Shown here: in pieces, positions 1-64,000 of the stretch
Position numbering within the stretch: the stretch's first letter is position 1
Layout: the number at the start of each line of letters is the position of its first letter
DNA from: Streptomyces sp. Je 1-332
GTDB lineage: Bacteria > Actinomycetota > Actinomycetes > Streptomycetales > Streptomycetaceae
DNA length: 64,000 nt
Assembly: GCF_040730185.1 (NCBI RefSeq)
Contig: NZ_CP160402.1
Location: 2,480,001-2,544,000 of the forward strand
Direction: 5' to 3'
Translations under genes and position numbers: made by a program
The notes under the pieces: generated by a model
What the model was told of the DNA's origin: nothing
Databases searched by the model: none
What the model saw: only the letters and a program-made list of their open reading frames with translations

Positions 1-321
1 CCGCGGTTGCTCGATCCGCGGACGGTGGCCGAGGCGATGTCGGTGGCGTATCCGGGGCTGAAGGGTGTGCTTCCCGGGTACGGGCATCAGAGTCCCAATG
101 ACTGGGGGCTCGGGTTCGAGATCCGGGACTCCAAGTCGCCGCACTGGACCGGGAGTTCGTCCTCACCCCGGACGTTCGGGCACTTCGGGCAGGCCGGGAC
201 GTTCCTCTGGGTCGATCCCGATGCGGGGGCGGCGTGTGTCGCTCTGGCGGATCGGGCGTTCGGGCCGTGGGCCGTTGAGGCGTGGCCTCCGTTCACGGAC
301 GCGGTGCTCTCCGAGCTGTAG
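1..321 (+). CDS. Serine hydrolase / beta-lactamase family protein, C-terminal part (partial)
   Basis: Only the last roughly 106 codons are present; the 5' part lies outside the window. The visible end reads as the C-terminal lobe of a class C beta-lactamase-like serine hydrolase: the sequence around 'GYGHQSPNDWGLGFEIRDSK' is followed by 'FGHFGQAGTFLWVDPDA'. This matches the H-x-G strand next to the active site in this superfamily (KTG-box equivalent, here HFGQAG). The SxxK and YxN motifs would be upstream, so activity cannot be judged. It is convergent with the pirin gene. Confidence 0.75.
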   Translation, partial: PRLLDPRTVAEAMSVAYPGLKGVLPGYGHQSPNDWGLGFEIRDSKSPHWTGSSSSPRTFGHFGQAGTFLWVDPDAGAACVALADRAFGPWAVEAWPPFTDAVLSEL

Positions 322-423
322 GGGGCGTAAGGGCGGGCCTTGCGGGCCCCGCAGCTTTGCGCACCCCGCAGCACAGTTGCCGCAAGGACCGTCTCCGCAG
401 CCCGGCGGGGGCGGGGTGCCGCC

Positions 424-467
424 GCTGTGCCCACCCGTGCCGCCCCAGCGGCACGACTGCCCACAGC
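424..467. terminator. Interrupted long hairpin between convergent genes
   Basis: Inverted repeat with an 8-bp inner stem plus flanking base (GTGCCGC at 437-443, loop CCCA, GCGGCAC at 448-454). An outer 6-bp stem (GCTGTG at 424-429 with CACAGC at 462-467) is separated by an internal loop. It sits between the convergent serine hydrolase and pirin genes and probably acts as a bidirectional terminator. The segment resembles short GC-rich repeats scattered in Streptomyces intergenic DNA (recollection). A run of CACCGC-like hexamers follows at about 480-500. Confidence 0.5.
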
Positions 468-504
468 GACAGCCAGCCACAGCCACCGCCACCGCCACCG
501 CGAC

Positions 505-1179
505 TCAGCCCCCCGTCATCTCCCACACCAGCAGCTCCGCCGCTCCCCCGGGTCCCGCCACTGCCTCCAGGTCCTCCCCGTCCGTGATGCGGGCCGCGTC
601 GCCCGGGGTCAGGGTTTCGTCGGCCACGTGGACTTCGCCGCGTACGACGTGGACGTACGCGAAGGGGGCGTCAGGGATGGCGGTGCGCTCGCCCGGGGCG
701 AGTCTGCGGACATGCAGGAGCGCGCCCGCCGCCGGTACCGCGTAGGGAGTGGAGTCCGCGATGCCGTGGACCACCTCGTAGGACGGCTCGCCGCCCGGCG
801 TCAGCGGGGAGAGCCACATCTGCACGAAGACCAACGGGTCGCCGCCGTCGTTGCGTTCCACATGGCGGACGCCGCCCGCCGCGCTCAGGTGCTGGACGTC
901 CCCGGGGCGTACGACCGACTCGTGACCGGCCGAGTCGCGGTGGGTGAGTTCGCCCTCCACCACCCAGGTCACGATCTCCGTGTGGCTGTGCGGGTGTTCG
1001 TCGAAGCCCGCGCCGGGCGCCAGACGCTCCTCGTTGCAGGCCAGGACCGCGCCGAAGCGGAGGTTGTCCGGGTCGTAGTGCGGCCCGAAGGAGAAGGCGT
1101 GGAAGGTTTCGATACCGGCGGCGGGCTCGCCGCCGCGGTACCGCTCGCCGGAGCGCCGTACATCAATCACGCACCCCAC
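505..1179 (-). CDS. Pirin family protein (bicupin)
   Basis: 224 residues, close to the usual 230-300 of pirins. The N-terminal cupin contains the metal-binding motif 'FDEHPHSHTEIVTWVVEGEL' (His, His, His and Glu ligands), followed by a second, more degenerate cupin ('YVHVVRGEVHVADETLTPGD'). Pirins bind iron; some have quercetinase-like activity and others act as redox or transcription cofactors. It is monocistronic and divergent from fasR, with starts only 50 bp apart, so the promoters are close together. The physiological substrate cannot be told from sequence. Confidence 0.88.
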   Translation of the reverse strand: MGCVIDVRRSGERYRGGEPAAGIETFHAFSFGPHYDPDNLRFGAVLACNEERLAPGAGFDEHPHSHTEIVTWVVEGELTHRDSAGHESVVRPGDVQHLSAAGGVRHVERNDGGDPLVFVQMWLSPLTPGGEPSYEVVHGIADSTPYAVPAAGALLHVRRLAPGERTAIPDAPFAYVHVVRGEVHVADETLTPGDAARITDGEDLEAVAGPGGAAELLVWEMTGG

Positions 1180-1229
1180 GTTAGACCCGGCTCCGCATGT
1201 CCCCGTCCCGATAAGGCAGTCTTGTCCCC

Positions 1230-2495
1230 GTGCCCGAACCCTCTGCGAACGAAGCCCGCCAGGACGCCCATCAGGCAGCCCACGAGGAAGCCGCGCGCCA
1301 CGAGGAAGCCGCCCGCCAGGACGCGCACCGGAAGGCTCACGCGCACTCAGCCACGCTGAAGCGCCTCGAGCAGTCGGCCGGCAGTCTCGCGGCGCAGGCC
1401 ATCGCGCGCATGGACGAGACCCTGTCCTGGTACCGGGCGATGCCCCCCGAGAACCGGTCGTGGATCGGTCTGGTCGCGCAGGCCGGTATCGCCGCGTTCA
1501 CCGAGTGGTTCCGGCATCCCGACGCCCCCCAGGCCATCTCCACCGACGTCTTCGGCACCGCCCCGCGCGAGCTGACCAGGGCGATCACCCTGCGCCAGAC
1601 GGTGGAGATGGTGCGTACGACGATCGAGGTGATGGAGTCCGCGGTCGACGAGATCGCGGCCCCCGGAGACGAGTCCATCCTCCGCGAGGCGCTCCTGGTG
1701 TACGCACGCGAGATCGCCTTCGCCACGGCGCAGGTCTACGCGCAGGCCGCCGAGGCACGCGGTGCCTGGGATGCCCGCCTGGAGTCCCTCGTCGTGAACG
1801 CGGTGCTCTCCGGGGAGGCCGACGAAGGGGCCGTGTCGCGCGCCGCCGCGCTCGGCTGGAACTCCCCCGAGCATGTCTGTGTCGTCCTCGGCACCGCGCC
1901 CGACGGCGACAGCGAACTCACCGTCGAAGCCATCCGTCGCGCCGCGCGGCACGCCAAACTGCAGGTCCTCACCGGTGTGCTGGGCGACCGTCTGGTCGTC
2001 ATCGCGGGCGGCAGCGACAATCCGCTGCAGGTCGCCAAGGGTCTGATCGGGCCGTACGCGGCCGGGCCCGTCGTCGCCGGACCCATTGTCCCCGACCTGC
2101 TGGCCGCCACCCGGTCCGCGCAGGCCGCGGCGGCCGGGCTCAAGGCCTGCGCCGCCTGGCAGGACGCCCCGCGTCCCGTCCTGGCGGACGATCTCCTGCC
2201 GGAGCGCGCGATCGCGAGCGATCCCGCCGCGCGTGAGCAGTTGGTGGAGGAGATCTACAGACCACTGGAGGAAGCGGGTTCCGCGCTCCTGGAGACGCTC
2301 AGCGTCTATCTGGAACAAGCCAGCAGCCTCGAAGGCGCGGCCCGGATGCTCTTCGTGCACCCCAACACCGTGCGCTACCGGCTGCGACGTGTGACTGACG
2401 TCACCGGCTGGTCGCCATCGGACGTACGCTCCGCGTTCACGCTGCGGATCGCGCTCATCCTGGGGCGTCTGGCCGACGGAGATCTCCAACCGTAG
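1230..2495 (+). CDS. fasR: PucR-family transcriptional activator of fatty-acid synthesis, FasR
   Basis: 421 residues from a GTG start. The C-terminal PucR-type helix-turn-helix is clear ('MLFVHPNTVRYRLRRVTDVT', about residues 370-390), preceded by a GGDEF-like/PucR middle domain. The N-terminus is unusually rich in Ala, His and Glu (residues 1-35). Position directly upstream of fabD-fabH-acpP-fabF, same strand, is the diagnostic context. In S. coelicolor the homologue FasR is known to activate this fab operon. The stop is 83 bp before fabD, leaving room for a separate fabD promoter. Confidence 0.92.
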   Translation: MPEPSANEARQDAHQAAHEEAARHEEAARQDAHRKAHAHSATLKRLEQSAGSLAAQAIARMDETLSWYRAMPPENRSWIGLVAQAGIAAFTEWFRHPDAPQAISTDVFGTAPRELTRAITLRQTVEMVRTTIEVMESAVDEIAAPGDESILREALLVYAREIAFATAQVYAQAAEARGAWDARLESLVVNAVLSGEADEGAVSRAAALGWNSPEHVCVVLGTAPDGDSELTVEAIRRAARHAKLQVLTGVLGDRLVVIAGGSDNPLQVAKGLIGPYAAGPVVAGPIVPDLLAATRSAQAAAAGLKACAAWQDAPRPVLADDLLPERAIASDPAAREQLVEEIYRPLEEAGSALLETLSVYLEQASSLEGAARMLFVHPNTVRYRLRRVTDVTGWSPSDVRSAFTLRIALILGRLADGDLQP

Positions 2496-2578
2496 GTTTT
2501 TGTCGGGCCTCTACAATTCCCCCAGCGGTTCTTCGTCCCTGTCCCCACGGGCGGCTTCCACCGTCCACAAGAGAGAGT
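2496..2578 (+). promoter_or_regulatory. Probable FasR-dependent fabD promoter
   Basis: The fasR-fabD gap contains a good -10 hexamer, TACAAT, at 2512-2517. There is no recognisable -35 at the matching distance (2488-2494 reads AACCGTA). A good -10 without a -35 is what an activator-dependent promoter looks like, which fits FasR control. The T-rich stretch just upstream (2496-2502) is a likely part of the activator site. A purine-rich ribosome binding site GAGAGA (2571-2576) precedes the GTG start of fabD. Confidence 0.5.
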
Positions 2579-3532
2579 GTGAGAGTGCTCGTACTCGTCG
2601 CTCCCGGCCAAGGCGCCCAGACGCCCGGCTTCCTGACCCCCTGGCTCGATCTCCCCGGTGCGGCCGACCGCATCGGGGCGTGGTCGGACGCCATCGGGCT
2701 CGACCTTGCCCACTACGGCACGCAGGCCGACGCGGACGCGATCCGCGACACCGCGGTGGCCCAGCCGCTGCTCGTGGCCGCCGGTCTGCTCTCCGCCGCG
2801 GCACTCAGTGACGCGCTCGGCGCGAACCAGCCGGGCGCGGTCGCGGGACACAGCGTCGGCGAGATCACCGCCGCCGCGTACGCCGGTGTGCTCACCGAGG
2901 AAGCCGCGCTCGGCCTCGTACGCAAGCGCGGTCTGGCCATGGCCGACGCCGCCGCGATCACGGAGACCGGCATGGCGGCCCTCCTCGGCGGCGACCCCGA
3001 GGTCACCATCCCGCACCTGGAGAAGCTGGGCCTGACGCCGGCGAACGTGAACGGCGCGGGCCAGATCGTCGCCGCGGGCACCGCGGAGCAGATCGCGGCG
3101 CTCGCCGAGGACAAGCCCGAAGGTGTCCGCCGCGTCGTACCGTTGAAGGTGGCGGGCGCGTTCCACACGCACCACATGGCCCCCGCGGTCGCCACGCTGG
3201 AAGAGGCCGCCAAGGCGCTCGACCCGGCCGACCCGAAGCTGACGTACGTGTCGAACCGCGACGGCCAGGCCGTGGCGACCGGCTCGGACGTCGTGTCCCG
3301 CCTGGTCGGCCAGGTGGCCAACCCGGTGCGCTGGGACCTGTGCATGGAGACGTTCAAGGACCTGGGAGCCACGGCGATGGTCGAGCTGTGCCCCGGTGGC
3401 ACGCTCACCGGTCTCGCCAAGCGCGCCCTTCCCGGCGTGCGGACGGTGGCCCTGAAGACCCCCGACGACCTCGACGCCGCATCTGCGCTCATCGCCGACA
3501 CCGCATCCGCCGCCGACGCGGCGGGTGCCTGA
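2579..3532 (+). CDS. fabD: Malonyl-CoA:ACP transacylase FabD
   Basis: 317 residues, typical for FabD. The nucleophile elbow GHSVGE places the active serine at about residue 92, in the same motif as other FabD/AT domains. The catalytic histidine is in 'GAFHTHHM' (about 196) and the Q-G-A-Q N-terminal motif is present ('APGQGAQTPGF'). It loads malonate from malonyl-CoA onto AcpP for fatty-acid synthesis in the cytoplasm and probably also serves polyketide ACPs. A GTG start at 2579 follows GAGAGA; an alternative GTG lies at 2585. The stop is 17 bp from fabH. Confidence 0.96.
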   Translation: MRVLVLVAPGQGAQTPGFLTPWLDLPGAADRIGAWSDAIGLDLAHYGTQADADAIRDTAVAQPLLVAAGLLSAAALSDALGANQPGAVAGHSVGEITAAAYAGVLTEEAALGLVRKRGLAMADAAAITETGMAALLGGDPEVTIPHLEKLGLTPANVNGAGQIVAAGTAEQIAALAEDKPEGVRRVVPLKVAGAFHTHHMAPAVATLEEAAKALDPADPKLTYVSNRDGQAVATGSDVVSRLVGQVANPVRWDLCMETFKDLGATAMVELCPGGTLTGLAKRALPGVRTVALKTPDDLDAASALIADTASAADAAGA

Positions 3533-3549
3533 GAAGGAGCCAGGAGAGC

Positions 3550-4581
3550 ATGTCGAAGATCAAGCCCAGTAAGGGCGCCCCGTACGCGCGCATCATGGGA
3601 GTCGGTGGCTACCGCCCGACCCGTGTCGTGCCCAACGAGGTGATCCTCGAGACGATCGACTCGTCCGACGAGTGGATCCGCTCCCGCTCCGGCATCGCGA
3701 CGCGCCACTGGGCCTCCGACGAGGAGACCGTGGCCGCGATGTCCGTCGAGGCCTCCGGCAAGGCGATCGCCGACGCGGGCATCACCCCGGAGCAGATCGG
3801 CGCGGTCGTCGTCTCGACCGTCTCGCACTTCAAGCAGACGCCGGCCATCGCCACCGAGATCGCGGACAAGATCGGCGCGGGCAAGCCCGCCGCCTTCGAC
3901 ATCTCCGCGGGCTGCGCCGGCTTCGGCTACGGCCTGACGCTCGCCAAGGGCATGATCACCGACGGTTCCGCGGAGTACGTCCTGGTCATCGGCGTCGAGC
4001 GGCTGAGCGACCTGACCGACCTGGAGGACCGCGCGACGGCCTTCCTGTTCGGTGACGGCGCGGGCGCCGTGATCGTCGGTCCGGCCAAGGAGCCGCAGAT
4101 CGGCCCCACCGTCTGGGGCAGCGAGGGCGACAAGTCCGAGACCATCAAGCAGACCGTGTCGTGGAACGACCTGCACGTCGGCGATGTCTCGAAGCTGCCG
4201 CTCGACAGCAAGGGCAACATCAAGTTCCCTGCGATCACGCAGGAGGGCCAGGCGGTCTTCCGCTGGGCCGTGTTCGAGATGGCGAAGGTCGCCCAGCAGG
4301 CGCTGGACGCGGCCGGAATCACCGCGGACGACCTGGATGTCTTCATTCCGCATCAGGCCAACGAGCGGATCATCGACTCGATGGTGAAGACTCTGAAACT
4401 GCCGGAACACGTCACGGTCGCCCGTGACGTCCGCACCACCGGCAACACGTCGGCAGCCTCGATCCCGCTCGCGATGGAGCGGCTTCTGGCGACCGGCGAG
4501 GCGAAGAGCGGCGACACCGCGCTCGTCATCGGCTTCGGGGCGGGTCTCGTGTACGCCGCCACGGTCGTTACCCTCCCCTAG
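3550..4581 (+). CDS. fabH: Beta-ketoacyl-ACP synthase III FabH
   Basis: 343 residues. The open frame runs further upstream inside fabD, but ATG 3550 is chosen because it follows a strong AAGGAG-type ribosome binding site and gives the normal family length. The thiolase-fold catalytic triad is intact: Cys122 in 'DISAGCAGFGYG', His268 in 'IPHQANER' and Asn299 in 'TTGNTSAAS'. FabH condenses an acyl-CoA primer with malonyl-ACP. In Streptomyces it accepts branched starters (isobutyryl, isovaleryl), giving the iso/anteiso membrane lipids. Confidence 0.97.
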   Translation: MSKIKPSKGAPYARIMGVGGYRPTRVVPNEVILETIDSSDEWIRSRSGIATRHWASDEETVAAMSVEASGKAIADAGITPEQIGAVVVSTVSHFKQTPAIATEIADKIGAGKPAAFDISAGCAGFGYGLTLAKGMITDGSAEYVLVIGVERLSDLTDLEDRATAFLFGDGAGAVIVGPAKEPQIGPTVWGSEGDKSETIKQTVSWNDLHVGDVSKLPLDSKGNIKFPAITQEGQAVFRWAVFEMAKVAQQALDAAGITADDLDVFIPHQANERIIDSMVKTLKLPEHVTVARDVRTTGNTSAASIPLAMERLLATGEAKSGDTALVIGFGAGLVYAATVVTLP

Positions 4582-4679
4582 GCATGTCGTCCGGATCATC
4601 CGATCCGTACGGCTGTAAACCAACCTGCCGCTGCCGCGGCGGGCGCCACACCCTCTGGATACATAGAAGGAGCGCCAAC

Positions 4680-4928
4680 ATGGCCGCCACTCAGGAAGAG
4701 ATCGTCGCCGGTCTCGCCGAGATCGTGAACGAGATCGCCGGCATCCCGGTCGAGGACGTCCAGTCGGACAAGTCCTTCACCGACGACCTGGACGTCGACT
4801 CGCTGTCCATGGTCGAGGTCGTCGTCGCCGCCGAAGAGCGCTTCGACGTCAAGATCCCGGACGACGACGTCAAGAACCTCAAGACGGTCGGCGACGCGAC
4901 CAAGTACATCCTCGAGCACCAGGCCTGA
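4680..4928 (+). CDS. acpP: Acyl carrier protein AcpP
   Basis: 82 residues, acidic, with the phosphopantetheine attachment motif D-S-L at 'DDLDVDSLSMVEVV' (Ser41). ATG 4680 follows AGAAGGAG at the expected distance; the longer open frame from 4584 has no ribosome binding site. It carries the growing acyl chain between the FabD, FabH, FabF and reductase enzymes. Its stop codon lies inside the perfect 14-bp palindrome at 4922-4935. About 100 bp separate it from fabH and from fabF, wider than elsewhere in the operon. AcpP is needed in high molar excess, and local RNA structure may adjust its expression. Confidence 0.97.
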   Translation: MAATQEEIVAGLAEIVNEIAGIPVEDVQSDKSFTDDLDVDSLSMVEVVVAAEERFDVKIPDDDVKNLKTVGDATKYILEHQA

Positions 4929-4935
4929 TCAGGCC
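4922..4935. promoter_or_regulatory. Perfect palindrome over the acpP stop codon
   Basis: GGCCTGATCAGGCC is a perfect 14-bp palindrome covering the acpP stop (TGA at 4926-4928). It is followed by an imperfect direct repeat of about 20 bp (4929-4945 against 4956-4975, sharing CTGCTCTGCTG-like ends). It may be an mRNA 3'-end or processing site that separates abundant acpP message from fabF. No U-tract follows, so it is not a textbook terminator. Confidence 0.4.
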
Positions 4936-5029
4936 GCTCTGCTGAAGCACCGGGCCTGACAAGGCTGCTCTGCTGTCGCCACCCGGCGGTGGCGCCGCTG
5001 ATCCCCTCAACACCGTGGAGAATTTTCCT

Positions 5030-6292
5030 GTGAACTCGACCAATCGCACCGTGGTCGTCACCGGTATCGGCGCAACCACACCGCTGGGTGGCGACGCAGC
5101 CTCGACCTGGGAAGGTCTGCTCGCGGGCCGCTCCGGTGTCAGTCTTCTCGAGCAGGACTGGGCGGCCGAACTCCCGGTCCGCATCGCGGGCCAGATCGCT
5201 GTGGAGCCCGGCGAGGTCCTGCCGCGCCCGCAGGCCCGCAAGCTGGACCGTTCGGCGCAGTTCGCGCTGATCGCCGCCAAGGAGGCCTGGGCCGACGCCG
5301 GCTACACCGCGAAGGCCGGCGAGGACACATCCGTCGACCCGCACCGCCTCGGCGCGGTCATCGCCTCCGGCATCGGCGGCGTGACCACCCTGCTCGACCA
5401 GTACGACGTGCTCAAGGAGAAGGGCGTACGCCGCGTCTCCCCGCACACCGTGCCGATGCTGATGCCCAACTCCCCGGCGGCCAACGTCGGCATCGAGCTG
5501 GGCGCCCACGCGGGTGTGCACACCCCCGTGTCGGCGTGCGCCTCGGGCGCCGAGGCCATCGGCTACGCGATCGAGATGATCCGCACCGGCCGCGCCGACG
5601 TCGTCGTCGCGGGTGGCACGGAGGCGGCGATCCACCCGCTGCCGATCGTCGCGTTCGGCAACATGATGGCGATGTCCAAGAACAACGACGACCCGGCGGG
5701 CGCCTCGCGTCCCTACGACGTCGACCGCAACGGCTTCGTGCTCGGCGAGGGCGCCGGCGTGATCGTCCTCGAGTCCGAGGAGCATGCCAAGGCCCGCGGC
5801 GCGCAGATCTACGCGGAGGCCGTCGGCCAGGGCATCTCGGCCGACGCCCACCACATCACGCAGCCCGAGCCCTCCGGCAACGGCATCGCGGCGGCGCTGC
5901 AGAACCTCATCGACGGCACGGACCTCAAGCCCGCCGAGATCGTGCACGTGAACGCGCACGCCACCTCGACGCCGCAGGGTGATGTCGCCGAGATCAAGGC
6001 GCTGCGCAAGGCCTTCGGTGACGACGTCGACCACATGGCGATCGCCAGCACGAAGTCGATGACCGGTCACCTGCTCGGTGGCGCGGGCGGCGTGGAGACC
6101 GTGGCGACGGTCCTCGCGCTGAAGCACCGCATGGCCCCGCCGACGATCAACATCGAGAACCTCGACCCCGAGGTCGACGCGGACGTCATCCGCGACGAGG
6201 CCCGCGCGCTGCCCGAGGGCAGGATCGCGGCGCTGAACGACTCGTTCGGCTTCGGCGGCCACAACGTGGTGCTCGCGTTCAGGACCGTCTGA
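5030..6292 (+). CDS. fabF: Beta-ketoacyl-ACP synthase II FabF
   Basis: 420 residues from GTG 5030, chosen because GGAG (5017-5020) lies 9 nt upstream and the protein then begins MNSTNRTVVVTGIG as is usual for the family. The KAS I/II triad is complete: Cys170 in 'PVSACASGAE', His310 in 'VNAHATSTPQGD' and His347 in 'SMTGHLLGG'. It elongates acyl-ACP by malonyl condensation. It is the last gene of the fab cluster. Housekeeping chain elongation in Streptomyces depends on this enzyme because most genomes have few other primary KAS genes. Confidence 0.96.
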   Translation: MNSTNRTVVVTGIGATTPLGGDAASTWEGLLAGRSGVSLLEQDWAAELPVRIAGQIAVEPGEVLPRPQARKLDRSAQFALIAAKEAWADAGYTAKAGEDTSVDPHRLGAVIASGIGGVTTLLDQYDVLKEKGVRRVSPHTVPMLMPNSPAANVGIELGAHAGVHTPVSACASGAEAIGYAIEMIRTGRADVVVAGGTEAAIHPLPIVAFGNMMAMSKNNDDPAGASRPYDVDRNGFVLGEGAGVIVLESEEHAKARGAQIYAEAVGQGISADAHHITQPEPSGNGIAAALQNLIDGTDLKPAEIVHVNAHATSTPQGDVAEIKALRKAFGDDVDHMAIASTKSMTGHLLGGAGGVETVATVLALKHRMAPPTINIENLDPEVDADVIRDEARALPEGRIAALNDSFGFGGHNVVLAFRTV

Positions 6293-6310
6293 GCACTCAC
6301 CTGTACGTAG

Positions 6311-6344
6311 CGAAGGGCCCCCACCGCGCGGTGGGGGCCCTTCG
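6311..6344. terminator. Strong bidirectional terminator
   Basis: Perfect 15-bp stem (6311-6325 with 6330-6344) and a 4-nt GCGC loop, placed between the convergent fabF and DUF3145 genes. It is very GC-rich, and outer pairs CGAAGG/CCTTCG add stability. It should stop transcription from both sides, as often seen in Streptomyces, where a U-tract is not required. Confidence 0.85.
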
Positions 6345-6366
6345 CCGTACTACAGCCGGAAGTACG

Positions 6367-6861
6367 TCACACGACCTGGTGCAGCCACCGCACCGGAGCG
6401 CCCTCACCCGCGTACCGGAAAGGTTCGAGTTCGTCGTCCCAGGGCTTGCCGAGGAGCTTGGCGAGCTCGGCCTCCAGGTCGCTCTCGCCGCCCTTGGAGC
6501 GGGCCAGGGCGGCCCGCAGGCGGTCCTCCGGGATCAGGATGTCGCCGTGGATGCCGGTGACCGCGTGGAAGATCCCGAGCTCGGGGGTTGCGCTGTAGCG
6601 CTCGCCCTCGGCCGTGGGGCACGGCTCGGAGGTGACCTCGAAGCGCAGCAGCTGCCAGCCGCGCAGGGCGGAGGCGAGTTTGGACGCGGTGCCCACCGAG
6701 CCGCGCCAGGAGAACTCCGATCTCCAGCTGCCGGGCGCGGCGGGCTGCCTGATCCAGTCGAGGTTGACGCGCGCGCCGAGTACGCCCGCGACTGCCCATT
6801 CGACGTGCGGACACAGCGCGCGCGGTGCGGAGTGCACGTACAGAACTCCACGTGTCGTCAC
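6367..6861 (-). CDS. DUF3145 family protein
   Basis: 164 residues. GTG 6861 is chosen because an ideal GGAGGT ribosome binding site lies 6 nt upstream and the resulting N-terminus (MTTRGVLYVHSAPRALCPHV) is that of the DUF3145 family. The longer open frame to 7008 has no support. The protein is highly conserved in actinobacteria and has no known function. Conserved features visible are 'ALCPHVEWAVAG', 'LDWIRQPA' and the C-terminal 'KPWDDELEPFRYAGEGAPVR'. No signal peptide or membrane segment. It lies next to fab genes in many Streptomyces. Confidence 0.9.
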   Translation of the reverse strand: MTTRGVLYVHSAPRALCPHVEWAVAGVLGARVNLDWIRQPAAPGSWRSEFSWRGSVGTASKLASALRGWQLLRFEVTSEPCPTAEGERYSATPELGIFHAVTGIHGDILIPEDRLRAALARSKGGESDLEAELAKLLGKPWDDELEPFRYAGEGAPVRWLHQVV

Positions 6862-7188
6862 CGGGACCTCCAGTGTGGGTCGAGGTTCGCCTTCCCCAGC
6901 GGCCTCGCGCCCGTGCCGAGCGTTGTCGCCCTGAATTCGGGAAACTCCCGAAAACGGGACAGATGTGACGTGATGTAATTTAGCGGAACCGGAAGAGCAG
7001 GGTGCCACTGGGTGGCGAGGCTACCGTGCGGCGGAACAAGGAGTGTGACGTACCGTCGGTCCCGAGGCCAGGAATCGCCCACCATTCACTCGCAGGGGCG
7101 CCGAAACGGCGCGGTCGGCCTACGGCGGCATCTCGGCCCCACGGCCCACGGCGACGGATCGGCGTACGGCAACAGAGGGGACCTGGGG
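6862..7188. promoter_or_regulatory. Divergent intergenic region with a 7-bp inverted repeat
   Basis: 327 bp between the divergent DUF3145 and lipoprotein-esterase genes. It holds the perfect inverted repeat TTCGGGA-AAC-TCCCGAA at 6936-6952, a likely regulator site, followed by the locally AT-rich stretch 6960-6982 where a promoter toward the right is plausible (TAATTT near 6976). No open frame here has a ribosome binding site or recognisable product. Confidence 0.45.
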
Positions 7189-8088
7189 ATGCGGAACCGA
7201 AGGCACCGCTCACGTGCCGCCGTCGCCGCCGCGACGGCGGTTCTTCTCGGCGCCACCGCTCTCACGGCGTGCGACGCCTCCGGCGGCGACTCCCCGGCGC
7301 CGGGCGGGACCTCCGCGCGCGACAAGCCGTCGCCCAAGCCCACCCCGACGTGGGACACGAGTCCGGACTCCCTGGCGGCCGTCGGCGACTCCATCACCCG
7401 CGGCTTCGACGCCTGCTCGGTGCTCGCCGACTGCCCCGAGGCCTCCTGGGCGACGGGCACGGACTCCGAGGTGCGCAGCCTCGCCACCCGCCTCCTGGGC
7501 AAGGAGCGGGCCGCCGGGCACAGCTGGAACTACGCGAAGACCGGCGCGCGCATGGCGGATCTGACCGGGCAGATGGGGCAGGCCACGCTCAAGCGGCCCG
7601 AGCTGGTCACGGTCATGGCGGGCGCGAACGACGCGTGCCGCCCCTCGGTGGATTCCATGACGCCGGTCGCCCAGTTCCGCGCGGACTTCGAGGAGGCGAT
7701 GCGCACACTGCGGCGCGAGCTTCCCAAGACGCAGGTGTACGTGACGTCCGTGCCGGACCTGAAGCGGCTGTGGTCCCAGGGGCGCACCAACGCGCTGGGC
7801 AAGCAGATCTGGAAGCTGGGCATCTGCGCCTCGATGCTGGCGGACCCGGACGCGCGGGACGCGGCGGCGACGGAGCGCCGGGCCACCGTGCAGAACCGCG
7901 TGGTCGCGTACAACGACGTGCTCAAGGAGGTGTGCGCGAAGGATCTGCGCTGCCGGTACGACGGCGGGGCGGTCTTCGAGTACCGCTTCGACGGTGACCA
8001 GTTGAGCCGCTGGGACTGGTTCCACCCCAGCAAGGACGGCCAGTCGCGCCTCGCCGAGCTGGCCTACCGGCAGGTGAAGGCCAAGTAG
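7189..8088 (+). CDS. Secreted SGNH/GDSL hydrolase lipoprotein
   Basis: 299 residues. The start at ATG 7189 gives a lipoprotein signal peptide: basic MRNRRHRSR, a hydrophobic stretch, then lipobox LTAC with Cys28. A Ser/Pro/Thr linker follows. SGNH blocks: Ser68 in 'VGDSITRG', Asn147 in 'GANDAC', and the Asp/His dyad in 'DWFHPSKDGQ'. Likely an exported, membrane-anchored esterase or lipase of the SGNH family; the substrate is unknown. galM follows 10 bp downstream, so the two are probably co-transcribed. Confidence 0.9.
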   Translation: MRNRRHRSRAAVAAATAVLLGATALTACDASGGDSPAPGGTSARDKPSPKPTPTWDTSPDSLAAVGDSITRGFDACSVLADCPEASWATGTDSEVRSLATRLLGKERAAGHSWNYAKTGARMADLTGQMGQATLKRPELVTVMAGANDACRPSVDSMTPVAQFRADFEEAMRTLRRELPKTQVYVTSVPDLKRLWSQGRTNALGKQIWKLGICASMLADPDARDAAATERRATVQNRVVAYNDVLKEVCAKDLRCRYDGGAVFEYRFDGDQLSRWDWFHPSKDGQSRLAELAYRQVKAK

Positions 8089-8098
8089 GGTCCCGATC

Positions 8099-9085
8099 AT
8101 GCGCAGTGAACTCTTCGGGACGCTCCCCGACGGCACGCCCGTCCATCGCTGGACCCTGGAAAGGGGCGGGGTGCGGGTACGCGTCCTGACGTACGGCGGG
8201 ATCATCCAGTCGGCGGAAGTTCCGGACCGGTCGGGGCGGTGCACGCCGGTCGCTCTCGGCTTCGACGATCTCCAGGGCTATCTCGACCACCCGGGGCCGT
8301 ACTTCGGGGCGCTGGTGGGCCGGTACGCGAACCGGATCGCGGGCGGCGCGTTCACGCTCGGCGGCCGGACGTACCGCTTGGCGCGGAACAACGAGCCCAA
8401 CGCCCTGCACGGCGGCGCGGCCGGCTTCGACAAGCGGGTGTGGGAGGCGGCGGAGGCCGAGCACGGGGTGCGGCTCTCGCGAGTGAGCCCGGACGGCGAG
8501 GAGGGCTACCCGGGGCGGCTCACGGTGTCGGCCACGTACTCGCTGGACGAGTCGGGCGCGCTGCGGATCGCCTACGAGGCGACGACCGACGCCCCGACCG
8601 TCGTGAACCTCACCAACCACACGTACTGGAACCTCGCGGGGGCCGGGAGCGGTGGCGCGGGCGGCCATGAGCTGCGGATCGCGGCGGCGCGGCTCACACC
8701 GACGGACGGGACGCAGATTCCCACGGGGGCGTACGAGGACGTCGACGGCACGCGCTTCGACTTCCGGGACGCGCGGAAGGTCGGGGCCGGGATCGACCAC
8801 AACTACGTGCTCGACAAGGGGGTCACCGCACGGCCCGTCGAGGTGGCCGAGCTGAGCGATCCGGCGTCCGGGCGCGTGCTGACCGTGGCGACGACGGAGC
8901 CGGGCCTTCAGCTGTACACGGCGGACCACTTCGCGGAGCCGCTGCCGTTCGCTCCCGGGGACGGTGTCGCCTTGGAGACGCAGCACTTCCCCGACTCCCC
9001 CAACCGGCCGGAGTTTCCGAGCACGGAGCTGCGGCCGGGTGGGGTGTACGCGTCGGAGACGGTGTACGGATTCTCCGTTCACTAG
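8099..9085 (+). CDS. galM: Aldose 1-epimerase (galactose mutarotase)
   Basis: 328 residues. The galactose mutarotase family signature is present: 'NRIAGGAFTLGG', 'NALHGGAAGFDKRVWE' (catalytic His), 'VNLTNHTYWNLAG' (second His), and a C-terminal Glu region 'VALETQHFPDSPN'. It interconverts alpha and beta anomers of hexoses before kinase entry. Cytoplasmic, no signal. It is close behind the lipoprotein gene and convergent with the GH3 glucosidase, suggesting a small sugar-utilisation group. Confidence 0.93.
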   Translation: MRSELFGTLPDGTPVHRWTLERGGVRVRVLTYGGIIQSAEVPDRSGRCTPVALGFDDLQGYLDHPGPYFGALVGRYANRIAGGAFTLGGRTYRLARNNEPNALHGGAAGFDKRVWEAAEAEHGVRLSRVSPDGEEGYPGRLTVSATYSLDESGALRIAYEATTDAPTVVNLTNHTYWNLAGAGSGGAGGHELRIAAARLTPTDGTQIPTGAYEDVDGTRFDFRDARKVGAGIDHNYVLDKGVTARPVEVAELSDPASGRVLTVATTEPGLQLYTADHFAEPLPFAPGDGVALETQHFPDSPNRPEFPSTELRPGGVYASETVYGFSVH

Positions 9086-9110
9086 TTCGCTAGGCGCGGT
9101 TGCCCGACGT

Positions 9111-9148
9111 CAGACGGTGATCGTCTCGTTCAGACGGTGATCGTCTCG
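9111..9148. repeat. Tandem 20-bp duplication at the GH3 stop codon
   Basis: The 18-bp string CAGACGGTGATCGTCTCG occurs at 9111-9128 and again at 9131-9148, period 20. The second copy contains the GH3 stop codon and last codons (reading ETITV then stop on the minus strand); the first is an extra copy just after the stop. It looks like a recent replication-slippage duplication of the gene's end. Confidence 0.8.
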
Positions 9149-11583
9149 GTCAGGCGGCGGTCGGCGATGGAGCGGCCCACCTGAACCTCGTACGAACCGC
9201 CCTGGTGCGTCCAGGTGTTGGCGCTCTCGTCCCAGATCTCGAAGGCGCGGCGCGGGAGTTCGATCCGCACCTCCACGCTCTCGCCGGGTGCGGCCTCGGC
9301 GCCCGCGAAGCCCGCGAGCCAGCGGGCGGGGCGGGAGCCGTCGTTCGCGGTCGGGGCGAGGTAGATCTGGACGACCTCACGGCCCGCGCGCGGGCCGGAG
9401 TTGCGGACGCGGACCGTGGCCGTCGTGCCCTCAACGGTGAGGGACTCGTACGTCCAGTCGGTGTAGCCCAGGCCGTGGCCGAAGGCGTACGCGGGGGTGG
9501 CGCCGGACTTCTCCCAGGCGCGGTAGCCGATGAACACGCCCTCGTCATAGCGGAGTTCGCCTTCCTCGGGGGTGACCTGGGTGATCGGCGCGTCCGTGAA
9601 GGAGCCCCACGTCGTGGGCAGGCGTCCGCCCGGCTCCTGGGCGCCGAGCAGCACGTCGGCGAGCGCGGCGCCGCCCTCCTGCCCGGGGAACCAGCCGAGC
9701 AGCACCGCCGCCACGTCGTCGCGCCACGGAAGCTCCACCGGGGAGCCGGAGTTGACGACCACGACCGTGCGGGGGTTGGCCGCGGCCACCGCGTGCACCA
9801 GTTCGTCCTGGCGGCCCGGGAGCCGCAGGTCCTGCCGGTCGAAGCCCTCGGACTCGACGCGTTCGGTGGTGGCGACGACCACGACCGCGGTGTCGGCGCC
9901 CCGCGCCGCCTCGACGGCTTCCGCGATCAGCTCGTCGGGGTCGCGCCGCGGGCCGAGGTGCACGAAGGAGAACACCACGCCGGGCAGCGGGGCCTTGTAC
10001 TCCTTGTCGAGCGGATGGAGCAGGGAGACCTCGACCGGCTCGCCCGCCGTCAGGGTCACCTTGGCGCGCTCGACCGGGGAGCCGAAGAACGCTTCGAAGG
10101 GGTCGGACGCCTCACCCATCACCTCGGTCCCGTCGAAGACGACGTCGCCGCCGACCGTGAGCGTGAAGGCGCCGAGACCGCGCGTGCCGAAGGAGTGCTC
10201 GCCGCTCTCACGCGGCGTGAACGTACCGACGACCTCGATCGAGGCCATCGCCTCGTGGGTGACTCCTTCGGGCAGGTCGTCACCGATCCACTGGACCTGA
10301 CCGGAGGGGAGGCTGCCCTCGCCCAGGATGGTGCCGTCGGCGTCGCGGCAGACGGCGCGCAGCTCGAACCCCTTGTCGGCGGGGGCGAGTTCGTCGCTCG
10401 GGTCAGCGCCGACGGCGTACGTCAGAGACTCCTCGCTCAGCGCCGCCGTCAGGCCGTCGAGCGGGGAGATCACGCGCGGCGGGAAGACGGTGGCGGAGCC
10501 GCCGCCCAGGACACGGGCGTCGCGTGCGGCGGCGCCGATGAGGGCGACGGAGGCGGACGGCCCGAGCGGCAGGGTGTCGTTCTCGTTGCGCACGAGGACG
10601 AAGGCGCGGCGGGCGACCTCGCGGGCCAGCGCCTCGCCGTCGATCTCGGCAGGCGGATCGGTGACGACGGGCTCGGCGCCTTCGAGGACGCCGACGCGGG
10701 CGGCGAGGCGCAGGACGTTGCGGACGGCGTCGTCGACCACCGCCTCCTTGACCCGGCCACCGCGCACGGCATCGGCGAGCGCGTCGCCGTACACGGTCCG
10801 CGGCCCCGGCATGGCGACGTCGAGACCGCCCTCGATGGTGCCGGCGGTCGTGCGGGCGGCCATCCAGTCGGAGACGTTGTAGCCGTCGAAGCCCCACTCG
10901 CCGCGCAGCACCTCGTTGACCAGATAGCGGTGCTCGGTCATCGTCGAGCCGTTGACCTTGTTGTACGCGGTCATGATGCCCCAGGGGTGGGCGTTGGTGA
11001 CGATCGCCTCGAAGGGCGCGAGGTACAGCTCGCGCAGGGCTCGCGCGCTCACCTTGTTGTCGACGGTGAAACGGTCGGTCTCGGCGTCGTTCGCCACGAA
11101 GTGCTTGACGGTCGTGCCGACGCCGCCCGACTGCACGCCCTGGACGTAACCGGTGCCGATGACGCCGGTCAGATACGGGTCCTCGCTGTACGCCTCGAAG
11201 TGCCGGCCGCCCAGCGGTGAGCGGTGCAGGTTGACGGTGGGCGCGAGGAGGACGTGGACGCTCTTGCGGCGGGCCTCCTGGGCGAGGAGGGCGCCCGCGC
11301 GGCGGGCGAGGTCCTGGTCCCAGGTGGCGGCGAGCGCGGTCGGGGACGGCAGGGCGATGGAGGGGTCGTCGGCGGTCCAGCGGGTGCCGCGCACGCCGAT
11401 CGGGCCGTCCGACATGACGAGGGGCGCGAGGCCGATCTCGGGCAGCGGGTGCAGCGACCACATGTCGCGCCCGCCGAGCAGCCGGGTCTTGGCGTCCAGA
11501 TCCAGCGCGGCGAGCGCGGCCTCCACGACCTCCTCGCGCGCCTGATCGCTCCGCGTCGCTCCGGTTCCCTGGGTTCCCGCCAT
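9130..11583 (-). CDS. Beta-glucosidase, glycoside hydrolase family 3
   Basis: 817 residues. ATG 11583 follows GAGGAGG; the longer frame upstream is not supported. Domain order: GH3 N-terminal barrel with the catalytic nucleophile Asp in 'GYNVSDWMAA' and substrate-binding 'KHFVANDAE'; GH3 C-terminal domain; an inserted PA14-like domain ('VGTFTPRESGEHSFGTRGLG'); and a C-terminal fibronectin III-like domain. No signal peptide, so it acts inside the cell on imported oligosaccharides. Similar PA14-bearing GH3 enzymes hydrolyse beta-glucosides. Divergent from a TetR gene that probably controls it. Confidence 0.93.
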   Translation of the reverse strand: MAGTQGTGATRSDQAREEVVEAALAALDLDAKTRLLGGRDMWSLHPLPEIGLAPLVMSDGPIGVRGTRWTADDPSIALPSPTALAATWDQDLARRAGALLAQEARRKSVHVLLAPTVNLHRSPLGGRHFEAYSEDPYLTGVIGTGYVQGVQSGGVGTTVKHFVANDAETDRFTVDNKVSARALRELYLAPFEAIVTNAHPWGIMTAYNKVNGSTMTEHRYLVNEVLRGEWGFDGYNVSDWMAARTTAGTIEGGLDVAMPGPRTVYGDALADAVRGGRVKEAVVDDAVRNVLRLAARVGVLEGAEPVVTDPPAEIDGEALAREVARRAFVLVRNENDTLPLGPSASVALIGAAARDARVLGGGSATVFPPRVISPLDGLTAALSEESLTYAVGADPSDELAPADKGFELRAVCRDADGTILGEGSLPSGQVQWIGDDLPEGVTHEAMASIEVVGTFTPRESGEHSFGTRGLGAFTLTVGGDVVFDGTEVMGEASDPFEAFFGSPVERAKVTLTAGEPVEVSLLHPLDKEYKAPLPGVVFSFVHLGPRRDPDELIAEAVEAARGADTAVVVVATTERVESEGFDRQDLRLPGRQDELVHAVAAANPRTVVVVNSGSPVELPWRDDVAAVLLGWFPGQEGGAALADVLLGAQEPGGRLPTTWGSFTDAPITQVTPEEGELRYDEGVFIGYRAWEKSGATPAYAFGHGLGYTDWTYESLTVEGTTATVRVRNSGPRAGREVVQIYLAPTANDGSRPARWLAGFAGAEAAPGESVEVRIELPRRAFEIWDESANTWTHQGGSYEVQVGRSIADRRLTETITV

Positions 11584-11671
11584 GGCGGTGCCTCCTCGTT
11601 GAAGTCGCCTGTGCCGTCGAAGTCCGTTCCGTACGTTCCCTCCATCCTGCCTCGACTGCCTGTAGACCGGT

Positions 11672-11685
11672 AGGTTTCGTAACCT
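11672..11685. promoter_or_regulatory. Candidate TetR operator
   Basis: Inverted repeat AGGTT-TCGT-AACCT within the 177-bp divergent region between the GH3 gene and the TetR gene, next to AT-rich TTATATT (11691-11697) that could be a promoter -10. TetR proteins commonly bind such sites between themselves and the divergently transcribed target. Confidence 0.45.
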
Positions 11686-11760
11686 GGACGTTATATTCAG
11701 ACCGGCGCATGACGTACGGTCGTCCCGCGAGCAGCACCGAGAGCGGGAAGGGCAGAGACC

Positions 11761-12330
11761 ATGGCGACCAGGGCCAGAAGCGAGGAACGGCGCGCGGAGA
11801 TCCTCCGGGCCGCCCTCGAGGTGATCGCCGAGCGGGGCTACCGGGGCGCGAGCCTGGGCGCCGTCGCCGAGCGGGTCGGGCTCACCCAGCAGGGCCTGCT
11901 GCACTACTTCCCCACGAAGGACGCCCTTCTCGTCGCCGTCCTGGAGGCCCGCGACCAGTGGGACGCGGTGCCGGCGAACGAGATCCGCCTCGACCTGCTC
12001 GGCTCGCTCGTCGAGTACAACGCGATGCGCCCCGGCATCATCCAGACCTTCAGCGCACTGCTCGGCGAGAGCGTCACGGACGGGCATCCGGCCCGGGAGT
12101 ACTTCACCGAGCGGTACGGATCGGTGCGGGCCAAGTTCGCCGCGGTGCTGCGCGCGGAGTACGGCGAGCGGCTCCCGGGGGGCCTCACCCCGGAGGCAGC
12201 GGCGCCGCTCCTCGTCGCGGTGATGGACGGACTCCAGTACCAGTGGCTCCTGGACCCCGAATCGGTGGACATGGCGGGGGCGTTCAGGGATTTCCTGGCT
12301 CTGCTGGGCGGCGGATCCGACGAGCGGTGA
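11761..12330 (+). CDS. TetR/AcrR family transcriptional regulator
   Basis: 189 residues. The N-terminal TetR DNA-binding domain is typical: 'ARSEERRAEILRAALEVIAE', then 'YRGASLGAVAERVGLTQQGL' with the recognition helix, then 'LHYFPTKDALL'. The C-terminal ligand domain includes 'SALLGESVTDGHPAREYF', as in TetR proteins next to glycosidase genes. It probably represses the divergent GH3 beta-glucosidase and responds to a sugar. ATG 11761 follows GGGAAGGG. Confidence 0.93.
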   Translation: MATRARSEERRAEILRAALEVIAERGYRGASLGAVAERVGLTQQGLLHYFPTKDALLVAVLEARDQWDAVPANEIRLDLLGSLVEYNAMRPGIIQTFSALLGESVTDGHPAREYFTERYGSVRAKFAAVLRAEYGERLPGGLTPEAAAPLLVAVMDGLQYQWLLDPESVDMAGAFRDFLALLGGGSDER

Positions 12331-12486
12331 TCACGCCGGCGCGCTACTCAAGTCGCCTCGCGGGGCGGCGCTTTCCTACCAAGGTCGCCCGCGGCGTAGA
12401 CCGACGGCGGTCGAGGTGGACCGGTGTCGCTGGTGAGACTGGGCGCACCGTACGGACCGTGCGGGCGGGCACTGGGAGGCACCGTG

Positions 12487-13605
12487 ATGAGTGACGGGAT
12501 CAGTCGGGGGCGGTTTCTGGTGGGGGCGGGGGCCGTGGGCTTCGCGGCGGCGGCAGGGGGCCTGCTGACGGCGGCGCCGGCTTCCGCAACTCCCCCCGGG
12601 GCAGGCCGACTCAGGTATCGCGGCGTCTGCTACGAGGCCGTCGCGGGGGAAACGCCCTCGACCGGCTGGAGCGCTGCCCGCATGCGCGAGGACCTGTGCG
12701 TGATCGACGAGCGGCTGCACGCCACCACCGTCTCCGTGTTCGGCGACGGCGTCGAACGACTCGGCGCCACCGCGACGGAGGCCGCCGAGCGCGGGCTGCA
12801 CGTCTGGCTCCAGCCGCGCCTGGCCGACCGGCCCCAGCGGGAGATCCTCGACCACCTCGCGGAGACGGGCCGGCACGCCGAGCGGCTGCGGCGCCAGGGC
12901 GCGGCGGTCCATCTGAGTGTGGGCTGCGAGTTCGTGCTGTTCGTGCCGGGCATCGTGCCCGGCGACAGCGCGGTGGAGCGCATCGAGAACATCAGCAAGG
13001 GGAACTACGACCCCGTACTGACGCAGCGGCGCCTGAAGCGGTTCATCGGGCGGGCGGCGGCGGTCGGCAGGTCCGTCTTCCGGGGCGGGCTGACCTATGG
13101 GGCGGCGGACGGTGACGAGGTGGACTGGGACCTGTTCGACATCGTCAGCGTCAACTACTACGGCTATCACCGCAGTCGGGCCGCCTACGTACGAGATCTG
13201 GCGCCCTACCGACGCTGGGGCAAGCCGGTGGCGATCACCGAGTTCGGCTCGTGCACCTTCCGGGGCGCGCCGGAGCAGGGCGGCATGGGCTGGGACGTCG
13301 TCGACTACACGAAGTATCCGCCCGAGATCAAGGGCGGGCTCGTCCGCAGCGAGCGGACCCAGGCGGCGTACATCACCGACGTACTGGACGTCTTCGAGTC
13401 GATGGACCTCTACTCGGCGACGCTCTACAACTTCGTCAGCCCCGAGGCCCCGCACCACGCCGATCCGCGCCACGACCTCGACATGGCGAGCTACAGCATC
13501 GTGAAGACCATCCTGGACGGGCCGTCCGGCCGCTGGCACTGGGAGCCCAAGGAGGCGTTCCACGCGGTGGCCGACCACTATGGGCGCGCGGCTCGGCGTT
13601 CGTGA
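12487..13605 (+). CDS. Secreted TIM-barrel glycosidase-like protein
   Basis: 372 residues from ATG 12487, which has GGGAGG 8 nt upstream. The N-terminus looks like a Tat-type signal (SRGRFLVGAGAVGF, then AAPASA), although the arginines are not adjacent. The body reads as a (beta/alpha)8 barrel with two conserved glutamates, one in 'SVGCEFVLF' and one in 'VAITEFGSC'. These are where the acid/base and nucleophile of clan GH-A glycosidases lie. Related Streptomyces proteins are often labelled 'abortive infection protein', with no supporting evidence that I know of. Substrate unknown. Confidence 0.7.
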   Translation: MSDGISRGRFLVGAGAVGFAAAAGGLLTAAPASATPPGAGRLRYRGVCYEAVAGETPSTGWSAARMREDLCVIDERLHATTVSVFGDGVERLGATATEAAERGLHVWLQPRLADRPQREILDHLAETGRHAERLRRQGAAVHLSVGCEFVLFVPGIVPGDSAVERIENISKGNYDPVLTQRRLKRFIGRAAAVGRSVFRGGLTYGAADGDEVDWDLFDIVSVNYYGYHRSRAAYVRDLAPYRRWGKPVAITEFGSCTFRGAPEQGGMGWDVVDYTKYPPEIKGGLVRSERTQAAYITDVLDVFESMDLYSATLYNFVSPEAPHHADPRHDLDMASYSIVKTILDGPSGRWHWEPKEAFHAVADHYGRAARRS

Positions 13606-13704
13606 CCCTGCGCGCCGCCCGGGTCGCGGGAGTTCAACCGCTGGCGGGCGCCACCCTCTCGGCGCGATACTGCGGCCACCCCCACCGGCCACGGAAGGAC
13701 TCCC

Positions 13705-14979
13705 GTGTCACCTACGTCCCATGGCGCCGCCCGGCTCACCTCGCTCGGTGTCACCCTCCTGCTCTCCCTCGCCGCCGTGCCCGCGTCGGCGGCCACCGCG
13801 CCCGCCATGACCGCCGAGGAACAGCGCCTCGACCGCGCGGCCCCGCAGGAGATCCTGCGCCGCAGCGGGTTCGACGCCGTGGCACCGGAGTTCGCGCGCG
13901 CCCTCGACCGCGCCCACTCGTACGGCGAGGCCAAGCGCATCGTCGTACGCCAAGGGGACGCGCTGTGGCGGCGTGCCGTCGAGCGGGCGCAGGGGCGGGG
14001 GCACGGGGCGACGGGAGCCGGGGAGCTGAGCCGGGACGACGACCGGCCCCTGTACTGGGCCCGGCTCGGCATGACACGGGAGCTCAGGCAGTGGGAGCCG
14101 GGCCGCTTCGGGGTGAGCGAGGCCCAGCACGGGCGCCTGATACGGGCGTTGGAGGATGCCTCTCGCGGGCACGACTCCATCCGCTACCCGAAGGAGGACC
14201 GCGCGGGCCACCGCCTCAAGCGCGTCCTCGTCACCGGCTTCGACCCCTTCACGCTCGACCGGGACGTCCGCATCAGCAACCCGTCGGGGGCGACGGCCCT
14301 CGCGCTCGACGGCACCGTCATCCAGACCGCCGAAGGTCCCGCCCGCGTGGAGACCGTCGTCTTCCCGGTCCGCTGGGACGACTTCGCGGAGGGGACGGTC
14401 GAGCGCACCCTGCGCTCCCAGCTCCCCCGCGTCGACCTCTTCACCACCATCAGCCAGGGCCGCGCGGGACGCTTCGACATCGAGCGGACCAACGGGGCCT
14501 GGCGTGGCGGCTTCCCCGACAACGAGAACCTCTCGCGTACGGAGACGGTGCCGGTCACCGATCCGGCCACGCAGCCCCAGTGGACGTCCACGACCCTCCC
14601 GTACCAGGAGATCGTGAGCGCGGAAACCGGCCGCTTCCCGGTGTACGACAACACCTCGGTGACCGAGATCCCGGCGGGCCAGACCGCTCCCGTGGTCCGT
14701 CCCGACGGGCCCACGGCCGGTTCGACGGCCCGCGAGGGCGGCGGCGGCAACTACCTGTCGAACGAGATCGCCTACCGGGCGACGCTCCTTCGCGACCGCC
14801 TCGGGCTGCACGACCGGCTGCCCGGCGGCCATGTGCACACGCCGATCCTGCAGTTCGGCGCGGGCAACACGGACCCGGCGACGGGCGAGATCACCGACCC
14901 CGAGTTCGTGCGCAACCGGCTCGACATCATCGCTCAGGTGCGCGAGATCCTGACGACGGCTATGAACGCCCGCCGGTAG
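13705..14979 (+). CDS. Secreted pyroglutamyl-peptidase-like protein (Cys to Ser)
   Basis: 424 residues, with a signal peptide (hydrophobic stretch, AVPASAAT) and a roughly 130-residue helical N-terminal region. A peptidase family C15-like domain follows from 'LKRVLVTGFDPF' (about 172). The C15 triad Glu-Cys-His can be mapped: Glu260 in 'RFDIERTNG', His376 or 378 in 'GGHVHTP'. The catalytic Cys position in 'GGNYLSNEIAYR' is Ser352. Normal C15 enzymes are about 215 residues, cytoplasmic and Cys-dependent. This secreted form may be a serine variant or a non-catalytic binder. Confidence 0.75.
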   Translation: MSPTSHGAARLTSLGVTLLLSLAAVPASAATAPAMTAEEQRLDRAAPQEILRRSGFDAVAPEFARALDRAHSYGEAKRIVVRQGDALWRRAVERAQGRGHGATGAGELSRDDDRPLYWARLGMTRELRQWEPGRFGVSEAQHGRLIRALEDASRGHDSIRYPKEDRAGHRLKRVLVTGFDPFTLDRDVRISNPSGATALALDGTVIQTAEGPARVETVVFPVRWDDFAEGTVERTLRSQLPRVDLFTTISQGRAGRFDIERTNGAWRGGFPDNENLSRTETVPVTDPATQPQWTSTTLPYQEIVSAETGRFPVYDNTSVTEIPAGQTAPVVRPDGPTAGSTAREGGGGNYLSNEIAYRATLLRDRLGLHDRLPGGHVHTPILQFGAGNTDPATGEITDPEFVRNRLDIIAQVREILTTAMNARR

Positions 14980-15787
14980 CGGCCTGCGGTCCGCCGGGTC
15001 CTGCCGGGCCGGCCGCGCCCCGGGGGTCGTCGTCCGGGGCGTGGCCGCTGTCCTCGCCCACGAGCTCCCGCGCCATGAGCGTCGCGCCCGCGACCGCTCC
15101 CGGCATCAGGAACACCGCGACGAACGGGACCAGGAAGGCCACGGCGAGCGGGGTGCCGAAGCCCCACGCCAGTTGCTTGCGGCCGCGCAGCAGCGCGAGC
15201 CGTTCGCGGGCCTCGACGCCCCGGCGCTGGAGTGCCACCCCCGTCAGCTCCTCCACGAGGAAGAAGCCCGTCACGCAGAAGCCGACCACCGGGACCACGG
15301 TCTGGCCGACGACCGGGATGAAGCCGAGGGCGAAGAGCAGGATGCCCCAGACCGCCGCCCGCAGCACGATGCGCAGGCTGTCGCGCGCCGAGATCCACAG
15401 TTCACGCCAGAGCGGCAGGCCAGACTCGGGGGCGAACCCGGAGACGGAGATGTCGACCTTCTCCGAGAGCGACTCGTAGAAGGGCTGGCCCACCAGGAGC
15501 GTCACCGCGGTGAAGGTGACCACGGACAGGAGCAGCGCCAGCGCGAAGAGGAGCGCCGTGAGGAAGCCCCGGAACAGGCCGGCCCACGGCGACGACCAGT
15601 CATCCGCGAAGGGCGTCGCCCAGCCGACGAAGTCCGCGCCCCACAGGGCGAGCGCCACGAGGGCGGCCGCGTAGAGAAGCAGGGTGATCAGGCCGGGCAG
15701 CAGGCCGACTCCGAACTGCTTGCCGTGCTGGGCCACCCACCGCTGGCCCTTCATCAAATAGCCGAAGCCTCGTCCCAGATCACGCAT
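14960..15787 (-). CDS. EI24/CysZ-like integral membrane protein
   Basis: 275 residues with four to five hydrophobic segments (about residues 30-50, 80-105, 145-170 and 205-230). The EI24 domain pattern is recognisable in 'GQPFYESLSEKV' and 'GFIPVVGQTVVPVVGF'. EI24/CysZ proteins are linked to sulfate uptake in proteobacteria; the actinobacterial role is unproven. The C-terminal Gly/Pro/Asp tail overlaps the last 20 bp of the convergent peptidase gene. ATG 15787. Confidence 0.85.
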   Translation of the reverse strand: MRDLGRGFGYLMKGQRWVAQHGKQFGVGLLPGLITLLLYAAALVALALWGADFVGWATPFADDWSSPWAGLFRGFLTALLFALALLLSVVTFTAVTLLVGQPFYESLSEKVDISVSGFAPESGLPLWRELWISARDSLRIVLRAAVWGILLFALGFIPVVGQTVVPVVGFCVTGFFLVEELTGVALQRRGVEARERLALLRGRKQLAWGFGTPLAVAFLVPFVAVFLMPGAVAGATLMARELVGEDSGHAPDDDPRGAAGPAGPGGPQAATGGRS

Positions 15788-15934
15788 GCGGCACAGCCTA
15801 TCCGCCGGTCACGGCCGTGCGGTCCACGGGACGCGTGGGAGTGAAGGGGGTCGAAGGCCCTCTTGTTGCGCGGGGGTTGAGGCGGTAGACCACGCGTACT
15901 GACTTCTCTCCAGCTGTCGCTCCCGGAGGTACGT

Positions 15935-18535
15935 ATGGGGATATCCTGGCCGTCAAGACCCGTTCTGCTCACCACCCTCGCCTCGGCGGGCGTCCTTGTC
16001 CTCACCACGCTCGCCCCCGGCGCCGCGACCGCCGACCCTCGTCCGGGCGGGCGCGACATCCTCCGCGAGGGCTCGCCCCTCAGCAGTACGGAACGGGCCG
16101 CGAGGACGCCGCTGAGCGCCGCAGACCGGGCTCTGGGAACCGCGGGAGCCCCCGACCTCGACTCCGGACGCGGCGGCAAGGACCGCGGCTACCCCCGCGA
16201 GCGGAAGCTCACCCCGCCTCCCGCGAACCCCGACGACAAGTCGATAAAGCTGGGCCTTGCCCCCTACCACTCCATCGCCCCGAAGCTGAACGACATCCAG
16301 GGCATCGGCGACCGCGTCAGCGTGGAGATCGCGGGCCGTTCGGCGGGCGGTCACCGGCTCTACCTGGTGACCGTCACCGCCCCCGAGTCGGCCAGGGAGA
16401 CCGCCCGCCAGGAGCGGATGCGCGAGCTCATCGAGAACGCGCCGGACACCGCGGCCAAGGACCGTGCGATCAAGTCGTCATACAAGACGCCGGTCTTCAT
16501 CAACAACAACATCCACGGCAACGAGTGGGAGGGCACGGACGCCGCCCTGAAGCTCATCGAGAAGCTCGCGAAGGCCAAGGACGGCAAGACGAAGGACCTG
16601 CTCGCGCACAACCGGCTCTACTTCAACGTCACGGCCAACCCCGACGGCCGCATCGCGGGCACCCGCGCCAACGCCAACGGCTTCGACCTCAACCGTGACT
16701 TCATCACCGCCTCGCAGCCCGAGGCGCGCGCGATGCGGCAGATCGCCGTCGACAAGCAGCCCGCGGTCATGATCGACCTGCACGGTTACGTCAACGGCAC
16801 GCTGATCGAGCCGACGACTCCCCCGCACGGCGAGAACTACGAGTACGACCTCTTCCTCAAGAACACCTACGCGAACGCGCTCGGCATGGAAGCCGCGGTC
16901 AACGGCCTCGGTTACACCCCCGAGAAGGACGGCGTGGAACCGGCGATCATCCCCTTCCGTGACCAGGAGGAGGGCTGGGACGACTGGCCGCCGATCTTCA
17001 CCCCGCAGTACATGCCGTTCCACGGGGCGGTCGCCGCGCACACCATCGAGTTCCCGATGACCGTCAACAACGACGAGTACGACGAGCTGCCGGTGCCGGA
17101 GCTGCGGCGGCGGTCCGCGATCAACGTGGACATCGCGGGCGCCGCGATGTCGGCGACGCTCAAGTACACGCAGGAGCACCGCACTTCGGTGATCGCCGAC
17201 CAGATCGAGACGTTCCGGCGCGGCGCGGCGGGGGCAGCGCAGGTGCCCGTTTCGCCGGAGACCGTGCCGGGTGTGCCGGGCATCGGCCCGGAGGACGTCT
17301 ACACGACTGACTTCCCGCGTGCGTACGTGATCCCCCAGGGTGGGCGTGGCCAGCGTTCCGCCGCTGCCGCCTCGCGGCTCGTGGAGCATCTGCTCGACAA
17401 CGACGTCGAAGTGCGGCGGGCGACAAGGGACTTCAGGCTCGGCGGGACCTCGTACGGTGCAGGGTCCTACGTCATCGACATGCGTCAGCCCAAGCGCGGG
17501 CTCGCAAACGTGATGCTCGCCGACGGGCGGGACATCAGCGACAAGGTGTCCACCATGTACGACATCTCGGGGTGGAGCCTCGGGCGGTTGTGGGGTGCGA
17601 CGGTGGACTCGGTGAAGGGCGGTTCGCTGTCCGGTGTGCGCTCGCGCGTCGTAGACACGGCTTCGCGGGTCGGTCATGTCGCGGGGCGGGGGAATCTCCG
17701 GCTGCGGCTCGACGACGCGCGGGAGGTGGCCGCGCTCAACTGGCTGCTGGCGCGCGGGACTTCTGTGCGGAGGTCAGATGACGGGAGTGTGGTTCTGCCG
17801 TCGTCGGCGCGGGGGGCGGCTGTTGCCGCGGCGAGGAAGTATGACGTCGCCTTCGACGCGACGAAGACGAAGGGTGGCGCGGTGGTCCGTCCCACGCGGG
17901 TTGCGGCGGCGGTGACGCCCGGGGAGCTGTTCGCGCTGCGGGAGATGAACTTCGACGTGGTACCGGTCTCGACTTCGGTGCTCAACGCCGGGTTCGACTG
18001 GAAGAAGTCGGGTGCGGACGCGTTGTTCGTCTCGGCGGGGCTTTCGTACGGGGAGCTGGACGCGGGGGCGCGGGGCGGGCTCGACGCGTTCCTCTCCGGG
18101 GGCGGTGGGCTCGTCGGGCGGGGCGCGGAAGGGGTCGCGCTGAACTCCGACGCGAAGTTGCTCTCCGTTGAGGCGGTCTCCGGGAACGGGGATGCGAATG
18201 GTGTGGTGCGGGTGGTCAATGCGGGGGGCCCTGTTACTGGGGGTGCGCCGTCTCACTCGTTCGTCTATGCGCCCATGTGGTTCACGGGGCTTGGGAGCGG
18301 GGTGCGGGTCGAGCAGTCCTACGGGGGTGGGAATCCGCTGGTCTCCGGGCACTGGCGTCCTGCGGAGGGCGGCGGGGGTGGGCCCGCGGATGCCGCGGGT
18401 CAGGCTTCCGTCGTGAGCGGGGCCGCTGCGGGGTCCCGTGTGGTCCTCTTCGGCACCGAGCCGCTCTTCCGGGACCACCCCAAAGGGGTGTTTCCGCAGG
18501 TGGGGCGGGCGTTGCTGAGCGTGGGCCGGGGCTAG
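15935..18535 (+). CDS. Secreted M14 zinc carboxypeptidase family protein
   Basis: 866 residues with a signal peptide (hydrophobic 10-30, AATADP). The M14 domain shows the zinc ligands: His194 and Glu197 in 'INNNIHGNEWEG', and His283 in 'MIDLHGYVNG'. The substrate-binding Asn-Arg is in 'DLNRDF' and the probable catalytic Glu is in 'HTIEFPM'. After the peptidase domain come about 450 residues without a familiar motif, reading like a glutamine-amidotransferase-type or accessory fold. GGAGG precedes ATG 15935. Likely degrades peptides or processes secreted proteins outside the cell. Confidence 0.88.
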   Translation: MGISWPSRPVLLTTLASAGVLVLTTLAPGAATADPRPGGRDILREGSPLSSTERAARTPLSAADRALGTAGAPDLDSGRGGKDRGYPRERKLTPPPANPDDKSIKLGLAPYHSIAPKLNDIQGIGDRVSVEIAGRSAGGHRLYLVTVTAPESARETARQERMRELIENAPDTAAKDRAIKSSYKTPVFINNNIHGNEWEGTDAALKLIEKLAKAKDGKTKDLLAHNRLYFNVTANPDGRIAGTRANANGFDLNRDFITASQPEARAMRQIAVDKQPAVMIDLHGYVNGTLIEPTTPPHGENYEYDLFLKNTYANALGMEAAVNGLGYTPEKDGVEPAIIPFRDQEEGWDDWPPIFTPQYMPFHGAVAAHTIEFPMTVNNDEYDELPVPELRRRSAINVDIAGAAMSATLKYTQEHRTSVIADQIETFRRGAAGAAQVPVSPETVPGVPGIGPEDVYTTDFPRAYVIPQGGRGQRSAAAASRLVEHLLDNDVEVRRATRDFRLGGTSYGAGSYVIDMRQPKRGLANVMLADGRDISDKVSTMYDISGWSLGRLWGATVDSVKGGSLSGVRSRVVDTASRVGHVAGRGNLRLRLDDAREVAALNWLLARGTSVRRSDDGSVVLPSSARGAAVAAARKYDVAFDATKTKGGAVVRPTRVAAAVTPGELFALREMNFDVVPVSTSVLNAGFDWKKSGADALFVSAGLSYGELDAGARGGLDAFLSGGGGLVGRGAEGVALNSDAKLLSVEAVSGNGDANGVVRVVNAGGPVTGGAPSHSFVYAPMWFTGLGSGVRVEQSYGGGNPLVSGHWRPAEGGGGGPADAAGQASVVSGAAAGSRVVLFGTEPLFRDHPKGVFPQVGRALLSVGRG

Positions 18536-18613
18536 GGCGGCCCCTGCGGGGCTTTCCCCAATCCCGCCCCTTCCCGAAACCAAGGGGCTCCGCCCCCTGG
18601 GCCCCCGTACAAG

Positions 18614-18670
18614 ATGTCCTCAAACGCCGGACGGGCTGGAATTTCCAGCCGGTCCGGCGTTTGAGGACAT
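18614..18670. repeat. 57-bp near-perfect hairpin repeat
   Basis: Two 28-bp arms around a single-base centre, with one mismatch (G/G at arm position 20). The arm contains CAAACGCCGGACGGGCTGG, a string I recognise as a frequent intergenic repeat in Streptomyces genomes. It is flanked by a looser inverted pair (about 18556-18579 with 18690-18715). It lies 78 bp after the M14 gene stop and likely terminates transcription. Confidence 0.85.
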
Positions 18671-18726
18671 GGCCCCCGCGCCAGAGCGGGTTTTCGGGAA
18701 GGGGTGGGGTGGGGGAGGAAGAACGC

Positions 18727-19884
18727 ATGACACGTGAGATCAAAGTCCACGGCACCACCGCAGCCGGATACGAATCCGTGCGGGACGAGTTCACCGCCAT
18801 GCTCGCCCAGGCGGAGCCCGATCACGCCTCGCAGGTCGCCGCCTACGTACGAGGGCGGCAGGTCGTCGACCTGTGGGTGGGGCCGGACACCGACGGTGAC
18901 ACGCTCTTCGGGGTGTACTCGTCCACGAAGGGCGCCGCCCACCTCGTCATGGCGCTGCTCGTCCAGGACGGCACCCTGGAGCTGGATCGCGAAGTGGCCT
19001 ACTACTGGCCGGAGTTCGCCGCGGAGGGGAAGGGGGACGCCACCCTGCGGGAACTCCTCTCGCACCGCGTCGGCGTCGTCGGCGCCGACTCCGGCTTCAG
19101 CCCCGAGGAGATCGCCGACGACCGCGCCGCCGCCGCCCGGCTCGCGACCCAGCGCCCCTACTGGCGCCCCGGCACCGCCTTCGGCTACCACGCCCTGTCC
19201 ATCGGCGCGCTGGCCGGCGAGGTCGTCCTGCGGGCCACCGGGCGGACGCTGCAAGAGGTGTACGAGGAGCGCGTCCGCGTCCCGTACGGCCTTGATTTCC
19301 ACCTCGGGCTACCGGAAGCACTGGAGCCCCGCTTCCGTTCCGTGCTGCCGATGATGCCCTCCCCCGAGGAGCGTGCCCTGCTCGACGCGCAGCCGCCGCA
19401 GCCGGGCACGCTGAACTCCATCGCCTTCAACCGCCATGGCGCGCAGCCCACCGACGTCGAGTCCCTTCCCAACTCCCGTTCGGTGCGCGCCCAGGGGCCC
19501 GCGTCCGCCGGTGGGGTCGCCTCCGCGCGCGGGCTCGCCGCGATGTACGCGGCGGCCGTCGGCGGGCTCGAAGGGCGGGAGCCACTCTTGAAGGCGGACA
19601 CCGTGGCCGAGTTCGGGCAGATACATTCCCATGGGCACGACCTGGTGCTCCGGGCCCACAAATCGTTCGGGGTGGGGTTCCAGAACGTCGCCGAGGCCTG
19701 GTATCCCTTCCTCGGCGTGGGGTCCATCGGGCACAAGGGCGTGGGCGGCTCGCAGGCGTTCGCCGACCCTCGCAGCGGGCTCGCCTACGGGTACACGCGG
19801 CGCCGCTTTCCCGCCCCCGGCGGAGCGGCCCCGGAGGACGAGCGCCTGGTGCGCGCCATCCACACGGCGGCGGTCACCCGCTGA
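18727..19884 (+). CDS. Serine hydrolase, class C beta-lactamase-like esterase
   Basis: 385 residues. ATG 18727 has GGGGGAGG upstream; the open frame extending back through the hairpin is not used. The SxxK nucleophile motif is 'SSTKG', the tyrosine motif is 'FGYHALS' (YxN changed to YHA), and the third motif is 'GHKGVGGSQ'. This pattern (YxA, no signal peptide) fits EstB-like carboxylesterases of the beta-lactamase superfamily rather than true beta-lactamases. Cytoplasmic. Convergent with ohr and separated from it by a good terminator. Confidence 0.88.
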   Translation: MTREIKVHGTTAAGYESVRDEFTAMLAQAEPDHASQVAAYVRGRQVVDLWVGPDTDGDTLFGVYSSTKGAAHLVMALLVQDGTLELDREVAYYWPEFAAEGKGDATLRELLSHRVGVVGADSGFSPEEIADDRAAAARLATQRPYWRPGTAFGYHALSIGALAGEVVLRATGRTLQEVYEERVRVPYGLDFHLGLPEALEPRFRSVLPMMPSPEERALLDAQPPQPGTLNSIAFNRHGAQPTDVESLPNSRSVRAQGPASAGGVASARGLAAMYAAAVGGLEGREPLLKADTVAEFGQIHSHGHDLVLRAHKSFGVGFQNVAEAWYPFLGVGSIGHKGVGGSQAFADPRSGLAYGYTRRRFPAPGGAAPEDERLVRAIHTAAVTR

Positions 19885-19895
19885 CCGCATGACGG

Positions 19896-19927
19896 AGGGC
19901 CGCACCCCCGCTCCGGGGTGCGGCCCT
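19896..19927. terminator. Bidirectional terminator hairpin
   Basis: 13-bp stem AGGGCCGCACCCC (19896-19908) with GGGGTGCGGCCCT (19915-19927) and a 6-nt loop, between the convergent serine hydrolase and ohr genes. Partial outer pairing (GAC/GTC) extends it to 19891-19932. Confidence 0.85.
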
Positions 19928-19950
19928 CTGTCACGTATCGGAGGAGACGG

Positions 19951-20379
19951 TCAGGCGACCGCGAGCTCCACCTTGATGTTGCCGCGCGTGGCGCTGGAGT
20001 ACGGGCACACCTGGTGCGCCTTCTCGATCAGGGCCTGCGCGGTGGCCGCGTCCACGTTCGGGATGGAGGCGCTGATCGCGACCTCCAGGCCGAAGCCGCC
20101 GGCCTCGGTCGAGCCGATGCCGACCTTGGCGGTCACGGTCGAGCCGGAGATGTCGACGTTCTCCTTGCGGGCGACCACGCCGAGCGCGCCCTGGTAGCAG
20201 GCGCTGTAGCCGGCCGCGAAGAGCTGCTCGGGGTTGGTGCCCGCGCCGCTGCCGCCCATCTCCTTCGGCGGGTTGACGACGACGTCGAGCTTGCCGTCGT
20301 CGGTGGCGACGCGGCCGTCACGGCCGTTCTCGGCGGTGGCGACGGCGGTGTACTTGACGTCGATCTGCTGGATGGACAT
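19951..20379 (-). CDS. ohr: Organic hydroperoxide resistance protein Ohr
   Basis: 142 residues from ATG 20379, preceded by AGGAGG. OsmC/Ohr fold with both redox cysteines: 'GYSACYQGAL' and 'HQVCPYSSATRGN'. The subfamily trait 'NPEQLFAAGYSAC' is present. Ohr is a thiol-dependent peroxidase that reduces organic hydroperoxides with lipoylated protein as reductant. No OhrR gene is adjacent; the nearest regulator is a MarR gene past the next oxidoreductase. Monocistronic appearance. Confidence 0.95.
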   Translation of the reverse strand: MSIQQIDVKYTAVATAENGRDGRVATDDGKLDVVVNPPKEMGGSGAGTNPEQLFAAGYSACYQGALGVVARKENVDISGSTVTAKVGIGSTEAGGFGLEVAISASIPNVDAATAQALIEKAHQVCPYSSATRGNIKVELAVA

Positions 20380-20494
20380 AAGTGCCGGTTCCTCCTGAGA
20401 TGTTCCGCGATGCGCGCCCACAGTCGCGACAATGTGGAATCACTTTATCGGATGCCGGAAAATCACCGGGCGCTACTCCTCGGGTGCCCGCACC

Positions 20495-21541
20495 TCAGAC
20501 CAGGGAAACGATCATCTTTCCGGTGTTCTCGCCGCGCAGCATGCCCAGGAACGCCTCGACGCCGTTCTCCACGCCCTCGACGAGCGTCTCGTCGTACTTC
20601 AGCTCGCCGGAGCGGATCCACGCGCCGACCTCGGACACGAACTGCGGCTGAAGTGCCTCGTGGTCCCCGACCAGCACGCCCTGCAGGCGCAGGCGCTTGC
20701 CGATGATCATGGCCATGTTGCGCGGGCCCGGCGTGGGCTCGGTGTCGTTGTAGCCCGCGATCATGCCGCAGATGGTGGCGCGGCCGTGCACGTTCATGCG
20801 GCTGATGGCCGCTTCGAGGTGCTCGCCGCCGACGTTGTCGAAGTAGACGTCGATGCCGTCGGGGGCCGCCTCCTTGAGCTGCTCGACGACCGGGCGCGGG
20901 TCCTTGTAGTTGAACGCGGCGTCGAAGCCGTACTCCTCGACGAGCTTCTTCACTTTCTCGTCCGAGCCCGCCGAGCCGACGACGCGCGAGGCACCCTTGA
21001 GCCTGGCCATCTGGCCGACCTGGGAGCCGACCGCACCCGCGGCGCCGGAGACGAAGACCGCGTCGCCCTCCTTGAAGGAGGCGACCTCGAAGAGGCCCGC
21101 GTAGGCCGTCAGGCCGGTCATGCCGAGCACGCCGAGGTACGCGGAGAGCGGCGCGGCCTGCGCGTCCACCTTGACGGCGTGCTTGGCGGGGACGGCCGCG
21201 TACTCGCGCCAGCCCGCGAAGTGCAGGACGTGGTCGCCCACCGCGATGTTCTCGGTGTTCGACGCGATGACCTCGCCGACCGCGCCGCCCTGCATGGGCT
21301 GGTCCAGCTGGAACGGCGGGGTGTACGACTTCACGTCGTTCATCCGGCCACGCATGTACGGGTCCACGGAGAAGTGCAGGTTGCGGACCAGGACCTGGCC
21401 GTCGGCCGGGGCCGCCACGGGGGCCTCGCGCAGCGCGAAGTCCTCCGGGACCGGCCAGCCGTGCGGGCGGCGCACGAGGTGCCACTCACGGCTGACGGCG
21501 GGGAGCTTCTGGGACCCGGAGGCCTCGGGGGTGACGGACAT
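20495..21541 (-). CDS. NADP-dependent oxidoreductase, MDR superfamily (zinc-independent)
   Basis: 348 residues from ATG 21541, with AGGAGGAGG upstream. The medium-chain reductase layout is clear: N-terminal 'HFSVDPYMRGRM' and a Rossmann motif 'VSGAAGAVGSQVGQMARL'. Further signatures are 'GIDVYFDNVGGEHLEAAI' and 'GRATICGMIAGYN', typical of the leukotriene B4 dehydrogenase/prostaglandin reductase/curcumin reductase branch. These enzymes reduce activated C=C bonds in enones with NADPH. Divergent from a MarR gene across a 127-bp gap, a common detoxification arrangement. Confidence 0.93.
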   Translation of the reverse strand: MSVTPEASGSQKLPAVSREWHLVRRPHGWPVPEDFALREAPVAAPADGQVLVRNLHFSVDPYMRGRMNDVKSYTPPFQLDQPMQGGAVGEVIASNTENIAVGDHVLHFAGWREYAAVPAKHAVKVDAQAAPLSAYLGVLGMTGLTAYAGLFEVASFKEGDAVFVSGAAGAVGSQVGQMARLKGASRVVGSAGSDEKVKKLVEEYGFDAAFNYKDPRPVVEQLKEAAPDGIDVYFDNVGGEHLEAAISRMNVHGRATICGMIAGYNDTEPTPGPRNMAMIIGKRLRLQGVLVGDHEALQPQFVSEVGAWIRSGELKYDETLVEGVENGVEAFLGMLRGENTGKMIVSLV

Positions 21542-21627
21542 GCGGGCGTCCTCCTCCTGCTCAGGCTGCCGTCGCCGGCAGACTGGCACATCGAAAATGC
21601 TTCACGTTCTGAAACAACCATGCGCCT

Positions 21628-21643
21628 ACATATTTCATGATGT
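21628..21643. promoter_or_regulatory. Candidate MarR operator
   Basis: Imperfect palindrome ACAT-ATTTCATG-ATGT in a markedly AT-rich stretch (21616-21650), between the oxidoreductase and MarR genes. A TTGACA hexamer on the minus strand (21640-21645) overlaps it, so a bound regulator would block the oxidoreductase promoter. Confidence 0.4.
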
Positions 21644-21668
21644 CAAGTAACGGGGTAACCTGGAGCGC

Positions 21669-22118
21669 ATGGCCACCTCCAGCTCCAGCGCGCCGCGCAC
21701 CGACCCCCTGACGCTCGAAGTCGTCGAGCTCATCGGGACGGTCGTCGCGCGCTACTACGAGGAGTACGACGCCGCGGCGGGCAAGCACGCCCTCACCGGG
21801 GCGCAGGCACGCGTACTGGGGCTGCTGTCCCTCGAACCGCTGCCCATGCGGCGCATAGCGCAGAAGCTGAAGTGCGAGCCGTCGAACATCACGGGGATCA
21901 TCGACCGTCTTGAGACGCGCGGACTCGTCGAGCGGCGGCCCGACCCGGCCGACCGCCGCGTGAAGCTCGCCGCCCCGACGGAGGAGGGCCTGACGGTCGC
22001 CCGCAGCCTGCGCGAGTCACTGGACTTCGCGCGCGAGCCGCTGGCCGAGCTCACCCGCGAGGAGCGGCTCTCGCTGCGCGGGCTGCTGCGCAGGATGGTC
22101 GGCGAGGACGCGGGCTGA
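21669..22118 (+). CDS. MarR family transcriptional regulator
   Basis: 149 residues. Winged-helix MarR domain: 'GAQARVLGLLSLEPLPMRRI', recognition helix 'CEPSNITGIIDRLETRGLVE', wing 'RRPDPADRRVKLAAPTEEG'. Starts at ATG 21669 with CTGGAG upstream. Its divergent position suggests it controls the NADP oxidoreductase, probably in response to an electrophile or aromatic compound. The ligand cannot be inferred. Confidence 0.93.
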   Translation: MATSSSSAPRTDPLTLEVVELIGTVVARYYEEYDAAAGKHALTGAQARVLGLLSLEPLPMRRIAQKLKCEPSNITGIIDRLETRGLVERRPDPADRRVKLAAPTEEGLTVARSLRESLDFAREPLAELTREERLSLRGLLRRMVGEDAG

Positions 22119-22143
22119 CCGCTCGCTCGCCCTCAGGAGCCGG

Positions 22144-22833
22144 TTACGTGCACCACCACAGGAAGCGGTCGCACGTCTGGGAGGGCTCCGGCTCGGGCGT
22201 CGGATCCGGCTGCTGCGTGGTCGGCGGGGGCGTGGGGCGCGTGGTCGCGGGGGTGTCCGGGGGGCTGTCGGGGGTGTCCGGCGCGGACGTCGTGACGGGA
22301 GCCGCTGAATCGGGGTCCTTGTCGGCCCCCTCCGTCTTCTCGCCGGCCTTCTTCTTGTCCTCGTCCTTCTTCGCTTCCTTGGCCGCCTTGTCCTTCGCGG
22401 ACTCCGAGGCCGAGGGGTCGGCAGACGGGGCCGCCGTGGTCTCGGCGCCGGTCGCCGTGCCGTCGGCCGGGTCCTTCGGCGTCCGTGACGCGGGCCGGGC
22501 CGCTCCCCCGTCCGGCGAGGCCGCCGCCGTCGGTTCCTCCGACGGGCCCTCGATGCCGAGCTCGGCCAGGCTCAGGCCACCGGCCGCGAGTGCGAGCCCC
22601 GCGGTGATCAGCAGGACCTTGCGGCGTCTGCGCCGGTGCGCCCGGCGACCGCGCTCCCTGCGGCGGCCCCTGCCGCGGGGCACCACGTCGTCGTACGTGC
22701 GCTCCGGACCGGCGGGGGCTTCCTGCTCGGCGACCGCCTCCGCGTACTCACGGCAGGCTTCGGCCGGGGTTCCGCACCCCGGGCAGGCCAGGGCGCCGTT
22801 GAGGTGCCTGTGGCACGGGTGGCAGTAGTCCAT
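22144..22833 (-). CDS. Zinc-ribbon, single-pass membrane protein with Pro/Ser/Thr-rich tail
   Basis: 229 residues. The N-terminus has a short zinc-ribbon (CHPC at 4-7 and CPGC at 17-20). An Arg-rich stretch (GRGRRRERGRRAHRRRRR) and one transmembrane helix (about 73-92) come next. A long low-complexity exterior tail (Ala/Ser/Thr/Pro with a Lys/Glu/Asp block) follows and ends in 'SQTCDRFLWWCT'. It matches what databases call the SCO2400 family (recollection). Cytoplasmic zinc head and extracellular tail are predicted; function unknown. The two terminal cysteines may form a disulfide. Confidence 0.75.
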   Translation of the reverse strand: MDYCHPCHRHLNGALACPGCGTPAEACREYAEAVAEQEAPAGPERTYDDVVPRGRGRRRERGRRAHRRRRRKVLLITAGLALAAGGLSLAELGIEGPSEEPTAAASPDGGAARPASRTPKDPADGTATGAETTAAPSADPSASESAKDKAAKEAKKDEDKKKAGEKTEGADKDPDSAAPVTTSAPDTPDSPPDTPATTRPTPPPTTQQPDPTPEPEPSQTCDRFLWWCT

Positions 22834-22970
22834 GAGGCATGGAGGCTAAGTGAGCCGCGGGGAACAGAGGAAGCCGCTGCCGTGAAGGTTGTGTGCGGAA
22901 TCGGATGTTCCAGCCGTGTCGGCTTCCCCTATGGGGCAAACCGCCTGTTCCGCTCCGGCCGCGGGCCCGC

Positions 22971-23819
22971 CTACCCGGCGAACGCCGCCTGTTCCACGCC
23001 CTGTCCGGCGTCCGGCAGCACGAGCACGGAGCCCGACAAGGGGTGCGGCGCCTCAAGTCCCGTACGGGCGGAGGTGATGTACAGGTCGCGCAGTCCCGCG
23101 CCGCCGAACGCGCACGCGGTCGGGCGGACCACCGGCAGTTCGATCACCCGGTCCAGGGCGCCGGAGGGGGTGTAGCGGCGGATGGCGGCGCCGTCCCACA
23201 GGGCGACCCAGACGCAGCCGTCGGCGTCGACGGTCAGGCCGTCGGGGTAGCCGGCTTCGGGCTCGATCGTCACCAAGGGGCGCCTGGAGCGCGGGAGTTG
23301 GTCGTCTCCCAGTTCCACGACGTCGACGTGGCGCGTCGGGGTGTCGATGTAGTACATGAGCCGGCCGTCCGGGCTCCAGCCGATGCCGTTGCTGACCGAG
23401 ACACGGGACAGGACCTCGTCCCGGGCGCCGTCACCGGTCAGCCGGATGAGGTTGCCGCCGCCCTCCCCCTCGTCGTAGCGCATCGTGCCCGCCCAGAGCG
23501 CCCCGTCGGGGGCGACCGCGGCGTCGTTGCCCCGGCGGCCGGGCACGACCTCGCGGTGCAGCCAGCGGAAGGCGCCCCCGTCGGCCGCGGAGTCGTAGAG
23601 ACCCACGCCGTCCCGGAGGTTGACCACCAGGCCGCCGCCCGCGCGCGGCTTCGCGGCGCCGACGTGCTGCTCGGTGGCCAGGACGGAGCGGTGCCCGGTC
23701 GACGGGTCGTACGTGTGGACGCGTGAGCTCAGGATGTCGACCCAGATCAGCCGCTGGGCGGCGTGGTCCCAGGTGGGACCCTCGCCGAGTGCTGCCTGGG
23801 CGCGTACCGCTATGTCCAT
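22971..23819 (-). CDS. SMP-30/gluconolactonase family lactonase
   Basis: 282 residues, the normal length of a six-bladed SMP-30 propeller. Metal ligands are in place: Glu13-14 region 'LGEGPTWD', Asn/Asp in 'RGNDAAVAPDG', Asn in 'VSNGIGWSPDG' and Asp in 'YPDGLTVDADG'. Such enzymes hydrolyse sugar lactones (gluconolactone, xylonolactone, arabinonolactone) in oxidative sugar catabolism. No signal peptide. No neighbouring dehydrogenase reveals the sugar. Confidence 0.92.
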   Translation of the reverse strand: MDIAVRAQAALGEGPTWDHAAQRLIWVDILSSRVHTYDPSTGHRSVLATEQHVGAAKPRAGGGLVVNLRDGVGLYDSAADGGAFRWLHREVVPGRRGNDAAVAPDGALWAGTMRYDEGEGGGNLIRLTGDGARDEVLSRVSVSNGIGWSPDGRLMYYIDTPTRHVDVVELGDDQLPRSRRPLVTIEPEAGYPDGLTVDADGCVWVALWDGAAIRRYTPSGALDRVIELPVVRPTACAFGGAGLRDLYITSARTGLEAPHPLSGSVLVLPDAGQGVEQAAFAG

Positions 23820-23868
23820 TGCGGCAGGCTACCCGCAGGGCCGTCCGTACGGCTGGCCGAACGCCCGC

Positions 23869-25185
23869 TCAGCCCACCCGTCCCAGCTCCCCGCGCAACC
23901 GACGCGCCCTGAGCACCAGTTCCAGCTCGAAGCGGCGGTCCGGGTCGTCGACCTCGTCGCCCCACAGCTCCCTGATCTGCCGCAGGCGGTAGCGCACCGT
24001 CTGCGGATGCACCCCGAGCCTCGCCGCGACCTCCGGGGCGCCGCCCCGTGTCTCCAGCCAGGCGAGCAGCGTCTCGGCGAGGCGGCGGCCGTGCGCGGGC
24101 CCGCAGTGCGCGAGCGGGGCCAGGCAGCGGCGGGCCAGGTCCTCGATGAGCTCCTCGGGTTGCAGCAGGACGAGGGCTTCGGTGTGCTCGGTGCAGTGCA
24201 GGACCTCGCCGGAAGGCAGCAGGCCCCGTTCCATCAGGCGGACGGCGGCCTGGGCCCAGCGCAGGGACTTCGCCGCGTCGGCGAGCGGTACGGGCGGGCC
24301 GATCGCGCCGGACCAGCCGGCCATGGCGCGCCGCAGGAGCTCGGGGCGGCCCGCGGCTTCGGGGTCGGGGACGACCATGCGGGGCTGTTCGGTCTCCATG
24401 TCGAGCAGGACGCCCTGGCCGACGGCGGGCGCCACGGCTTCCCGCGCGGGGCGGAGCAGGACACCGACGGCGACCCGCTCGGGCAGCTGCCAGCCGACGC
24501 GGGCGGCCCGTTCGTCGAGTGCGCTGCGGGCGCCGGGCGCACCGGCGGCCGCCGAGCGGGAACCGGAGGCGTGGCCGAAGTCGGCGGGCGCTCCCGCGCC
24601 GGGGTCCCCGCGCCGCTCGGAGAGCAGGAGATCCATCAACTTCCGCTGCAGGCGCAGCCGTTCGCCCGCCTGCCGGGCCGCTGCCTCGGCGTACCCGCGG
24701 ACGGACTGGTCGACGAGACCGTCCAGGTACTCGAAGCCCGACTCGGCGAGTTCGTACATGGCCGGTGGCGGGATCTCGATCTGCTGGCCTATCTCGGCCA
24801 GGCGGCGCCAGGCGAGCCGTACGCCGAGGCGGTAGATCGCCTGGAGCGAGTCGAGGCTGCGGCCGTGCAGGCCCTCGCCCCTGCCGAACTCCTGGAAGAC
24901 CTCGAGGGGGTAGACGGGCCGGCCGCCCTCGGCCGCCGCGATCTGCTGGACGAACCCCTCCAGGGCGCGGCGTATGCCGATGAGCGCCATGGGTTCGCCC
25001 GACTCGTCGAGCACGACGGGCAGGGCGGGGTACTCGGCGCGGATCTCGCGCAGGATGTCGTGGGCGAGGGCGGGCACTTCGTCCAGGGCGAGCGCGGCGA
25101 ACTGCCGCACCTGCACGGGCGGTACGTCGCGCCAGGCCGAGCGGACGGACAGCGAACCCTGGCTCTCGGTCACGGGCACGGCCAC
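23869..25185 (-). CDS. PucR-family transcriptional regulator
   Basis: 438 residues with the C-terminal PucR helix-turn-helix ('ARLGVHPQTVRYRLRQIREL', about 395-415) and a family-typical middle region. GTG 25185 begins immediately after the stop codon of an upstream 50-residue peptide gene (TGA followed directly by GTG), so translation is probably coupled. It is not the fab regulator, which is at 1230. No metabolic operon is attached, so the target is unknown; the divergent DUF3068 gene is a possibility. Confidence 0.9.
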   Translation of the reverse strand: MAVPVTESQGSLSVRSAWRDVPPVQVRQFAALALDEVPALAHDILREIRAEYPALPVVLDESGEPMALIGIRRALEGFVQQIAAAEGGRPVYPLEVFQEFGRGEGLHGRSLDSLQAIYRLGVRLAWRRLAEIGQQIEIPPPAMYELAESGFEYLDGLVDQSVRGYAEAAARQAGERLRLQRKLMDLLLSERRGDPGAGAPADFGHASGSRSAAAGAPGARSALDERAARVGWQLPERVAVGVLLRPAREAVAPAVGQGVLLDMETEQPRMVVPDPEAAGRPELLRRAMAGWSGAIGPPVPLADAAKSLRWAQAAVRLMERGLLPSGEVLHCTEHTEALVLLQPEELIEDLARRCLAPLAHCGPAHGRRLAETLLAWLETRGGAPEVAARLGVHPQTVRYRLRQIRELWGDEVDDPDRRFELELVLRARRLRGELGRVG

Positions 25186-25338
25186 TCACTGTCCCCGAGG
25201 GGCGATCTCGTAGTGCACGAGGGGGGTGTTGGGCTGCTCGGGGGTCGCGTTCAGGAGCGCGACGACGCCGAACGCGGCGGCCACGGCGAGTGCCGCGGCG
25301 GCTACGACGGTCAGCCCGGCGGCGAGCAATCGGTGCAT
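25186..25338 (-). CDS. 50-residue membrane peptide coupled to the PucR gene
   Basis: ATG 25338 with AGAGAGG upstream; MHRLLAAGL begins a strongly hydrophobic helix (about residues 3-27, Ala/Val-rich) followed by a polar tail (ATPEQPNTPLVHYEIAPRGQ). The stop codon directly abuts the PucR start. The orientation suggests a single-pass membrane peptide with its C-terminus outside. It may only serve to couple translation, or may be a partner of the regulator. No family recognised. Confidence 0.6.
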   Translation of the reverse strand: MHRLLAAGLTVVAAAALAVAAAFGVVALLNATPEQPNTPLVHYEIAPRGQ

Positions 25339-25447
25339 GTCAGGGTCAGCCTCTCTGCTGGAGGTCGTCCCCACCCAGGTCGCGCGGATGGCGCTCGCAC
25401 AGTCCTTTACCGGCCCCACCCGGTAGGTGCACAGTTTCATCAACGCA

Positions 25448-25477
25448 TTGACACTTCGTCAAGGGTCCGCCTAGCGT
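25448..25477 (+). promoter_or_regulatory. Promoter with an operator-like repeat, upstream of DUF3068 gene
   Basis: -35 TTGACA (25448-25453), 18-bp spacer, -10 TAGCGT (25472-25477), a good match to the vegetative Streptomyces consensus. The -35 lies within the perfect inverted repeat TTGAC-ACTTC-GTCAA (25448-25462), so a repressor bound there would occlude polymerase. It lies 52 bp before the DUF3068 start. Confidence 0.6.
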
Positions 25478-25528
25478 TCCGGCCCCTACGGCTCGGTAAC
25501 ACTTCTCACCCGCCCCCAGGAGTGCCGG

Positions 25529-26572
25529 ATGCGCCGCACAGCCTCGCCCCTCTCGCTGATCCTCCTCGGACTCGGCGTCTTTCTGCTCGTCCTGGCGCCG
25601 ATGCTCGCGTGGTACGTCGAGCCACGCGCGAAACGCACGCCCGTGGACATCGACACGATCACTGTTTTCAAGGGCAAAGGCAGCTATTTCGACACCGAGA
25701 AGATCAAGACGGTGCGCGACAAGAACCTCACGATCACGCGGCAGGTCCGCGGCGACGTGGAGGACAGCACCAGCGAGCACGCGGTCTGGGACGTGGTCAC
25801 GTCCGTCGACCCGGACAAGTCCCTGCCCGCGTCGGACCCGCACGATTCGCTCCAGTTCACGACGGAGCGCTGGGTCACCGACCGCGGGACGAACAAGCCG
25901 GTGCACTGCTGCGACGAGAAGCCGCACTTCGAGGGCGAGGCCTACCTCAAGTTCCCCTTCGACGTGGAGAAGCGCTCCTACACCTGGTGGGACAACACCC
26001 TGGGTGCGACCGTCCCGCTGACCTTCCGCGGCACGAAGAAGATCCAGGGGTACGAGGGCTACCGCTTCACCGCCGAGGTGAAGCCCGCCAAGACCGGCAC
26101 CCGTCTGGTGCCCGGCCGCCTGGTGGGGCAGCCCAAGCGCAGCAACGTGCTGGCCGAGGAGTGGTACGCCAACCACGGCGTCGAGCTGGTCGCCGACAAG
26201 CGCACCGGCCGGATCATCTACGCGGCGATCGGCCCCCGCAAGACGCTGCGCGCGCCCGGCTCGGACAAGGACGCGACGGTGCTGCTCGACAGCGAGCGCA
26301 TCGCGTTCACCGAGAAGACGCAGAAGACGCAGGTCGGGCTCGCGGACGACGACAGCAGCCGGCTGAAGCTGGTGGGCGAGACGCTGCCGGTCGGTACGGG
26401 TGTGCTCGGCGCGCTGCTCGCGCTCGCGGGAGGCGTTCTTGTCATCCGCGGACGACGTTCCGACAGTGGGGCGCAGGGACCCGATGGGCCCGGAGGGCCC
26501 GGTTCAGCGGCGGAGCCGGGCGGTCCGCATAGCGATACGTCCCCAACCGCCCTGCAACCCACCACGATGTGA
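25529..26572 (+). CDS. DUF3068 (PorA-family) membrane-anchored protein
   Basis: 347 residues. N-terminal membrane anchor (about 8-30), a large extracytoplasmic domain ('VEPRAKRTPVDIDT', then 'FDTEKIKTVRDKNLTITR'), a second transmembrane helix (about 298-318) and a cytoplasmic Gly/Pro tail. This is the DUF3068 layout, which databases also name the porin PorA family. It is found in actinobacteria often beside cell-envelope glycosyltransferase genes, as here (GT4 gene 209 bp downstream). A single 'CC' pair (HCCDEK) is notable. Role in Streptomyces unknown; a sensor, scaffold or transport part for the glycan cluster is an inference. Confidence 0.85.
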   Translation: MRRTASPLSLILLGLGVFLLVLAPMLAWYVEPRAKRTPVDIDTITVFKGKGSYFDTEKIKTVRDKNLTITRQVRGDVEDSTSEHAVWDVVTSVDPDKSLPASDPHDSLQFTTERWVTDRGTNKPVHCCDEKPHFEGEAYLKFPFDVEKRSYTWWDNTLGATVPLTFRGTKKIQGYEGYRFTAEVKPAKTGTRLVPGRLVGQPKRSNVLAEEWYANHGVELVADKRTGRIIYAAIGPRKTLRAPGSDKDATVLLDSERIAFTEKTQKTQVGLADDDSSRLKLVGETLPVGTGVLGALLALAGGVLVIRGRRSDSGAQGPDGPGGPGSAAEPGGPHSDTSPTALQPTTM

Positions 26573-26585
26573 TGAGACGTCAGCT

Positions 26586-26605
26586 GTTGAAACAACGAAA
26601 GTTGT
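26586..26605 (+). promoter_or_regulatory. Alternating GTTG/CAAC hairpin
   Basis: GTTG-AAA-CAAC-GAAA-GTTGT: the central CAAC can pair with either the left GTTG (26586-26589) or the right GTTGT (26601-26605), giving mutually exclusive stems. It sits just after the DUF3068 stop, at the head of the leader of the glycosyltransferase operon. Confidence 0.4.
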
Positions 26606-26781
26606 CACTTCGGTGAGTAGCCGCGTCGAACACGGCGGCGAAAACTAACGACCCCACCCCGCGCACAGTCCCCGCACCGCCCCCGCACAGTCAGAGCACA
26701 GCACCTCCGTAAGCGACCCCCGAACGGTGCAACCCCCCATAGGCACCTCACGGTTCCGCACCCTGACGAGTTGGAGCACGC

Positions 26782-27948
26782 ATGCCCCAGCACGTGCCTT
26801 CTCCGCTGCGCGCCGCAACACCGCGGGTCGCGCAACGGCTACCGGCACCTCCCCCGCAGCCGCGCCGGATCGTTTTCCTCGCCCGCCGCGACCTCGCGAA
26901 CCCGGCCGCGGGCGGATCCGAACTGCTCGTCGACCGGCTGGCCGACGGCCTGAGCAAGCTCGGCCACGAGGTCACCCTCCTGTGCGGGGGCCCCGCCGCT
27001 TTCCGTGACTACCGCGTCGTGTCGGCGGGCGGTGACCTCGGGCACTATCTGCGCTCGCGCTCCGCCTTCACCCGGCAGGTCGGCGACTGCGACCTCCTCG
27101 TCGAGGTCTGCAACGGCATGCCGTACCTGGCGCCGCTGTGGCACCGCGGGCCCACGCTGTGCCTGGTCAACCACGTCCACACCGATCTGTGGGGGATGCG
27201 CTTCCAGGGTGCGCTCGCCCCCGCGGCCCGGCTCGGCCGAAGACTCGAGCACTGGTCGCTCTCCGGCGCCCAGCGCGGCAATCTCCTGGTGGCCGTCTCG
27301 CCGTCGACGGCCACCGCCCTGCGCGCGATAGGCGTCGAGCGTGAGCGCATACGCATAGTCCACAACGGGGTCGAGGAGCCGGGTACGCTCCACCCCCGCT
27401 CGGACGAGCCGATGTTCCTCGCGATGGGACGGCTCGTCGAGTACAAGCGCATCGACCTGCTGCTCCGGCTCTGGGAGCGCGTCAGGCCCGTCACCGGCGG
27501 CCGTCTGGTGATCGTGGGCGACGGACCGGAGCGCGAGCGGCTGCAACAACTCGCGGGCCCCGGCGTGGAGTTCAAAGGCCATGTCTCCGAGGCCGAGAAG
27601 CACCGGCTGCTGTGCGAGGCGTGGATGCTCCTGCACCCCTCCGCCGTGGAGGGCTGGGGCCTTGTCATCACCGAGGCGGCGACCCGCTCGACCCCGGCGA
27701 TCGGCTTCGACGTACCGGGCGTACGTGACTCCATCGAGGACGGTGTGACGGGGCTGCTCGCCCGGGGCGAGAGTTCCTTCGCCGCCGCCTGGTGCACCCT
27801 GGCGCTGAGCACCGAGCGCCGCGAGACCCTCGGCAAGGCCGCGGGCGAACGGGCCACCAGCTACCGGTGGGCCAATTCCGTGCGCGAGTTCCAGGTGGTG
27901 GCCTCCGAGGCGATCGTCTCGCACCAGGCAGCCCAGGGGTCCGCGTGA
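26782..27948 (+). CDS. Glycosyltransferase family 4
   Basis: 388 residues, GT-B fold. N-terminal domain 'RRIVFLARRDLANPAAGGSE' (GG motif for the acceptor side). C-terminal domain with 'VHNGVEEPG', 'AMGRLVEYKRIDLLL', 'VIVGDGPERERL', and the donor-binding E-x7-E region 'PSAVEGWGLVITEAA' (both Glu present). It transfers a sugar from a nucleotide donor to a lipid-linked or glycan acceptor at the cytoplasmic face. ATG 26782 follows TTGGAG. It is the first gene of a run of overlapping genes to about 38,000. Confidence 0.92.
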   Translation: MPQHVPSPLRAATPRVAQRLPAPPPQPRRIVFLARRDLANPAAGGSELLVDRLADGLSKLGHEVTLLCGGPAAFRDYRVVSAGGDLGHYLRSRSAFTRQVGDCDLLVEVCNGMPYLAPLWHRGPTLCLVNHVHTDLWGMRFQGALAPAARLGRRLEHWSLSGAQRGNLLVAVSPSTATALRAIGVERERIRIVHNGVEEPGTLHPRSDEPMFLAMGRLVEYKRIDLLLRLWERVRPVTGGRLVIVGDGPERERLQQLAGPGVEFKGHVSEAEKHRLLCEAWMLLHPSAVEGWGLVITEAATRSTPAIGFDVPGVRDSIEDGVTGLLARGESSFAAAWCTLALSTERRETLGKAAGERATSYRWANSVREFQVVASEAIVSHQAAQGSA

Positions 27949-28664
27949 AGGACCCGTCCCTGCGCCGATCCCTCACCCTCTTCCGGGCCTTCCTGCGCGA
28001 GCAGCAGGAGCCCGAGCGGTGTTACACCCTGCTCGCCCGTGACGCCGCCGACCAGGTCGAGGCCTATGGACCGGTCAAGGACCGCGTCGTCGTCGACATC
28101 GGCGGCGGCGGTGGCTATTTCACCGAGGAGTTCCGGCGGCGCGGCGCGCAGAGTTTCCTCTTCGAGCCGGACCCGGCCGAGCTGGGCGCCAAACCGCCGG
28201 AGGGCTCCGTCGTCGCCGACGGGTATCTCCTCCCGCTGGGGGACGGCGTCGCCGACGTCACCTTCTCCTCCAACGTCCTCGAGCACGTGGACGATCCGCA
28301 GACGTTCCTCAGCGAGATGGTGCGGGTGACCAGGCCCGGCGGCCTGATCTACGTCTCCTTCACCAACTGGTACTCGCCGTGGGGCGGCCACGAGTGGGCG
28401 CCCTGGCACTATCTGGGCGGCGCCCGTGGCCGCGCCCGCTATGAACGACGTACAGGCAAGGCAGCCAAACACACGCTCGGCGAGAACCTCTTCGCTCACC
28501 ACGTCGGCCCGACCCTGCGCCAAGTGCGGGCGAGGGAGGACGTGTCCGTCGTGTCCGCACGGTCCCGCTACTGGCCGTTCCTGGCCAGTGGCATCACCAA
28601 AGTGCCGGGTGTACGCGAGTTCGCCACCTGGAATCTCCTTCTCATCCTCAGGCGGTGTCCATGA
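27945..28664 (+). CDS. Class I SAM-dependent methyltransferase
   Basis: 239 residues; GTG 27945 overlaps the stop of the GT4 gene (GTGA), so translation is coupled. SAM-binding motif I 'VVDIGGGGGYF' (about 49-59), motif II acidic end 'LFEPDP', and motif III region 'VTFSSNVLEHVDDP' as in methyltransferase domain 11 proteins. The coupled GT4 and AftD-like genes point to methylation of a sugar in the same glycan. Confidence 0.9.
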   Translation: MKDPSLRRSLTLFRAFLREQQEPERCYTLLARDAADQVEAYGPVKDRVVVDIGGGGGYFTEEFRRRGAQSFLFEPDPAELGAKPPEGSVVADGYLLPLGDGVADVTFSSNVLEHVDDPQTFLSEMVRVTRPGGLIYVSFTNWYSPWGGHEWAPWHYLGGARGRARYERRTGKAAKHTLGENLFAHHVGPTLRQVRAREDVSVVSARSRYWPFLASGITKVPGVREFATWNLLLILRRCP

Positions 28665-31600
28665 CCACGGTCCAGGCCCCACCCCCGGCGGCAGTCCGGC
28701 CAACGGCTGACGCCCCCGAACCCGGCAGAGGGCCGCGCTCCAAGCGCTGGCTGCTCGGGTTCTGGGCCGTGGTCTTCGTCCTCTTCCTGGCGGTGAAGCC
28801 GGGGCGGATGACGTTCGACACCAAGCTGGGCGTCGCCGTCGACCCCTGGCGGTTCCTCTCCGACCTGGGCCAGCTGTGGCAGGACCAGGGCGGCTTCGGC
28901 GGCATCCAGAACCAGTACGTCGGCTATACGTGGCCGATGCTGCCGTTCTACGGCCTGGCGGACCTCGTCCAGCTCCCGGTCTGGCTCGCGGAGCGGCTCT
29001 GGCTCTCGCTGATCGTGGCGACCGCCTTCTGGGGTGCGCTGCGGCTCGCGGAGCGGCTGAACATAGGCAGCAGCGGGAGCAGGCTGCTCGGCGCGGTGGC
29101 CTACGCCCTGTGGCCGACGTTCACCGTCGTCGTCGGGTCGACGTCGGCGGCGGCGCTGCCCGGCGCCCTCCTGCCGTGGGTGCTGCTCCCGCTGACGAAC
29201 GACCGCATCAGCGCGCGCTCGGCGGCCCTGCGCTCGGCGCTCTTCATCCCCTTCATGGGCGGCGTGAACGCGGCCTCGACGCTCGCTTCGCTGCTGCCGG
29301 TGGGCCTGTATCTCCTGTCGCGACCGAACGGCCCACGCAAGCGGAAGCTGATCACCTGGTGGGTGCCCGGCGTCATCCTCGCCACCGCCTGGTGGGTGGT
29401 GCCGCTGCTCGTGCTCGGCATCTACGGCGAGAACTTCCTCCCCTTCGTCGAGAACTCGGCCACCACCACCGGCACGATGTCGGCCACGGAGACCCTGCGC
29501 GGCGCCGGCAACTGGGTCGCCTATCTGCACTTCGGTGAGGCGTGGCTGCCCGCCGGGTGGACGGTCGCGACGTCCGTGGTCGTCGTGGTCTGCTCGGCGC
29601 TCGCCGCCGCCCTCGGCCTCGCCGGGCTCGCGCGGCGTGACCTGCCCGAGCGGCGCTGGCTCGCCTTGACCGTGCTGTCGGTCGCGCTGATCACGCTCGC
29701 GGGGTACGGCGGCTCGTTCGGGGCGCCTTTCCACGACACGGTGCAGTCGTGGCTGGACGGCGGGCTCGTCCCCTTCCGCAACATCTACAAGTTCCAGACG
29801 GGCCTCGCGCTCGCGCTGGTCTTCGGTCTGATGCATCTCGTGGGTGTGGCCGCGCAGGCGCGCGGGGCGCGGCCGGTGCGCGGGCGCAAGTTCGCCCCGC
29901 TGATCGCCGCCCTGCTGGTGCTGCCCGGTCTCGCCTTCCCCTACCTCAACGGCTCGATCCTCCAGCCGGGCTCCTTCCAGAAGCTGCCCGACTACTGGGA
30001 GGCGACGGGCGACTGGCTGAAGAAGTACTCCCCCGACTCCCGCGCGCTCGTGGTGCCCGCCACCGCGCACGGCATCTACACCTGGGGCTCGCCCATCGAC
30101 CAGCCCCTCGACGTGCTCGCGGAGTCGCGCTGGGCGCAGCGGGACTACGTGCCGTTCGGCACGGCGGGCAACCGGCGCGCGATGGACGCCGTGGAGCAGG
30201 CGCTCGCGACGGGTGGCGAGGTCCCCGGTCTGCGGGACTACGTGACGCGCGCGGGCCTGTACTACGTCGTCGTACGCAACGACCTCGACCCCGACCAGGT
30301 CGGCAACATCCCGACGGCGACCGTGAAGCGGACCCTGGAGGAGTCGGGCTTCGAGCGGGTCACCGGCTTCGGTCCGACCGGGACCGGCGGGAAGATACCC
30401 AACGACACGCCCCTCCAGGTCGAGGGCCTCTACCCGCGCCAGCGCGCCGTGGAGATCTACGCGCCGGGGTCGGGCGCCGAGCGGCCCGGACAGGCCGGGA
30501 TCAAGCCCGTGTCGAACACGGCCGTGGTGAGCGGCGGCCCCGAGTCGCTGCTCCAGCTGTCCGCCGACCCCTCGATGCGGGACCGGCCGTCCGTCCTGAC
30601 GGGCGACAACCACCCGGGGGTCGGAACTCCCGGCCTCCAGGCGGTCGGTGACGGTCTGCGTCGCGCCGACACCCGCTTCGGCCTGGTCAACTCCAACACC
30701 TCGTACACGTACACAGCGGGCGAGCGGAACGCGAGCGAGGCGCTCCAGGACGCGGGCAAGAAGCCGCACCAGATCCTGCCCACCACGGGTATCGAGCACC
30801 AGACGACGGCCCAGCTGCGCGGCGCGAAGTCCGTGACGGCGTCGAGCTACGGCAACTGGCTCTTCCACCTGCCGCAGTACGACCCCGTGAACGCCTTCGA
30901 CGGCAATCCGGCCACGGCGTGGGCCGAGGGCAGCCCCGGAAAGCCCGACGGTGCCTGGATCAAGGCCGAGTTCAGGTCCAAGGAGTCCGTCCCGTCCTCG
31001 ATCCGGCTCACGCCGCTGCCGCAGGAGGGCGTGCGGGCCGCGCCCACCCGGGTGCGGGTGGAGACGGAGCAGGGCAGCCGCACGAGCACGCTGCAGCCCA
31101 ACGGCATGCGCCAGAGCGTCAAGGCGCCCGCGGGCGACTCCAGTTGGCTGAAGGTCACCATCCTGGACGCGGAGATCGGCAAGGCCGGTCTGACGGGCGC
31201 GGGGTTCTCGGAGATCACCGTTCCCGGCGTGCGGGTGACGAAGCTGCTGCAGCTACCCACGGACACCGGGTCCGCCGCCAGGACGCCCGCCGAGGGCGCC
31301 GAAGCGACGACGTACTCGATGCACCGTGCCTCGGACCCGAGCGCCCTGTCGCCGGTGAACACCGAGTCGGGGCTGCACCGCCGCTTCACCACACCGGCCG
31401 AGGCCGAGTTCGAGGTGAAGGCGAGCGCGGTCGCCATGCCGGGGTCCGAGCTCGACAAGCTGCTGTACAAGGTGGCGCCGGAGCAGAAGGACCAGATCGT
31501 CGCCAGCGCCGACTCCACGTCGAAGCTCGGCGGCAGTCTGTCGCCGCGCAATCTCACGGACGGCGACCTGACGACTGCCTGGATCGCGGGTGACAGTCCC

Positions 31601-33175
31601 GTGGTCCATCTGAAGTGGAAGGGCAAGCAGGCGATCGACGAGATCGTCCTGCCGGCGGCGGGCGGTCTCTCGACGCGCCCCCAGAAGGTCGAGATCAGCT
31701 CGCCGGACGGCGCGGCGATCGCCGGTGTCGACGAGAACGGCAACGTGCGGTTCCCGCCGATCACCACGGACGAGCTGACCATCACGGTCACCGAGACCGC
31801 GCCGCTGACGGTCCACAACCCTGCGGTGGACGACGAGTTGCAGCTGCCGGTGGGTCTCACCGAGGCCTACGTCCCGGCGCTCGACAAGTACCGGACGAAG
31901 CAGCCCAAGGCCTCGGCGACCTTCGAACTCGCCTGCGGTGAGGGCCCGGACCTCGCCGTCGACGGCAAGCTGCACGCCACGAGCGCGAAGGGTTCGGTAC
32001 GGGATCTGACCGAGCGGCGGCCCATCGAGGTGACGCTCTGCTCGCGCGGCTCGCAGAACACGGCCCTGTCGCTCGGCGCCGGCAAGCACACCGTCGAGGC
32101 CGGGGACGCGGGTCCGCTCGTCCTCATGGACGTCTCGCTGACGCAGGGGACGCCGGGCGCGATCGACGAGGAGTCGCGCTCCCTCGACATCAAGGACTGG
32201 CTCGGCGACCGGCGCGAGGTGTCGGTGGGCGCGGGCTCGGCCTCGTACCTCTCGACCTACGAGAACATCAACGACGGCTGGAAGGCCACGCTGAACGGCA
32301 AGGAGCTGTCGTCCGTACGGCTCGACGGCTGGCAGCAGGGTTTCCTGGTCCCCAAGGGCGAGGGCGGCACGGTCAAGCTCTCCTACGAGCCCTCGCGGAT
32401 CTACGAGATCGGCCTGATCGGCGGCGGTGCAGGGGTCCTTGCCCTCATCGCCCTGGCCCTGATCCGGCGCCGTGAGCCGAATCCGGACGGGCCGGACGTG
32501 GTTCCGCCCGCGCCGGGGCTGATCCTCGGCACGGTGGCGCTGACGCTGGTGGCCGCGGTGATCGCGGGCTGGTTCGCGCTGCTCGTGCCCGCGCTCGCCC
32601 TGCTCGCCTGGCGCCGTCACGCGCTGCTCGTACCGCTCGCCTTCGTGGCGATGGCGGGGGCGGGGATCGCGGCGGCGGTGGGTGCGGGTGAGCCGGCCAC
32701 GGCTGACGAGGGCGCGTTCAGCCCCTTGGCCCAACTCCTGGCTCTCATCGCGCTGTTCGCGGCGCTGGTGAGTGTGCGGGGTGCGGCAGCCGGGGCTCCG
32801 GCGACGGCCACGCCTCCCGGCGGGGGTGGCCAGGCCGCCCCTTGGGAGCCGCCCGCGCACCAGCCGCCGCCCCCGGTGCCGCCGATGACGCCACCGCCGG
32901 GCCCCGACCGGGACCTGGGTACGACTCCGCTGCCGCGCCGCAAGCGCGGGGAGAGCGGTCCTGGCGCCGGCGGCCACGACGCCGGCGGCGCACCGCAGGC
33001 GGCGACCGGCCCGACGATCTCCGCCAGGGGCCCGGCATCGGCCCAGCCGGAACCGGCACCGTCAGGTACCCGGACCATGCGGACCACGCGCTTCAGGCGG
33101 CGCAGGCCAAGGGCGACGGACGGGCCGGTGGGAGCCGCCGCACCGTCCACCCCCGGGGAGGACACGGACCGATGA
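28661..33175 (+). CDS. AftD-like GT-C arabinofuranosyltransferase family protein
   Basis: 1504 residues; ATG 28661 overlaps the preceding stop (ATGA). The N-terminal half is a multi-span GT-C membrane domain (first helix about 30-47, then roughly ten more to about 430) of the DUF3367 alpha-(1->3)-arabinofuranosyltransferase family. The motif 'FDTKLGVAVDPWRFL' on the first outer loop suits the acidic GT-C active site. The extracytoplasmic part has discoidin/CBM-like modules ('NAFDGNPATAWAEGS', and 'NLTDGDLTTAWIAGD'). C-terminal helices (about 1245-1390) and a Pro-rich tail follow. AftD adds branching arabinose in mycobacteria. Streptomyces lacks mycolyl-arabinogalactan, so the glycan here must differ. 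Confidence 0.88.
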   Translation: MTTVQAPPPAAVRPTADAPEPGRGPRSKRWLLGFWAVVFVLFLAVKPGRMTFDTKLGVAVDPWRFLSDLGQLWQDQGGFGGIQNQYVGYTWPMLPFYGLADLVQLPVWLAERLWLSLIVATAFWGALRLAERLNIGSSGSRLLGAVAYALWPTFTVVVGSTSAAALPGALLPWVLLPLTNDRISARSAALRSALFIPFMGGVNAASTLASLLPVGLYLLSRPNGPRKRKLITWWVPGVILATAWWVVPLLVLGIYGENFLPFVENSATTTGTMSATETLRGAGNWVAYLHFGEAWLPAGWTVATSVVVVVCSALAAALGLAGLARRDLPERRWLALTVLSVALITLAGYGGSFGAPFHDTVQSWLDGGLVPFRNIYKFQTGLALALVFGLMHLVGVAAQARGARPVRGRKFAPLIAALLVLPGLAFPYLNGSILQPGSFQKLPDYWEATGDWLKKYSPDSRALVVPATAHGIYTWGSPIDQPLDVLAESRWAQRDYVPFGTAGNRRAMDAVEQALATGGEVPGLRDYVTRAGLYYVVVRNDLDPDQVGNIPTATVKRTLEESGFERVTGFGPTGTGGKIPNDTPLQVEGLYPRQRAVEIYAPGSGAERPGQAGIKPVSNTAVVSGGPESLLQLSADPSMRDRPSVLTGDNHPGVGTPGLQAVGDGLRRADTRFGLVNSNTSYTYTAGERNASEALQDAGKKPHQILPTTGIEHQTTAQLRGAKSVTASSYGNWLFHLPQYDPVNAFDGNPATAWAEGSPGKPDGAWIKAEFRSKESVPSSIRLTPLPQEGVRAAPTRVRVETEQGSRTSTLQPNGMRQSVKAPAGDSSWLKVTILDAEIGKAGLTGAGFSEITVPGVRVTKLLQLPTDTGSAARTPAEGAEATTYSMHRASDPSALSPVNTESGLHRRFTTPAEAEFEVKASAVAMPGSELDKLLYKVAPEQKDQIVASADSTSKLGGSLSPRNLTDGDLTTAWIAGDSPVVHLKWKGKQAIDEIVLPAAGGLSTRPQKVEISSPDGAAIAGVDENGNVRFPPITTDELTITVTETAPLTVHNPAVDDELQLPVGLTEAYVPALDKYRTKQPKASATFELACGEGPDLAVDGKLHATSAKGSVRDLTERRPIEVTLCSRGSQNTALSLGAGKHTVEAGDAGPLVLMDVSLTQGTPGAIDEESRSLDIKDWLGDRREVSVGAGSASYLSTYENINDGWKATLNGKELSSVRLDGWQQGFLVPKGEGGTVKLSYEPSRIYEIGLIGGGAGVLALIALALIRRREPNPDGPDVVPPAPGLILGTVALTLVAAVIAGWFALLVPALALLAWRRHALLVPLAFVAMAGAGIAAAVGAGEPATADEGAFSPLAQLLALIALFAALVSVRGAAAGAPATATPPGGGGQAAPWEPPAHQPPPPVPPMTPPPGPDRDLGTTPLPRRKRGESGPGAGGHDAGGAPQAATGPTISARGPASAQPEPAPSGTRTMRTTRFRRRRPRATDGPVGAAAPSTPGEDTDR

Positions 33176-34665
33176 CCGCACTCGATCACCCGGCACGTCA
33201 CGCGGACGGACCCGAACGGCCTCCGGAGCGCGTGCCGTTCCCCGTCGTCGACGAGGTCGCGAGGCACTGCCTCCAGGAGGAGGAGCCGGAGACGGTGCAC
33301 ATCGAGGTGCACCTGCCCGGCACCCCGGACCCGGCCCGCCTGAAGGCCGCGTTCACCGAGGCCCTGCGCCGCCACCCGCGCATCCTGATGCGGGAGGCGC
33401 GGGGGCCTTGGTACCGCCGCCGCTACGAGTGGGAACTGACGGCGGAGCCGGACGTGGAGGTGGTGACGTTCCCGCCCCCGGAACGAGACGCCCTGAAGAA
33501 GGCCCGCACCCGCTCCCTCTCCGAGGCCCCACCGCTGTCGGCTTCCCCACCGATCCGTCTGGAGGTGATCGCCGCCGAGTCCTCCTCCACTGCCGTGAGT
33601 GATGCCGCCCCGGAGGAGCCGGAGGCTGCAACCGCCACCGGCCCGGAGCCCGGGGCGCCGGAAACGGACGCCACTCCCAGCGGTAACGGAGGCGGCAACG
33701 GCAGCCCACAGTCCGGCAGTGTCCTGTTCCTCACCATCAACCACACCGCCCTCGACGGTCCCGCCTGTCTCCGTGTTCTCGCCACCGCCGCCGAGTTGTA
33801 CGGCGAGCAGGACAACTCGCCCGCCGCGCCTCCGTTGCGGCCGCCCTCGTCCGCCGTGCCCGAGAAGGCGGATGACGCGGGGGGTGGGCCCTCCGGGTGG
33901 GCTCCGCCTGCTCGGGTCTCTCGGGGGAAGCCCGAGCCCTCTCCCGGCAACGGCATGCTCGTCGCCGAGTTGCCCGTGCCCCGGCGGCCCAAGGGGGCGC
34001 CGTTCACCGTGAACGATCAGCTCATGGTGGCGACCGCGCTGATGATCGCGCACTGGAACCGGGAGCACGGCGCGCGGCCGAAGCCGTTCCGGATCACCAT
34101 GCCCGTCGACGACCGGACCCGGGACATGGACATGCCCATCGGCAACGGCACCCGGCTGGTGGAAGTGCCCTTCAGTGCTGCCGAGTTGACCTCCGATGAG
34201 TGGGGGCCCGCGGATATCGGGGCACTCCTGCGTCGCACCGCCGACCGCACCCGCGCCCTCAAGGCACTCTCCCGGCCCCAACTCGGCCGTGGCGCGGCCC
34301 TTCTGACCTCGCCCGTCCTGCCCGTCACCCTCAGGGCGGCCGTGACGCGCGGCCTGCGCAGAGCCGCCGCGCCCTGGACGTCCACCACGCTGCTCAGCAA
34401 CATCGGGCGCGTCCCGTACTCCCTGGACTTCGGTGACGCGGGCCGCGCGCACGCCGTCTGGTTCTCCGCGCCCGCCCGGCTGCCCCGCGGCCTGACCGTG
34501 ACCACGGCGTCCACCGCGGGCCGCCTGCATGTCGCACTGCGCTGGTCGAAGTCCCTGCTCAGCAGCGGCGACGGCGCCCACCTGCGCGACCTCTTCGAGC
34601 ACTACCTCCACGCGACGGAGCAGACGGAGCCGACGGAGCACACGGAGGAGGGGAAGACACCGTGA
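33172..34665 (+). CDS. Condensation-domain-superfamily protein
   Basis: 497 residues, overlapping the AftD-like stop by 4 bp (ATGA) with GGGGAG upstream. The chloramphenicol-acetyltransferase/condensation fold is indicated by 'VLFLTINHTALDGPA' (HxxxD active motif; the preceding residue is N rather than the usual first H) and by 'LDFGDAGRA' (DFGW-like) near the C-terminus. A disordered insert (about 125-185) separates the halves. Such proteins transfer acyl groups, as PapA enzymes do, so acylation of the glycan or of a lipid carrier is plausible. Confidence 0.75.
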   Translation: MTALDHPARHADGPERPPERVPFPVVDEVARHCLQEEEPETVHIEVHLPGTPDPARLKAAFTEALRRHPRILMREARGPWYRRRYEWELTAEPDVEVVTFPPPERDALKKARTRSLSEAPPLSASPPIRLEVIAAESSSTAVSDAAPEEPEAATATGPEPGAPETDATPSGNGGGNGSPQSGSVLFLTINHTALDGPACLRVLATAAELYGEQDNSPAAPPLRPPSSAVPEKADDAGGGPSGWAPPARVSRGKPEPSPGNGMLVAELPVPRRPKGAPFTVNDQLMVATALMIAHWNREHGARPKPFRITMPVDDRTRDMDMPIGNGTRLVEVPFSAAELTSDEWGPADIGALLRRTADRTRALKALSRPQLGRGAALLTSPVLPVTLRAAVTRGLRRAAAPWTSTTLLSNIGRVPYSLDFGDAGRAHAVWFSAPARLPRGLTVTTASTAGRLHVALRWSKSLLSSGDGAHLRDLFEHYLHATEQTEPTEHTEEGKTP

Positions 34666-35411
34666 CCAGCACCAGTACGGTCAGCACCAGCACCGCGCCC
34701 CGCGATCTGCGGGACTTCTACGAGGACCCCTCCGTCCCCGTAGCCTCCGGCGACGCCCGCAGCATCCGCCAGGCCCGGATGCTCGCCGACGCCCTCGGCC
34801 CCGCCACCGCCCGCACCGCCGTCGTCCTCGACATCGGCTGCGGCGACGGCACCGCCGCGGCGACCGCGGCCCCGCTGCTCGCCGGGCATCGCGTCGTCGG
34901 CGTCGACTGGTCCCAGGACGCCCTCAAGCGGGCCCACGCGCATCTGCCGTACGTCGTACGCGGTGAACTCACCGACGGCGGGCTTCCGTTCGCCGATGGT
35001 TCCGCCGACGCCGTCCTCTTCAGTGAGGTCATCGAGCATCTCGTCGACCCCGACAGCGCGCTCGACGAGCTGCGGAGAGTGCTCAGGCCGGGCGGGCATC
35101 TGATGCTGTCCACACCCAACCTCGCCGCCTGGTACAACCGCGGCCTCCTGCTCGCGGGCGTACAGCCCGTCTTCTCCGAGGTCAGCCTGCGCGGCATCCA
35201 CGGCCGCCCGGGAAGCGAGGTCGTCGGGCACCTGCGGCTCTACACCGCCCGCGCGCTGCGGGAGTTCGTCGCCGCGTCCGGCTTCGACGTGGTGCGCGTC
35301 GCCGGTGCGCCCTTCCACGGCGTACCGCGTCCGCTGCGCGCCCTGGACCGGCTCGCCTGCGCCGTGCCGAGCGCGTCGTCGATCCTGCTGCTGCACGCTC
35401 GAAGGTCGTAG
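34662..35411 (+). CDS. Class I SAM-dependent methyltransferase
   Basis: 249 residues; GTG 34662 overlaps the previous stop (GTGA). SAM-binding 'VVLDIGCGDGTAAAT' (about 54-68), acidic 'VVGVDWSQDALK', 'DAVLFSEVIEHLVDPDSAL' and 'VLRPGGHLMLSTPN', as in methyltransferase domain 11. The C-terminal 'GRPGSEVVGHLRLYTARALR' resembles glycolipid and sugar methyltransferases. Second methyltransferase of the cluster; its substrate is presumably an intermediate of the same pathway. Confidence 0.9.
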   Translation: MTSTSTVSTSTAPRDLRDFYEDPSVPVASGDARSIRQARMLADALGPATARTAVVLDIGCGDGTAAATAAPLLAGHRVVGVDWSQDALKRAHAHLPYVVRGELTDGGLPFADGSADAVLFSEVIEHLVDPDSALDELRRVLRPGGHLMLSTPNLAAWYNRGLLLAGVQPVFSEVSLRGIHGRPGSEVVGHLRLYTARALREFVAASGFDVVRVAGAPFHGVPRPLRALDRLACAVPSASSILLLHARRS

Positions 35412-35414
35412 ACC

Positions 35415-36332
35415 ATGTGGTGGGGTGTGGCCGCCGCCCTCCTTGCGAACGTCCTCTACAGCACCGGGTTCGTCCTGGAGAAACGTGCCCTCACCGCGAT
35501 GCCCTCCGTCAGCGTGCGCAGCCCGGCACGGCTGCTCAGGCAGGTGATCTCCAGCCCGCTGTGGATCGGCGGATCGCTCGCGCTCGCCGCCGGGTTCGGC
35601 GCGCAGCTCGCCGTCTACCGGACGCTGCCGATCGCCGCCGCGCAGGGCATCTTCGTCTCCGGGCTCGTGCTCCTGCTGCTGCTCTCCTCCGTGCTGCTCG
35701 GGGAGCAGACCTCGGGGCGCGAGCGGTACGCCGTCGGTGCCATCCTCCTCGCGCTGCTCATGGTCGTCCTGTCGCTGAGCGAGGAGGCGGACACCGTGAG
35801 CCGCAGCGCGCCGGTCCCGCTCGTCCTCACGGTCTGCCTGCCCTCGCTCGCCGCGGGGGTCCTGCTGTACGGGTCGGCCGAGCGGCGCGCGAAGCACCGG
35901 CACCGGCTGCCCACGACGGGCGTCGAGTACGGGGTCGCCGTCGGGCTCCTCTACGGGGTCAGCTCGCTCGCCATCAAGGGGGTTTCCAGCTACCTGACCA
36001 CGGACGAACTCGGCTCCGCGCTGCTCGACCTGCTGCGCTCCCCGTACCCGTATCTCCTGCTGTTCACCGGCGCGTTCGGCCTGATCATGTCGCAGGCGGC
36101 GTTGCAACGCTGCCGGGCCTCGCTCATCGTCCCCGTGTGCACGACGGTTACCGCGCTGTTCACCGCGGTACTCGGCACGCTGGCCTTCGGCGAGCCGCTG
36201 CCGGAGGAACCGCTGCGGCTCGCCCTGCGGATCGCGGGCACGGCGCTCGCGGTGTCCGTGCTCCTCGCCATGCCCAAGCATGACGCGCCCCCGCCCCAAC
36301 CGACGCCGCCGACCAAGGAGTTGACGAGCTGA
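35415..36332 (+). CDS. DMT/EamA-type membrane transporter
   Basis: 305 residues with about nine to ten predicted transmembrane helices, beginning 'MWWGVAAALLANVLYSTGFV' as in DMT superfamily proteins. It has 'GFGAQLAVYRTLPIAAAQGI' and 'GLIMSQAALQRCRASLIVPV', the repeated EamA-like hairpins. It starts 3 bp after the methyltransferase stop and overlaps the next gene by 1 bp. In a glycan cluster a DMT protein could flip a lipid-linked sugar, as small EmrE-like proteins do, or move a precursor. Confidence 0.82.
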   Translation: MWWGVAAALLANVLYSTGFVLEKRALTAMPSVSVRSPARLLRQVISSPLWIGGSLALAAGFGAQLAVYRTLPIAAAQGIFVSGLVLLLLLSSVLLGEQTSGRERYAVGAILLALLMVVLSLSEEADTVSRSAPVPLVLTVCLPSLAAGVLLYGSAERRAKHRHRLPTTGVEYGVAVGLLYGVSSLAIKGVSSYLTTDELGSALLDLLRSPYPYLLLFTGAFGLIMSQAALQRCRASLIVPVCTTVTALFTAVLGTLAFGEPLPEEPLRLALRIAGTALAVSVLLAMPKHDAPPPQPTPPTKELTS

Positions 36333-36559
36333 TGAACCCCGAAGATCCCCTCCTGAAGATCCTCGCCTGTCCGCTGGACAAGGGGCCGCTGCATCTTCTG
36401 GAGCCGGCGGAACCCCTCGTACCGGAGGAGGTGCTCTACAACCCGCGGCTGCGCCGCCGCTATCCGATCATCGATGGCATACCGCAGCTCCTGCCCTCGT
36501 CGGGCGAGCAGATACCCGAGGACGAGCACGAGCAGCTCCTGAAGCGGATCTCCCCGTGA
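36332..36559 (+). CDS. Trm112-like small protein lacking most zinc cysteines
   Basis: 75 residues. The UPF0434/Trm112 fold is recognisable from 'LLKILACPLDKGPLHLL' and 'RYPIIDGIPQLLPSSG'. Classical members carry CxxC pairs that bind zinc; here only one Cys (in ACPLD) remains and the second position is Asp. Trm112 proteins are partners that stabilise methyltransferases in yeast and archaea. Lying between methyltransferase genes, this one may activate a cluster methyltransferase. It overlaps the DMT stop by 1 bp and the FkbM start by 4 bp. Confidence 0.8.
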   Translation: MNPEDPLLKILACPLDKGPLHLLEPAEPLVPEEVLYNPRLRRRYPIIDGIPQLLPSSGEQIPEDEHEQLLKRISP

Positions 36560-37410
36560 CGGGCCCCGAAAGGTCCGCCCCCGAGCCCCACGGGACCAAA
36601 CCGCACAAGACCGTGGCGGCCCGCCTCGCCCCGCACCTCCCCGCCCGCCTCATCGGCGCCGTGGCCCGCCTCGTCTACCCCCGCTTCGAGCCGGAGCTCG
36701 CCCGCCTCGCCGACCTCTGCCCGCGCGGCTGCGGCACGGCGGTGGACGTCGGCGGCTGGTACGGCCCCTGGTCGCGCCGTCTGGCCTCGCGTGCGCGCCG
36801 CGTGGTGACGGTGGAGCCCGTGCCGCATCTGGCCAGGTTCCTGGAGACCTCCACGCCCGGCAACGTCCGGGTGATCCAGGCCGCGGCCACCGACCGCCCC
36901 GGCACGGCACGGCTCTGGCTGCCGCAGGGCGACCGCGGGGACCGCGGGGTCTCCTCGCTCATCCGCAGGGACATCCACGCCAAGGCGGTCGAGGTGCCCT
37001 GCCTCACCCTGGACGGGCTCGGCCTGCGTGACGTCGACTTCATCAAGATCGACGTGGACGGCAACGAGCTCCCGGTGCTGCACGGCGCCCGGGATCTGCT
37101 GACCCGGGACCACCCCGCCCTCTTCATCGAGCTGGAGTCCCGCATCCAGCCGATCGAGCCGATCATCGAGCTGCTCACCCGGCAGCACGGCTACCGGGGC
37201 TGGGTGCTCCCCCACGACACCTGGGTGCCGCTCGACGGCTTCGACCTGGAGGCGCACCAGAAGGACACCTCGTACGTCGTCTCGCAGGGGCTGCTCCGCA
37301 GGGTGCTCACGCCGCGCAGGCCCCGGTACGTCAACTCGGTGCTCTTCCTTCCCGGCGGGCGCCGCCCGGGAGCGGCGGCGGTGCGCGACCATGGAGCGCA
37401 TGTCCGCTAG
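36556..37410 (+). CDS. FkbM-family methyltransferase
   Basis: 284 residues from GTG 36556, overlapping the Trm112-like stop (GTGA). SAM motif 'AVDVGGWYGPWSRRLA', acidic 'VVTVEPVPH', and FkbM signature 'VDFIKIDVDGNELPVLHGA'. FkbM enzymes O-methylate sugars or polyketides. Third methyltransferase of the cluster, suggesting a polymethylated sugar or several methylation sites. The last 20 bp overlap the next open frame. Confidence 0.9.
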   Translation: MTGPERSAPEPHGTKPHKTVAARLAPHLPARLIGAVARLVYPRFEPELARLADLCPRGCGTAVDVGGWYGPWSRRLASRARRVVTVEPVPHLARFLETSTPGNVRVIQAAATDRPGTARLWLPQGDRGDRGVSSLIRRDIHAKAVEVPCLTLDGLGLRDVDFIKIDVDGNELPVLHGARDLLTRDHPALFIELESRIQPIEPIIELLTRQHGYRGWVLPHDTWVPLDGFDLEAHQKDTSYVVSQGLLRRVLTPRRPRYVNSVLFLPGGRRPGAAAVRDHGAHVR

Positions 37411-38023
37411 CTCCGCGTTCACCCCGCTCGACTTCCAGCTGGTCCTGTTGCGCCGCATGGCCGACCACAACCCGGACCTGGTGGAGGCGGCCCGCCACGA
37501 GCTCGGCGCCTCCATCGCGGAGATGCGCGAGGCCAACCGCCGCTGGCAGGCGATGACCCGTTCTTCCCCAAGCTCTCGGCTTCGCTCGAGCAGGGGAGAC
37601 CCCAACCGCTCGCGCGGCGCGGTCTCCCGCTACCGCTCGGTCCTCGGCGCCCCCGAGTCCACGGTGACCCGGCAGATCGGTGACCTGGAGTGCGAGGCCC
37701 TGCTGTGGCCGGTGCCGCTCTGGCCCGACCTGCGCTTCGAGGTCCTGCGCGCACCGAACGGCGCGGTGTGGAACGAGTGGCTGATCCGCGCGCCCGGCAC
37801 ACCGGGCCCCGCGCTGCGCACCCTGGACGACCTCGCCCCCTGGTCGTGCACGGTCGACGAGGCCGCCCGCGCGTTCGCCCCGGCCCGCCCGATGGAGGGC
37901 ACGGCGCCCACCCGCTGGCGGCTCGCCTTCACGGCACCGGACGCGGCGGGTCAGCCGCGCCGCTGCGTCGCGGAGTTCACCTGGGGGCTTCTCCAGCGGC
38001 TGTCGTTCCCGGCCCCGGACTGA
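37391..38023 (+). CDS. Hypothetical protein interrupted by an in-frame repeat
   Basis: 210 residues, unrecognised family, no signal or membrane segment. 'FTPLDFQLVLLRRMADHNPD' opens a conserved-looking N-terminus. Residues about 55-75 (TRSSPSSRLRSSRGDPNRSR) are encoded by a hairpin repeat (see 37564-37605) inserted without breaking the frame. The start is uncertain: ATG 37391 or 37400; neither has a good ribosome binding site. It overlaps the FkbM stop by 20 bp and the convergent MFS gene by 73 bp. It is the last gene of the cluster; role unknown. Confidence 0.6.
   Translation: MERMSASSAFTPLDFQLVLLRRMADHNPDLVEAARHELGASIAEMREANRRWQAMTRSSPSSRLRSSRGDPNRSRGAVSRYRSVLGAPESTVTRQIGDLECEALLWPVPLWPDLRFEVLRAPNGAVWNEWLIRAPGTPGPALRTLDDLAPWSCTVDEAARAFAPARPMEGTAPTRWRLAFTAPDAAGQPRRCVAEFTWGLLQRLSFPAPD
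37564..37605. repeat. Short hairpin repeat inside a coding sequence
   Basis: Core CCCCAAGCTCTCGGCTTCG, followed by CTCGAGCAGGGG: outer CCCC/GGGG and GCTC/GAGC pair around TCGGCTTCGCTC. I recognise this as a frequent small dispersed repeat in Streptomyces intergenic DNA. It lies inside the 37391 gene in frame, adding about 14 residues. Confidence 0.75.
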
Positions 38024-39204
38024 CGCTTCCCCAGTGCCAGGGCCCCGACCATCAGGGCCAGCGTCACGAGCAGCGCGCTGACCCACAGGGGCGAGCGGTG
38101 GCCGAGCCCCGCCGAGAGGGCGAGGCCGCCGCCCACGGGACCGATCGCGGCGCCCACGTTCAGCGCGGCCGTGGCGAAGCCGCCGGCGAGGGTGGGGGCG
38201 CCGGTCGCCGCGTACAGCGCCCGGGTGATCAGGGCGGAGCCGACGCCGAAGGACAGCGCGCCCTGGACGAGGACGAGTACGACCGCCGCCACGGGGTTCC
38301 CGGCGGTCAGCGCGAAGAGCACCCACCCGGCGAGCAGCGCCACCGCGCCCGCGAGAAGGAACCGTACGGGCCGCGCGTCCGCGAACCGCCCCGCGACCGT
38401 GACCCCGATGAACGAACCGGCGCCGAAGAGCGCGAGCAGCGCCGGAACCCAACTCTCCGAGAACCCACTGGTGTGGGTGAGCAGCGGCGAGAGATAAGTG
38501 AACGTGCAGAAGGTCGCGCCGTTCACCAGGGCGCCGAGAAGCAGCGTGACCAGGAGACCCGGGTCGCGCAGCGAACGCAGCTCTGCCCGCACGTCGGCCC
38601 CTGCCTCGTCGGCGCCTGCCGTGTCGGCCCCTGCCGCGTCGGCACCCGCCGCGTCGGGCGCACCGGCAGGCACGGACCGCAGGATCGCGATGATGGCCGG
38701 CACCGAGACGAGGGCCACCGCCCAGAACGCGGACCGCCACCCCCAGAACTGCCCGAGCAGCGCGCCGCCCGGGACGCCCGCGACGCAGGCGAGCGTGACG
38801 CCGCCGAGCAGCACCGAGGTGGCCCGCCCCTTGGCGTTCGGTTCGACCATGCCGATGGCGGCGACCAGGGCCACCGCGAGGAACCCAGCGTTGGCGAGCG
38901 CACCGACGACGCGGGTGGCGAGGAGCACGGCGAAGCTGGTGGTCAGCGCGCCGACGACATGGACGAGCAGGAAGGTGACCAGGAAGGCGAGCAGCGCGGT
39001 CCTGCGCGGCCGACGGCGGCCGATGACGGCCATCACGGGCGCACCGATGACCATCCCGACGGCGAAGGCCGAGGTCAGGGTGCCCGCGGTGGAGAGGGAC
39101 ACATCGAGGTCGGCGGCGATGTCGGGGCCGAGACCGGAGAGCATGAACTCGGAGGTTCCTTGCGCGAAGACGGCAAGGCCGAGCATGTAGAGAGCAAAGG
39201 GCAT
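37951..39204 (-). CDS. MFS efflux transporter, Cmx/CmrA chloramphenicol-type
   Basis: 417 residues with 12 predicted transmembrane helices. ATG 39204 is preceded by GGAG at 7 nt. The N-terminal signature 'MPFALYMLGLAVFAQGTSEF' is that of the actinobacterial chloramphenicol exporter group (CmlR/Cmx/CmrA). The MFS loop motif 'GRRRPRRT' is present. A cytoplasmic loop between helices 6 and 7 carries four GAD-type repeats (see 38593-38652). It likely exports amphenicol-like drugs; the true substrate is unproven. The 3' end overlaps the hypothetical gene on the other strand by 73 bp. Confidence 0.88.
   Translation of the reverse strand: MPFALYMLGLAVFAQGTSEFMLSGLGPDIAADLDVSLSTAGTLTSAFAVGMVIGAPVMAVIGRRRPRRTALLAFLVTFLLVHVVGALTTSFAVLLATRVVGALANAGFLAVALVAAIGMVEPNAKGRATSVLLGGVTLACVAGVPGGALLGQFWGWRSAFWAVALVSVPAIIAILRSVPAGAPDAAGADAAGADTAGADEAGADVRAELRSLRDPGLLVTLLLGALVNGATFCTFTYLSPLLTHTSGFSESWVPALLALFGAGSFIGVTVAGRFADARPVRFLLAGAVALLAGWVLFALTAGNPVAAVVLVLVQGALSFGVGSALITRALYAATGAPTLAGGFATAALNVGAAIGPVGGGLALSAGLGHRSPLWVSALLVTLALMVGALALGKRQSGAGNDSRWRSPQVNSATQRRG
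38593..38652. repeat. 15-bp tandem repeats in the MFS central loop
   Basis: Four units of 15 bp beginning GTCGGC (38593, 38608, 38623, 38638), with one to four differences between units. They encode A-G-A-D-x repeats on the minus strand in the large cytoplasmic loop. This is a small in-frame minisatellite that can vary in number without breaking the transporter. Confidence 0.8.
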
Positions 39205-39346
39205 GAGGGAACTCCGCACCCACGTCATGGGTCGACCACGTCAGGGGTCGACAAGGCGGCGGCTCAGCCGTGCGGCTGCCGCGCCAGGAAGAAAAGGGGA
39301 ATGTCGAATCCGCGCTTCGGCGATCGGTCCGGTGACGTGAGAGGGG

Positions 39347-39371
39347 GCCACCGGGCGTGCCGGCCGGTGGC
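39347..39371 (-). promoter_or_regulatory. Inverted repeat upstream of the MFS gene
   Basis: GCCACCGG (39347-39354) with CCGGTGGC (39364-39371), a 9-nt loop, in the 236-bp region before the MFS gene. It could be an operator or leader hairpin of the exporter, or a terminator of the ATP-grasp message that ends at 39441 and reads in the same direction. The rest of 39205-39440 shows only a direct GGGTCGAC repeat (39229-39252). Confidence 0.4.
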
Positions 39372-39440
39372 TAGAGTCTGTCGGACTCGGGACTGGACAT
39401 GGCGGCAGGCTAATCACGCCCGCGCCGCCACGTCCACCCG

Positions 39441-40325
39441 TTATCGGGCCGCGGTAAGGATCTCCTCGGTCGCCGCGGGCAGCGAGTCCGCGTGCAGGAA
39501 GAGGAAGAGGTTCGGCTCGACGAGTTCGAGCTCCATGACGCAGGGCAGCTCGCCGTCGGCTCCGTCGACGAGGTCGACCCGCGCGTACAGCAGCTCGGGC
39601 GAGCCCGGCACGGCGGCCAACGCCCGCTCGGCCACGTCGAGTTCTTCCGCGGTCGGCTGCCACTGGCGGAGGTCGGGGTGAGGCATCTTCTCGTCGTCGT
39701 AGGCCGTGCCCGGCGCGAGGACCGCGCCCTTCTGTATGGCGTGCAGGAAGCGCCCGCCGACGAAGACGAGCGCGCGTTCGCCGGTCTCGTCGACGCGGGC
39801 CATGTAGGGCTGCACCATCGCGGTCAGGCCTTCCGCGTGCATCCGCTCGATGTGCGCAGCGGCGGTGTCGTACTCGCCCTTCTCGTACCGCGCCGCGAAG
39901 CGCGCGCCCGCACCGTGCGCGGGCTTGACGACGAACGAGCCGTCGTCCGGGATCTCGATCGCGTCGCCGGGCGCCAGATAGGCGGTCGGCACGACGGGAA
40001 CGCCCGCCGCCGCCAGCTCCGCCAGGTACCGCTTGTCGGTGTTCCAGCGCACCACGGACGCCGGGTTGGCGAGAACGGTGAGCCGCGCGACCCGCCCCGC
40101 CCAGGCCAGGAACTCGGTGACGCGCTCGCTGTAGTCCCAGGCGGACCGGATGACGACGAGGTCGAACGCCTCCCAGTCGACCCGCGGATCGTCCCAGGAC
40201 ACGGTGGCGACATCGGCGCCCGCCGCGCCGAGCGAGCGCGCCAGCTCGGGGAGGTCACGGTCGAGGCCGGTCTCCAGCTGAGGCCTGCTGGTGACCAGGG
40301 CGATCGTGGGGCGGTCGGGTGACAC
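39441..40325 (-). CDS. ATP-grasp family ligase
   Basis: 294 residues from GTG 40325 (TGGAGG upstream). The N-terminal part 'IALVTSRPQ', 'VDWEAFDLVVIRSAWDY', and 'WNTDKRYLAELAAAGVPVVP' belongs to an ATP-grasp group that includes the D-cycloserine ligase DcsG-type and glutathione-synthetase-like enzymes. The ATP-grasp lysine is in 'SFVVKPAHGAGARF' and the Mg-binding acidic end in 'CVMELELVEPNLFL'. It joins a carboxylate to an amine using ATP. Substrates cannot be told from context; no biosynthetic cluster is attached. Confidence 0.85.
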   Translation of the reverse strand: MSPDRPTIALVTSRPQLETGLDRDLPELARSLGAAGADVATVSWDDPRVDWEAFDLVVIRSAWDYSERVTEFLAWAGRVARLTVLANPASVVRWNTDKRYLAELAAAGVPVVPTAYLAPGDAIEIPDDGSFVVKPAHGAGARFAARYEKGEYDTAAAHIERMHAEGLTAMVQPYMARVDETGERALVFVGGRFLHAIQKGAVLAPGTAYDDEKMPHPDLRQWQPTAEELDVAERALAAVPGSPELLYARVDLVDGADGELPCVMELELVEPNLFLFLHADSLPAATEEILTAAR

Positions 40326-40476
40326 GTGGTCCTCCAGGGTTCGATGATCCGCCCCGCAGGCTAACAACATGTCGACGTGCTCCCGACAAGACCCTTGCGT
40401 CCCGCCGGGGCGGACCAGACACTCGACCGGGTCGCCACAGCCGGGCCCGGAGAGCACCTCGGCGAGGGCGTCGGCC

Positions 40477-40845
40477 TCAGCCCTCTTGCATCAACTCGGC
40501 CCGGAGCGTCGGCAGATGCCCGTGCTCCACGTCCTTGACCGCCGTGACCAGGGTGACCGTTCCGGCGTCCGCGAGTTCGCGCAGGTGGTGGAGGGCGTCC
40601 TGCTGCTCGGGGCCCGCGAGCTCGGCGCGGTAGCGGCGGCCGAACTCCTCGTACTGGTCGCGGTGTTGGTGGAACCAGTTCCGCAGCTCGTTGGAGGGCG
40701 TGACCTCCTTGAGCCATTCGTCGACGGCCGCCCGCTCCTTGGAGACGCCGCGTGGCCAGAGCCGGTCGACCAGGACGCGTACGCCGTCCTCCTCGTCGGG
40801 CGGGTCGTACACGCGGCGCACGGGGAACGTCTCGGCAGCCTCCAT
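40477..40845 (-). CDS. DUF488 family protein
   Basis: 122 residues. The DUF488 signature is 'VRRVYDPPDEEDGVRVLVDR', 'LWPRGVSKERAAVDEWLKE' and 'RYRAEL', as in small uncharacterised proteins common across bacteria. ATG 40845 gives the family length; upstream in-frame ATGs up to 41112 have no support. Monocistronic, no membrane segment. Biochemical role unknown. Confidence 0.9.
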   Translation of the reverse strand: MEAAETFPVRRVYDPPDEEDGVRVLVDRLWPRGVSKERAAVDEWLKEVTPSNELRNWFHQHRDQYEEFGRRYRAELAGPEQQDALHHLRELADAGTVTLVTAVKDVEHGHLPTLRAELMQEG

Positions 40846-40919
40846 GGGGCCATCCTCGCGCCCCTGCGGGCGTGCCGCATCTCGACGACGCGAACCGAAA
40901 ATGCGAACAGGGGAGCAGT

Positions 40920-40933
40920 TGTTCCCTGGAACA
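40920..40933. promoter_or_regulatory. Palindromic operator candidate upstream of small peptide gene
   Basis: TGTTCC-CT-GGAACA, a 6-bp perfect inverted repeat, in the 253-bp region between DUF488 and the 19-residue peptide gene. A further GAACA half-site (40905-40909) is 10 bp to the left, making a GAACA/TGTTC/GGAACA series. This suggests a dimeric regulator acting on either gene. TTGACG at 40972-40977 could be a rightward -35. Confidence 0.45.
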
Positions 40934-41098
40934 GGTGATCGTCGCGCCAGGGATTGCATGTGACGCAAGTGATTGACGATGATTACGGAACGCAAGCAAC
41001 GGGCTGCAGACCGTAGTTGCCGCGTTCCCGGGCCATGTCCCATACGAGGTCCGGGAGTTGGAAGATCCTGAGAATGTCCCACAAGGAGAAGCACCACC

Positions 41099-41158
41099 AT
41101 GAACATCATCACTGACGTCGTCGCCGGTATCGCCCACTTCCTCGGCTGGCTGGTCTGA
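41099..41158 (+). CDS. 19-residue amphipathic peptide
   Basis: ATG 41099 follows AAGGAG at the right distance; the product MNIITDVVAGIAHFLGWLV ends at TGA 41158 and a strong terminator begins 20 bp later. Ile3, Ile4, Val7, Val8, Ile11, Phe14, Leu15 and Leu18 line one helical face, with Asn2, Thr5, Asp6, Gly10, His13 and Gly16 on the other, so it is a clear amphipathic helix. It is too short for routine annotation. It resembles secreted helical peptides of the phenol-soluble-modulin kind or a membrane-active type I toxin only in general character. Confidence 0.65.
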   Translation: MNIITDVVAGIAHFLGWLV

Positions 41159-41177
41159 CGTCACCGAAACACCCGCA

Positions 41178-41216
41178 GCGACGCCGTCTCCCCCGTCCCA
41201 GGGGAGGCGGCGTCGC
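41178..41216. terminator. Terminator between the peptide gene and the S8 protease gene
   Basis: 16-bp stem, 41178-41193 with 41201-41216, one G-U-type mismatch, 7-nt loop. It terminates the 19-residue peptide transcript and also lies at the 3' end of the convergent S8 protease gene. Confidence 0.85.
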
Positions 41217-41230
41217 CGCGTTCCGGAGCC

Positions 41231-44200
41231 CTACCGCACCCCCACCGCCCGAATGATCTCCTGGCTGACGGACCCGCCCCGGTCATCGCGCACCGAGGCC
41301 CGCAGCGAGACGAACTCCGCGTCGCCGGGCACCTTCAACTTCCCGTCCCAGGCGGCCCCGCGGCCGTCCCGGTCCAGGTCGACACCCTTCCAGCTCTCAC
41401 CGTCGTCGTACGACACTTCGAGCTTGCCGCCGCCGATGGACCCGGTGTCCACCGCTCCCTTGACGTACTCGGAGAAAATCCCGACCCGCACGGAGCGCCC
41501 GCCACGGACGTCGCCCGCGAGATCCGTGTCCACGTCGAACCCGAGGTTCAGCAGGGGCAGGAAGGTCTTGCGGTCGTCCGGTGTCTCCTTCGACGTGAAG
41601 GTCCACTCCGAGTGCCCCTTCGTGGCGAGCCGCCACCGCTCCGGGTCCAGCGTCGTGTCCGTGACGACCTTGTACGTCGTCGACGCGGGATTCGCGTCCC
41701 ACACGTACACACCCGAGCTCTGCCGCCGGTCGACCAGCTCCCCGTCCGCGTACACCTCACTGACCTGCGTCATCGAGTCGTCGTTCCACACGTCGCCGAA
41801 TCCGGTGTGGTCGGGTCCCGAGTCGCCCCAGCCGGGCACGTTGAACTCCAGGGTGTTCCCCTGCCGCTGCTGACCCCAGCCGAGGCCCGTCCCGAGCCAC
41901 GGGTGCCACACGGGCTTGAACCAGTTCAGCTCACCGTGCTTGCCACCCCGATAGCCGACCAGACCACTGCGCTGCTCCACGGCGCCGGGCCCGACCGACA
42001 CCGACTCGTGCCACAGCTGGCCGGCCCCCGTGGAGGCGTAGTCCGTCCGCTCGACCGGGTAGTCGATCTTCTCCTGGAAGCCGATCCCGACGGAGAAGGT
42101 GTCCGTCAGCGAGTAGCGGAACTCCCCGCCGGCCACCGGCTTCACCGCATGGAACTTCGTGTTCAGGACGGCGAGTTCACGCTTGGTCGGCTCGTACGTC
42201 AGGTCGCCGCGGGGCACCGCGCCCTTGTGACCCTCCGACACGTCGTAGACGTAGGGCGTGCGGGATGTCGCCGTCGTCTGCACGGTACGGCCCGCCTTCG
42301 CCGCCGCGAGCAGCCGCGCGCCGTCCGCCGCGTCGACCGTGCCGATCCGCAGCGGCCGGTCGCCGTTGTCGTCCGTACCGAACCAGGCGTTGAGCCTGCC
42401 GGGCACGTCATCCGTCACGAACAGAGCCTTGACACCCGCGTCCTGGGCAGCTTGCGCTACCTGAGAGGGCGTCACATCGCCCCCACCGGACCGCCGCACG
42501 ATGACGGCCTTGCCCTTGACGTCCTTGCCCGCGTACTCGGCCGCCGTGCCGCCGCCCACGTCCACGATCGGCAGCCTGCTACGGCCGTCGCCCACCGTGC
42601 CGCCGGGCTGCGCGACCACCTGGCCGAGCCCCTTCACGTCCAGGGTCGGCTTGCCGAGACGCCAGACGGTGCGGTACTCGAAGCTGCCTTCGGTCACCTT
42701 GCCGGTGGGTGCCGCGAAGACGCTGTCGTACTTGACGGGCACCTGGACCGCGCCCTGCAACTGGGCGCCCTTCGCCTCGCGGTCGTACTCCATCAGGAGC
42801 TGCCGGGTCTCCGTCCGCCTACCGACGTCGACACCGACCTCGCGCAACGCACGCCCGTCCAGGGTGACTTCACGGTCCTGGTCGAGGACGACCTCGGGTG
42901 CGGCGAGGAAGCCGAGGCCGAGTGAGTCCTTGCCCTTGCTGCCGCGCACGTCGAGGAACGAGGAGAGGGAGTACGTGCCGGGCTTGAGGCGAAGCTCCAG
43001 GGTCCCGGAGTCGCCGACCTCCGCCTGTACGGGGTCGACCTGCTCGGCGAGCCGCTGAAGGACGAGGCCCGCCCCGGTCGGCGCACCGTCACGGTCCTTG
43101 ACGCGGACGGTGAGCGTGTACCGCTCCTCCTCCTTGACCAGGCCAAAGGCGGTATGCGCGACAGGCTCACCGGCCACGCTCGCGACAATCCGGCCACTGG
43201 TGTTGCCGACGGGCGCCTTCGCACCGTCGCCGGTCACCGTGGTCGACGCGGTGCCGTGCGCGGGGACGGTGAGCGTCTTGTCGGCGAGGGCCACCACGCC
43301 ATCAGCCGTCCCTTCGCCGGAGAGGCTCAACTCCACATCGCTGCCGGACGAGTTGCTGTAGGTAAGTGTCCTCGTGACGGGCTCATTCGCCCCATAGGGC
43401 CAGGAGTAGAAGCCGAGATCGACGCTGCCGCTCGCGGTGACCGGCGTATCGACGGCATCGGGGACGCTGACGCGACCGGAGCCCAACTCATATACGGAGG
43501 CGTCGAGTTGCTCGGATGAGGACATCAGCGCGTCCTTCAGCCGAGCCCCGCTCCAGTCAGGGTGCTTCTCGGCGAGCAGGGCGGCGACGCCCGCGACGTG
43601 CGGGGTCGCCATCGACGTACCGCTCAGCTCGGTGTAGTAGCCCTCACCTGCGACGAGCTGCGAACGAGCGGCGAGGATGTCGACGCCGGGTGCGGAGAGG
43701 TCGGGCTTGAGGGCGTGGTCGCCGTATCGCGGGCCCTGGCTCGTGAAGTACGCGGCCTTGTCGGCGGAGTCGACCGCGCCGACGGTCAGCGCGGAGTCGG
43801 CGGCGCCGGGCGAGCCGATCGAGGAGGGGGCGCCGGTGTTGCCGGCGGCGATGACGAAGAGGGCGCCGGTGTCCTTGGACAGAGCATTGACGGCGGCGGC
43901 CATGGGGTCGGTGCCGTCGCTGGCCTCCTGCGAACCGAGGCTCATCGACACGACTTTGGCGCCGACGTCCTTGGCGGCCCACTCCATTCCGGCGATGATC
44001 TGCGATTCGCTGCCGGAGCCCTCGTCGCTGAGCACCTTGCCGACGGAGAGTTCGGCGCCGGGCGCCACGCCCTTCTCCTTGTCGCCGTCGGACTCGGCGC
44101 CGCTGCCGCCGACGGTCGAGGTCACGTGGGTGCCGTGGCCGTTGCGATCGGCGACTTCCTCGCCCGGGATGAAGCTCTTGCTCACGCCCACGCGGTCCTT

Positions 44201-44935
44201 GAGCCCAGGGTGGCCCGCGTCGACACCCGTGTCGAGGACGGCCACCTTCACCCCCTTGCCGGTGAGCCCGGCCTCCCACGCCTTGGGGGTGCCGATCTGC
44301 TCGTTGCTCTGCGCCATGTCGGCCTCGACGCGGCCGTCGAGCCAGATCTTGCCGATGCCGTCGGCGAGAGCGCCGCGGGCGGCGTCCGCGGTGACGTCCG
44401 CGGTGACGTCCCTCCAGAAGGCCCCCGGCCTGTCCGCTGTCACGGCGAGGCCGCCCACGCTGGGCAATGACCGCACTGTGTCGGCGCCACGGGGGGCGAC
44501 CGGTCCGGCGCTGCCGCGCCGCGCGCCCTCCTCATACGTGACGATGAGCGGCAACGCACCACCCTTCTCGTCCCCCAGCCCCTGCCGTATCAGCTCCGTC
44601 ACGTCGAAGAGACGCTTGTCGAGGGTGCCCGCGTTCAGGTGGGGCCGCGCCTCGTCCGGTACGACGGTGATGCGGTCACCGGCTATCTCGCTCCGGACGG
44701 CTCCCGTGGCCCCGGCGGGCCGGTCGACGGTGACGGTCTTCTTCCCGCCGCCGAGTTCCGTGACGGTGACCTTGTCGCCGGTCACCAGGGTGACCGTGTG
44801 GGCGGCGGGGGTTGCCCGCCGCTGTGGCGCATCCGCGGGAGCGGCGTTCGCGCTCTGCCCTGCCGGGAGCAGGGCGAAGGCGAGGCCGACGGCCGGCAGC
44901 AGCCTGGCTCTTCGCCACGCGGGTGATCGGGTCAT
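41231..44935 (-). CDS. Large secreted S8 subtilisin-like serine protease
   Basis: 1234 residues. ATG 44935 (GAGAGGG upstream) gives a Sec signal (RRARLLPAVGLAFALL, AQSANAAP-like cleavage region) and a propeptide to about 215. Catalytic triad: Asp235 in 'VLDTGVDAG', His267 in 'NGHGTH' and Ser441 in 'LSGTSMATPHVAG'; oxyanion Asn366 in 'AAGNTG'. Then come a C-terminal region with beta-sandwich-like repeats and a PA-type insertion ('AVIVRRSGGGDVTPSQVAQA', about 820). It is exported to degrade proteins outside the cell. Convergent with a small peptide gene. Confidence 0.93.
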   Translation of the reverse strand: MTRSPAWRRARLLPAVGLAFALLPAGQSANAAPADAPQRRATPAAHTVTLVTGDKVTVTELGGGKKTVTVDRPAGATGAVRSEIAGDRITVVPDEARPHLNAGTLDKRLFDVTELIRQGLGDEKGGALPLIVTYEEGARRGSAGPVAPRGADTVRSLPSVGGLAVTADRPGAFWRDVTADVTADAARGALADGIGKIWLDGRVEADMAQSNEQIGTPKAWEAGLTGKGVKVAVLDTGVDAGHPGLKDRVGVSKSFIPGEEVADRNGHGTHVTSTVGGSGAESDGDKEKGVAPGAELSVGKVLSDEGSGSESQIIAGMEWAAKDVGAKVVSMSLGSQEASDGTDPMAAAVNALSKDTGALFVIAAGNTGAPSSIGSPGAADSALTVGAVDSADKAAYFTSQGPRYGDHALKPDLSAPGVDILAARSQLVAGEGYYTELSGTSMATPHVAGVAALLAEKHPDWSGARLKDALMSSSEQLDASVYELGSGRVSVPDAVDTPVTASGSVDLGFYSWPYGANEPVTRTLTYSNSSGSDVELSLSGEGTADGVVALADKTLTVPAHGTASTTVTGDGAKAPVGNTSGRIVASVAGEPVAHTAFGLVKEEERYTLTVRVKDRDGAPTGAGLVLQRLAEQVDPVQAEVGDSGTLELRLKPGTYSLSSFLDVRGSKGKDSLGLGFLAAPEVVLDQDREVTLDGRALREVGVDVGRRTETRQLLMEYDREAKGAQLQGAVQVPVKYDSVFAAPTGKVTEGSFEYRTVWRLGKPTLDVKGLGQVVAQPGGTVGDGRSRLPIVDVGGGTAAEYAGKDVKGKAVIVRRSGGGDVTPSQVAQAAQDAGVKALFVTDDVPGRLNAWFGTDDNGDRPLRIGTVDAADGARLLAAAKAGRTVQTTATSRTPYVYDVSEGHKGAVPRGDLTYEPTKRELAVLNTKFHAVKPVAGGEFRYSLTDTFSVGIGFQEKIDYPVERTDYASTGAGQLWHESVSVGPGAVEQRSGLVGYRGGKHGELNWFKPVWHPWLGTGLGWGQQRQGNTLEFNVPGWGDSGPDHTGFGDVWNDDSMTQVSEVYADGELVDRRQSSGVYVWDANPASTTYKVVTDTTLDPERWRLATKGHSEWTFTSKETPDDRKTFLPLLNLGFDVDTDLAGDVRGGRSVRVGIFSEYVKGAVDTGSIGGGKLEVSYDDGESWKGVDLDRDGRGAAWDGKLKVPGDAEFVSLRASVRDDRGGSVSQEIIRAVGVR

Positions 44936-45028
44936 GGGTGCCCTCTCTTCGTCGGACCCGGGCGGGGGTGGGCGCCGGGTGCTGCGAAAAGTGTCAGGGG
45001 GCGTGTGTTGCAGGGGTGTTGACGGTCA

Positions 45029-45046
45029 CTGGCGGAAATCCGCCAG
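45029..45046. promoter_or_regulatory. Perfect palindrome upstream of the S8 protease
   Basis: CTGGCGGA-AA-TCCGCCAG, a perfect 8-bp inverted repeat with 2-bp centre, about 100 bp upstream of the S8 protease start. It lies next to TTGACGGTCA (45019-45028) and TTGACGGTGA-like DNA at 45080. Strong candidate operator for the protease gene. Confidence 0.5.
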
Positions 45047-45341
45047 GTCACCTTCCCGCCAGTCCGTTGCACGGGGCTTTGACGGTGACCGCCTCCCCCG
45101 GGCCGCCGGGACCCCACCTTCCCCACCCACAGCCGCCGGCCCGCCCCGCAACCACCGGTGCCCGAACAGGCCTCTCCCACCCACCCACCCGATCACCCCG
45201 CATCCACCCCTGAACGAACAAGCCTTTCCCACCCACCCGCCCGATTGCCCCGCAGTGACAGGCGAGTGGGCGGGTAAGGGGACAGCTCGACAGGGAGGGG
45301 CGGACATCGCGGGCGGGGGGGTGGGACAGTGCCACGCACCT

Positions 45342-45675
45342 GCAGCCGGCAGCGCACGCGAGGGGACGTGTCGGTATGTCTGCCCGGAGCACGGTTCGCA
45401 GCACTCCGGAGCCGAAGCACCCCAACGGCCACCGGACGATAGCGAGGACGGACATACCGGCGCGGCCCCGCACCCGAAGGCGGACCAGTCCCGCAGCCGC
45501 ACGCGCCCGCAGTCGGCAGCGCACGCGAGGGGACGTGCCGGTATGTCTGCCCGGAGCACGGTTCGCAGCACTCCGGAGCCGAAGCACCCCAACGGCCACC
45601 GGACGATAGCGAGGACGGACATACCGGCGCGGCCCCGCACCCGAGGCCGGACCAGCTCCGCAGCCGCACCCACCC
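45342..45675. repeat. Two tandem 167-bp repeats with internal hairpins
   Basis: Unit 1 (45342-45508) and unit 2 (45509-45675) are nearly identical at period 167, and a third partial unit starts just after. Each unit contains the inverted pair GGTATGTC...GACATACC about 95 nt apart (45373-45380 with about 45447-45454 in unit 1, and the same in unit 2). Each copy could therefore fold into a long stem-loop. No conserved reading frame spans both copies. Confidence 0.85.
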
Positions 45676-45714
45676 GCAGCCGGAACGCCCCTCACACCCC
45701 CGGCACCCCCTGCA

Positions 45715-45741
45715 CCCCACCCCCACCCCCACCCCCGCCCC
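45715..45741 (-). other. G-quadruplex motif
   Basis: Five runs of 4-5 cytosines separated by single bases on the plus strand (CCCC-A-CCCCC-A-CCCCC-A-CCCCC-G-CCCC), which is five G-runs with 1-nt loops on the minus strand. This is a very strong G4-forming pattern. It lies between the tandem repeats and mbl. Confidence 0.7.
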
Positions 45742-45869
45742 AAACCACCCGTGCGGCGGCACCCCACCCGGCTCAGCCCAGCGCGCGCGCCGCCCGCGGC
45801 CACCGCACGATGCGAGAGGGGACCGTCGTCCGACGGCCCGTACGGTCTGCGCTCTCGGGAGGATCTGCC

Positions 45870-46907
45870 ATGACCGTCAGTCTGGAGCAGTTGCGCCGCT
45901 GCCACATCGCCGTCGACCTGGGTGCCGCGAGGACCCGGGTGTTCGTGAAGGGCGCGGGGCTCGTCGTCGACGAACCGAGCGCCGCCGCCGTCAACACCCG
46001 GACGGGCGCGCTCATCGCGGTCGGCCAGTTCGCCGAGCAGATGACGGGACGTACGCCGGGCTACATCCGGGTCGTACGGCCGGTGTCCGGCGGCACCGTC
46101 GTCGACATCGAGATGGCCCAGCGCATGCTGCGCCACCTCCTGGGCGAGAAGCTCCGCCGCACCCTGCGCCGCAAGCCGCGGCTGCGCGCCGCCGCCTGCA
46201 CGCCGCACGACGCGGACCCGCTGGCGCAGCGCGCCGCCGTCGAGACGATGGTCGGGCTCGGGGCGCGCAGGGTCGAGCTGGTGGACACGCTCATCGCGGC
46301 CGCGGTCGGCTGCGGGCTGCCCGTCGAGCAGCCGGAAGCGACGATGATCCTGGTGTGCGGGGCCGCGACCACGCAGGTCGCGGTGCTCTCCCTCGGGTCG
46401 ATCGTCACGGCCCAGCGCATCCCGGTCGGCGGCGAGGCGATCGACAACGCGATCGTCCAGCACCTGCGCCACCACCACGAGCTGATGCTCCCCAGCCAGT
46501 CGGTACGCCCGCTCCAGCTCGCCCTGCGCGGCAACGGCCTGACTCCGGAGGGGCCTGAGTCGACCGAGATCCACGGCCGCGATGTCGCCACCGGGCTCGC
46601 CCGTTCGGTGCACGTCGACACCGCCGCCGTCCGCGAGGCGATCCACACCCCGCTGACCGCCGTACTCGACGGCATCGGCAAGGTGCTGCGGGACTGCCCG
46701 CCGGACCTGGTGGCCGACCTGGCCGATCGCGGGATCATGATGGTCGGCGGCAGCGCGCTGCTGCCCGGCCTCGACCAGATGCTGCGGGACGCGACGGGGA
46801 TGCCGGTGCAGATCGCCGAGCGTCCGGACGTGTGCGCCGTGCTCGGGCTCGGCGCGATGCTGGAGGGCAAGATCCAGCCCCTGGTCCTCAACCCGCTCTC
46901 CGGCTGA
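45870..46907 (+). CDS. mbl: MreB/Mbl-like bacterial actin
   Basis: 345 residues from ATG 45870 (GGGAGG upstream). MreB-fold ATP-binding features: 'IAVDLGAARTRVFVKGAGLV' (phosphate 1), 'CTPHDADPLAQRAAVETM', 'MILVCGAATTQVAVLSLG' (phosphate 2 position, degenerate against the usual DIGGGTTE), and 'IMMVGGSALLPGLDQML' (adenosine motif). The divergence from MreB proper fits the third actin, Mbl of S. coelicolor, which acts in spore-wall assembly. Gene order here also fits (recollection). It stands alone, outside any mreC/mreD operon. Confidence 0.85.
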   Translation: MTVSLEQLRRCHIAVDLGAARTRVFVKGAGLVVDEPSAAAVNTRTGALIAVGQFAEQMTGRTPGYIRVVRPVSGGTVVDIEMAQRMLRHLLGEKLRRTLRRKPRLRAAACTPHDADPLAQRAAVETMVGLGARRVELVDTLIAAAVGCGLPVEQPEATMILVCGAATTQVAVLSLGSIVTAQRIPVGGEAIDNAIVQHLRHHHELMLPSQSVRPLQLALRGNGLTPEGPESTEIHGRDVATGLARSVHVDTAAVREAIHTPLTAVLDGIGKVLRDCPPDLVADLADRGIMMVGGSALLPGLDQMLRDATGMPVQIAERPDVCAVLGLGAMLEGKIQPLVLNPLSG

Positions 46908-46956
46908 CGCGAGCCCTCTCCCCCGCTGATCCCGGCCCCCGCGGAAGAGCGCCCGT

Positions 46957-47229
46957 ATGTCGATGACCGTGCAGCTGATCGGCTCCGCGTTGATCCTGCT
47001 CGCCTTCGTCCTCGCCCAGGCGGGCAGGCTCGGCACGGACACCTGGCTCTATCTCTGGCTGAACTTCATCGGTTCGGGCCTCACTGCGGGCGATGCTCTC
47101 CATGAAAGGCAGTGGGGTTTTCTGCTTCTGGAGGGTGCGTGGATGGTCGTCTCGTTGCTGAGCCTGGTCCACAAAGCGCGCGGCGGCGGCGGCGCGGCCG
47201 GCCGGGACCTGAACGGCGCCGCACCGTGA
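46957..47229 (+). CDS. Small two- to three-helix membrane protein (CBU_0592-like)
   Basis: 90 residues with hydrophobic segments at about 5-25, 33-50 and 55-75. The pattern 'LAQAGRLGTDTWLYLWLNFI' matches the CBU_0592 membrane family, which has no known activity. The C-terminus is a Gly-rich cytoplasmic tail. Its stop overlaps the histidine-kinase start (GTGA), so the two are coupled and the membrane protein may present a signal to the kinase. An alternative ATG is at 46963. Confidence 0.75.
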   Translation: MSMTVQLIGSALILLAFVLAQAGRLGTDTWLYLWLNFIGSGLTAGDALHERQWGFLLLEGAWMVVSLLSLVHKARGGGGAAGRDLNGAAP

Positions 47230-48830
47230 GCGGCGACGAACTGCCCCTCCCCCTCGTCCCCCTCCTGGACGCGGTGCTCGGCGTCGGCTCGGACCTCGAA
47301 CTGCACACCACGCTCCAGCACATCGTGGACAGCGCGACCGAGCTGGCCGGCGCACGGTACGGCGCGCTCGGCGTCATCGACCCCGGCCACGGCGGACTGA
47401 CCGACCTGTTCACCGCGGGCCTGACCGACGCCGAGCGGGAGCGCATCGGCGCCCTGCCCGACGGCCGCTCGGGCCTCCTCGGCACCCTGATCCGCGAACC
47501 GAAGCCGCTCCTCCTCGACGACCTGACGCGGGACCCGCGCTCGTGCGGCGTACCGCCGGGGCACCCCGAGATGCACAGCTTCCTGGGCGTACCGGTGCAC
47601 GTCCACGACGAGGCGTTCGGCAATCTCTACCTCACCGAGAAGCGCGAGGGCCGCTTCACGGACGAGGACCTGCAACTGCTCCGCGTCCTCGCGAGCCAGG
47701 CGGGCATCGCGATCGGCAACGCCCGCCTGTACGAGGCGGCACGACAGCGGGAGCGGTGGATCGACGGGGCGGCGGCGGTCACCACGGCCCTGCTCACCGG
47801 CGAACCGGCGGCCGACGCCCTGATGACGGTCGCCGAGCAGGCCCGCATCCTCGCGAGCGCGTCGGCGGGGGTGATCCTGCAGCCCACGGACCAGGGCGGC
47901 ATGCGGATCGTCGCGGCGGCGACGGAGGAGGAGGACGGCATCACGCCGCCCCCGAGCGAGTCCGACGCGCACCCGCACGCCCTCCAGAACGACCTCATCG
48001 GCACGACGATCGAGCCCGGCAGCGAAGTCCTCGGTCAACTGCTCGGGGGCGAGCCGGTGTTCATCGAGGACTCCGCGACCGACCCCCGGATGACGACCCA
48101 TGTGCGGACCAACTTCGGGCCCAGCATGATGCTGCCGCTGCAGGCGGGCGGACGGCTCATCGGGACGCTCGCGCTGCCCCGCCGCAGGGGCGAGCGCGCG
48201 TACACCTCCGTGGAGCGTCTCCTCGCCACGCAGTTCGCCTCACAGGCCGCGCTGGCCCTCGTCCTGGCGGACGCCCAGCAGAGCAGGCAGCGCCTGGCCG
48301 TGTTCGAGGACCGCGACCGCATCGCCCGCGACCTGCACGACCTCGTCGTCCAGCGGCTCTTCGCCACCGGCATGATGCTGGAGTCGACCCGGAGCAGGGA
48401 CCACACGCCGCAGGTGGAGTCCACCCTGGACCAAGCCGTGGACGAGCTGGAGTCCACCATCCAGGAGGTCCGTACGGCGATCTTCGCGCTCCAGCAGCCC
48501 CCGGCCGACGCCCCGACCACGTTCCGCGGCAAGGTGCTCCGCGAGACGGCGGGCGCGGCGGCCGTGGTCGGTGTGCAGCCCTCGGTGCACTTCACCGGCG
48601 CCGTCGACGCCCGCGTCACGGAACCGGCGGCGAGCCATCTCCTGGCCGCCCTGCGCCGCGCCCTGGCCACCGCGTCCCGCCGCCCCGACGTCACCCGCAT
48701 CGAGGTGGCGGTGGACGCGCGGGCGACGCTGCCGGACGGCCGGACGGGCGTACGTCTGACGGTCTACGACGACGGCACGACGGACGGCGTCGGATCGGGC
48801 ACGACCACCACCTGGCAGGCCCCGCTCTAG
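47226..48830 (+). CDS. GAF-domain histidine kinase with degraded ATPase domain
   Basis: 534 residues from GTG 47226, overlapping the previous stop. Two GAF domains (about 25-170 and 190-350), then a HisKA_3 dimerisation helix with His371 in 'DRIARDLHDLVVQRLFATGM', as in DevS/NreB-type kinases. The C-terminal HATPase region is short: 'HLLAALRRALATAS' stands where the N-box Asn would be, and 'VYDDGTTDGVGSG' is the only G-box remnant before the end. No response regulator is adjacent. It may sense redox or gas ligands yet not bind ATP normally. Confidence 0.85.
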   Translation: MSGDELPLPLVPLLDAVLGVGSDLELHTTLQHIVDSATELAGARYGALGVIDPGHGGLTDLFTAGLTDAERERIGALPDGRSGLLGTLIREPKPLLLDDLTRDPRSCGVPPGHPEMHSFLGVPVHVHDEAFGNLYLTEKREGRFTDEDLQLLRVLASQAGIAIGNARLYEAARQRERWIDGAAAVTTALLTGEPAADALMTVAEQARILASASAGVILQPTDQGGMRIVAAATEEEDGITPPPSESDAHPHALQNDLIGTTIEPGSEVLGQLLGGEPVFIEDSATDPRMTTHVRTNFGPSMMLPLQAGGRLIGTLALPRRRGERAYTSVERLLATQFASQAALALVLADAQQSRQRLAVFEDRDRIARDLHDLVVQRLFATGMMLESTRSRDHTPQVESTLDQAVDELESTIQEVRTAIFALQQPPADAPTTFRGKVLRETAGAAAVVGVQPSVHFTGAVDARVTEPAASHLLAALRRALATASRRPDVTRIEVAVDARATLPDGRTGVRLTVYDDGTTDGVGSGTTTTWQAPL

Positions 48831-48850
48831 ACCCGGGTCCGCTCGCACAC

Positions 48851-49084
48851 CTACGCCGCTTCGTACTGGTGCGCCCCGCCGCCACGCCATTTCACCCACG
48901 CGGGGTCGTCCAGGAGGCCCTCGGCGTCCGGCAGCCCGGCAAGACGCAGGAACTCGACCACGTCCGCGTCCGAGTGCGCGAGGCCGACGATCTGCCCGCG
49001 GACCGTCACGCGCCGCCCGCCGGTGCCCTTCGACGGATGCACGGCCACCGGGGCGGCCGCCGTGTCCCCGGCCCGCGTGCTCAC
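48851..49084 (-). CDS. Hypothetical 77-residue protein
   Basis: GTG 49084 overlaps the stop of the upstream 24-residue peptide gene (GTGA) and has GGAAG upstream. The sequence 'RRVTVRGQIVGLAHSDADVV' followed by 'EFLRLAGLPDAEGLLDDPAW' looks like a short folded domain with no recognised family. Convergent with the histidine kinase, 20 bp apart. No signal peptide. Confidence 0.6.
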   Translation of the reverse strand: MSTRAGDTAAAPVAVHPSKGTGGRRVTVRGQIVGLAHSDADVVEFLRLAGLPDAEGLLDDPAWVKWRGGGAHQYEAA

Positions 49085-49155
49085 CGGCGCTTCCGTGACT
49101 GCATGTACCAGGCTGCGGCTAGGCCGATGACCACCAGAACGATCAATATCTTCAT
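49081..49155 (-). CDS. 24-residue single-helix membrane peptide
   Basis: ATG 49155 to TGA 49081: MKILIVLVVIGLAAAWYMQS plus four basic residues. One transmembrane helix with a positively charged C-terminal tail, so the tail stays inside. Its stop overlaps the GTG of the 77-residue gene, showing translational coupling and supporting reality. AGGGG lies upstream. Too short for standard annotation; function unknown. Confidence 0.6.
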   Translation of the reverse strand: MKILIVLVVIGLAAAWYMQSRKRR

Positions 49156-49650
49156 GTGCCCCTGCTGCCCCGGATCGCGCGGCTGAAGCTCCTGCCGCGC
49201 TTCGGCCTTGCACGGCGGCCAGTGACGGCCGCATGCCCAGGCAGTTCGCCCCTCGGGCCGGCAGGGACCGACAGGCGGTCACCTACGCGTCACCTCATTG
49301 GGAGCACCCAGGAGGTTTGCACTGTCGACGCAGGTCGTTCCTGCGCCCCAGCGCTGCGGGGGGGGCGGGTGGGACTCGAACCTGTCCCAGTGACGCGTGA
49401 CTCTCCGATGTCGAGTATTGCTTGGGCCACGCGGGCCAGGGATTCGCGGAGTACGTCATCCGGGACGACGCCCAAGGCTTCCTGTGCTCCCCGTTGGGCT
49501 TACCAGGTCAGCTCACGAGCCTCTCCCGCATGGCTACGGCAAGTACGGAGGCCGTGTTGGCGCAGCAGTCGATCACTGCGCGACCTGCCAGAGTCTCCAA
49601 CTCTGCGCAGGGGGCCTTTCGCCATGCCCGGGTCGGCGTAGCGTGGCCGC
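49156..49650. other. Intergenic DNA containing the left end of a decayed integrated element
   Basis: 495 bp. It includes ordinary chromosomal DNA to 49310, then the left direct repeat 49311-49382, then element DNA. Between 49383 and 49650 there are only short open frames, none with a ribosome binding site; I see no gene here. A small frame on the minus strand at 49290-49475 begins 'MGVVPDDVLRESLARVAQA' and could be a gene remnant. Confidence 0.6.
49311..49382. repeat. Left attachment-site-like repeat (attL)
   Basis: 72 bp matching 52705-52780 with a few substitutions, a 5-bp deletion and one extra G. The right part, GGGCGGGTGGGACTCGAACC (49363-49382), equals the T-arm and 3' acceptor strand of the CAU tRNA, but the rest of the tRNA is missing. 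The order (flank-core-element-core-tRNA) is what tRNA-directed integration produces. Confidence 0.75.
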
Positions 49651-50862
49651 GTGGCAAACGAAGACCTGGGACGTACCCTCCGCCGCCTGCGGCGCCTGGC
49701 CTCCCTGACCCAAGAGGAGTTGGCCGAGCGCTCCGACGTGTCCGTAGACGTGATCCGGCAGCTTGAGCAGCGACGCAAGCATTCGGCTCGCCTGCCCACA
49801 CTTCACGCTCTGGCGAACGGTCTGGGCGTGGAGTTGACGACCCTGCTGGGGGACCCTCCTGCGGCCTCGACGGGAGAGAACGACGGGCCGCAGTTCGTGG
49901 CGGTACGGCGGGCCGTCATGCCCGCGCTCTGGGTGGCCGCGCCACAGCCGCCTGGGCCCGACTTCTCTCTGCCCGACCTGCGCGAGCAGATCGCGGACGG
50001 CTGGACCCAGTACCACTCCGCCGAGTTCGACACCGTGATGAAGGCACTGCCCGACCTGATTTCGGAAGCGCGCGCCGCCGCGGCATCGCCCGACAGCGTG
50101 GATCAGGGCGCCGGCTTCGCCGCGCTGGGCAAGTCCCTCCAGCTGGCCGGGCACGTAGCCGTGCGGATGGGGAAAACCGATCTCGCTCTGATCAGCCTGG
50201 AGCGCGCCATAGACGCAGCGGGCCGTTCGTCCGATCCTCTGCTGCGCGCCATGATCGTCAACTCTGTCGCGTGGACCTATCAGCGGCAGGGCCGTCTCGC
50301 CGACGCCCTGAGCATCGCCCTGCACGCGGCTGGCGACATCGAGGACAACGGGCATACGGGCACCGCCGACGGCCTGAAGGTCTGGGGCGCTCTCACCATG
50401 TCCGCCGCCACCTCAGCCGCTCGCAGCAACGACTATGAGCGGGCTGCTGCGTTGATGGAACGCGCAGAGAAGGAGGCAGCTCATGTGGCCAAGCTGCCGC
50501 AGGGCAGCGACAGTCGCATGGTCAGCGTGTTCAGTCCGTCGTCGGTGCGTATCGAGCGCGTCCGCCTGGCCGTCCAGTACGGGCACCCCGAGGAGGCCCT
50601 GGCCCTGGCGAAGGGGATGCGGCTGACCAAGGACACCCCGCCGTCGTGGCGAACGTGGCTACTGCTGGATGTGGCCCGCGCTCACACAGACCTTGGGGAC
50701 GCGGCGGGAGCGGTGAAGGCTTTGGAGTCGCTGCGCCGCGTGGCGCCGACGTGGATGCAGCATCACACCCTGGCGGTCGCCATCGTCCGTGATCTGTGGG
50801 TGCTCCCCAACCACCCGGCAGGGCTGCGCCCGTTGGCGGAATTCCTGGGGGTCGGCGAATAG
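49651..50862 (+). CDS. XRE-family regulator with TPR-like domain
   Basis: 403 residues from GTG 49651. The N-terminal helix-turn-helix ('LGRTLRRLRRLASLTQEELA', then 'RSDVSVDVIRQLEQRRKH', about 6-50) is of the Cro/CI type. Downstream helical repeats ('RQGRLADALSIALHAAGDIE', 'EALALAKGMRLTKD') resemble a TPR ligand or peptide-binding region. Proteins of this build are common as regulators in actinomycete integrative elements and near cryptic clusters. It is the largest gene of the decayed element. Confidence 0.85.
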   Translation: MANEDLGRTLRRLRRLASLTQEELAERSDVSVDVIRQLEQRRKHSARLPTLHALANGLGVELTTLLGDPPAASTGENDGPQFVAVRRAVMPALWVAAPQPPGPDFSLPDLREQIADGWTQYHSAEFDTVMKALPDLISEARAAAASPDSVDQGAGFAALGKSLQLAGHVAVRMGKTDLALISLERAIDAAGRSSDPLLRAMIVNSVAWTYQRQGRLADALSIALHAAGDIEDNGHTGTADGLKVWGALTMSAATSAARSNDYERAAALMERAEKEAAHVAKLPQGSDSRMVSVFSPSSVRIERVRLAVQYGHPEEALALAKGMRLTKDTPPSWRTWLLLDVARAHTDLGDAAGAVKALESLRRVAPTWMQHHTLAVAIVRDLWVLPNHPAGLRPLAEFLGVGE

Positions 50863-50983
50863 CGTCGCGAAACTAGGACGCCACATCACTGTCACCCTGT
50901 GTAGCGATCCGATTCCATGAGTCGTACAGCGCCCCGGCAACCGCGTGAACGGTCCCGGGGCCGGCCGACCACCAGGAGTCGAC

Positions 50984-51346
50984 ATGGCCGACAGTACGGG
51001 CCCAGCGTCCGCCGCGAGAAGCGGATCGACCAACACACTCGAAGCGCCGCCCATCCAAGTCCCAAGCCCTGGAAGCCTGTCCGAGCAGCAGGTGCGCGGT
51101 AGGGCGTGCGTGTGGTGTGCCGTCGCCCTGAGTAACGCCGCGGCCGTGGATCTCGGCGTGCGGGAGGCCGAAACGCACGGTTCGTGTGCCCGCTGGTTCC
51201 CCCGCTCCTGCTGCCCCTGTGCCGTCATCGCCGCGCACAAGGCGCTCCTCGACCACACCGAGAACTGCCTGCAGTGCTACGACAACCCCGCCCGCTGCAC
51301 CGGCGGGCAGGCCTTGCGGCAGACGCTGAAGGAGACACGGCGATGA
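50984..51346 (+). CDS. Cysteine-rich hypothetical protein
   Basis: 120 residues from ATG 50984 (AGGAG 5 nt upstream; an earlier GTG at 50945 lacks this). Four CxxC-like pairs ('ACVWCAVAL', 'SCARWFPRSCCPCAVI', 'NCLQCYDNPARCTGG') suggest zinc binding. Such genes sit beside XRE/TPR regulators in many Streptomyces, so the two probably function together. It overlaps the next gene by 4 bp. Confidence 0.7.
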   Translation: MADSTGPASAARSGSTNTLEAPPIQVPSPGSLSEQQVRGRACVWCAVALSNAAAVDLGVREAETHGSCARWFPRSCCPCAVIAAHKALLDHTENCLQCYDNPARCTGGQALRQTLKETRR

Positions 51347-51504
51347 GCGAGGGCCCACGGTACTGCGGGCACTGCGACGAGCCGATCACCGAAGGCCAGA
51401 AGTTCCGGACCTTCGCCAAGGTCTCCATCTCGGCCGGCGGCATCACGATCCGCGTGCACGAAGCCTGCGCGGAACGCCCGACATTCGTCCGGCGCCGCCC
51501 CTAG
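51343..51504 (+). CDS. Small zinc-ribbon-like protein
   Basis: 53 residues: MSEGPRYCGHCDEPITEGQK begins with a CxxC pair, and a later Cys (HEACAER) could complete a metal site with His. ATG 51343 overlaps the stop of the Cys-rich gene (ATGA) and is preceded by GAAGGAG. It forms a coupled pair with that gene. Function unknown; it may be a DNA-binding or adaptor element. Confidence 0.65.
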   Translation: MSEGPRYCGHCDEPITEGQKFRTFAKVSISAGGITIRVHEACAERPTFVRRRP

Positions 51505-51509
51505 ACCCC

Positions 51510-51801
51510 TTGCCGTGGCCAGTCGGACAGCCCCACGGCGCTGCCTGGTTCACCGACCCGCCCCGGCTCTTCCCTCTCGTCCGGGAGCGTCTGGCTCCGG
51601 GGGGCGTCTTCGTGTTCTCACAGCCGCCTGCCATCCCGGGCGCCTACGGCCCGCATGGCATGTACAAGGGCGGGTTCGCGGGGAAAGCCATGTTCACCTA
51701 CCGCTACAGCTACAAGCCCGCGGTATGGGAGCGGCATCTCCTCCGGGCCGGCTTCGCTGCTGTCGAGTCGGCAGTGATCGAGGCGCCGAATGCGGCCGCC
51801 A
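51510..51801 (+). pseudogene. Fragment of a SAM-dependent methyltransferase
   Basis: The frame reads 'FTDPPRLFPLVRERLAPGGV', 'FVFSQPPAIPGAYGPHGMYK' and 'YKPAVWERHLLRAGFAAVES', the C-terminal half of a class I methyltransferase. The SAM-binding N-terminal half is missing: this frame begins 6 bp after the zinc-ribbon gene's stop. The last family-like residues are near 51795, where the sequence runs into the toxin gene on the other strand. Probably truncated at both ends during element decay. Confidence 0.7.
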
Positions 51802-51805
51802 GCAG

Positions 51806-52213
51806 TCAGGCGCGTACGTCCCGCTGCTGCACTTCCTTGAGGACCGACGCCACCGTGGCGAAGTCGTTGTCCACGTGGAGCACCGTGTGGCCGTGATGAA
51901 CCGCGGTGGCACACACCAGAAGATCGATGGGCCCGGCGGCCCGGTGCTGTCCCTGCTGGGTGAGCTTGTACTGCGCGGTATCGACCCAGCGCCACGCGTT
52001 CTTGGGAACCGGCGAGAGATGGCAGAGAGCATCCAGCTCTTCGGCCAACTCATCCCGGTGGGCCGGGCTGGTGGCCGAGTAGAGGAACTCTGCCCTCGTG
52101 GGCTCGCAGATATGGAAGACGCCTGCGGCGATGTGCCCTTCCCAGGGCCTCAACGCCCCCGGCGTGCGGAAGAGGTGCCACAGGGCGGAAGCATCAAGGA
52201 GGTACGTGATCAC
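51806..52213 (-). CDS. PIN-domain ribonuclease toxin (VapC family)
   Basis: 135 residues from GTG 52213, overlapping the antitoxin stop (GTGA). The PIN acidic residues are present: Asp7 in 'YLLDASALW', Glu42 in 'EPTRAEFLY', Asp97 in 'GPIDLLVCA' and Asp115/Asp117 in 'HVDNDFATVA'. VapC toxins cleave tRNA or rRNA. The toxin with its antitoxin forms a complete type II pair in the decayed element, which may explain why the DNA is retained. Confidence 0.88.
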   Translation of the reverse strand: MITYLLDASALWHLFRTPGALRPWEGHIAAGVFHICEPTRAEFLYSATSPAHRDELAEELDALCHLSPVPKNAWRWVDTAQYKLTQQGQHRAAGPIDLLVCATAVHHGHTVLHVDNDFATVASVLKEVQQRDVRA

Positions 52214-52443
52214 TCGAAGGCTGCCTGCCGGGCGCGCTTGGCAGCTGCATGCGCCGCAGCCGCCGCCTCGAACTCGCCCCGCTCACCCCGCGCGGCCAGC
52301 TTCTCGGCAGCCTCCAGCCGCTTGATGCGCGCCACGTAGTCCCGCAGAGCTCCGTTGACCGTCTCTTTTTTCGTGGAGGTACCCATGAGCCGCATCGCCT
52401 CGGCCAGCGCCTCGTCATCGAGATCGACCTGAGTAACCGACAT
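52210..52443 (-). CDS. VapB-type antitoxin
   Basis: 77 residues from ATG 52443 (AGGGG about 10 nt upstream). The N-terminal ribbon-helix-helix-like part 'MSVTQVDLDDEALAEAMRLM' and 'TVNGALRDYVARIKRLEAAE' resemble the DUF2191/VapB antitoxin, followed by an Ala-rich helical tail that should wrap the toxin. Upstream of and coupled to the toxin gene, as is normal for type II systems with autoregulation. Confidence 0.85.
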   Translation of the reverse strand: MSVTQVDLDDEALAEAMRLMGTSTKKETVNGALRDYVARIKRLEAAEKLAARGERGEFEAAAAAHAAAKRARQAAFE

Positions 52444-52755
52444 ACCAGCCACCCCTCACCGAGAGTACGTGATGTACATAACCACGATACGTCACCAACA
52501 TTCCTGTGCGGAGTCCATCACGCACGAGGCAGACGCAACCCGCCCGCCGACGCGGATGTCTCGGTGCAGGTGAACCCCTTGCTGGAGGGCGCATACTCGA
52601 CGAGACGTAGCAAGACGTGTGTTCGCCTCACCGATGCGAGGCCCTCGCTACCCCCGGATTCCGGGCCTGACGCCACCCGCACGTCACTTCAAAGGGAAGG
52701 ACGGGGAGGTTTGCACTGTTGACGCAGGTGGAATCGTTCCTGCGCCCCAGCGCTG
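52444..52755. other. vapBC promoter region and right end of the element
   Basis: 312 bp without a gene. 52460-52500 is AT-rich for this genome and holds repeated TACGTGA/TACGTCA and GTACAT sequences, a probable VapBC autoregulation site. The right direct repeat occupies 52705-52780, running into the tRNA. No open frame has support. Confidence 0.6.
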
Positions 52756-52780
52756 TGGTGGGGCGGGTGGGACTCGAACC
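52705..52780. repeat. Right attachment-site-like repeat (attR) at the tRNA 3' end
   Basis: 76 bp matching 49311-49382. It starts 51 bp before the 3' end of the tRNA (CCA at 52756-52758) and extends to the T-arm of the tRNA. Together with the left copy it bounds a 3.3-kb insertion (49383-52704). The intact tRNA is on this side. Confidence 0.75.
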
Positions 52781-52832
52781 CACGGCCGACGGATTATGAG
52801 TCCGCTGCTCTAACCGGCTGAGCTACCGCCCC
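52756..52832 (-). tRNA. tRNA with CAU anticodon (Ile2 or elongator Met)
   Basis: 77 nt including encoded CCA. Acceptor stem GGGGCGG (52832-52826) pairs with CCGCCCC (52760-52766). D-arm AGCTCAGCCGGTTAGAGC, anticodon loop CTCATAA with CAU, and T-loop TTCGAGTCC are normal. A CAU tRNA that is not initiator (no C1-A72 mismatch) is either Ile2, read after lysidine modification, or elongator Met; I cannot decide between these by eye. A decayed integrated element sits at its 3' end. Confidence 0.92.
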
Positions 52833-52844
52833 TAACGGCGCGTC

Positions 52845-52860
52845 GCGCACATTTGTGCGC
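52845..52860. promoter_or_regulatory. Palindrome upstream of the CAU tRNA
   Basis: GCGCACA-TT-TGTGCGC, a perfect 7-bp inverted repeat with 2-bp centre, 12 bp upstream of the mature 5' end of the tRNA (minus strand). It may be a processing hairpin or promoter-proximal site for the tRNA transcript. Confidence 0.4.
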
Positions 52861-52965
52861 GCCGTCTGCCGCAGCATAGCCGCTCATACGATCTCCTGCT
52901 TCGGATGGTCGGCATCGCTCGACCATGAGGACCTCCGTGCTGCCCGCGTGGTTCCACCAGGCACG

Positions 52966-53000
52966 AAAAAGGACCCTTGAGGGCAACCTCAAGGGTCCTT
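52966..53000 (-). terminator. Rho-independent terminator of the tRNA-Asn pair
   Basis: 14-bp perfect stem (52969-52982 with 52987-53000) and a 4-nt loop. On the minus strand it is followed by a run of T residues, a canonical intrinsic terminator rarely seen so clearly in Streptomyces. It lies 8 bp downstream of the second tRNA-Asn. Confidence 0.92.
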
Positions 53001-53007
53001 CTCACAG

Positions 53008-53080
53008 CTCTCCCGACTGGACTCGAACCAGTAACCTGCCGGTTAACAGCCGGCTGCTCTGCCAATTGAGCTACAGGAGA
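53008..53080 (-). tRNA. tRNA-Asn (GTT)
   Basis: 73 nt without encoded CCA. Acceptor TCTCCTG pairs with CGGGAGA (one U-G pair); discriminator G73. Anticodon loop CTGTTAA with GTT; T-loop TTCGAGTC. Second in a tandem pair read from the minus strand. It is nearly identical to the copy at 53086-53158 except in the acceptor stem. Confidence 0.95.
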
Positions 53081-53085
53081 CCGAG

Positions 53086-53158
53086 CTCCCCCGACTGGAC
53101 TCGAACCAGTAACCTGCCGGTTAACAGCCGGCTGCTCTGCCAATTGAGCTACAGGGGA
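53086..53158 (-). tRNA. tRNA-Asn (GTT)
   Basis: 73 nt without encoded CCA. Acceptor TCCCCTG pairs with CGGGGGA; discriminator G73. Anticodon GTT. First of two tandem copies, 5 bp apart, probably from one transcript ending at the 52966-53000 terminator. Its promoter lies in 53159-53336; TAATGT on the minus strand near 53229 is a possible -10. Confidence 0.95.
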
Positions 53159-53336
53159 TCGTCTCGTTGCATCGAACGCAGCTACCTGGGAACTCTCCAG
53201 GCGGCGGGCGGTCGCTGCGACACATACATTAGCGCAAGCAGGGGGGTGCTCCGCCAATCGGTATCCCCCACCGCCGACGCAGAGCAGCAGACGGGCGACA
53301 GACGCTCGACGCCGACGCAAGGGAAGGGTGGCAGCC

Positions 53337-53639
53337 ATGCGCTACCGGCTCACATTCGTAGCGGGAGTGGCTCTCGGGTACGTGCTCGGTACCCGGGCAG
53401 GCCGCGAGCGCTACGAGAAGCTGAAGAAGGCAGCTCGCGAGTTCGCGCAGAACCCAGCCGTGCGCAACACCGTGGAGTCCGCGACACAGCAGGGACGCGA
53501 CGTGGCGGGCAAGGCCTTCCACTCCGTGTCCGAGAAGGTCGGGGACCGGGTCCCGGACTCGGTGGCCGACCGGGTGCGGTCGCTGCGCGAGCGCGGGCCG
53601 GGCAGTGGCGAGGACGACTGGGGCACCAGTAATACGTAG
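53337..53639 (+). CDS. YtxH-like small membrane protein
   Basis: 100 residues from ATG 53337 (GGGAAGGG upstream). A single short N-terminal membrane segment ('LTFVAGVALGYVLGTRAGRE') is followed by an amphipathic, charged helix typical of YtxH domain proteins. Related small proteins often respond to stress; the activity is unknown. Monocistronic, between the tRNA genes and the FGGY kinase. Confidence 0.8.
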   Translation: MRYRLTFVAGVALGYVLGTRAGRERYEKLKKAAREFAQNPAVRNTVESATQQGRDVAGKAFHSVSEKVGDRVPDSVADRVRSLRERGPGSGEDDWGTSNT

Positions 53640-53701
53640 CCGTGGCGGCTCCTGGGAGCTGAGGTACGGGTCACGTCGCGCGGTGCGGCAGAATTCCTGG
53701 C

Positions 53702-55138
53702 ATGGGGATAGTCGCAGGGTTGGACAGTTCGCCCGATTTCACGCGCATCGTGGTCTGTGACGCGGACACGGGTGCCGTACTCAAGCAGGGCTATGCCCCG
53801 CATCCGACGGAGGGCCCCGATGGCGCGGGCCGTCCGTCGGACGTGGATCCGCAGGCCTGGCTGCTCTCGCTCGGCGAGGCGGCCGGCGGCGGGCTGCTCG
53901 AAGGCGTGCAGGCCATCGGCGTCTCGGCGCAGCAGAACGCGGTCATCCCTCTGGATCAGCACGGCAACACGGTGCGGCCCGCGCTCGTCGGCAACGACCG
54001 GCGGGCGCAGGTCGCCGCCGCCGACCTGATCGACGGGCTCGGCAGCCGCGAGGCCTGGGCGCAGGCCGTCGGATGCGTCCCGCAGGCGGCGCACCCCGTG
54101 ACGAAACTGCGCTGGCTGGCGAAGACCGAGCCGGAGTCCGCCCAGCGCGTGGCCTCTCTCATGCAGGCGCACGACTGGCTGGTGTGGCAGCTCCTCGGCC
54201 GGCCCGCGCGGCGCACGAGCGACCGCGGCGGCGCCTCCGGGACCGGCTACTGGTCGGCGGCGACGGGTTCGTACCGTCCCGATCTCGTGGAGCTCGCGCT
54301 CGGTCACCAGGCGATGCTGCCCGAGGTGATCGGTCCCGCCGAGGCCGCGGGGACGACCCCGGCAGGGCTGCTGATCTCCGCCGGGACCGGCGAGACGATG
54401 GCGGCGGCGTTCGGGCTCGGAGTCCAACAGGGCGACGCGGTCGTCTCGTTGGGGGCTTCGGGATCCGTGATGGCCGTGCACCACGAGGCCCTGGTCGACC
54501 CGAGCGGGACGATCACCTCGCTCGCGGACGCGACCGGCATGCATCTGCCGGTGGTGCACACGCTGAATGCCGTGCGGGTGCTGCGCGGCGCGGCCGAGAT
54601 GCTCGGGGTTGCCGACCTCGAGGGGCTCTCCGATCTGGCCATGAAGTCGACGCCGGGCGCGCACGGGCTCGTACTCCTGCCGTATCTGGAGGGGGAGAAG
54701 ACGCCGAATCTGCCGCACGCGGCGGGCACTCTGACCGGGCTGCGGCGTGAGTCGATGCGGCCCGAGCATCTGGCGCGGGCGGCCTTCGAGGGCATGCTGT
54801 GCGGGCTCGGGGACGCGCTGGACGTGCTGCGGGGCCGCGGTGTGGAGGTGCGCCGGGTCTTCCTGCTCGGTGCGGCGGCCGAGCTGCCGGCGGTGCAGGC
54901 GGCGGCGCCGATGCTGTTCGGTACGCAGGTCGTGGTGCCGCAGCCCGCGGACTACGCGGCGATCGGCGCGGCGCGCCAGGCCGCATGGGCGCTGAACGGC
55001 CAACTGCCGTACTGGCAGGGGGCGGCGGCGCAGATCTTCGAGCCGGGCGAGGAGCACGCCGTGGGCCAGGCGGTACGCCAGCAGTACCGGACCGTGCGGG
55101 AACAGACGCACCCCGGGGCGCTCGACAGCGCCCCGTAA
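53702..55138 (+). CDS. FGGY-family carbohydrate kinase (xylulokinase-like)
   Basis: 478 residues from ATG 53702. FGGY N-terminal 'GIVAGLDSSPDFTRIVVCDA' and C-terminal ATPase signature 'RRVFLLGAAAELPAVQAAAP' place it in the xylulokinase/gluconokinase group. The catalytic-base region reads 'ISAGTGETMAAAFGLGV', where xylulokinases normally have GxGDN. Here Asp is Glu and Asn is Thr. It therefore may phosphorylate a different sugar or be impaired. No sugar isomerase or transporter is adjacent. Confidence 0.82.
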   Translation: MGIVAGLDSSPDFTRIVVCDADTGAVLKQGYAPHPTEGPDGAGRPSDVDPQAWLLSLGEAAGGGLLEGVQAIGVSAQQNAVIPLDQHGNTVRPALVGNDRRAQVAAADLIDGLGSREAWAQAVGCVPQAAHPVTKLRWLAKTEPESAQRVASLMQAHDWLVWQLLGRPARRTSDRGGASGTGYWSAATGSYRPDLVELALGHQAMLPEVIGPAEAAGTTPAGLLISAGTGETMAAAFGLGVQQGDAVVSLGASGSVMAVHHEALVDPSGTITSLADATGMHLPVVHTLNAVRVLRGAAEMLGVADLEGLSDLAMKSTPGAHGLVLLPYLEGEKTPNLPHAAGTLTGLRRESMRPEHLARAAFEGMLCGLGDALDVLRGRGVEVRRVFLLGAAAELPAVQAAAPMLFGTQVVVPQPADYAAIGAARQAAWALNGQLPYWQGAAAQIFEPGEEHAVGQAVRQQYRTVREQTHPGALDSAP

Positions 55139-55200
55139 GCGGCGCGGGGAACTGCGCCCCGAAGGGGCGCGGGGCAGCGACATGTGCGGCTCCGCCGCGT
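55139..55200. repeat. Streptomyces-type GC-rich intergenic repeat
   Basis: Contains hairpin GCGCCCC-GAA-GGGGCGC (55154-55170) and GCGGC-TCC-GCCGC (55186-55198). I recognise the GGCGCGGGGAACTGCGCC string as a frequent intergenic repeat in Streptomyces. It immediately follows the kinase stop and probably acts as its terminator. Confidence 0.7.
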
Positions 55201-55246
55201 GGGCGCGACAAGCCACGACGCACCCGCGGGGACCATGCCCGCTTAT

Positions 55247-55274
55247 TGACCCGGCCTATTTTTTTACCGGGTCA
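55247..55274. promoter_or_regulatory. Operator-like inverted repeat upstream of the ABC exporter
   Basis: TGACCCGG (55247-55254) with CCGGGTCA (55267-55274), separated by the T-rich CCTATTTTTTTA. This AT-rich island in GC-rich DNA, 88 bp before the first ABC gene, is a likely promoter/operator of the exporter operon. Confidence 0.5.
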
Positions 55275-55361
55275 TGACTTAATCGGTTGCACGCCCCCGG
55301 GTGCGGTACCGGAGGATAGGGGCGCCCTCTCCAGACCCCGCCCCCGCCTCTCGAAGAGACC

Positions 55362-57095
55362 ATGCTCATACGACTCCTGCGGGCCCACCTAGGCCCGTAC
55401 AAGAAGCCCATCGCCCTGCTGGTGCTGCTGCAGTTCCTGCAGACCTGCGCCTCGCTCTATCTGCCGACTCTCAACGCCGACATCATCGACCAGGGTGTGG
55501 TGAAGGGCGACACGGGCTACATCCTGTCGTTCGGCGGCGTCATGATCGCCGTCACCGTCGCCCAGGTGGTCTGCAACGTGGGGGCCGTCTACTACGGCGC
55601 CCGCACCGCGTCCGCGCTCGGCCGCGACGTGCGGGCGGCCGTGTTCGACCGCGTGCAGTCGTTCTCCGCACGCGAGTTGGGGCACTTCGGCGCACCGTCG
55701 TTGATCACCCGGACCACGAACGACGTCCAGCAGGTGCAGATGCTGGTCCTGATGACGTTCACGCTGATGGTGTCGGCGCCGATCATGAGCGTCGGCGGCA
55801 TCATCATGGCCCTCGGTCTCGACGTACAGCTCTCGGGCGTCCTGGTCGCGGTCGTGCCCGTCCTCGCGCTCTGCGTGAGCCTCATCGTGAAGCGGCTGCG
55901 TCCCCTCTTCCGCACCATGCAGGTGCGCCTGGACACCGTGAACCGCGTGCTGCGCGAGCAGATCACCGGCAACCGCGTCATCCGCGCCTTCGTCCGCGAC
56001 GCGTACGAGAAGGACCGTTTCCGGAAGGCCAACGCCGAGCTGACCGACGTGTCGCTGGGCACCGGCAAGCTGCTCGCGCTGATGTTCCCGATCGTCATGA
56101 CCGTCGTGAACATCTCGTCGATCGCCGTGGTGTGGTTCGGCGCGCACCGCATCGACAGCGGCGGCATGCAGATCGGTGCGCTCACCGCGTTCCTCGCGTA
56201 TCTGATGCAGATCGTGATGTCCGTGATGATGGCCACCTTCATGTTCATGATGGTGCCGCGCGCCGAGGTCTGCGCCGAGCGCATCGAGGAGGTCCTGGAC
56301 ACCGAGAGCAGCGTGGTGCCCCCGGCCTCCCCCGTGACGGAGCTGCGGCGCCACGGCCACCTGGAGATCCGCGACGCGGGCTTCCGCTACCCCGGCGCCG
56401 AGGAGCCCGTCCTGAAGGCCGTGGACCTGGTCGCGCGGCCCGGTGAGACGACCGCCGTGATCGGGTCGACCGGCAGCGGCAAGTCGACGCTGCTCAGCCT
56501 CGTGCCGCGGCTCATCGACATCACCGAGGGCGAGGTCCTGGTGGACGGCGTGCCCGTGCACACCATCGAGCCCGCGCTGCTCGCGCGGACGGTGGGCCTG
56601 GTGCCGCAGAAGCCGTACCTCTTCGCCGGCACGGTCGCCACCAACCTCCGCTACGGCAACCCGGACGCGACGGACGAGGACCTGTGGCACGCCCTTGAGG
56701 TGGCCCAGGCCAAGGGCTTCGTCGAGAGCCTGGAGGAGGGCCTTGGCGCGCCCATCTCGCAGGGCGGCACGAACGTCTCCGGCGGACAGCGCCAGCGCCT
56801 CGCGATCGCGCGGACGCTCGTACAGCGCCCCGAGATCTATCTCTTCGACGACTCCTTCTCGGCCCTGGACTACGCGACCGACGCCGCCCTGCGCGCCGCG
56901 CTCGGCCGCGAGACCGCCGAGGCGACCGTCGTGATCGTGGCCCAGCGCGTGTCGACGATCAGGGACGCCGACCGCATCATCGTCCTCGACGAGGGGCGGG
57001 TCGTGGGGACGGGGCGCCATCACGAGCTGATGGAGAGCAATGAGACCTACCGGGAGATCGTGCTCTCCCAGCTGACGGAAGCGGAGGCCGCGTAA
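55362..57095 (+). CDS. ABC exporter half-transporter, degenerate ATP site
   Basis: 577 residues. Transmembrane domain (six helices, about 15-300), then an ATPase: Walker A 'GSTGSGKST', signature VSGGQRQR, and Walker B 'IYLFDDSFSALD', with Asp in place of the catalytic Glu. The H-loop position reads 'IVAQRVST', Gln in place of His. These are the hallmarks of the non-catalytic partner of a heterodimeric exporter. It overlaps the next gene by 1 bp (TAATG), so the two are made together. ATG 55362. Confidence 0.93.
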   Translation: MLIRLLRAHLGPYKKPIALLVLLQFLQTCASLYLPTLNADIIDQGVVKGDTGYILSFGGVMIAVTVAQVVCNVGAVYYGARTASALGRDVRAAVFDRVQSFSARELGHFGAPSLITRTTNDVQQVQMLVLMTFTLMVSAPIMSVGGIIMALGLDVQLSGVLVAVVPVLALCVSLIVKRLRPLFRTMQVRLDTVNRVLREQITGNRVIRAFVRDAYEKDRFRKANAELTDVSLGTGKLLALMFPIVMTVVNISSIAVVWFGAHRIDSGGMQIGALTAFLAYLMQIVMSVMMATFMFMMVPRAEVCAERIEEVLDTESSVVPPASPVTELRRHGHLEIRDAGFRYPGAEEPVLKAVDLVARPGETTAVIGSTGSGKSTLLSLVPRLIDITEGEVLVDGVPVHTIEPALLARTVGLVPQKPYLFAGTVATNLRYGNPDATDEDLWHALEVAQAKGFVESLEEGLGAPISQGGTNVSGGQRQRLAIARTLVQRPEIYLFDDSFSALDYATDAALRAALGRETAEATVVIVAQRVSTIRDADRIIVLDEGRVVGTGRHHELMESNETYREIVLSQLTEAEAA

Positions 57096-59014
57096 TGGCC
57101 GGTCCGGGCGGACAGATGATGGGGCCGGACTCCCGGTCGATGGATTTCAAGGGGTCGGGCAAGCGGCTCCTCGCGCAGTTCAGGCCCGAACGCGCCACGA
57201 TGTACGGGATGATCGCCGCCGGAGTGTTCAGCGTGGCGCTCACCGTGCTCGGCCCGAAGATCCTCGGCAAGGCGACCGACCTGCTCTTCGCGGGCATCGT
57301 CGGGCGTGACATGCCGAGCGGCGTCACCAAGGACCAGGCCATCGAGAGCCTGCGCGAAAAGGGCGACGGCGGCATGGCGGACATGCTGACCGGCGTCGAC
57401 TTCACGCCGGGCGAGGGCATCGACTTCGGCGCGGTGGGAGAGGTGCTGCTGCTCGCTCTCGGGGCCTTCCTGATCGCGGGTCTGCTGATGGCGGTGGCGA
57501 CGCGGCTCTCCAACCGCGCCATCAACAAGACCGTGTTCAAGATGCGCGGCGACGTGCAGGAGAAGCTCTCGCGGCTTCCGCTGTCGTACTTCGACAAGCG
57601 CCAGCGCGGCGAGGTGCTCAGCCGGGCGACGAACGACCTCGACAACATCGGCCAGACGCTCCAGCAGACCATGGGCCAGCTGGTGAACTCGCTGCTCACC
57701 ATCGTCGGCGTACTGATCATGATGTTCTACGTCTCGCCGCTGCTGGCCCTGGTGGCGCTGGTGACCGTGCCGCTGTCGTTCTTCGTGGCGACGAAGGTCG
57801 GCAAGCGGTCGCAGCCGCAGTTCGTGCAGCAGTGGAAGTCCACCGGCAAGCTCAACGCGCACATCGAGGAGATATACACCGGGCACAACCTGGTGAAGGT
57901 CTTCGGGCGGCAGGAGGAGTCGGCGAAGGCGTTCGCCGAGCAGAACGACGCGCTGTACGAGGCCGGGTTCAAGGCGCAGTTCAACAGCGGGGCCATGCAG
58001 CCGCTGATGTTCTTCATGTCGAACCTCAACTACGTGCTCGTGGCCGTGGTGGGCGGCCTCAGGGTCGCGTCCGGCGCGCTCTCGATCGGTGACGTGCAGG
58101 CCTTCATCCAGTACTCGCGGCAGTTCTCGATGCCGCTCACGCAGGTCGCCTCGATGGCGAACCTGGTGCAGTCCGGTGTCGCGTCCGCCGAGCGGATCTT
58201 CGAGCTGCTCGACGCGGAGGAGCAGGAGGCCGACCCGGTGCCGGGCGCCCGTCCCGACCAACTGCGCGGCCGGGTCGAGATGGAGGAGGTGTCCTTCCGC
58301 TACGAGAAGGACAAGCCGCTCATCGAGGACCTGTCCCTGAAGGTCGATCCCGGCCACACGGTGGCGATCGTCGGGCCGACCGGCGCCGGAAAGACCACCC
58401 TGGTCAATCTCCTCATGCGGTTCTACGAGGTCACCGGCGGGCGCATCACGCTCGACGGGGTCGACATCGCGAAGATGTCACGCGACGAACTGCGGTCCGG
58501 CATCGGCATGGTGCTCCAGGACACCTGGCTGTTCGGCGGCACGATCGCGGAGAACATCGCGTACGGGGCGGCCAAGGACGTGACCCGCGAGGAGATCGAG
58601 GAGGCGGCGCGGGCGGCCCACGCCGACCGCTTCTGCCGCACGCTGCCCGACGGGTACGACACAGTGATCGACGACGAGGGCACGGGGGTGAGCGCGGGCG
58701 AGAAGCAGCTCATCACGATCGCGCGGGCGTTCCTGTCCGACCCGGTGATACTCGTCCTCGACGAGGCGACAAGCTCGGTCGACACCCGGACCGAGGTGCT
58801 CATCCAGAAGGCGATGGCGCGGCTCGCGCACGGGCGGACGTCGTTCGTCATCGCGCACCGGCTCTCCACGATCCGCGACGCGGACACCATCCTGGTGATG
58901 GAGAACGGGTCGATCGTCGAACAGGGCACGCATGACGCGCTGCTGGCCGCCGGCGGGGCGTATGAGCGGCTCTACAGGGCTCAGTTCGCGGAGGCCGTGG
59001 CTGAGGTCGACTAG
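57095..59014 (+). CDS. ABC exporter half-transporter, catalytic partner
   Basis: 639 residues. A long N-terminal leader before the first membrane helix, an extracytoplasmic loop (residues about 75-120, including 'DFTPGEGIDFGAVGE') and a TMD. The ATPase has Walker A 'GPTGAGKTT', Walker B 'ILVLDEATSSVD' (catalytic Glu present) and H-loop 'IAHRLST'. The signature is changed to VSAGEKQ. Together with the previous protein one active and one degenerate ATP site can form, as in TM287/288-type exporters. Probable drug or lipid export; a companion MarR gene is absent. Confidence 0.93.
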   Translation: MAGPGGQMMGPDSRSMDFKGSGKRLLAQFRPERATMYGMIAAGVFSVALTVLGPKILGKATDLLFAGIVGRDMPSGVTKDQAIESLREKGDGGMADMLTGVDFTPGEGIDFGAVGEVLLLALGAFLIAGLLMAVATRLSNRAINKTVFKMRGDVQEKLSRLPLSYFDKRQRGEVLSRATNDLDNIGQTLQQTMGQLVNSLLTIVGVLIMMFYVSPLLALVALVTVPLSFFVATKVGKRSQPQFVQQWKSTGKLNAHIEEIYTGHNLVKVFGRQEESAKAFAEQNDALYEAGFKAQFNSGAMQPLMFFMSNLNYVLVAVVGGLRVASGALSIGDVQAFIQYSRQFSMPLTQVASMANLVQSGVASAERIFELLDAEEQEADPVPGARPDQLRGRVEMEEVSFRYEKDKPLIEDLSLKVDPGHTVAIVGPTGAGKTTLVNLLMRFYEVTGGRITLDGVDIAKMSRDELRSGIGMVLQDTWLFGGTIAENIAYGAAKDVTREEIEEAARAAHADRFCRTLPDGYDTVIDDEGTGVSAGEKQLITIARAFLSDPVILVLDEATSSVDTRTEVLIQKAMARLAHGRTSFVIAHRLSTIRDADTILVMENGSIVEQGTHDALLAAGGAYERLYRAQFAEAVAEVD

Positions 59015-59020
59015 CTCCCG

Positions 59021-60217
59021 CTAGTCCAGATAGCCGCGCAGCTGGTCCGCGAAGGCGTGGTCCCGCAGCTTGTTGAGGGTCTTGGACTCGATCTGGCGGA
59101 TGCGTTCGCGTGTCACGCCGAAGATCCGGCCTATCTCCTCCAGGGTGCGGGGCCTGCCGTCCGCGAGACCGTAGCGCAGCTGGACGACCTTGCGTTCGCG
59201 CTCGCCGAGCGTGGAGAGCACCGCCTCCAGGTGCTCGCGCAGCAGGAGGAAGGCGGCCGACTCGACGGGGCTCGTCGCGTCGCCGTCCTCGATGAGGTCG
59301 CCGAGCGCGACGTCGTCCTCCTCGCCCACGGGCGCGTGCAGCGACACCGGTTCCTGGGCCAGGCGCAGGACCTCGCTGACCCGCTCGTGCGGCAGGTCGA
59401 GGTGGGCCGCGACCTCTTCGGGGGTCGGTTCGTAACCCCGCTCCTGGAGCATGCGGCGCTGGACGCGCACGACGCGGTTGATGAGCTCCACGACGTGCAC
59501 GGGGACGCGGATGGTGCGGGCCTGGTCGGCGAGGGCCCGCGACATCGCCTGGCGGATCCACCAGGTCGCGTACGTGGAGAACTTGTAGCCGCGGGCGTAG
59601 TCGAACTTCTCGACCGCCCTGATCAGGCCCAGGTTTCCCTCCTGGACGAGGTCGAGCATGGTCAGTCCGCGGCCCACGTACCGCTTGGCGACGGAGACGA
59701 CCAGGCGGAGGTTGGCCTCGATCAGGCGGCGCTTGGCCATCCGGCCGACCACCACCAACTTGTCCAGGTCGAGGGCGAGTTGCGAGTCCAGGTCGGTGGC
59801 GAGGCGCAGCTTCTCCTCGGCGAAAAGACCGGCCTCGACCCCGCGCGCGAGCTCCACTTCCTCCGCCGCCGTGAGCAGGGGGATCCGGCCGATCTCGCGC
59901 AGATACTGCCGGAACAGGTCGGACGAGGGGCCGCCGGTGTCGGCGCGGTTGCGGGGCGCGGGCGGCAGGGGCAGCTCGCCACTGTCGGGTTCGAGTGCCT
60001 CCGGCGGCTCCGGCGCGGCTTCCGCTTCGGAGCTCTCCTGGCCCGCCTCCGGGTGCCCAGCGGCGCGGTTCTGGGACGGTACGGCCGCGATGACGTCCGT
60101 ATCTGCCGCCGCCTCCGCTTCCGTTTCTGATTCCGCTTCCGCTTCCGCTTCCGCTTCCGCGGCAAGGGCGGTCTCGGACTGGGTGAGGGTCTGGGTCTGC
60201 ACGGGGGCGACCTCCAT
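59021..60217 (-). CDS. hrdA: Sigma-70 family factor HrdA
   Basis: 398 residues from ATG 60217, close to the length I recall for S. coelicolor HrdA (396). An in-frame extension to GTG 60406 exists but neither start has a clear ribosome binding site. Regions: an acidic Glu/Ala-rich N-terminus, 1.2 ('[16 protein letters not shown]'), 2 ('[20 protein letters not shown]', then '[20 protein letters not shown]'), 3, and 4 with the -35 helix ('[20 protein letters not shown]'). An alternative principal sigma factor; hrdB is the essential one elsewhere in the genome. It precedes the ABC genes on the opposite strand. Confidence 0.93.
60131..60160. repeat. Hexanucleotide repeat in hrdA
   Basis: Five exact TTCCGC units in a row (plus strand), with imperfect units beside them, encoding the Glu-Ala repeats in the N-terminal part of HrdA on the minus strand. 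A simple-sequence tract that can expand or contract in frame. Confidence 0.85.
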
Positions 60218-60448
60218 GATGATCGCGGCTGAGGCGTGCGGCAGCGGTACGGCGGGATCGGCTTCGACGGCCTCGCCGCTGTCCGTCCCGAACACGATGT
60301 GTGGAATCGCGGGGATACCGGATCCGCATCCGCTGTCTGCGGGCCGGCCGCGCTCCGAGGACTCAGGCACCGCCACCCAGTGTGGGGTACGACACACGGC
60401 CGCCACGAGGGGCGTGCGGTGACTTTCTGAGTCCGGTGCGTGACCGAG

Positions 60449-60469
60449 TGGTTACCCGCCGGGTAACCA
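60449..60469. promoter_or_regulatory. Hairpin between dnaG and hrdA
   Basis: TGGTTACCC-GCC-GGGTAACCA, a perfect 9-bp inverted repeat with 3-nt loop, 52 bp after dnaG and 232 bp before the hrdA start. It is either the dnaG terminator or an operator of hrdA. No U-run follows in either direction. Confidence 0.55.
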
Positions 60470-60520
60470 ACTGGGCGTCATGTGAACCTCGGGCGGGGTC
60501 GGTGCTGCCCGAGCGGAAGC

Positions 60521-62428
60521 TCAGAGTGCGTCGGCGCCGCGCTCGCGCAGGGCTTGCGCGTACTGCTGCAGGACCCACAACTCGTTCTGGACCGCCGCCA
60601 GTTGCGCGGCGTCTCCCTGGGCGCTCAGGCGGGTCAGGCTGCCCGTGACGTCGCGGATGCGGCGGTCGACCGCGCGCAGCCGGACCTGGACGAGCTGGAT
60701 CCCCGCGTAGATCTCGTCGACCTGCTTGCGCAGGATCGCCTCGACGGCCAGCTCGGTGACCATGGCGCGGACCGTGTCGTTCGGTGCCGCGTCCAGGACG
60801 CGGGCGAGGTAGGTCTGCGGCTCGGGGATGCCCGCCTCGGCGCCGCCGGCCTCCTCCACGCACTGGCGCACCGCGGCATACGGGGGCGCGGTGAACTCGT
60901 CCACGCCGTACGCGTCGAAGGCCGGGGAGACCAGCTCCGGACGCTGCAGGGCCAGTTTGAGCAGCTCGCGCTCTGTGCGGTGGGCGGGGCTGCGGAGGGT
61001 GAGCGCCGGGCCGGAGGGGCCGGAGGGCGCCGAGGCCGCGTACTGCTGGTGCTGCTGCGTGCGCTGCTGCTGCGGGGCCGGGCCCCTGCCGCCCCGGTCG
61101 CGGGCCCAACGCGCCAGCTGGGCCACGCGCTTGACCACGAACTGGGTGTCCAGGATGCCGAGCATCCCGGCGAGCTGGACGGCCACCTCGTGCTGCGCGC
61201 CGCTGTTCTTGATGCGGGCCACGACCGGCGCCGCCTCGTCCAGCGCGGCGGCGCGGCCGGCGGGGGTCTCCAGGTCGTACCGCCCGACGATCTGGCGCAG
61301 TGCGAACTCGAAGAGCGGCGTGCGGGGTTCGACGAGGTCGGCGACCGCGGAGTCCCCCTTGGCCAGGCGCAGCTCGCAGGGGTCCATGCCCTCGGGTGCG
61401 ATGGCGATGTACGTCTCGGCGGCGAACTTCTGGTCGTCCTCGAAGGCGCGCAGGGCGGCCTTCTGGCCTGCCGCGTCACCGTCGAAGGTGAAGATCACCC
61501 GCGCCGAGCCGTTGTCCATCAACAGGCGGCGCAGGATCTTGATGTGGTCGCCGCCGAAAGCGGTGCCGCAGGTCGCGATGGCCGTGGTGACACCGGCGAG
61601 GTGGCAGGCCATGACGTCCGTGTACCCCTCGACGACGACCGCGCGGGAGGTCTTGGCGATCTCCTTCTTGGCGAGGTCGACCCCGTAGAGGACCTGGCCC
61701 TTCTTGTAGATCGGCGTCTCGGGGGTGTTGAGGTACTTGGGGCCGTTGTCGTCGTCGCGCAGCTTGCGCGCGCCGAAGCCGACGACCTCGCCGCTGATGT
61801 CGCGGATCGGCCACATCAGGCGGCCGCGGAAGCGGTCGATGGGGCCGCGGCGGCCCTCCTGGGCGATGCCGGAGAGGATGAGCTCCTTGTCGGTGAAGCC
61901 CTTGCCGCGCAGGAAGCGGGTGAGGTGGTCCCAGCCCGCCGGGCTGTAGCCGACACCGAAGTGCGCGGCGGCGGCCTGGTCGAAGCCGCGCTCGGCCAGG
62001 AACTTGCGGCCGATCTCGGCCTCGGGGCTCTCCAGCTGGTCCACGTAGAACTGCGCGGCGATCTTGTGGGCCTCGACGAGCCGGATGCGCTCGCCGCGCT
62101 GGCTGGTGGGGTTGTACCCACCCTCCTCGTACCGCAGGGTGATGCCCGCCTGGGCGGCGAGGCGCTCGACCGTCTCCGAGAAGGTGAGGTGGTCGATCTT
62201 CATCACGAAGGCGATCGTGTCGCCGCCTTCCTGGCAGCCGAAGCAGTGGAAGAGACCCTTGCTCGGGCTGACCTGGAAGGACGGTGACTTCTCGTCGTGG
62301 AAGGGGCACAGGCCCTTGAGGTTGCCCCCGCCCGCGCTGCGCAGCTGGAGGTAGTCGGAGACCACGGCGTCGATCGGGACCGCGTCCCGAACCGCCTTCA
62401 CGTCCTCGTCATTGATCCTGCCAGCCAC
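60521..62428 (-). CDS. dnaG: DNA primase DnaG
   Basis: 635 residues from GTG 62428. The N-terminal CHC2 zinc-binding domain has Cys41, His44, Cys62 and Cys65 ('GLCPFHDEKSPSF', 'HCFGCQEGGD'). TOPRIM catalytic domain: Glu in 'VVVEGYTDVMA' and the Asp-x-Asp in 'FTFDGDAAGQ'. C-terminal helicase-binding domain after a Gln-rich linker ('PAPQQQRTQQHQQ'). It makes RNA primers for Okazaki fragments. Adjacent to hrdA, as in the macromolecular-synthesis neighbourhood of many bacteria. Confidence 0.97.
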   Translation of the reverse strand: MAGRINDEDVKAVRDAVPIDAVVSDYLQLRSAGGGNLKGLCPFHDEKSPSFQVSPSKGLFHCFGCQEGGDTIAFVMKIDHLTFSETVERLAAQAGITLRYEEGGYNPTSQRGERIRLVEAHKIAAQFYVDQLESPEAEIGRKFLAERGFDQAAAAHFGVGYSPAGWDHLTRFLRGKGFTDKELILSGIAQEGRRGPIDRFRGRLMWPIRDISGEVVGFGARKLRDDDNGPKYLNTPETPIYKKGQVLYGVDLAKKEIAKTSRAVVVEGYTDVMACHLAGVTTAIATCGTAFGGDHIKILRRLLMDNGSARVIFTFDGDAAGQKAALRAFEDDQKFAAETYIAIAPEGMDPCELRLAKGDSAVADLVEPRTPLFEFALRQIVGRYDLETPAGRAAALDEAAPVVARIKNSGAQHEVAVQLAGMLGILDTQFVVKRVAQLARWARDRGGRGPAPQQQRTQQHQQYAASAPSGPSGPALTLRSPAHRTERELLKLALQRPELVSPAFDAYGVDEFTAPPYAAVRQCVEEAGGAEAGIPEPQTYLARVLDAAPNDTVRAMVTELAVEAILRKQVDEIYAGIQLVQVRLRAVDRRIRDVTGSLTRLSAQGDAAQLAAVQNELWVLQQYAQALRERGADAL

Positions 62429-62472
62429 GTTGGAATACTACGGCCCTGCTGTGACACTCCCGCCCTGCCCCG

Positions 62473-63735
62473 TCACCCCAGCAGCGACTCCAGGGGGACG
62501 GACGGGTCGGAGAGGGACTCGGCGGGCGGTCGCGCGCCCGCGCGGATCAGCTTCTGGATGGTGTCCGTGACGTCCCACACATTTACGTTCATCCCGGCGA
62601 GGATCCGCCCCTCGCTCAGCCAGAAGGCGATGAACTCCCGCTTCCCCGCGTCACCTCGGACCACGACCTGGTCGTACGTCCCCGGGGGCGCCCATCCCGA
62701 GTACTCCAGGCCCACGTCGTACTGGTCCGAGAAGAAGTAGGGCACGCGGTCGTAGGTCACCTCCTTGCCGAGCATCGCGCGGGCCGCGGCCGGGCCGCCG
62801 TTCAGGGCGTTCGCCCAGTGCTCGACGCGCAGCCTGGTGTCGAAGAGCGGGTGCTGGACGGCGGCCACGTCGCCCGCGGCGAAGATGTCCGGGTCCGAGG
62901 TCCGCAGGGATGCGTCGACCACGACGCCACCGCCGTGCGCTCGGTCGGCGATCTCCAGTCCCGCCGCCTCGGCGAGCCCGGTGCGCGGGGCAGCGCCGAT
63001 CGCGGCGAGCACGTCGTGCGCCGGGTGCTCCTCGCCGTCGTCCGTGCGGGCGGCGAGGACCAGGCCGTCCTCCCCCGCGATCTCGGTGAGCGTGGCGCCG
63101 AAGTGGAAGCGCACGCCGTGCTCGGCGTGCAGGTCGGCGAACATCTGGCCGAGCTCGGGGCCGAGCACCGCGTGCAGCGGGGTGGGCTCGGGCTCGACGA
63201 CGGTGACCTCCGCGCCGTACGTCCGCGCGGCGGCGGCGACCTCCAGGCCGATCCAGCCCGCTCCCGCGATCACCAGATGGCCGTTGTCGCGGCCGAGACC
63301 GGCGAGAACCTGACGCAGCCGGTCGGCGTGCGCGAGGCGGCGCAGGTGGTGCACGCCGACCAGGCCGGTGCCGGGGACGTCGAGGCGGCGCGGCTCCGCG
63401 CCCGTGGCCAGAAGGAGCTTGTCGTAGTGGATGACGTCGCGGTCACCGAGGCGGACGGCCTTGGCCTCGCGGTCGATGGAGACGACGGTCTGGCCGAGGT
63501 GCAGCTCCACGTCCGACTGCGCGTACCAGGAGGGTTCGTGCACGAAGACGCTGTCGCGCTCCTCCTTGCCCAGGAGATATCCCTTCGACAGGGGCGGGCG
63601 CTCGTACGGGTGGTCGCGTTCGTCGCCGATGAGGATCACCCGGCCGGTGAAGCCCTCGGCCCGGAGTGTCTCGGCCGCTTTCGCGCCCGCGAGACCTCCT
63701 CCGACAATGACGAACGTCTGATCCGCGTCGACCAC
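62473..63735 (-). CDS. NAD(P)/FAD-dependent ferredoxin-reductase-like oxidoreductase
   Basis: 420 residues. GTG 63735 is chosen because GAGGAGG lies 7 nt upstream. FAD-binding 'FVIVGGGLAGAKAAETLRAE', NAD(P)-binding 'LVIAGAGWIGLEVAAAA', and the second FAD motif 'TSDPDIFAAGDVAAV'. The C-terminal domain is of the reductase_C type found in ferredoxin reductases of oxygenase and P450 systems. It probably passes electrons from NAD(P)H to a ferredoxin. No ferredoxin gene adjoins it. Confidence 0.9.
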   Translation of the reverse strand: MVDADQTFVIVGGGLAGAKAAETLRAEGFTGRVILIGDERDHPYERPPLSKGYLLGKEERDSVFVHEPSWYAQSDVELHLGQTVVSIDREAKAVRLGDRDVIHYDKLLLATGAEPRRLDVPGTGLVGVHHLRRLAHADRLRQVLAGLGRDNGHLVIAGAGWIGLEVAAAARTYGAEVTVVEPEPTPLHAVLGPELGQMFADLHAEHGVRFHFGATLTEIAGEDGLVLAARTDDGEEHPAHDVLAAIGAAPRTGLAEAAGLEIADRAHGGGVVVDASLRTSDPDIFAAGDVAAVQHPLFDTRLRVEHWANALNGGPAAARAMLGKEVTYDRVPYFFSDQYDVGLEYSGWAPPGTYDQVVVRGDAGKREFIAFWLSEGRILAGMNVNVWDVTDTIQKLIRAGARPPAESLSDPSVPLESLLG

Positions 63736-63859
63736 TTGATGCCTCCTCAAAGCCTTGCCGTCAGGGGGGAGCGTCCCGCACGGAGCGTGATGGGGGAAGG
63801 GGTTGCGGCCCGATCCGGCCAGTTTTCGTCACGCCCCGTGGTCGATCGGCTCATTCCGC

Positions 63860-63927
63860 ATATGTCAGGGCCCTATATGTCGGGGCCCTTCCGTGTCAGG
63901 GGCCGCGTCAGGGGCCGCCTCAGGGCT
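63860..63927. repeat. Degenerate tandem repeats after dgt
   Basis: Units such as ATATGTCAGGGCCCT and ATATGTCGGGGCCCT (63860-63874, 63875-63889) followed by shorter (C)GTCAGGGGCCG units to about 63920. A decaying minisatellite covering the dgt stop region, with the last unit inside the final codons and stop. Confidence 0.7.
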
Positions 63928-64000
63928 GTCTCGCCGTGAGCCGCGCGTGCAGGGAACGCGCGGCGGCGTCCGTGAGGGACGCGATCTGGTCGACGACCAC
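63920..64000 (-). CDS. dgt: dGTPase family protein, C-terminal end (partial)
   Basis: Only the last 26 residues and stop are present, the rest lying beyond the window: V-V-V-D-Q-I-A-S-L-T-D and so on, ending in RQP. The short end 'VVDQIASLTDAAARSLHARL' matches the C-terminus of deoxyguanosinetriphosphate triphosphohydrolases. Position after dnaG and the flavoprotein gene fits the S. coelicolor order as I recall it. Confidence 0.65.
   Translation of the reverse strand: MVVDQIASLTDAAARSLHARLTARQP

Follow-up and report, generated by a model that had tools for sequence, protein, structure and literature searches.

A probable remnant of a tRNA-directed integrative element in Streptomyces retains an HTH-TPR regulator that recurs beside other tRNA genes

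CIMEs and decayed AICE remnants of Streptomyces have been described as keeping truncated integrases, and mobilization of such remnants in cis after accretion has been suggested (Choufa et al. 2022, PMC9513070). AICEs with a tyrosine integrase target the 3' end of tRNA genes, with one Frankia AICE reportedly residing in a tRNA-Met gene (Ghinet et al. 2011, PMC3218068). Islands at the ssrA gene of Dehalococcoides (PMC3146451) likewise have an RNA gene's 3' end as their border, with insertion inferred at the T-loop and integration genes lacking from some, but they involve a serine recombinase system and a tmRNA target. The locus presented here resembles the CIMEs and AICE remnants, as portrayed in PMC9513070, in that cargo lies between direct repeats at an integration site that is a hot spot and has empty counterparts. 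It departs from those same descriptions in that no integrase was detected, the repeats include the flank of the tRNA and a hairpin, and the retained gene—encoding an HTH-TPR regulator—recurs at other tRNAs. A limited search of the open-access literature returned no description of an HTH-TPR cassette at tRNA ends.

The window, as we refer to the whole stretch analyzed, comprises 64 kb of the Streptomyces sp. Je 1-332 genome, and all coordinates are given relative to its first nucleotide. ARAGORN located an intact tRNA gene with anticodon CAU (Met or Ile2 isotype), the putative integration target, on the minus strand at 52756..52832. Its last 24 nt and ~80 bp of flank make up an attL-like, tRNA-proximal repeat (52674..52780, minus strand), while the attR-like distal repeat (49280..49382, minus strand) combines 24 nt of tRNA 3' end with a flank carrying a 5-bp deletion. 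When searched against the whole genome (8,274,399 bases, E ≤ 0.001), the left copy had a single other match, at the tRNA (E 3.3e-21; two places in total). This search and the alignment of both copies (87 of 108 columns identical, 6 gap columns) bear out the claim of a first-pass annotation that a direct repeat with tRNA sequence lies 3.4 kb from the tRNA; the 5-bp deletion and the extra G that it listed are both present in the alignment. The left copy is indeed related to the tRNA, with 23/24 positions of the tRNA portion identical by alignment and 25 nt at 96% by BLAST. While the repeat pair proposed there is real, its length is ~105 bp instead of 72/76 bp, and what is shared is not the 3' half of the tRNA: only 24–25 of its 77 nt, from the T-loop to CCA, take part. 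The bulk of the repeat is downstream flank able to fold into a hairpin. In the proximal copy, a predicted terminator-like hairpin without a U run lies directly 3' of the tRNA (52713..52753, minus strand; 60-nt RNA fold −23.8 kcal/mol, z −3.2), and its predicted distal counterpart has a shorter loop (49319..49354, minus strand; 60-nt RNA fold −28.9 kcal/mol, z −2.5). As in CIMEs and other decayed tRNA-directed elements, attL- and attR-like repeats thus flank an insert, and one of them rebuilds the tRNA 3' end.

The insert spans ~3.3 kb (49383..52673). Its conserved gene (49651..50862, plus strand) encodes the 403-aa HTH-TPR regulator, a member of phage family phrog_5823 (PHROG 5823) with Pfam HTH_31/HTH_3 domains and a weak TPR match. 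An operator-like palindrome, degenerate in the window, sits at the HTH stop codon (50875..50889, plus strand), and a GC-rich inverted repeat, which visual inspection showed at many homologous loci, precedes the next gene (50931..50961, plus strand). That gene, the first past the operator-like site and at the variable position of the family, encodes Cys-rich small protein A (50984..51346, plus strand; start codon chosen by us within ORF 50945–51346). It is followed by Cys-rich small protein B (51343..51504, plus strand; start codon chosen within ORF 51184–51504), which has a related gene in locus L073 too; neither A nor B has a Pfam match. A methyltransferase fragment of ~87 aa (51537..51797, plus strand), itself lacking a Pfam match, was recognized through its 85% identity to a 282-aa relative in L071. 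The minus strand carries a VapC-type PIN toxin (51806..52213; PF01850, 2e-12) and a VapB-type antitoxin (52210..52452; PF09957, 8e-17). The regulator, truncated methyltransferase and toxin-antitoxin pair had all been named correctly in the first-pass annotation, whereas the small proteins that it put down as zinc proteins are Cys-rich and without a Pfam match, which leaves the zinc putative. Also in line with that annotation, which reported no integrase in the insert, an HMM built from 121 integrases (mainly one subfamily) gave no match below E 1e-3 anywhere in the 64 kb of the window. Among the insert ORFs scanned with Pfam, there was no integrase, replication protein or FtsK-type transfer gene, which separates the insert from AICEs as described in PMC3218068; a lack of own integration and transfer genes, by Pfam on ORFs and by the integrase HMM, is instead the mark of a CIME or decayed element.

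If the insert had arrived by integration, relatives without it should show a single core at the tRNA. Among the relatives found, the closest is G139, and it does so: its alignment to the window stops at 49189 and resumes at 52676, the left and right parts being 618 bp apart in G139, which has one core, an intact tRNA and no insert. This near-empty site in one relative is imperfect, as it includes ~600 bp, with a short gene, lacking from the window; window positions 52705–52832 are 98% identical to G139. No insert genes were found near the CAU tRNA in any of 24 further genomes of the genus (stretches of 17–20 kb in 23, <3 kb in G017). The only HTH match near the CAU tRNA among those 24 is weak (26%) and falls inside G012's own element, and G097 has no HTH and resembles 50926–51001 only weakly at the DNA level (79 bp, 73%, E 0.001). 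The CAU tRNA is a hot spot of integration: five of the 24 genomes (G006, G010, G012, G014, G023) have a tyrosine integrase no more than 2 kb away from it, and partial copies of its 3' end bracket 13.8 kb in G012, 6.4 kb in G013 (no integrase match by HMM) and 84.6 kb in G014. The AICE-like element of G012 at this tRNA, with a tyrosine integrase adjoining the tRNA and a Prim-Pol, is an example of other elements that the 3' end of this tRNA brackets. The tRNA and an HK gene of the left-flank type are spaced differently among genomes: 1.1 kb in G139, 3.9 kb in the window, 6.8 kb in G016, 9.8 kb in G021 and 18.8 kb in G011, a comparison that presumes orthology, the HK genes of the latter three being just 60–70% identical.

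Aligned to the flank of G139, the right copy is identical in 70 of 83 columns and the left copy in 62 of 84. After simple integration the native flank is expected on the far side, yet it is the tRNA-proximal flank that is nearest to that of G139; a possible cause is selection acting on the hairpin next to the tRNA. We also considered that the flank repeat might represent integrase coding sequence, as the G012 integrase ORF crosses the flank in antisense orientation and reaches the tRNA. Since the matching tail in G014 is in a frame other than that of int, this idea was dropped.

The insert is likely to be the remnant of a tRNA-directed integrative element, CIME- or decayed-AICE-like and hence of a known kind. 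The unique repeat pair, the near-empty site of G139 and the absence from the 24 other genomes support the initial proposal of a decayed integrative element at the CAU tRNA. The hot-spot behavior of this tRNA, the like architecture of five other HTH loci, the hairpins shared by most repeat pairs and the low HTH pN/pS (see below) add to this support, whereas the flank order relative to G139, the short tRNA portion shared by the repeats and the imperfect empty site count against it. Such an element would have entered the 3' end of the tRNA gene by site-specific recombination, its incoming end bringing a new tRNA 3' end and a terminator-like hairpin, so that the tRNA would have stayed whole. The displaced repeat copy, now 3.4 kb off, would be decaying; mobility genes may be gone or may never have been present, with the cargo remaining, and the VapBC pair may stabilize the insert. 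Judged by the integrase HMM, neither an integrase nor a recognizable remnant points to the enzyme behind this putative integration. A tyrosine-recombinase mechanism and loss of int are inferred, as would be any present mobilization by the integrase of another element.

HTH homologues were found at 54 places in 53 of 392 genomes, of which 40 were taken and 13 others, plus the window's own, were left out. A total of 93 loci was reduced to 76 by removing identical HTH DNA, with 61 belonging to the window's subfamily and 15 to a sister subfamily. HTH pN/pS was low (median 0.18, 43 pairs). A tRNA 3' end faced the HTH gene within 1.5 kb in 16/60 homologous loci versus 0/15 sister loci (Fisher p 0.03), and these 16 loci involve seven tRNA kinds, to which CAU is additional. 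Wherever any tRNA occurred in the stretch, the 3' end of the nearest one pointed at HTH in 24 of 26 loci; 32/61 had no tRNA or tRNA fragment in the stretch examined. Six loci—the window and five at tRNA-Pro, Lys and Arg—are units of ~2–5 kb bracketed by tRNA-end repeats, all with the tRNA intact on one side only, and in five of the six pairs both copies fold into a hairpin directly 3' of the tRNA part. Repeats measure 262 bp in L066 and 371 bp in L085. Nine tRNA fragments outside the window, from three unrelated tRNA kinds, have one end inside the tRNA at positions 29–39; the shared tRNA portion is 24–25 nt in the window as against 42–47 nt in eight of nine comparable fragments. L074 and L086, without an intact tRNA, hold tRNA-Arg 3' fragments 595 and 658 bp from HTH, respectively. 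The integrase HMM, covering mainly one subfamily, gave a match in 1/76 loci, and a Pfam scan of neighbors (38 of 61 listed ORFs, 16 loci) contained no integrase among 25 of 41 families listed. Searching for an empty tRNA-Lys site yielded no clean case. On the HTH tree (20 rows, 8 kinds), the fewest tRNA-kind changes are nine and the least possible seven, so frequent jumping between tRNAs is not forced.

These data bear on how the repeats and the insert arose. A segmental duplication, or a DNA circle that bore a piece of the tRNA locus and recombined homologously, would need no integrase and would accommodate the ~80 bp of flank past the tRNA, the long repeats of L066 and L085 and the similarity of the shared flank to that of G139. 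It should, however, leave random ends, at odds with the nine fragments ending at positions 29–39 and with the one-sided intactness of the tRNA in the six bracketed loci, and we consider it improbable. An ancestral insert that G139 and the others shed when its repeats recombined strikes us as very improbable. Precise loss would leave one core, as in G139, and the HTH genes of G139 and the window's genome (G000) are 89% identical, near the values of flanking genes (HK 88%, YtxH 93%, xylB 97%); against this, G139 keeps an HTH cassette at another locus ~34 kb away, and none of the 24 other genomes has the insert here.

A possible, if doubtful, alternative regards the HTH-TPR islands, instead of as chance residues of AICEs, as a specialized integrase-less cassette in which a regulator and operator are combined with variable cargo. 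Having tRNA ends as borders, the cassette would be moved in trans by any tRNA-specific integrase at hand, and the window would contain one with extra cargo and decay. The 3' ends facing HTH (close by and among nearest tRNAs), the seven tRNA kinds plus CAU, the bracketed units, the tRNA-Arg fragments in L074 and L086 and the lone integrase match all favor it. Weighing against it are the 32 loci without tRNA or fragment, a tree that does not force frequent jumping, an HMM spanning mainly one integrase subfamily and the lack of an excised circle or a precise empty site at other loci; moreover, a useful gene selectively kept from many different AICEs would look nearly alike. By itself, the insert is no more than an ordinary relic. 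That one regulator recurs at several different tRNAs, with its downstream operator-like site constant, its cargo changing and tRNA ends as borders, suggests a cassette that can be reused and that survives its carrier elements.

The regulator is homologous over its full length to gp52 of phage phiHau3 (64% identity, 257/403) and gp51 of Andris (261/403), two Arquatrovirinae phages that also have the same palindrome at the stop codon. There, the gene adjoins a serine integrase gene (Andris) or lies two ORFs away from it (phiHau3), rather than at a tRNA, and a putative repressor of phiHau3 is annotated apart from the regulator, as gp31. The chromosomal loci do not qualify as prophage remnants of the phiHau3 type: 0/61 subfamily loci matched any of ten phiHau3 neighbor proteins (E 1e-5), and 1/15 sister loci matched one at the same threshold. 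The stop-codon palindrome (≤1 mismatch) follows 51/55 HTH homologues, and the gene behind it is swappable among HTH loci, 9/61 encoding an A or B homologue no farther than 3.5 kb past HTH (in one case on the opposite strand). The phage stretches surrounding the regulator (19 kb in phiHau3, 11 kb in Andris) contain GGACG-NNN-CGTCC a single time each, and it is absent from another 25 kb of phiHau3, ~5.6 kb of this phage lying outside the search. The window's genome has no exact copy of the longer form; within the window, the short form has one hit, at 13515, which is unrelated. Given a single palindrome near the regulator and none elsewhere in the phage sequence searched, a role of HTH as a multi-operator immunity repressor is unlikely, and a local switch fits better. 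HTH and a TPR superhelix are common to the regulator and RRNPP/arbitrium-type peptide receptors (PlcR, NprR, Rap, AimR), the fold being widespread; AimR was absent among the 50 fold matches listed for the regulator, and PADLOC returned HTH-level matches only.

A bolder proposal, to which we assign a low likelihood, is that Streptomyces and temperate phages share a mobile decision module in which an HTH-TPR sensor switches a swappable effector via one operator at its own stop codon. It would spread between tRNAs as small units that have tRNA 3' ends and hairpins at their borders and, lacking an integrase, use resident ones; the TPR part might sense a signal from a peptide or phage, much as arbitrium receptors do. 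The HTH-TPR gene would serve as a marker for small islands missed by integrase-dependent element finders, and a phage regulator family is linked to chromosomal islands.

A few candidates were set aside. Past the second repeat of L067, an ORF fragment that appeared integrase-like by eye had no Pfam match. In L064 and L065, the second tRNA-Lys copy is a whole tRNA gene flanked by sequence of its own; these copies did not count as brackets, nor did the 155-bp repeats bracketing L141, which contain no tRNA. Predicted folds of the tRNA flank vary across the 24 relatives. L074 and L138 carry other repeats, which were left uncounted as brackets.

The CAU tRNA gene (52756-52832, minus strand), behind which lie two tRNA-Asn genes, borders a 3.3-kb insert (49383..52673) that is enclosed by direct repeats. 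The tRNA-proximal copy (52674-52780) and the left copy (49280-49382) share the same orientation and align with 87 of 108 columns identical and 6 gap columns; they consist of the last 24 nt of the tRNA (23/24 identical) and ~80 bp of flank. Queried against the whole genome (a single contig of 8.27 Mb, the window being positions 2480001-2544000), the left copy matched just two places, itself and the right copy (E ≤ 0.001). Read in the direction of tRNA transcription, both flank copies were predicted to form one hairpin, with fold energies over 60-nt stretches of -23.8 kcal/mol (z -3.2) and -28.9 kcal/mol (z -2.5). In the left copy, the 5-bp deletion shortens the hairpin loop and spares the stem. 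The tRNA-Asn(GTT) genes form a nearly identical tandem pair (53006-53161).

The closest relative found, G139 (98% identity over tRNA and flank; 97% for the xylB protein), matched the window as far as 49189 and again from 52676, the two points being 618 bp apart in G139. G139 has a single core and a single intact tRNA; its 618 bp contain a short ORF, presumably DUF385/nitroreductase-like, that the window lacks. Insert genes were found next to the CAU tRNA in 0/24 same-genus genomes (17-20 kb fetched each; <3 kb for G017), a weak match to the insert's HTH-TPR regulator (26%) in G012 falling within that genome's own element. The similarly flanked G097 harbored a 79-bp DNA match to 50926-51001 (73%, E 0.001), and the HTH gene was not found in its 7.2 kb at this site. 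The first-pass annotation had proposed a decayed integrative element at the tRNA 3' end and anticipated relatives with a single core and no insert; the near-empty site of G139 is such a case, and the repeats, the absence of the insert genes from the stretch next to this tRNA in 24/24 further genomes and the hot-spot behaviour of the site likewise uphold this reading. A complication concerns which flank is native. Textbook integration would displace the native flank to the far repeat; the G139 flank, however, is nearer to the window's right (near) copy (70/83 columns, versus 62/84 for the left). Possibly, selection on the tRNA-adjacent hairpin conserved the near copy as the far copy decayed.

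The CAU tRNA site is an integration hot spot. In several other genomes, part of the tRNA 3' end recurs at a distance, for example at 6.4 kb (G013), 13.8 kb (G012) and 84.6 kb (G014), and 5/24 genomes (G006, G010, G012, G014, G023) have a tyrosine integrase ≤2 kb from the tRNA. Besides this integrase, the 13.8-kb element of G012 carries genes for a Prim-Pol, for an AAA protein and for an AbiU-type product. Its integrase ORF (L056:17966-19486) runs antisense through the flank and ends inside the tRNA; the last residues would differ between the integrated and excised forms. The AbiU-type cargo protein (L056:5968-7743; PADLOC E 1.6e-172; Pfam AIPR) adjoins the far repeat. The G013 unit (L048:13019-19425), which has 47 nt of the tRNA 3' end at either border and nearly identical flanks there, holds a 1128-aa ORF and gave no match to the integrase HMM; it is another integrase-less unit at this site. 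On one contig of G011 (C2, 425977 and 523305-551790), stretches of 46-54 nt from the tRNA 3' end occur five times, the tRNA itself residing on another contig; four of the five are spaced ~9-10 kb apart, possibly a tandem array of elements.

The 403-aa HTH-TPR gene (49651..50862, plus strand) is open and conserved, with a median pN/pS of 0.18 (0.13-0.23) against 43 homologs. It belongs to PHROG 5823 (E 7e-106), and homologs were found in 44 phage records (at 60-80% identity in five) and in one plasmid record; among named loci, those closest in HTH come from Streptomyces. In the predicted structure (mean pLDDT 81), a TPR superhelix follows the HTH. Rap, NprR and PlcR are among its fold matches, but so, equally, are TPR proteins that are not receptors, and peptide sensing is therefore only a suggestion. 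We assembled 93 HTH loci (the window, 52 from one search and 40 fetched of 54 places listed by another), of which 76 differed in HTH DNA: 61 at ≥78% identity, window included, and 15 of a sister subfamily at 64-68%. A one-piece match over at least 380 aa was present in 55 of the 61.

A tRNA 3' end faced the HTH gene within 1.5 kb in 16/60 non-window loci of the window's subfamily, as opposed to 0/15 sisters (Fisher p 0.03). The tRNAs were His, Val, Lys(ctt), Lys(ttt, beside a gene fragment), Pro(ggg), Arg(acg) and Arg(cct). Where any intact tRNA was present in the stretch, the nearest pointed its 3' end at the HTH in 24/26 loci; counting against the association, 32/61 loci contained neither tRNA nor tRNA fragment in the fetched stretch. 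Repeats of a tRNA 3' end bracket six loci (the window; L062, L066 and L067 at Pro; L070 at Lys; L085 at Arg), and those tRNA fragments that lie in loci other than the window begin at position 29-39 of the tRNA and reach its 3' end or near it. In five of the six pairs, a hairpin directly follows the tRNA part in both copies (z -2.1 to -7.9); fold prediction gave none for the far copy of L070. Fragments of tRNA-Arg 3' ends also occur 0.6, 0.7, 1.0 and 7.0 kb from the HTH (L074, L086, L093 and L102, respectively). A quick HTH tree, many of whose branches are weak, required at fewest 9 changes of tRNA kind for 20 rows of 8 kinds (least possible, 7), and grouped the window, with support, in an 8-row clade that also includes loci beside tRNA-His, tRNA-Val and tRNA-Arg(cct) and loci at no tRNA. 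The integrase HMM, built from one main subfamily such that other integrases may escape it, matched 1/76 loci (L093). The 371-bp repeats of L085 (9351-9717 and 13383-13752), comprising a tRNA-Arg 3' end and the start of a Nudix gene, look like two tandem islands sharing a left end.

At the HTH stop codon lies a palindrome, GGGACG-NNN-CGTCCC followed by TGT, which, allowing one mismatch, occurred in 48/55 loci of the window's group (51/55 with a variant half-site) and 15/15 sisters (raw counts); shared descent contributes to this conservation. The window's own copy is degenerate. Phages phiHau3 and Andris carry the same palindrome at the stop codon of a protein only 64-65% identical, with a serine integrase adjoining the HTH-TPR gene in Andris and two ORFs away in phiHau3. 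Neighbour genes of phiHau3 were found in 0/61 loci of the window's subfamily, so that simple descent from a prophage of that type does not explain these loci. The gene after the HTH is variable: within 3.5 kb downstream, and with L104 and the window counted twice, we tallied a HATPase_c_2-type protein in 40/61 loci (1/15 sisters), window-like Cys-rich proteins in 9/61 (one on the other strand), DUF6415-like proteins in 2/61, methyltransferases in 2/61 and none of these kinds in 10/61.

We propose, as the most likely course, that an element whose attachment site comprised the tRNA 3' end and a terminator-like hairpin recombined into the tRNA such that the tRNA and its hairpin stayed whole. The repeats and the near-empty site both support recombination at the tRNA; the enzyme that acted is one we infer. 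Integrase, replication and transfer genes would have been lost or never present, the HTH-TPR regulator most likely being retained by selection. The single operator-like site suggests that the regulator may control the next gene only, and VapBC may oppose loss of the insert. For Streptomyces, remnants of decayed AICEs and CIMEs flanked by direct repeats have been described (PMC9513070, PMC3218068); a recurring cassette of HTH-TPR gene, operator and variable cargo at the ends of several tRNAs was not found in the open-access literature searched.

A GC-rich inverted repeat (50931-50961) between operator and cargo gene, visible by eye in many homologous loci, is a possible attenuator. In L141, a 155-bp, 81% repeat (7594-7747 and 9927-10076), in which no tRNA sequence was detected, brackets the HTH cassette. 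G139 carries the window's HTH-CysA-CysB cassette (C5:33366-35116; L124, L173) at a variable locus that lacks a tRNA, ~34 kb from its empty tRNA site.
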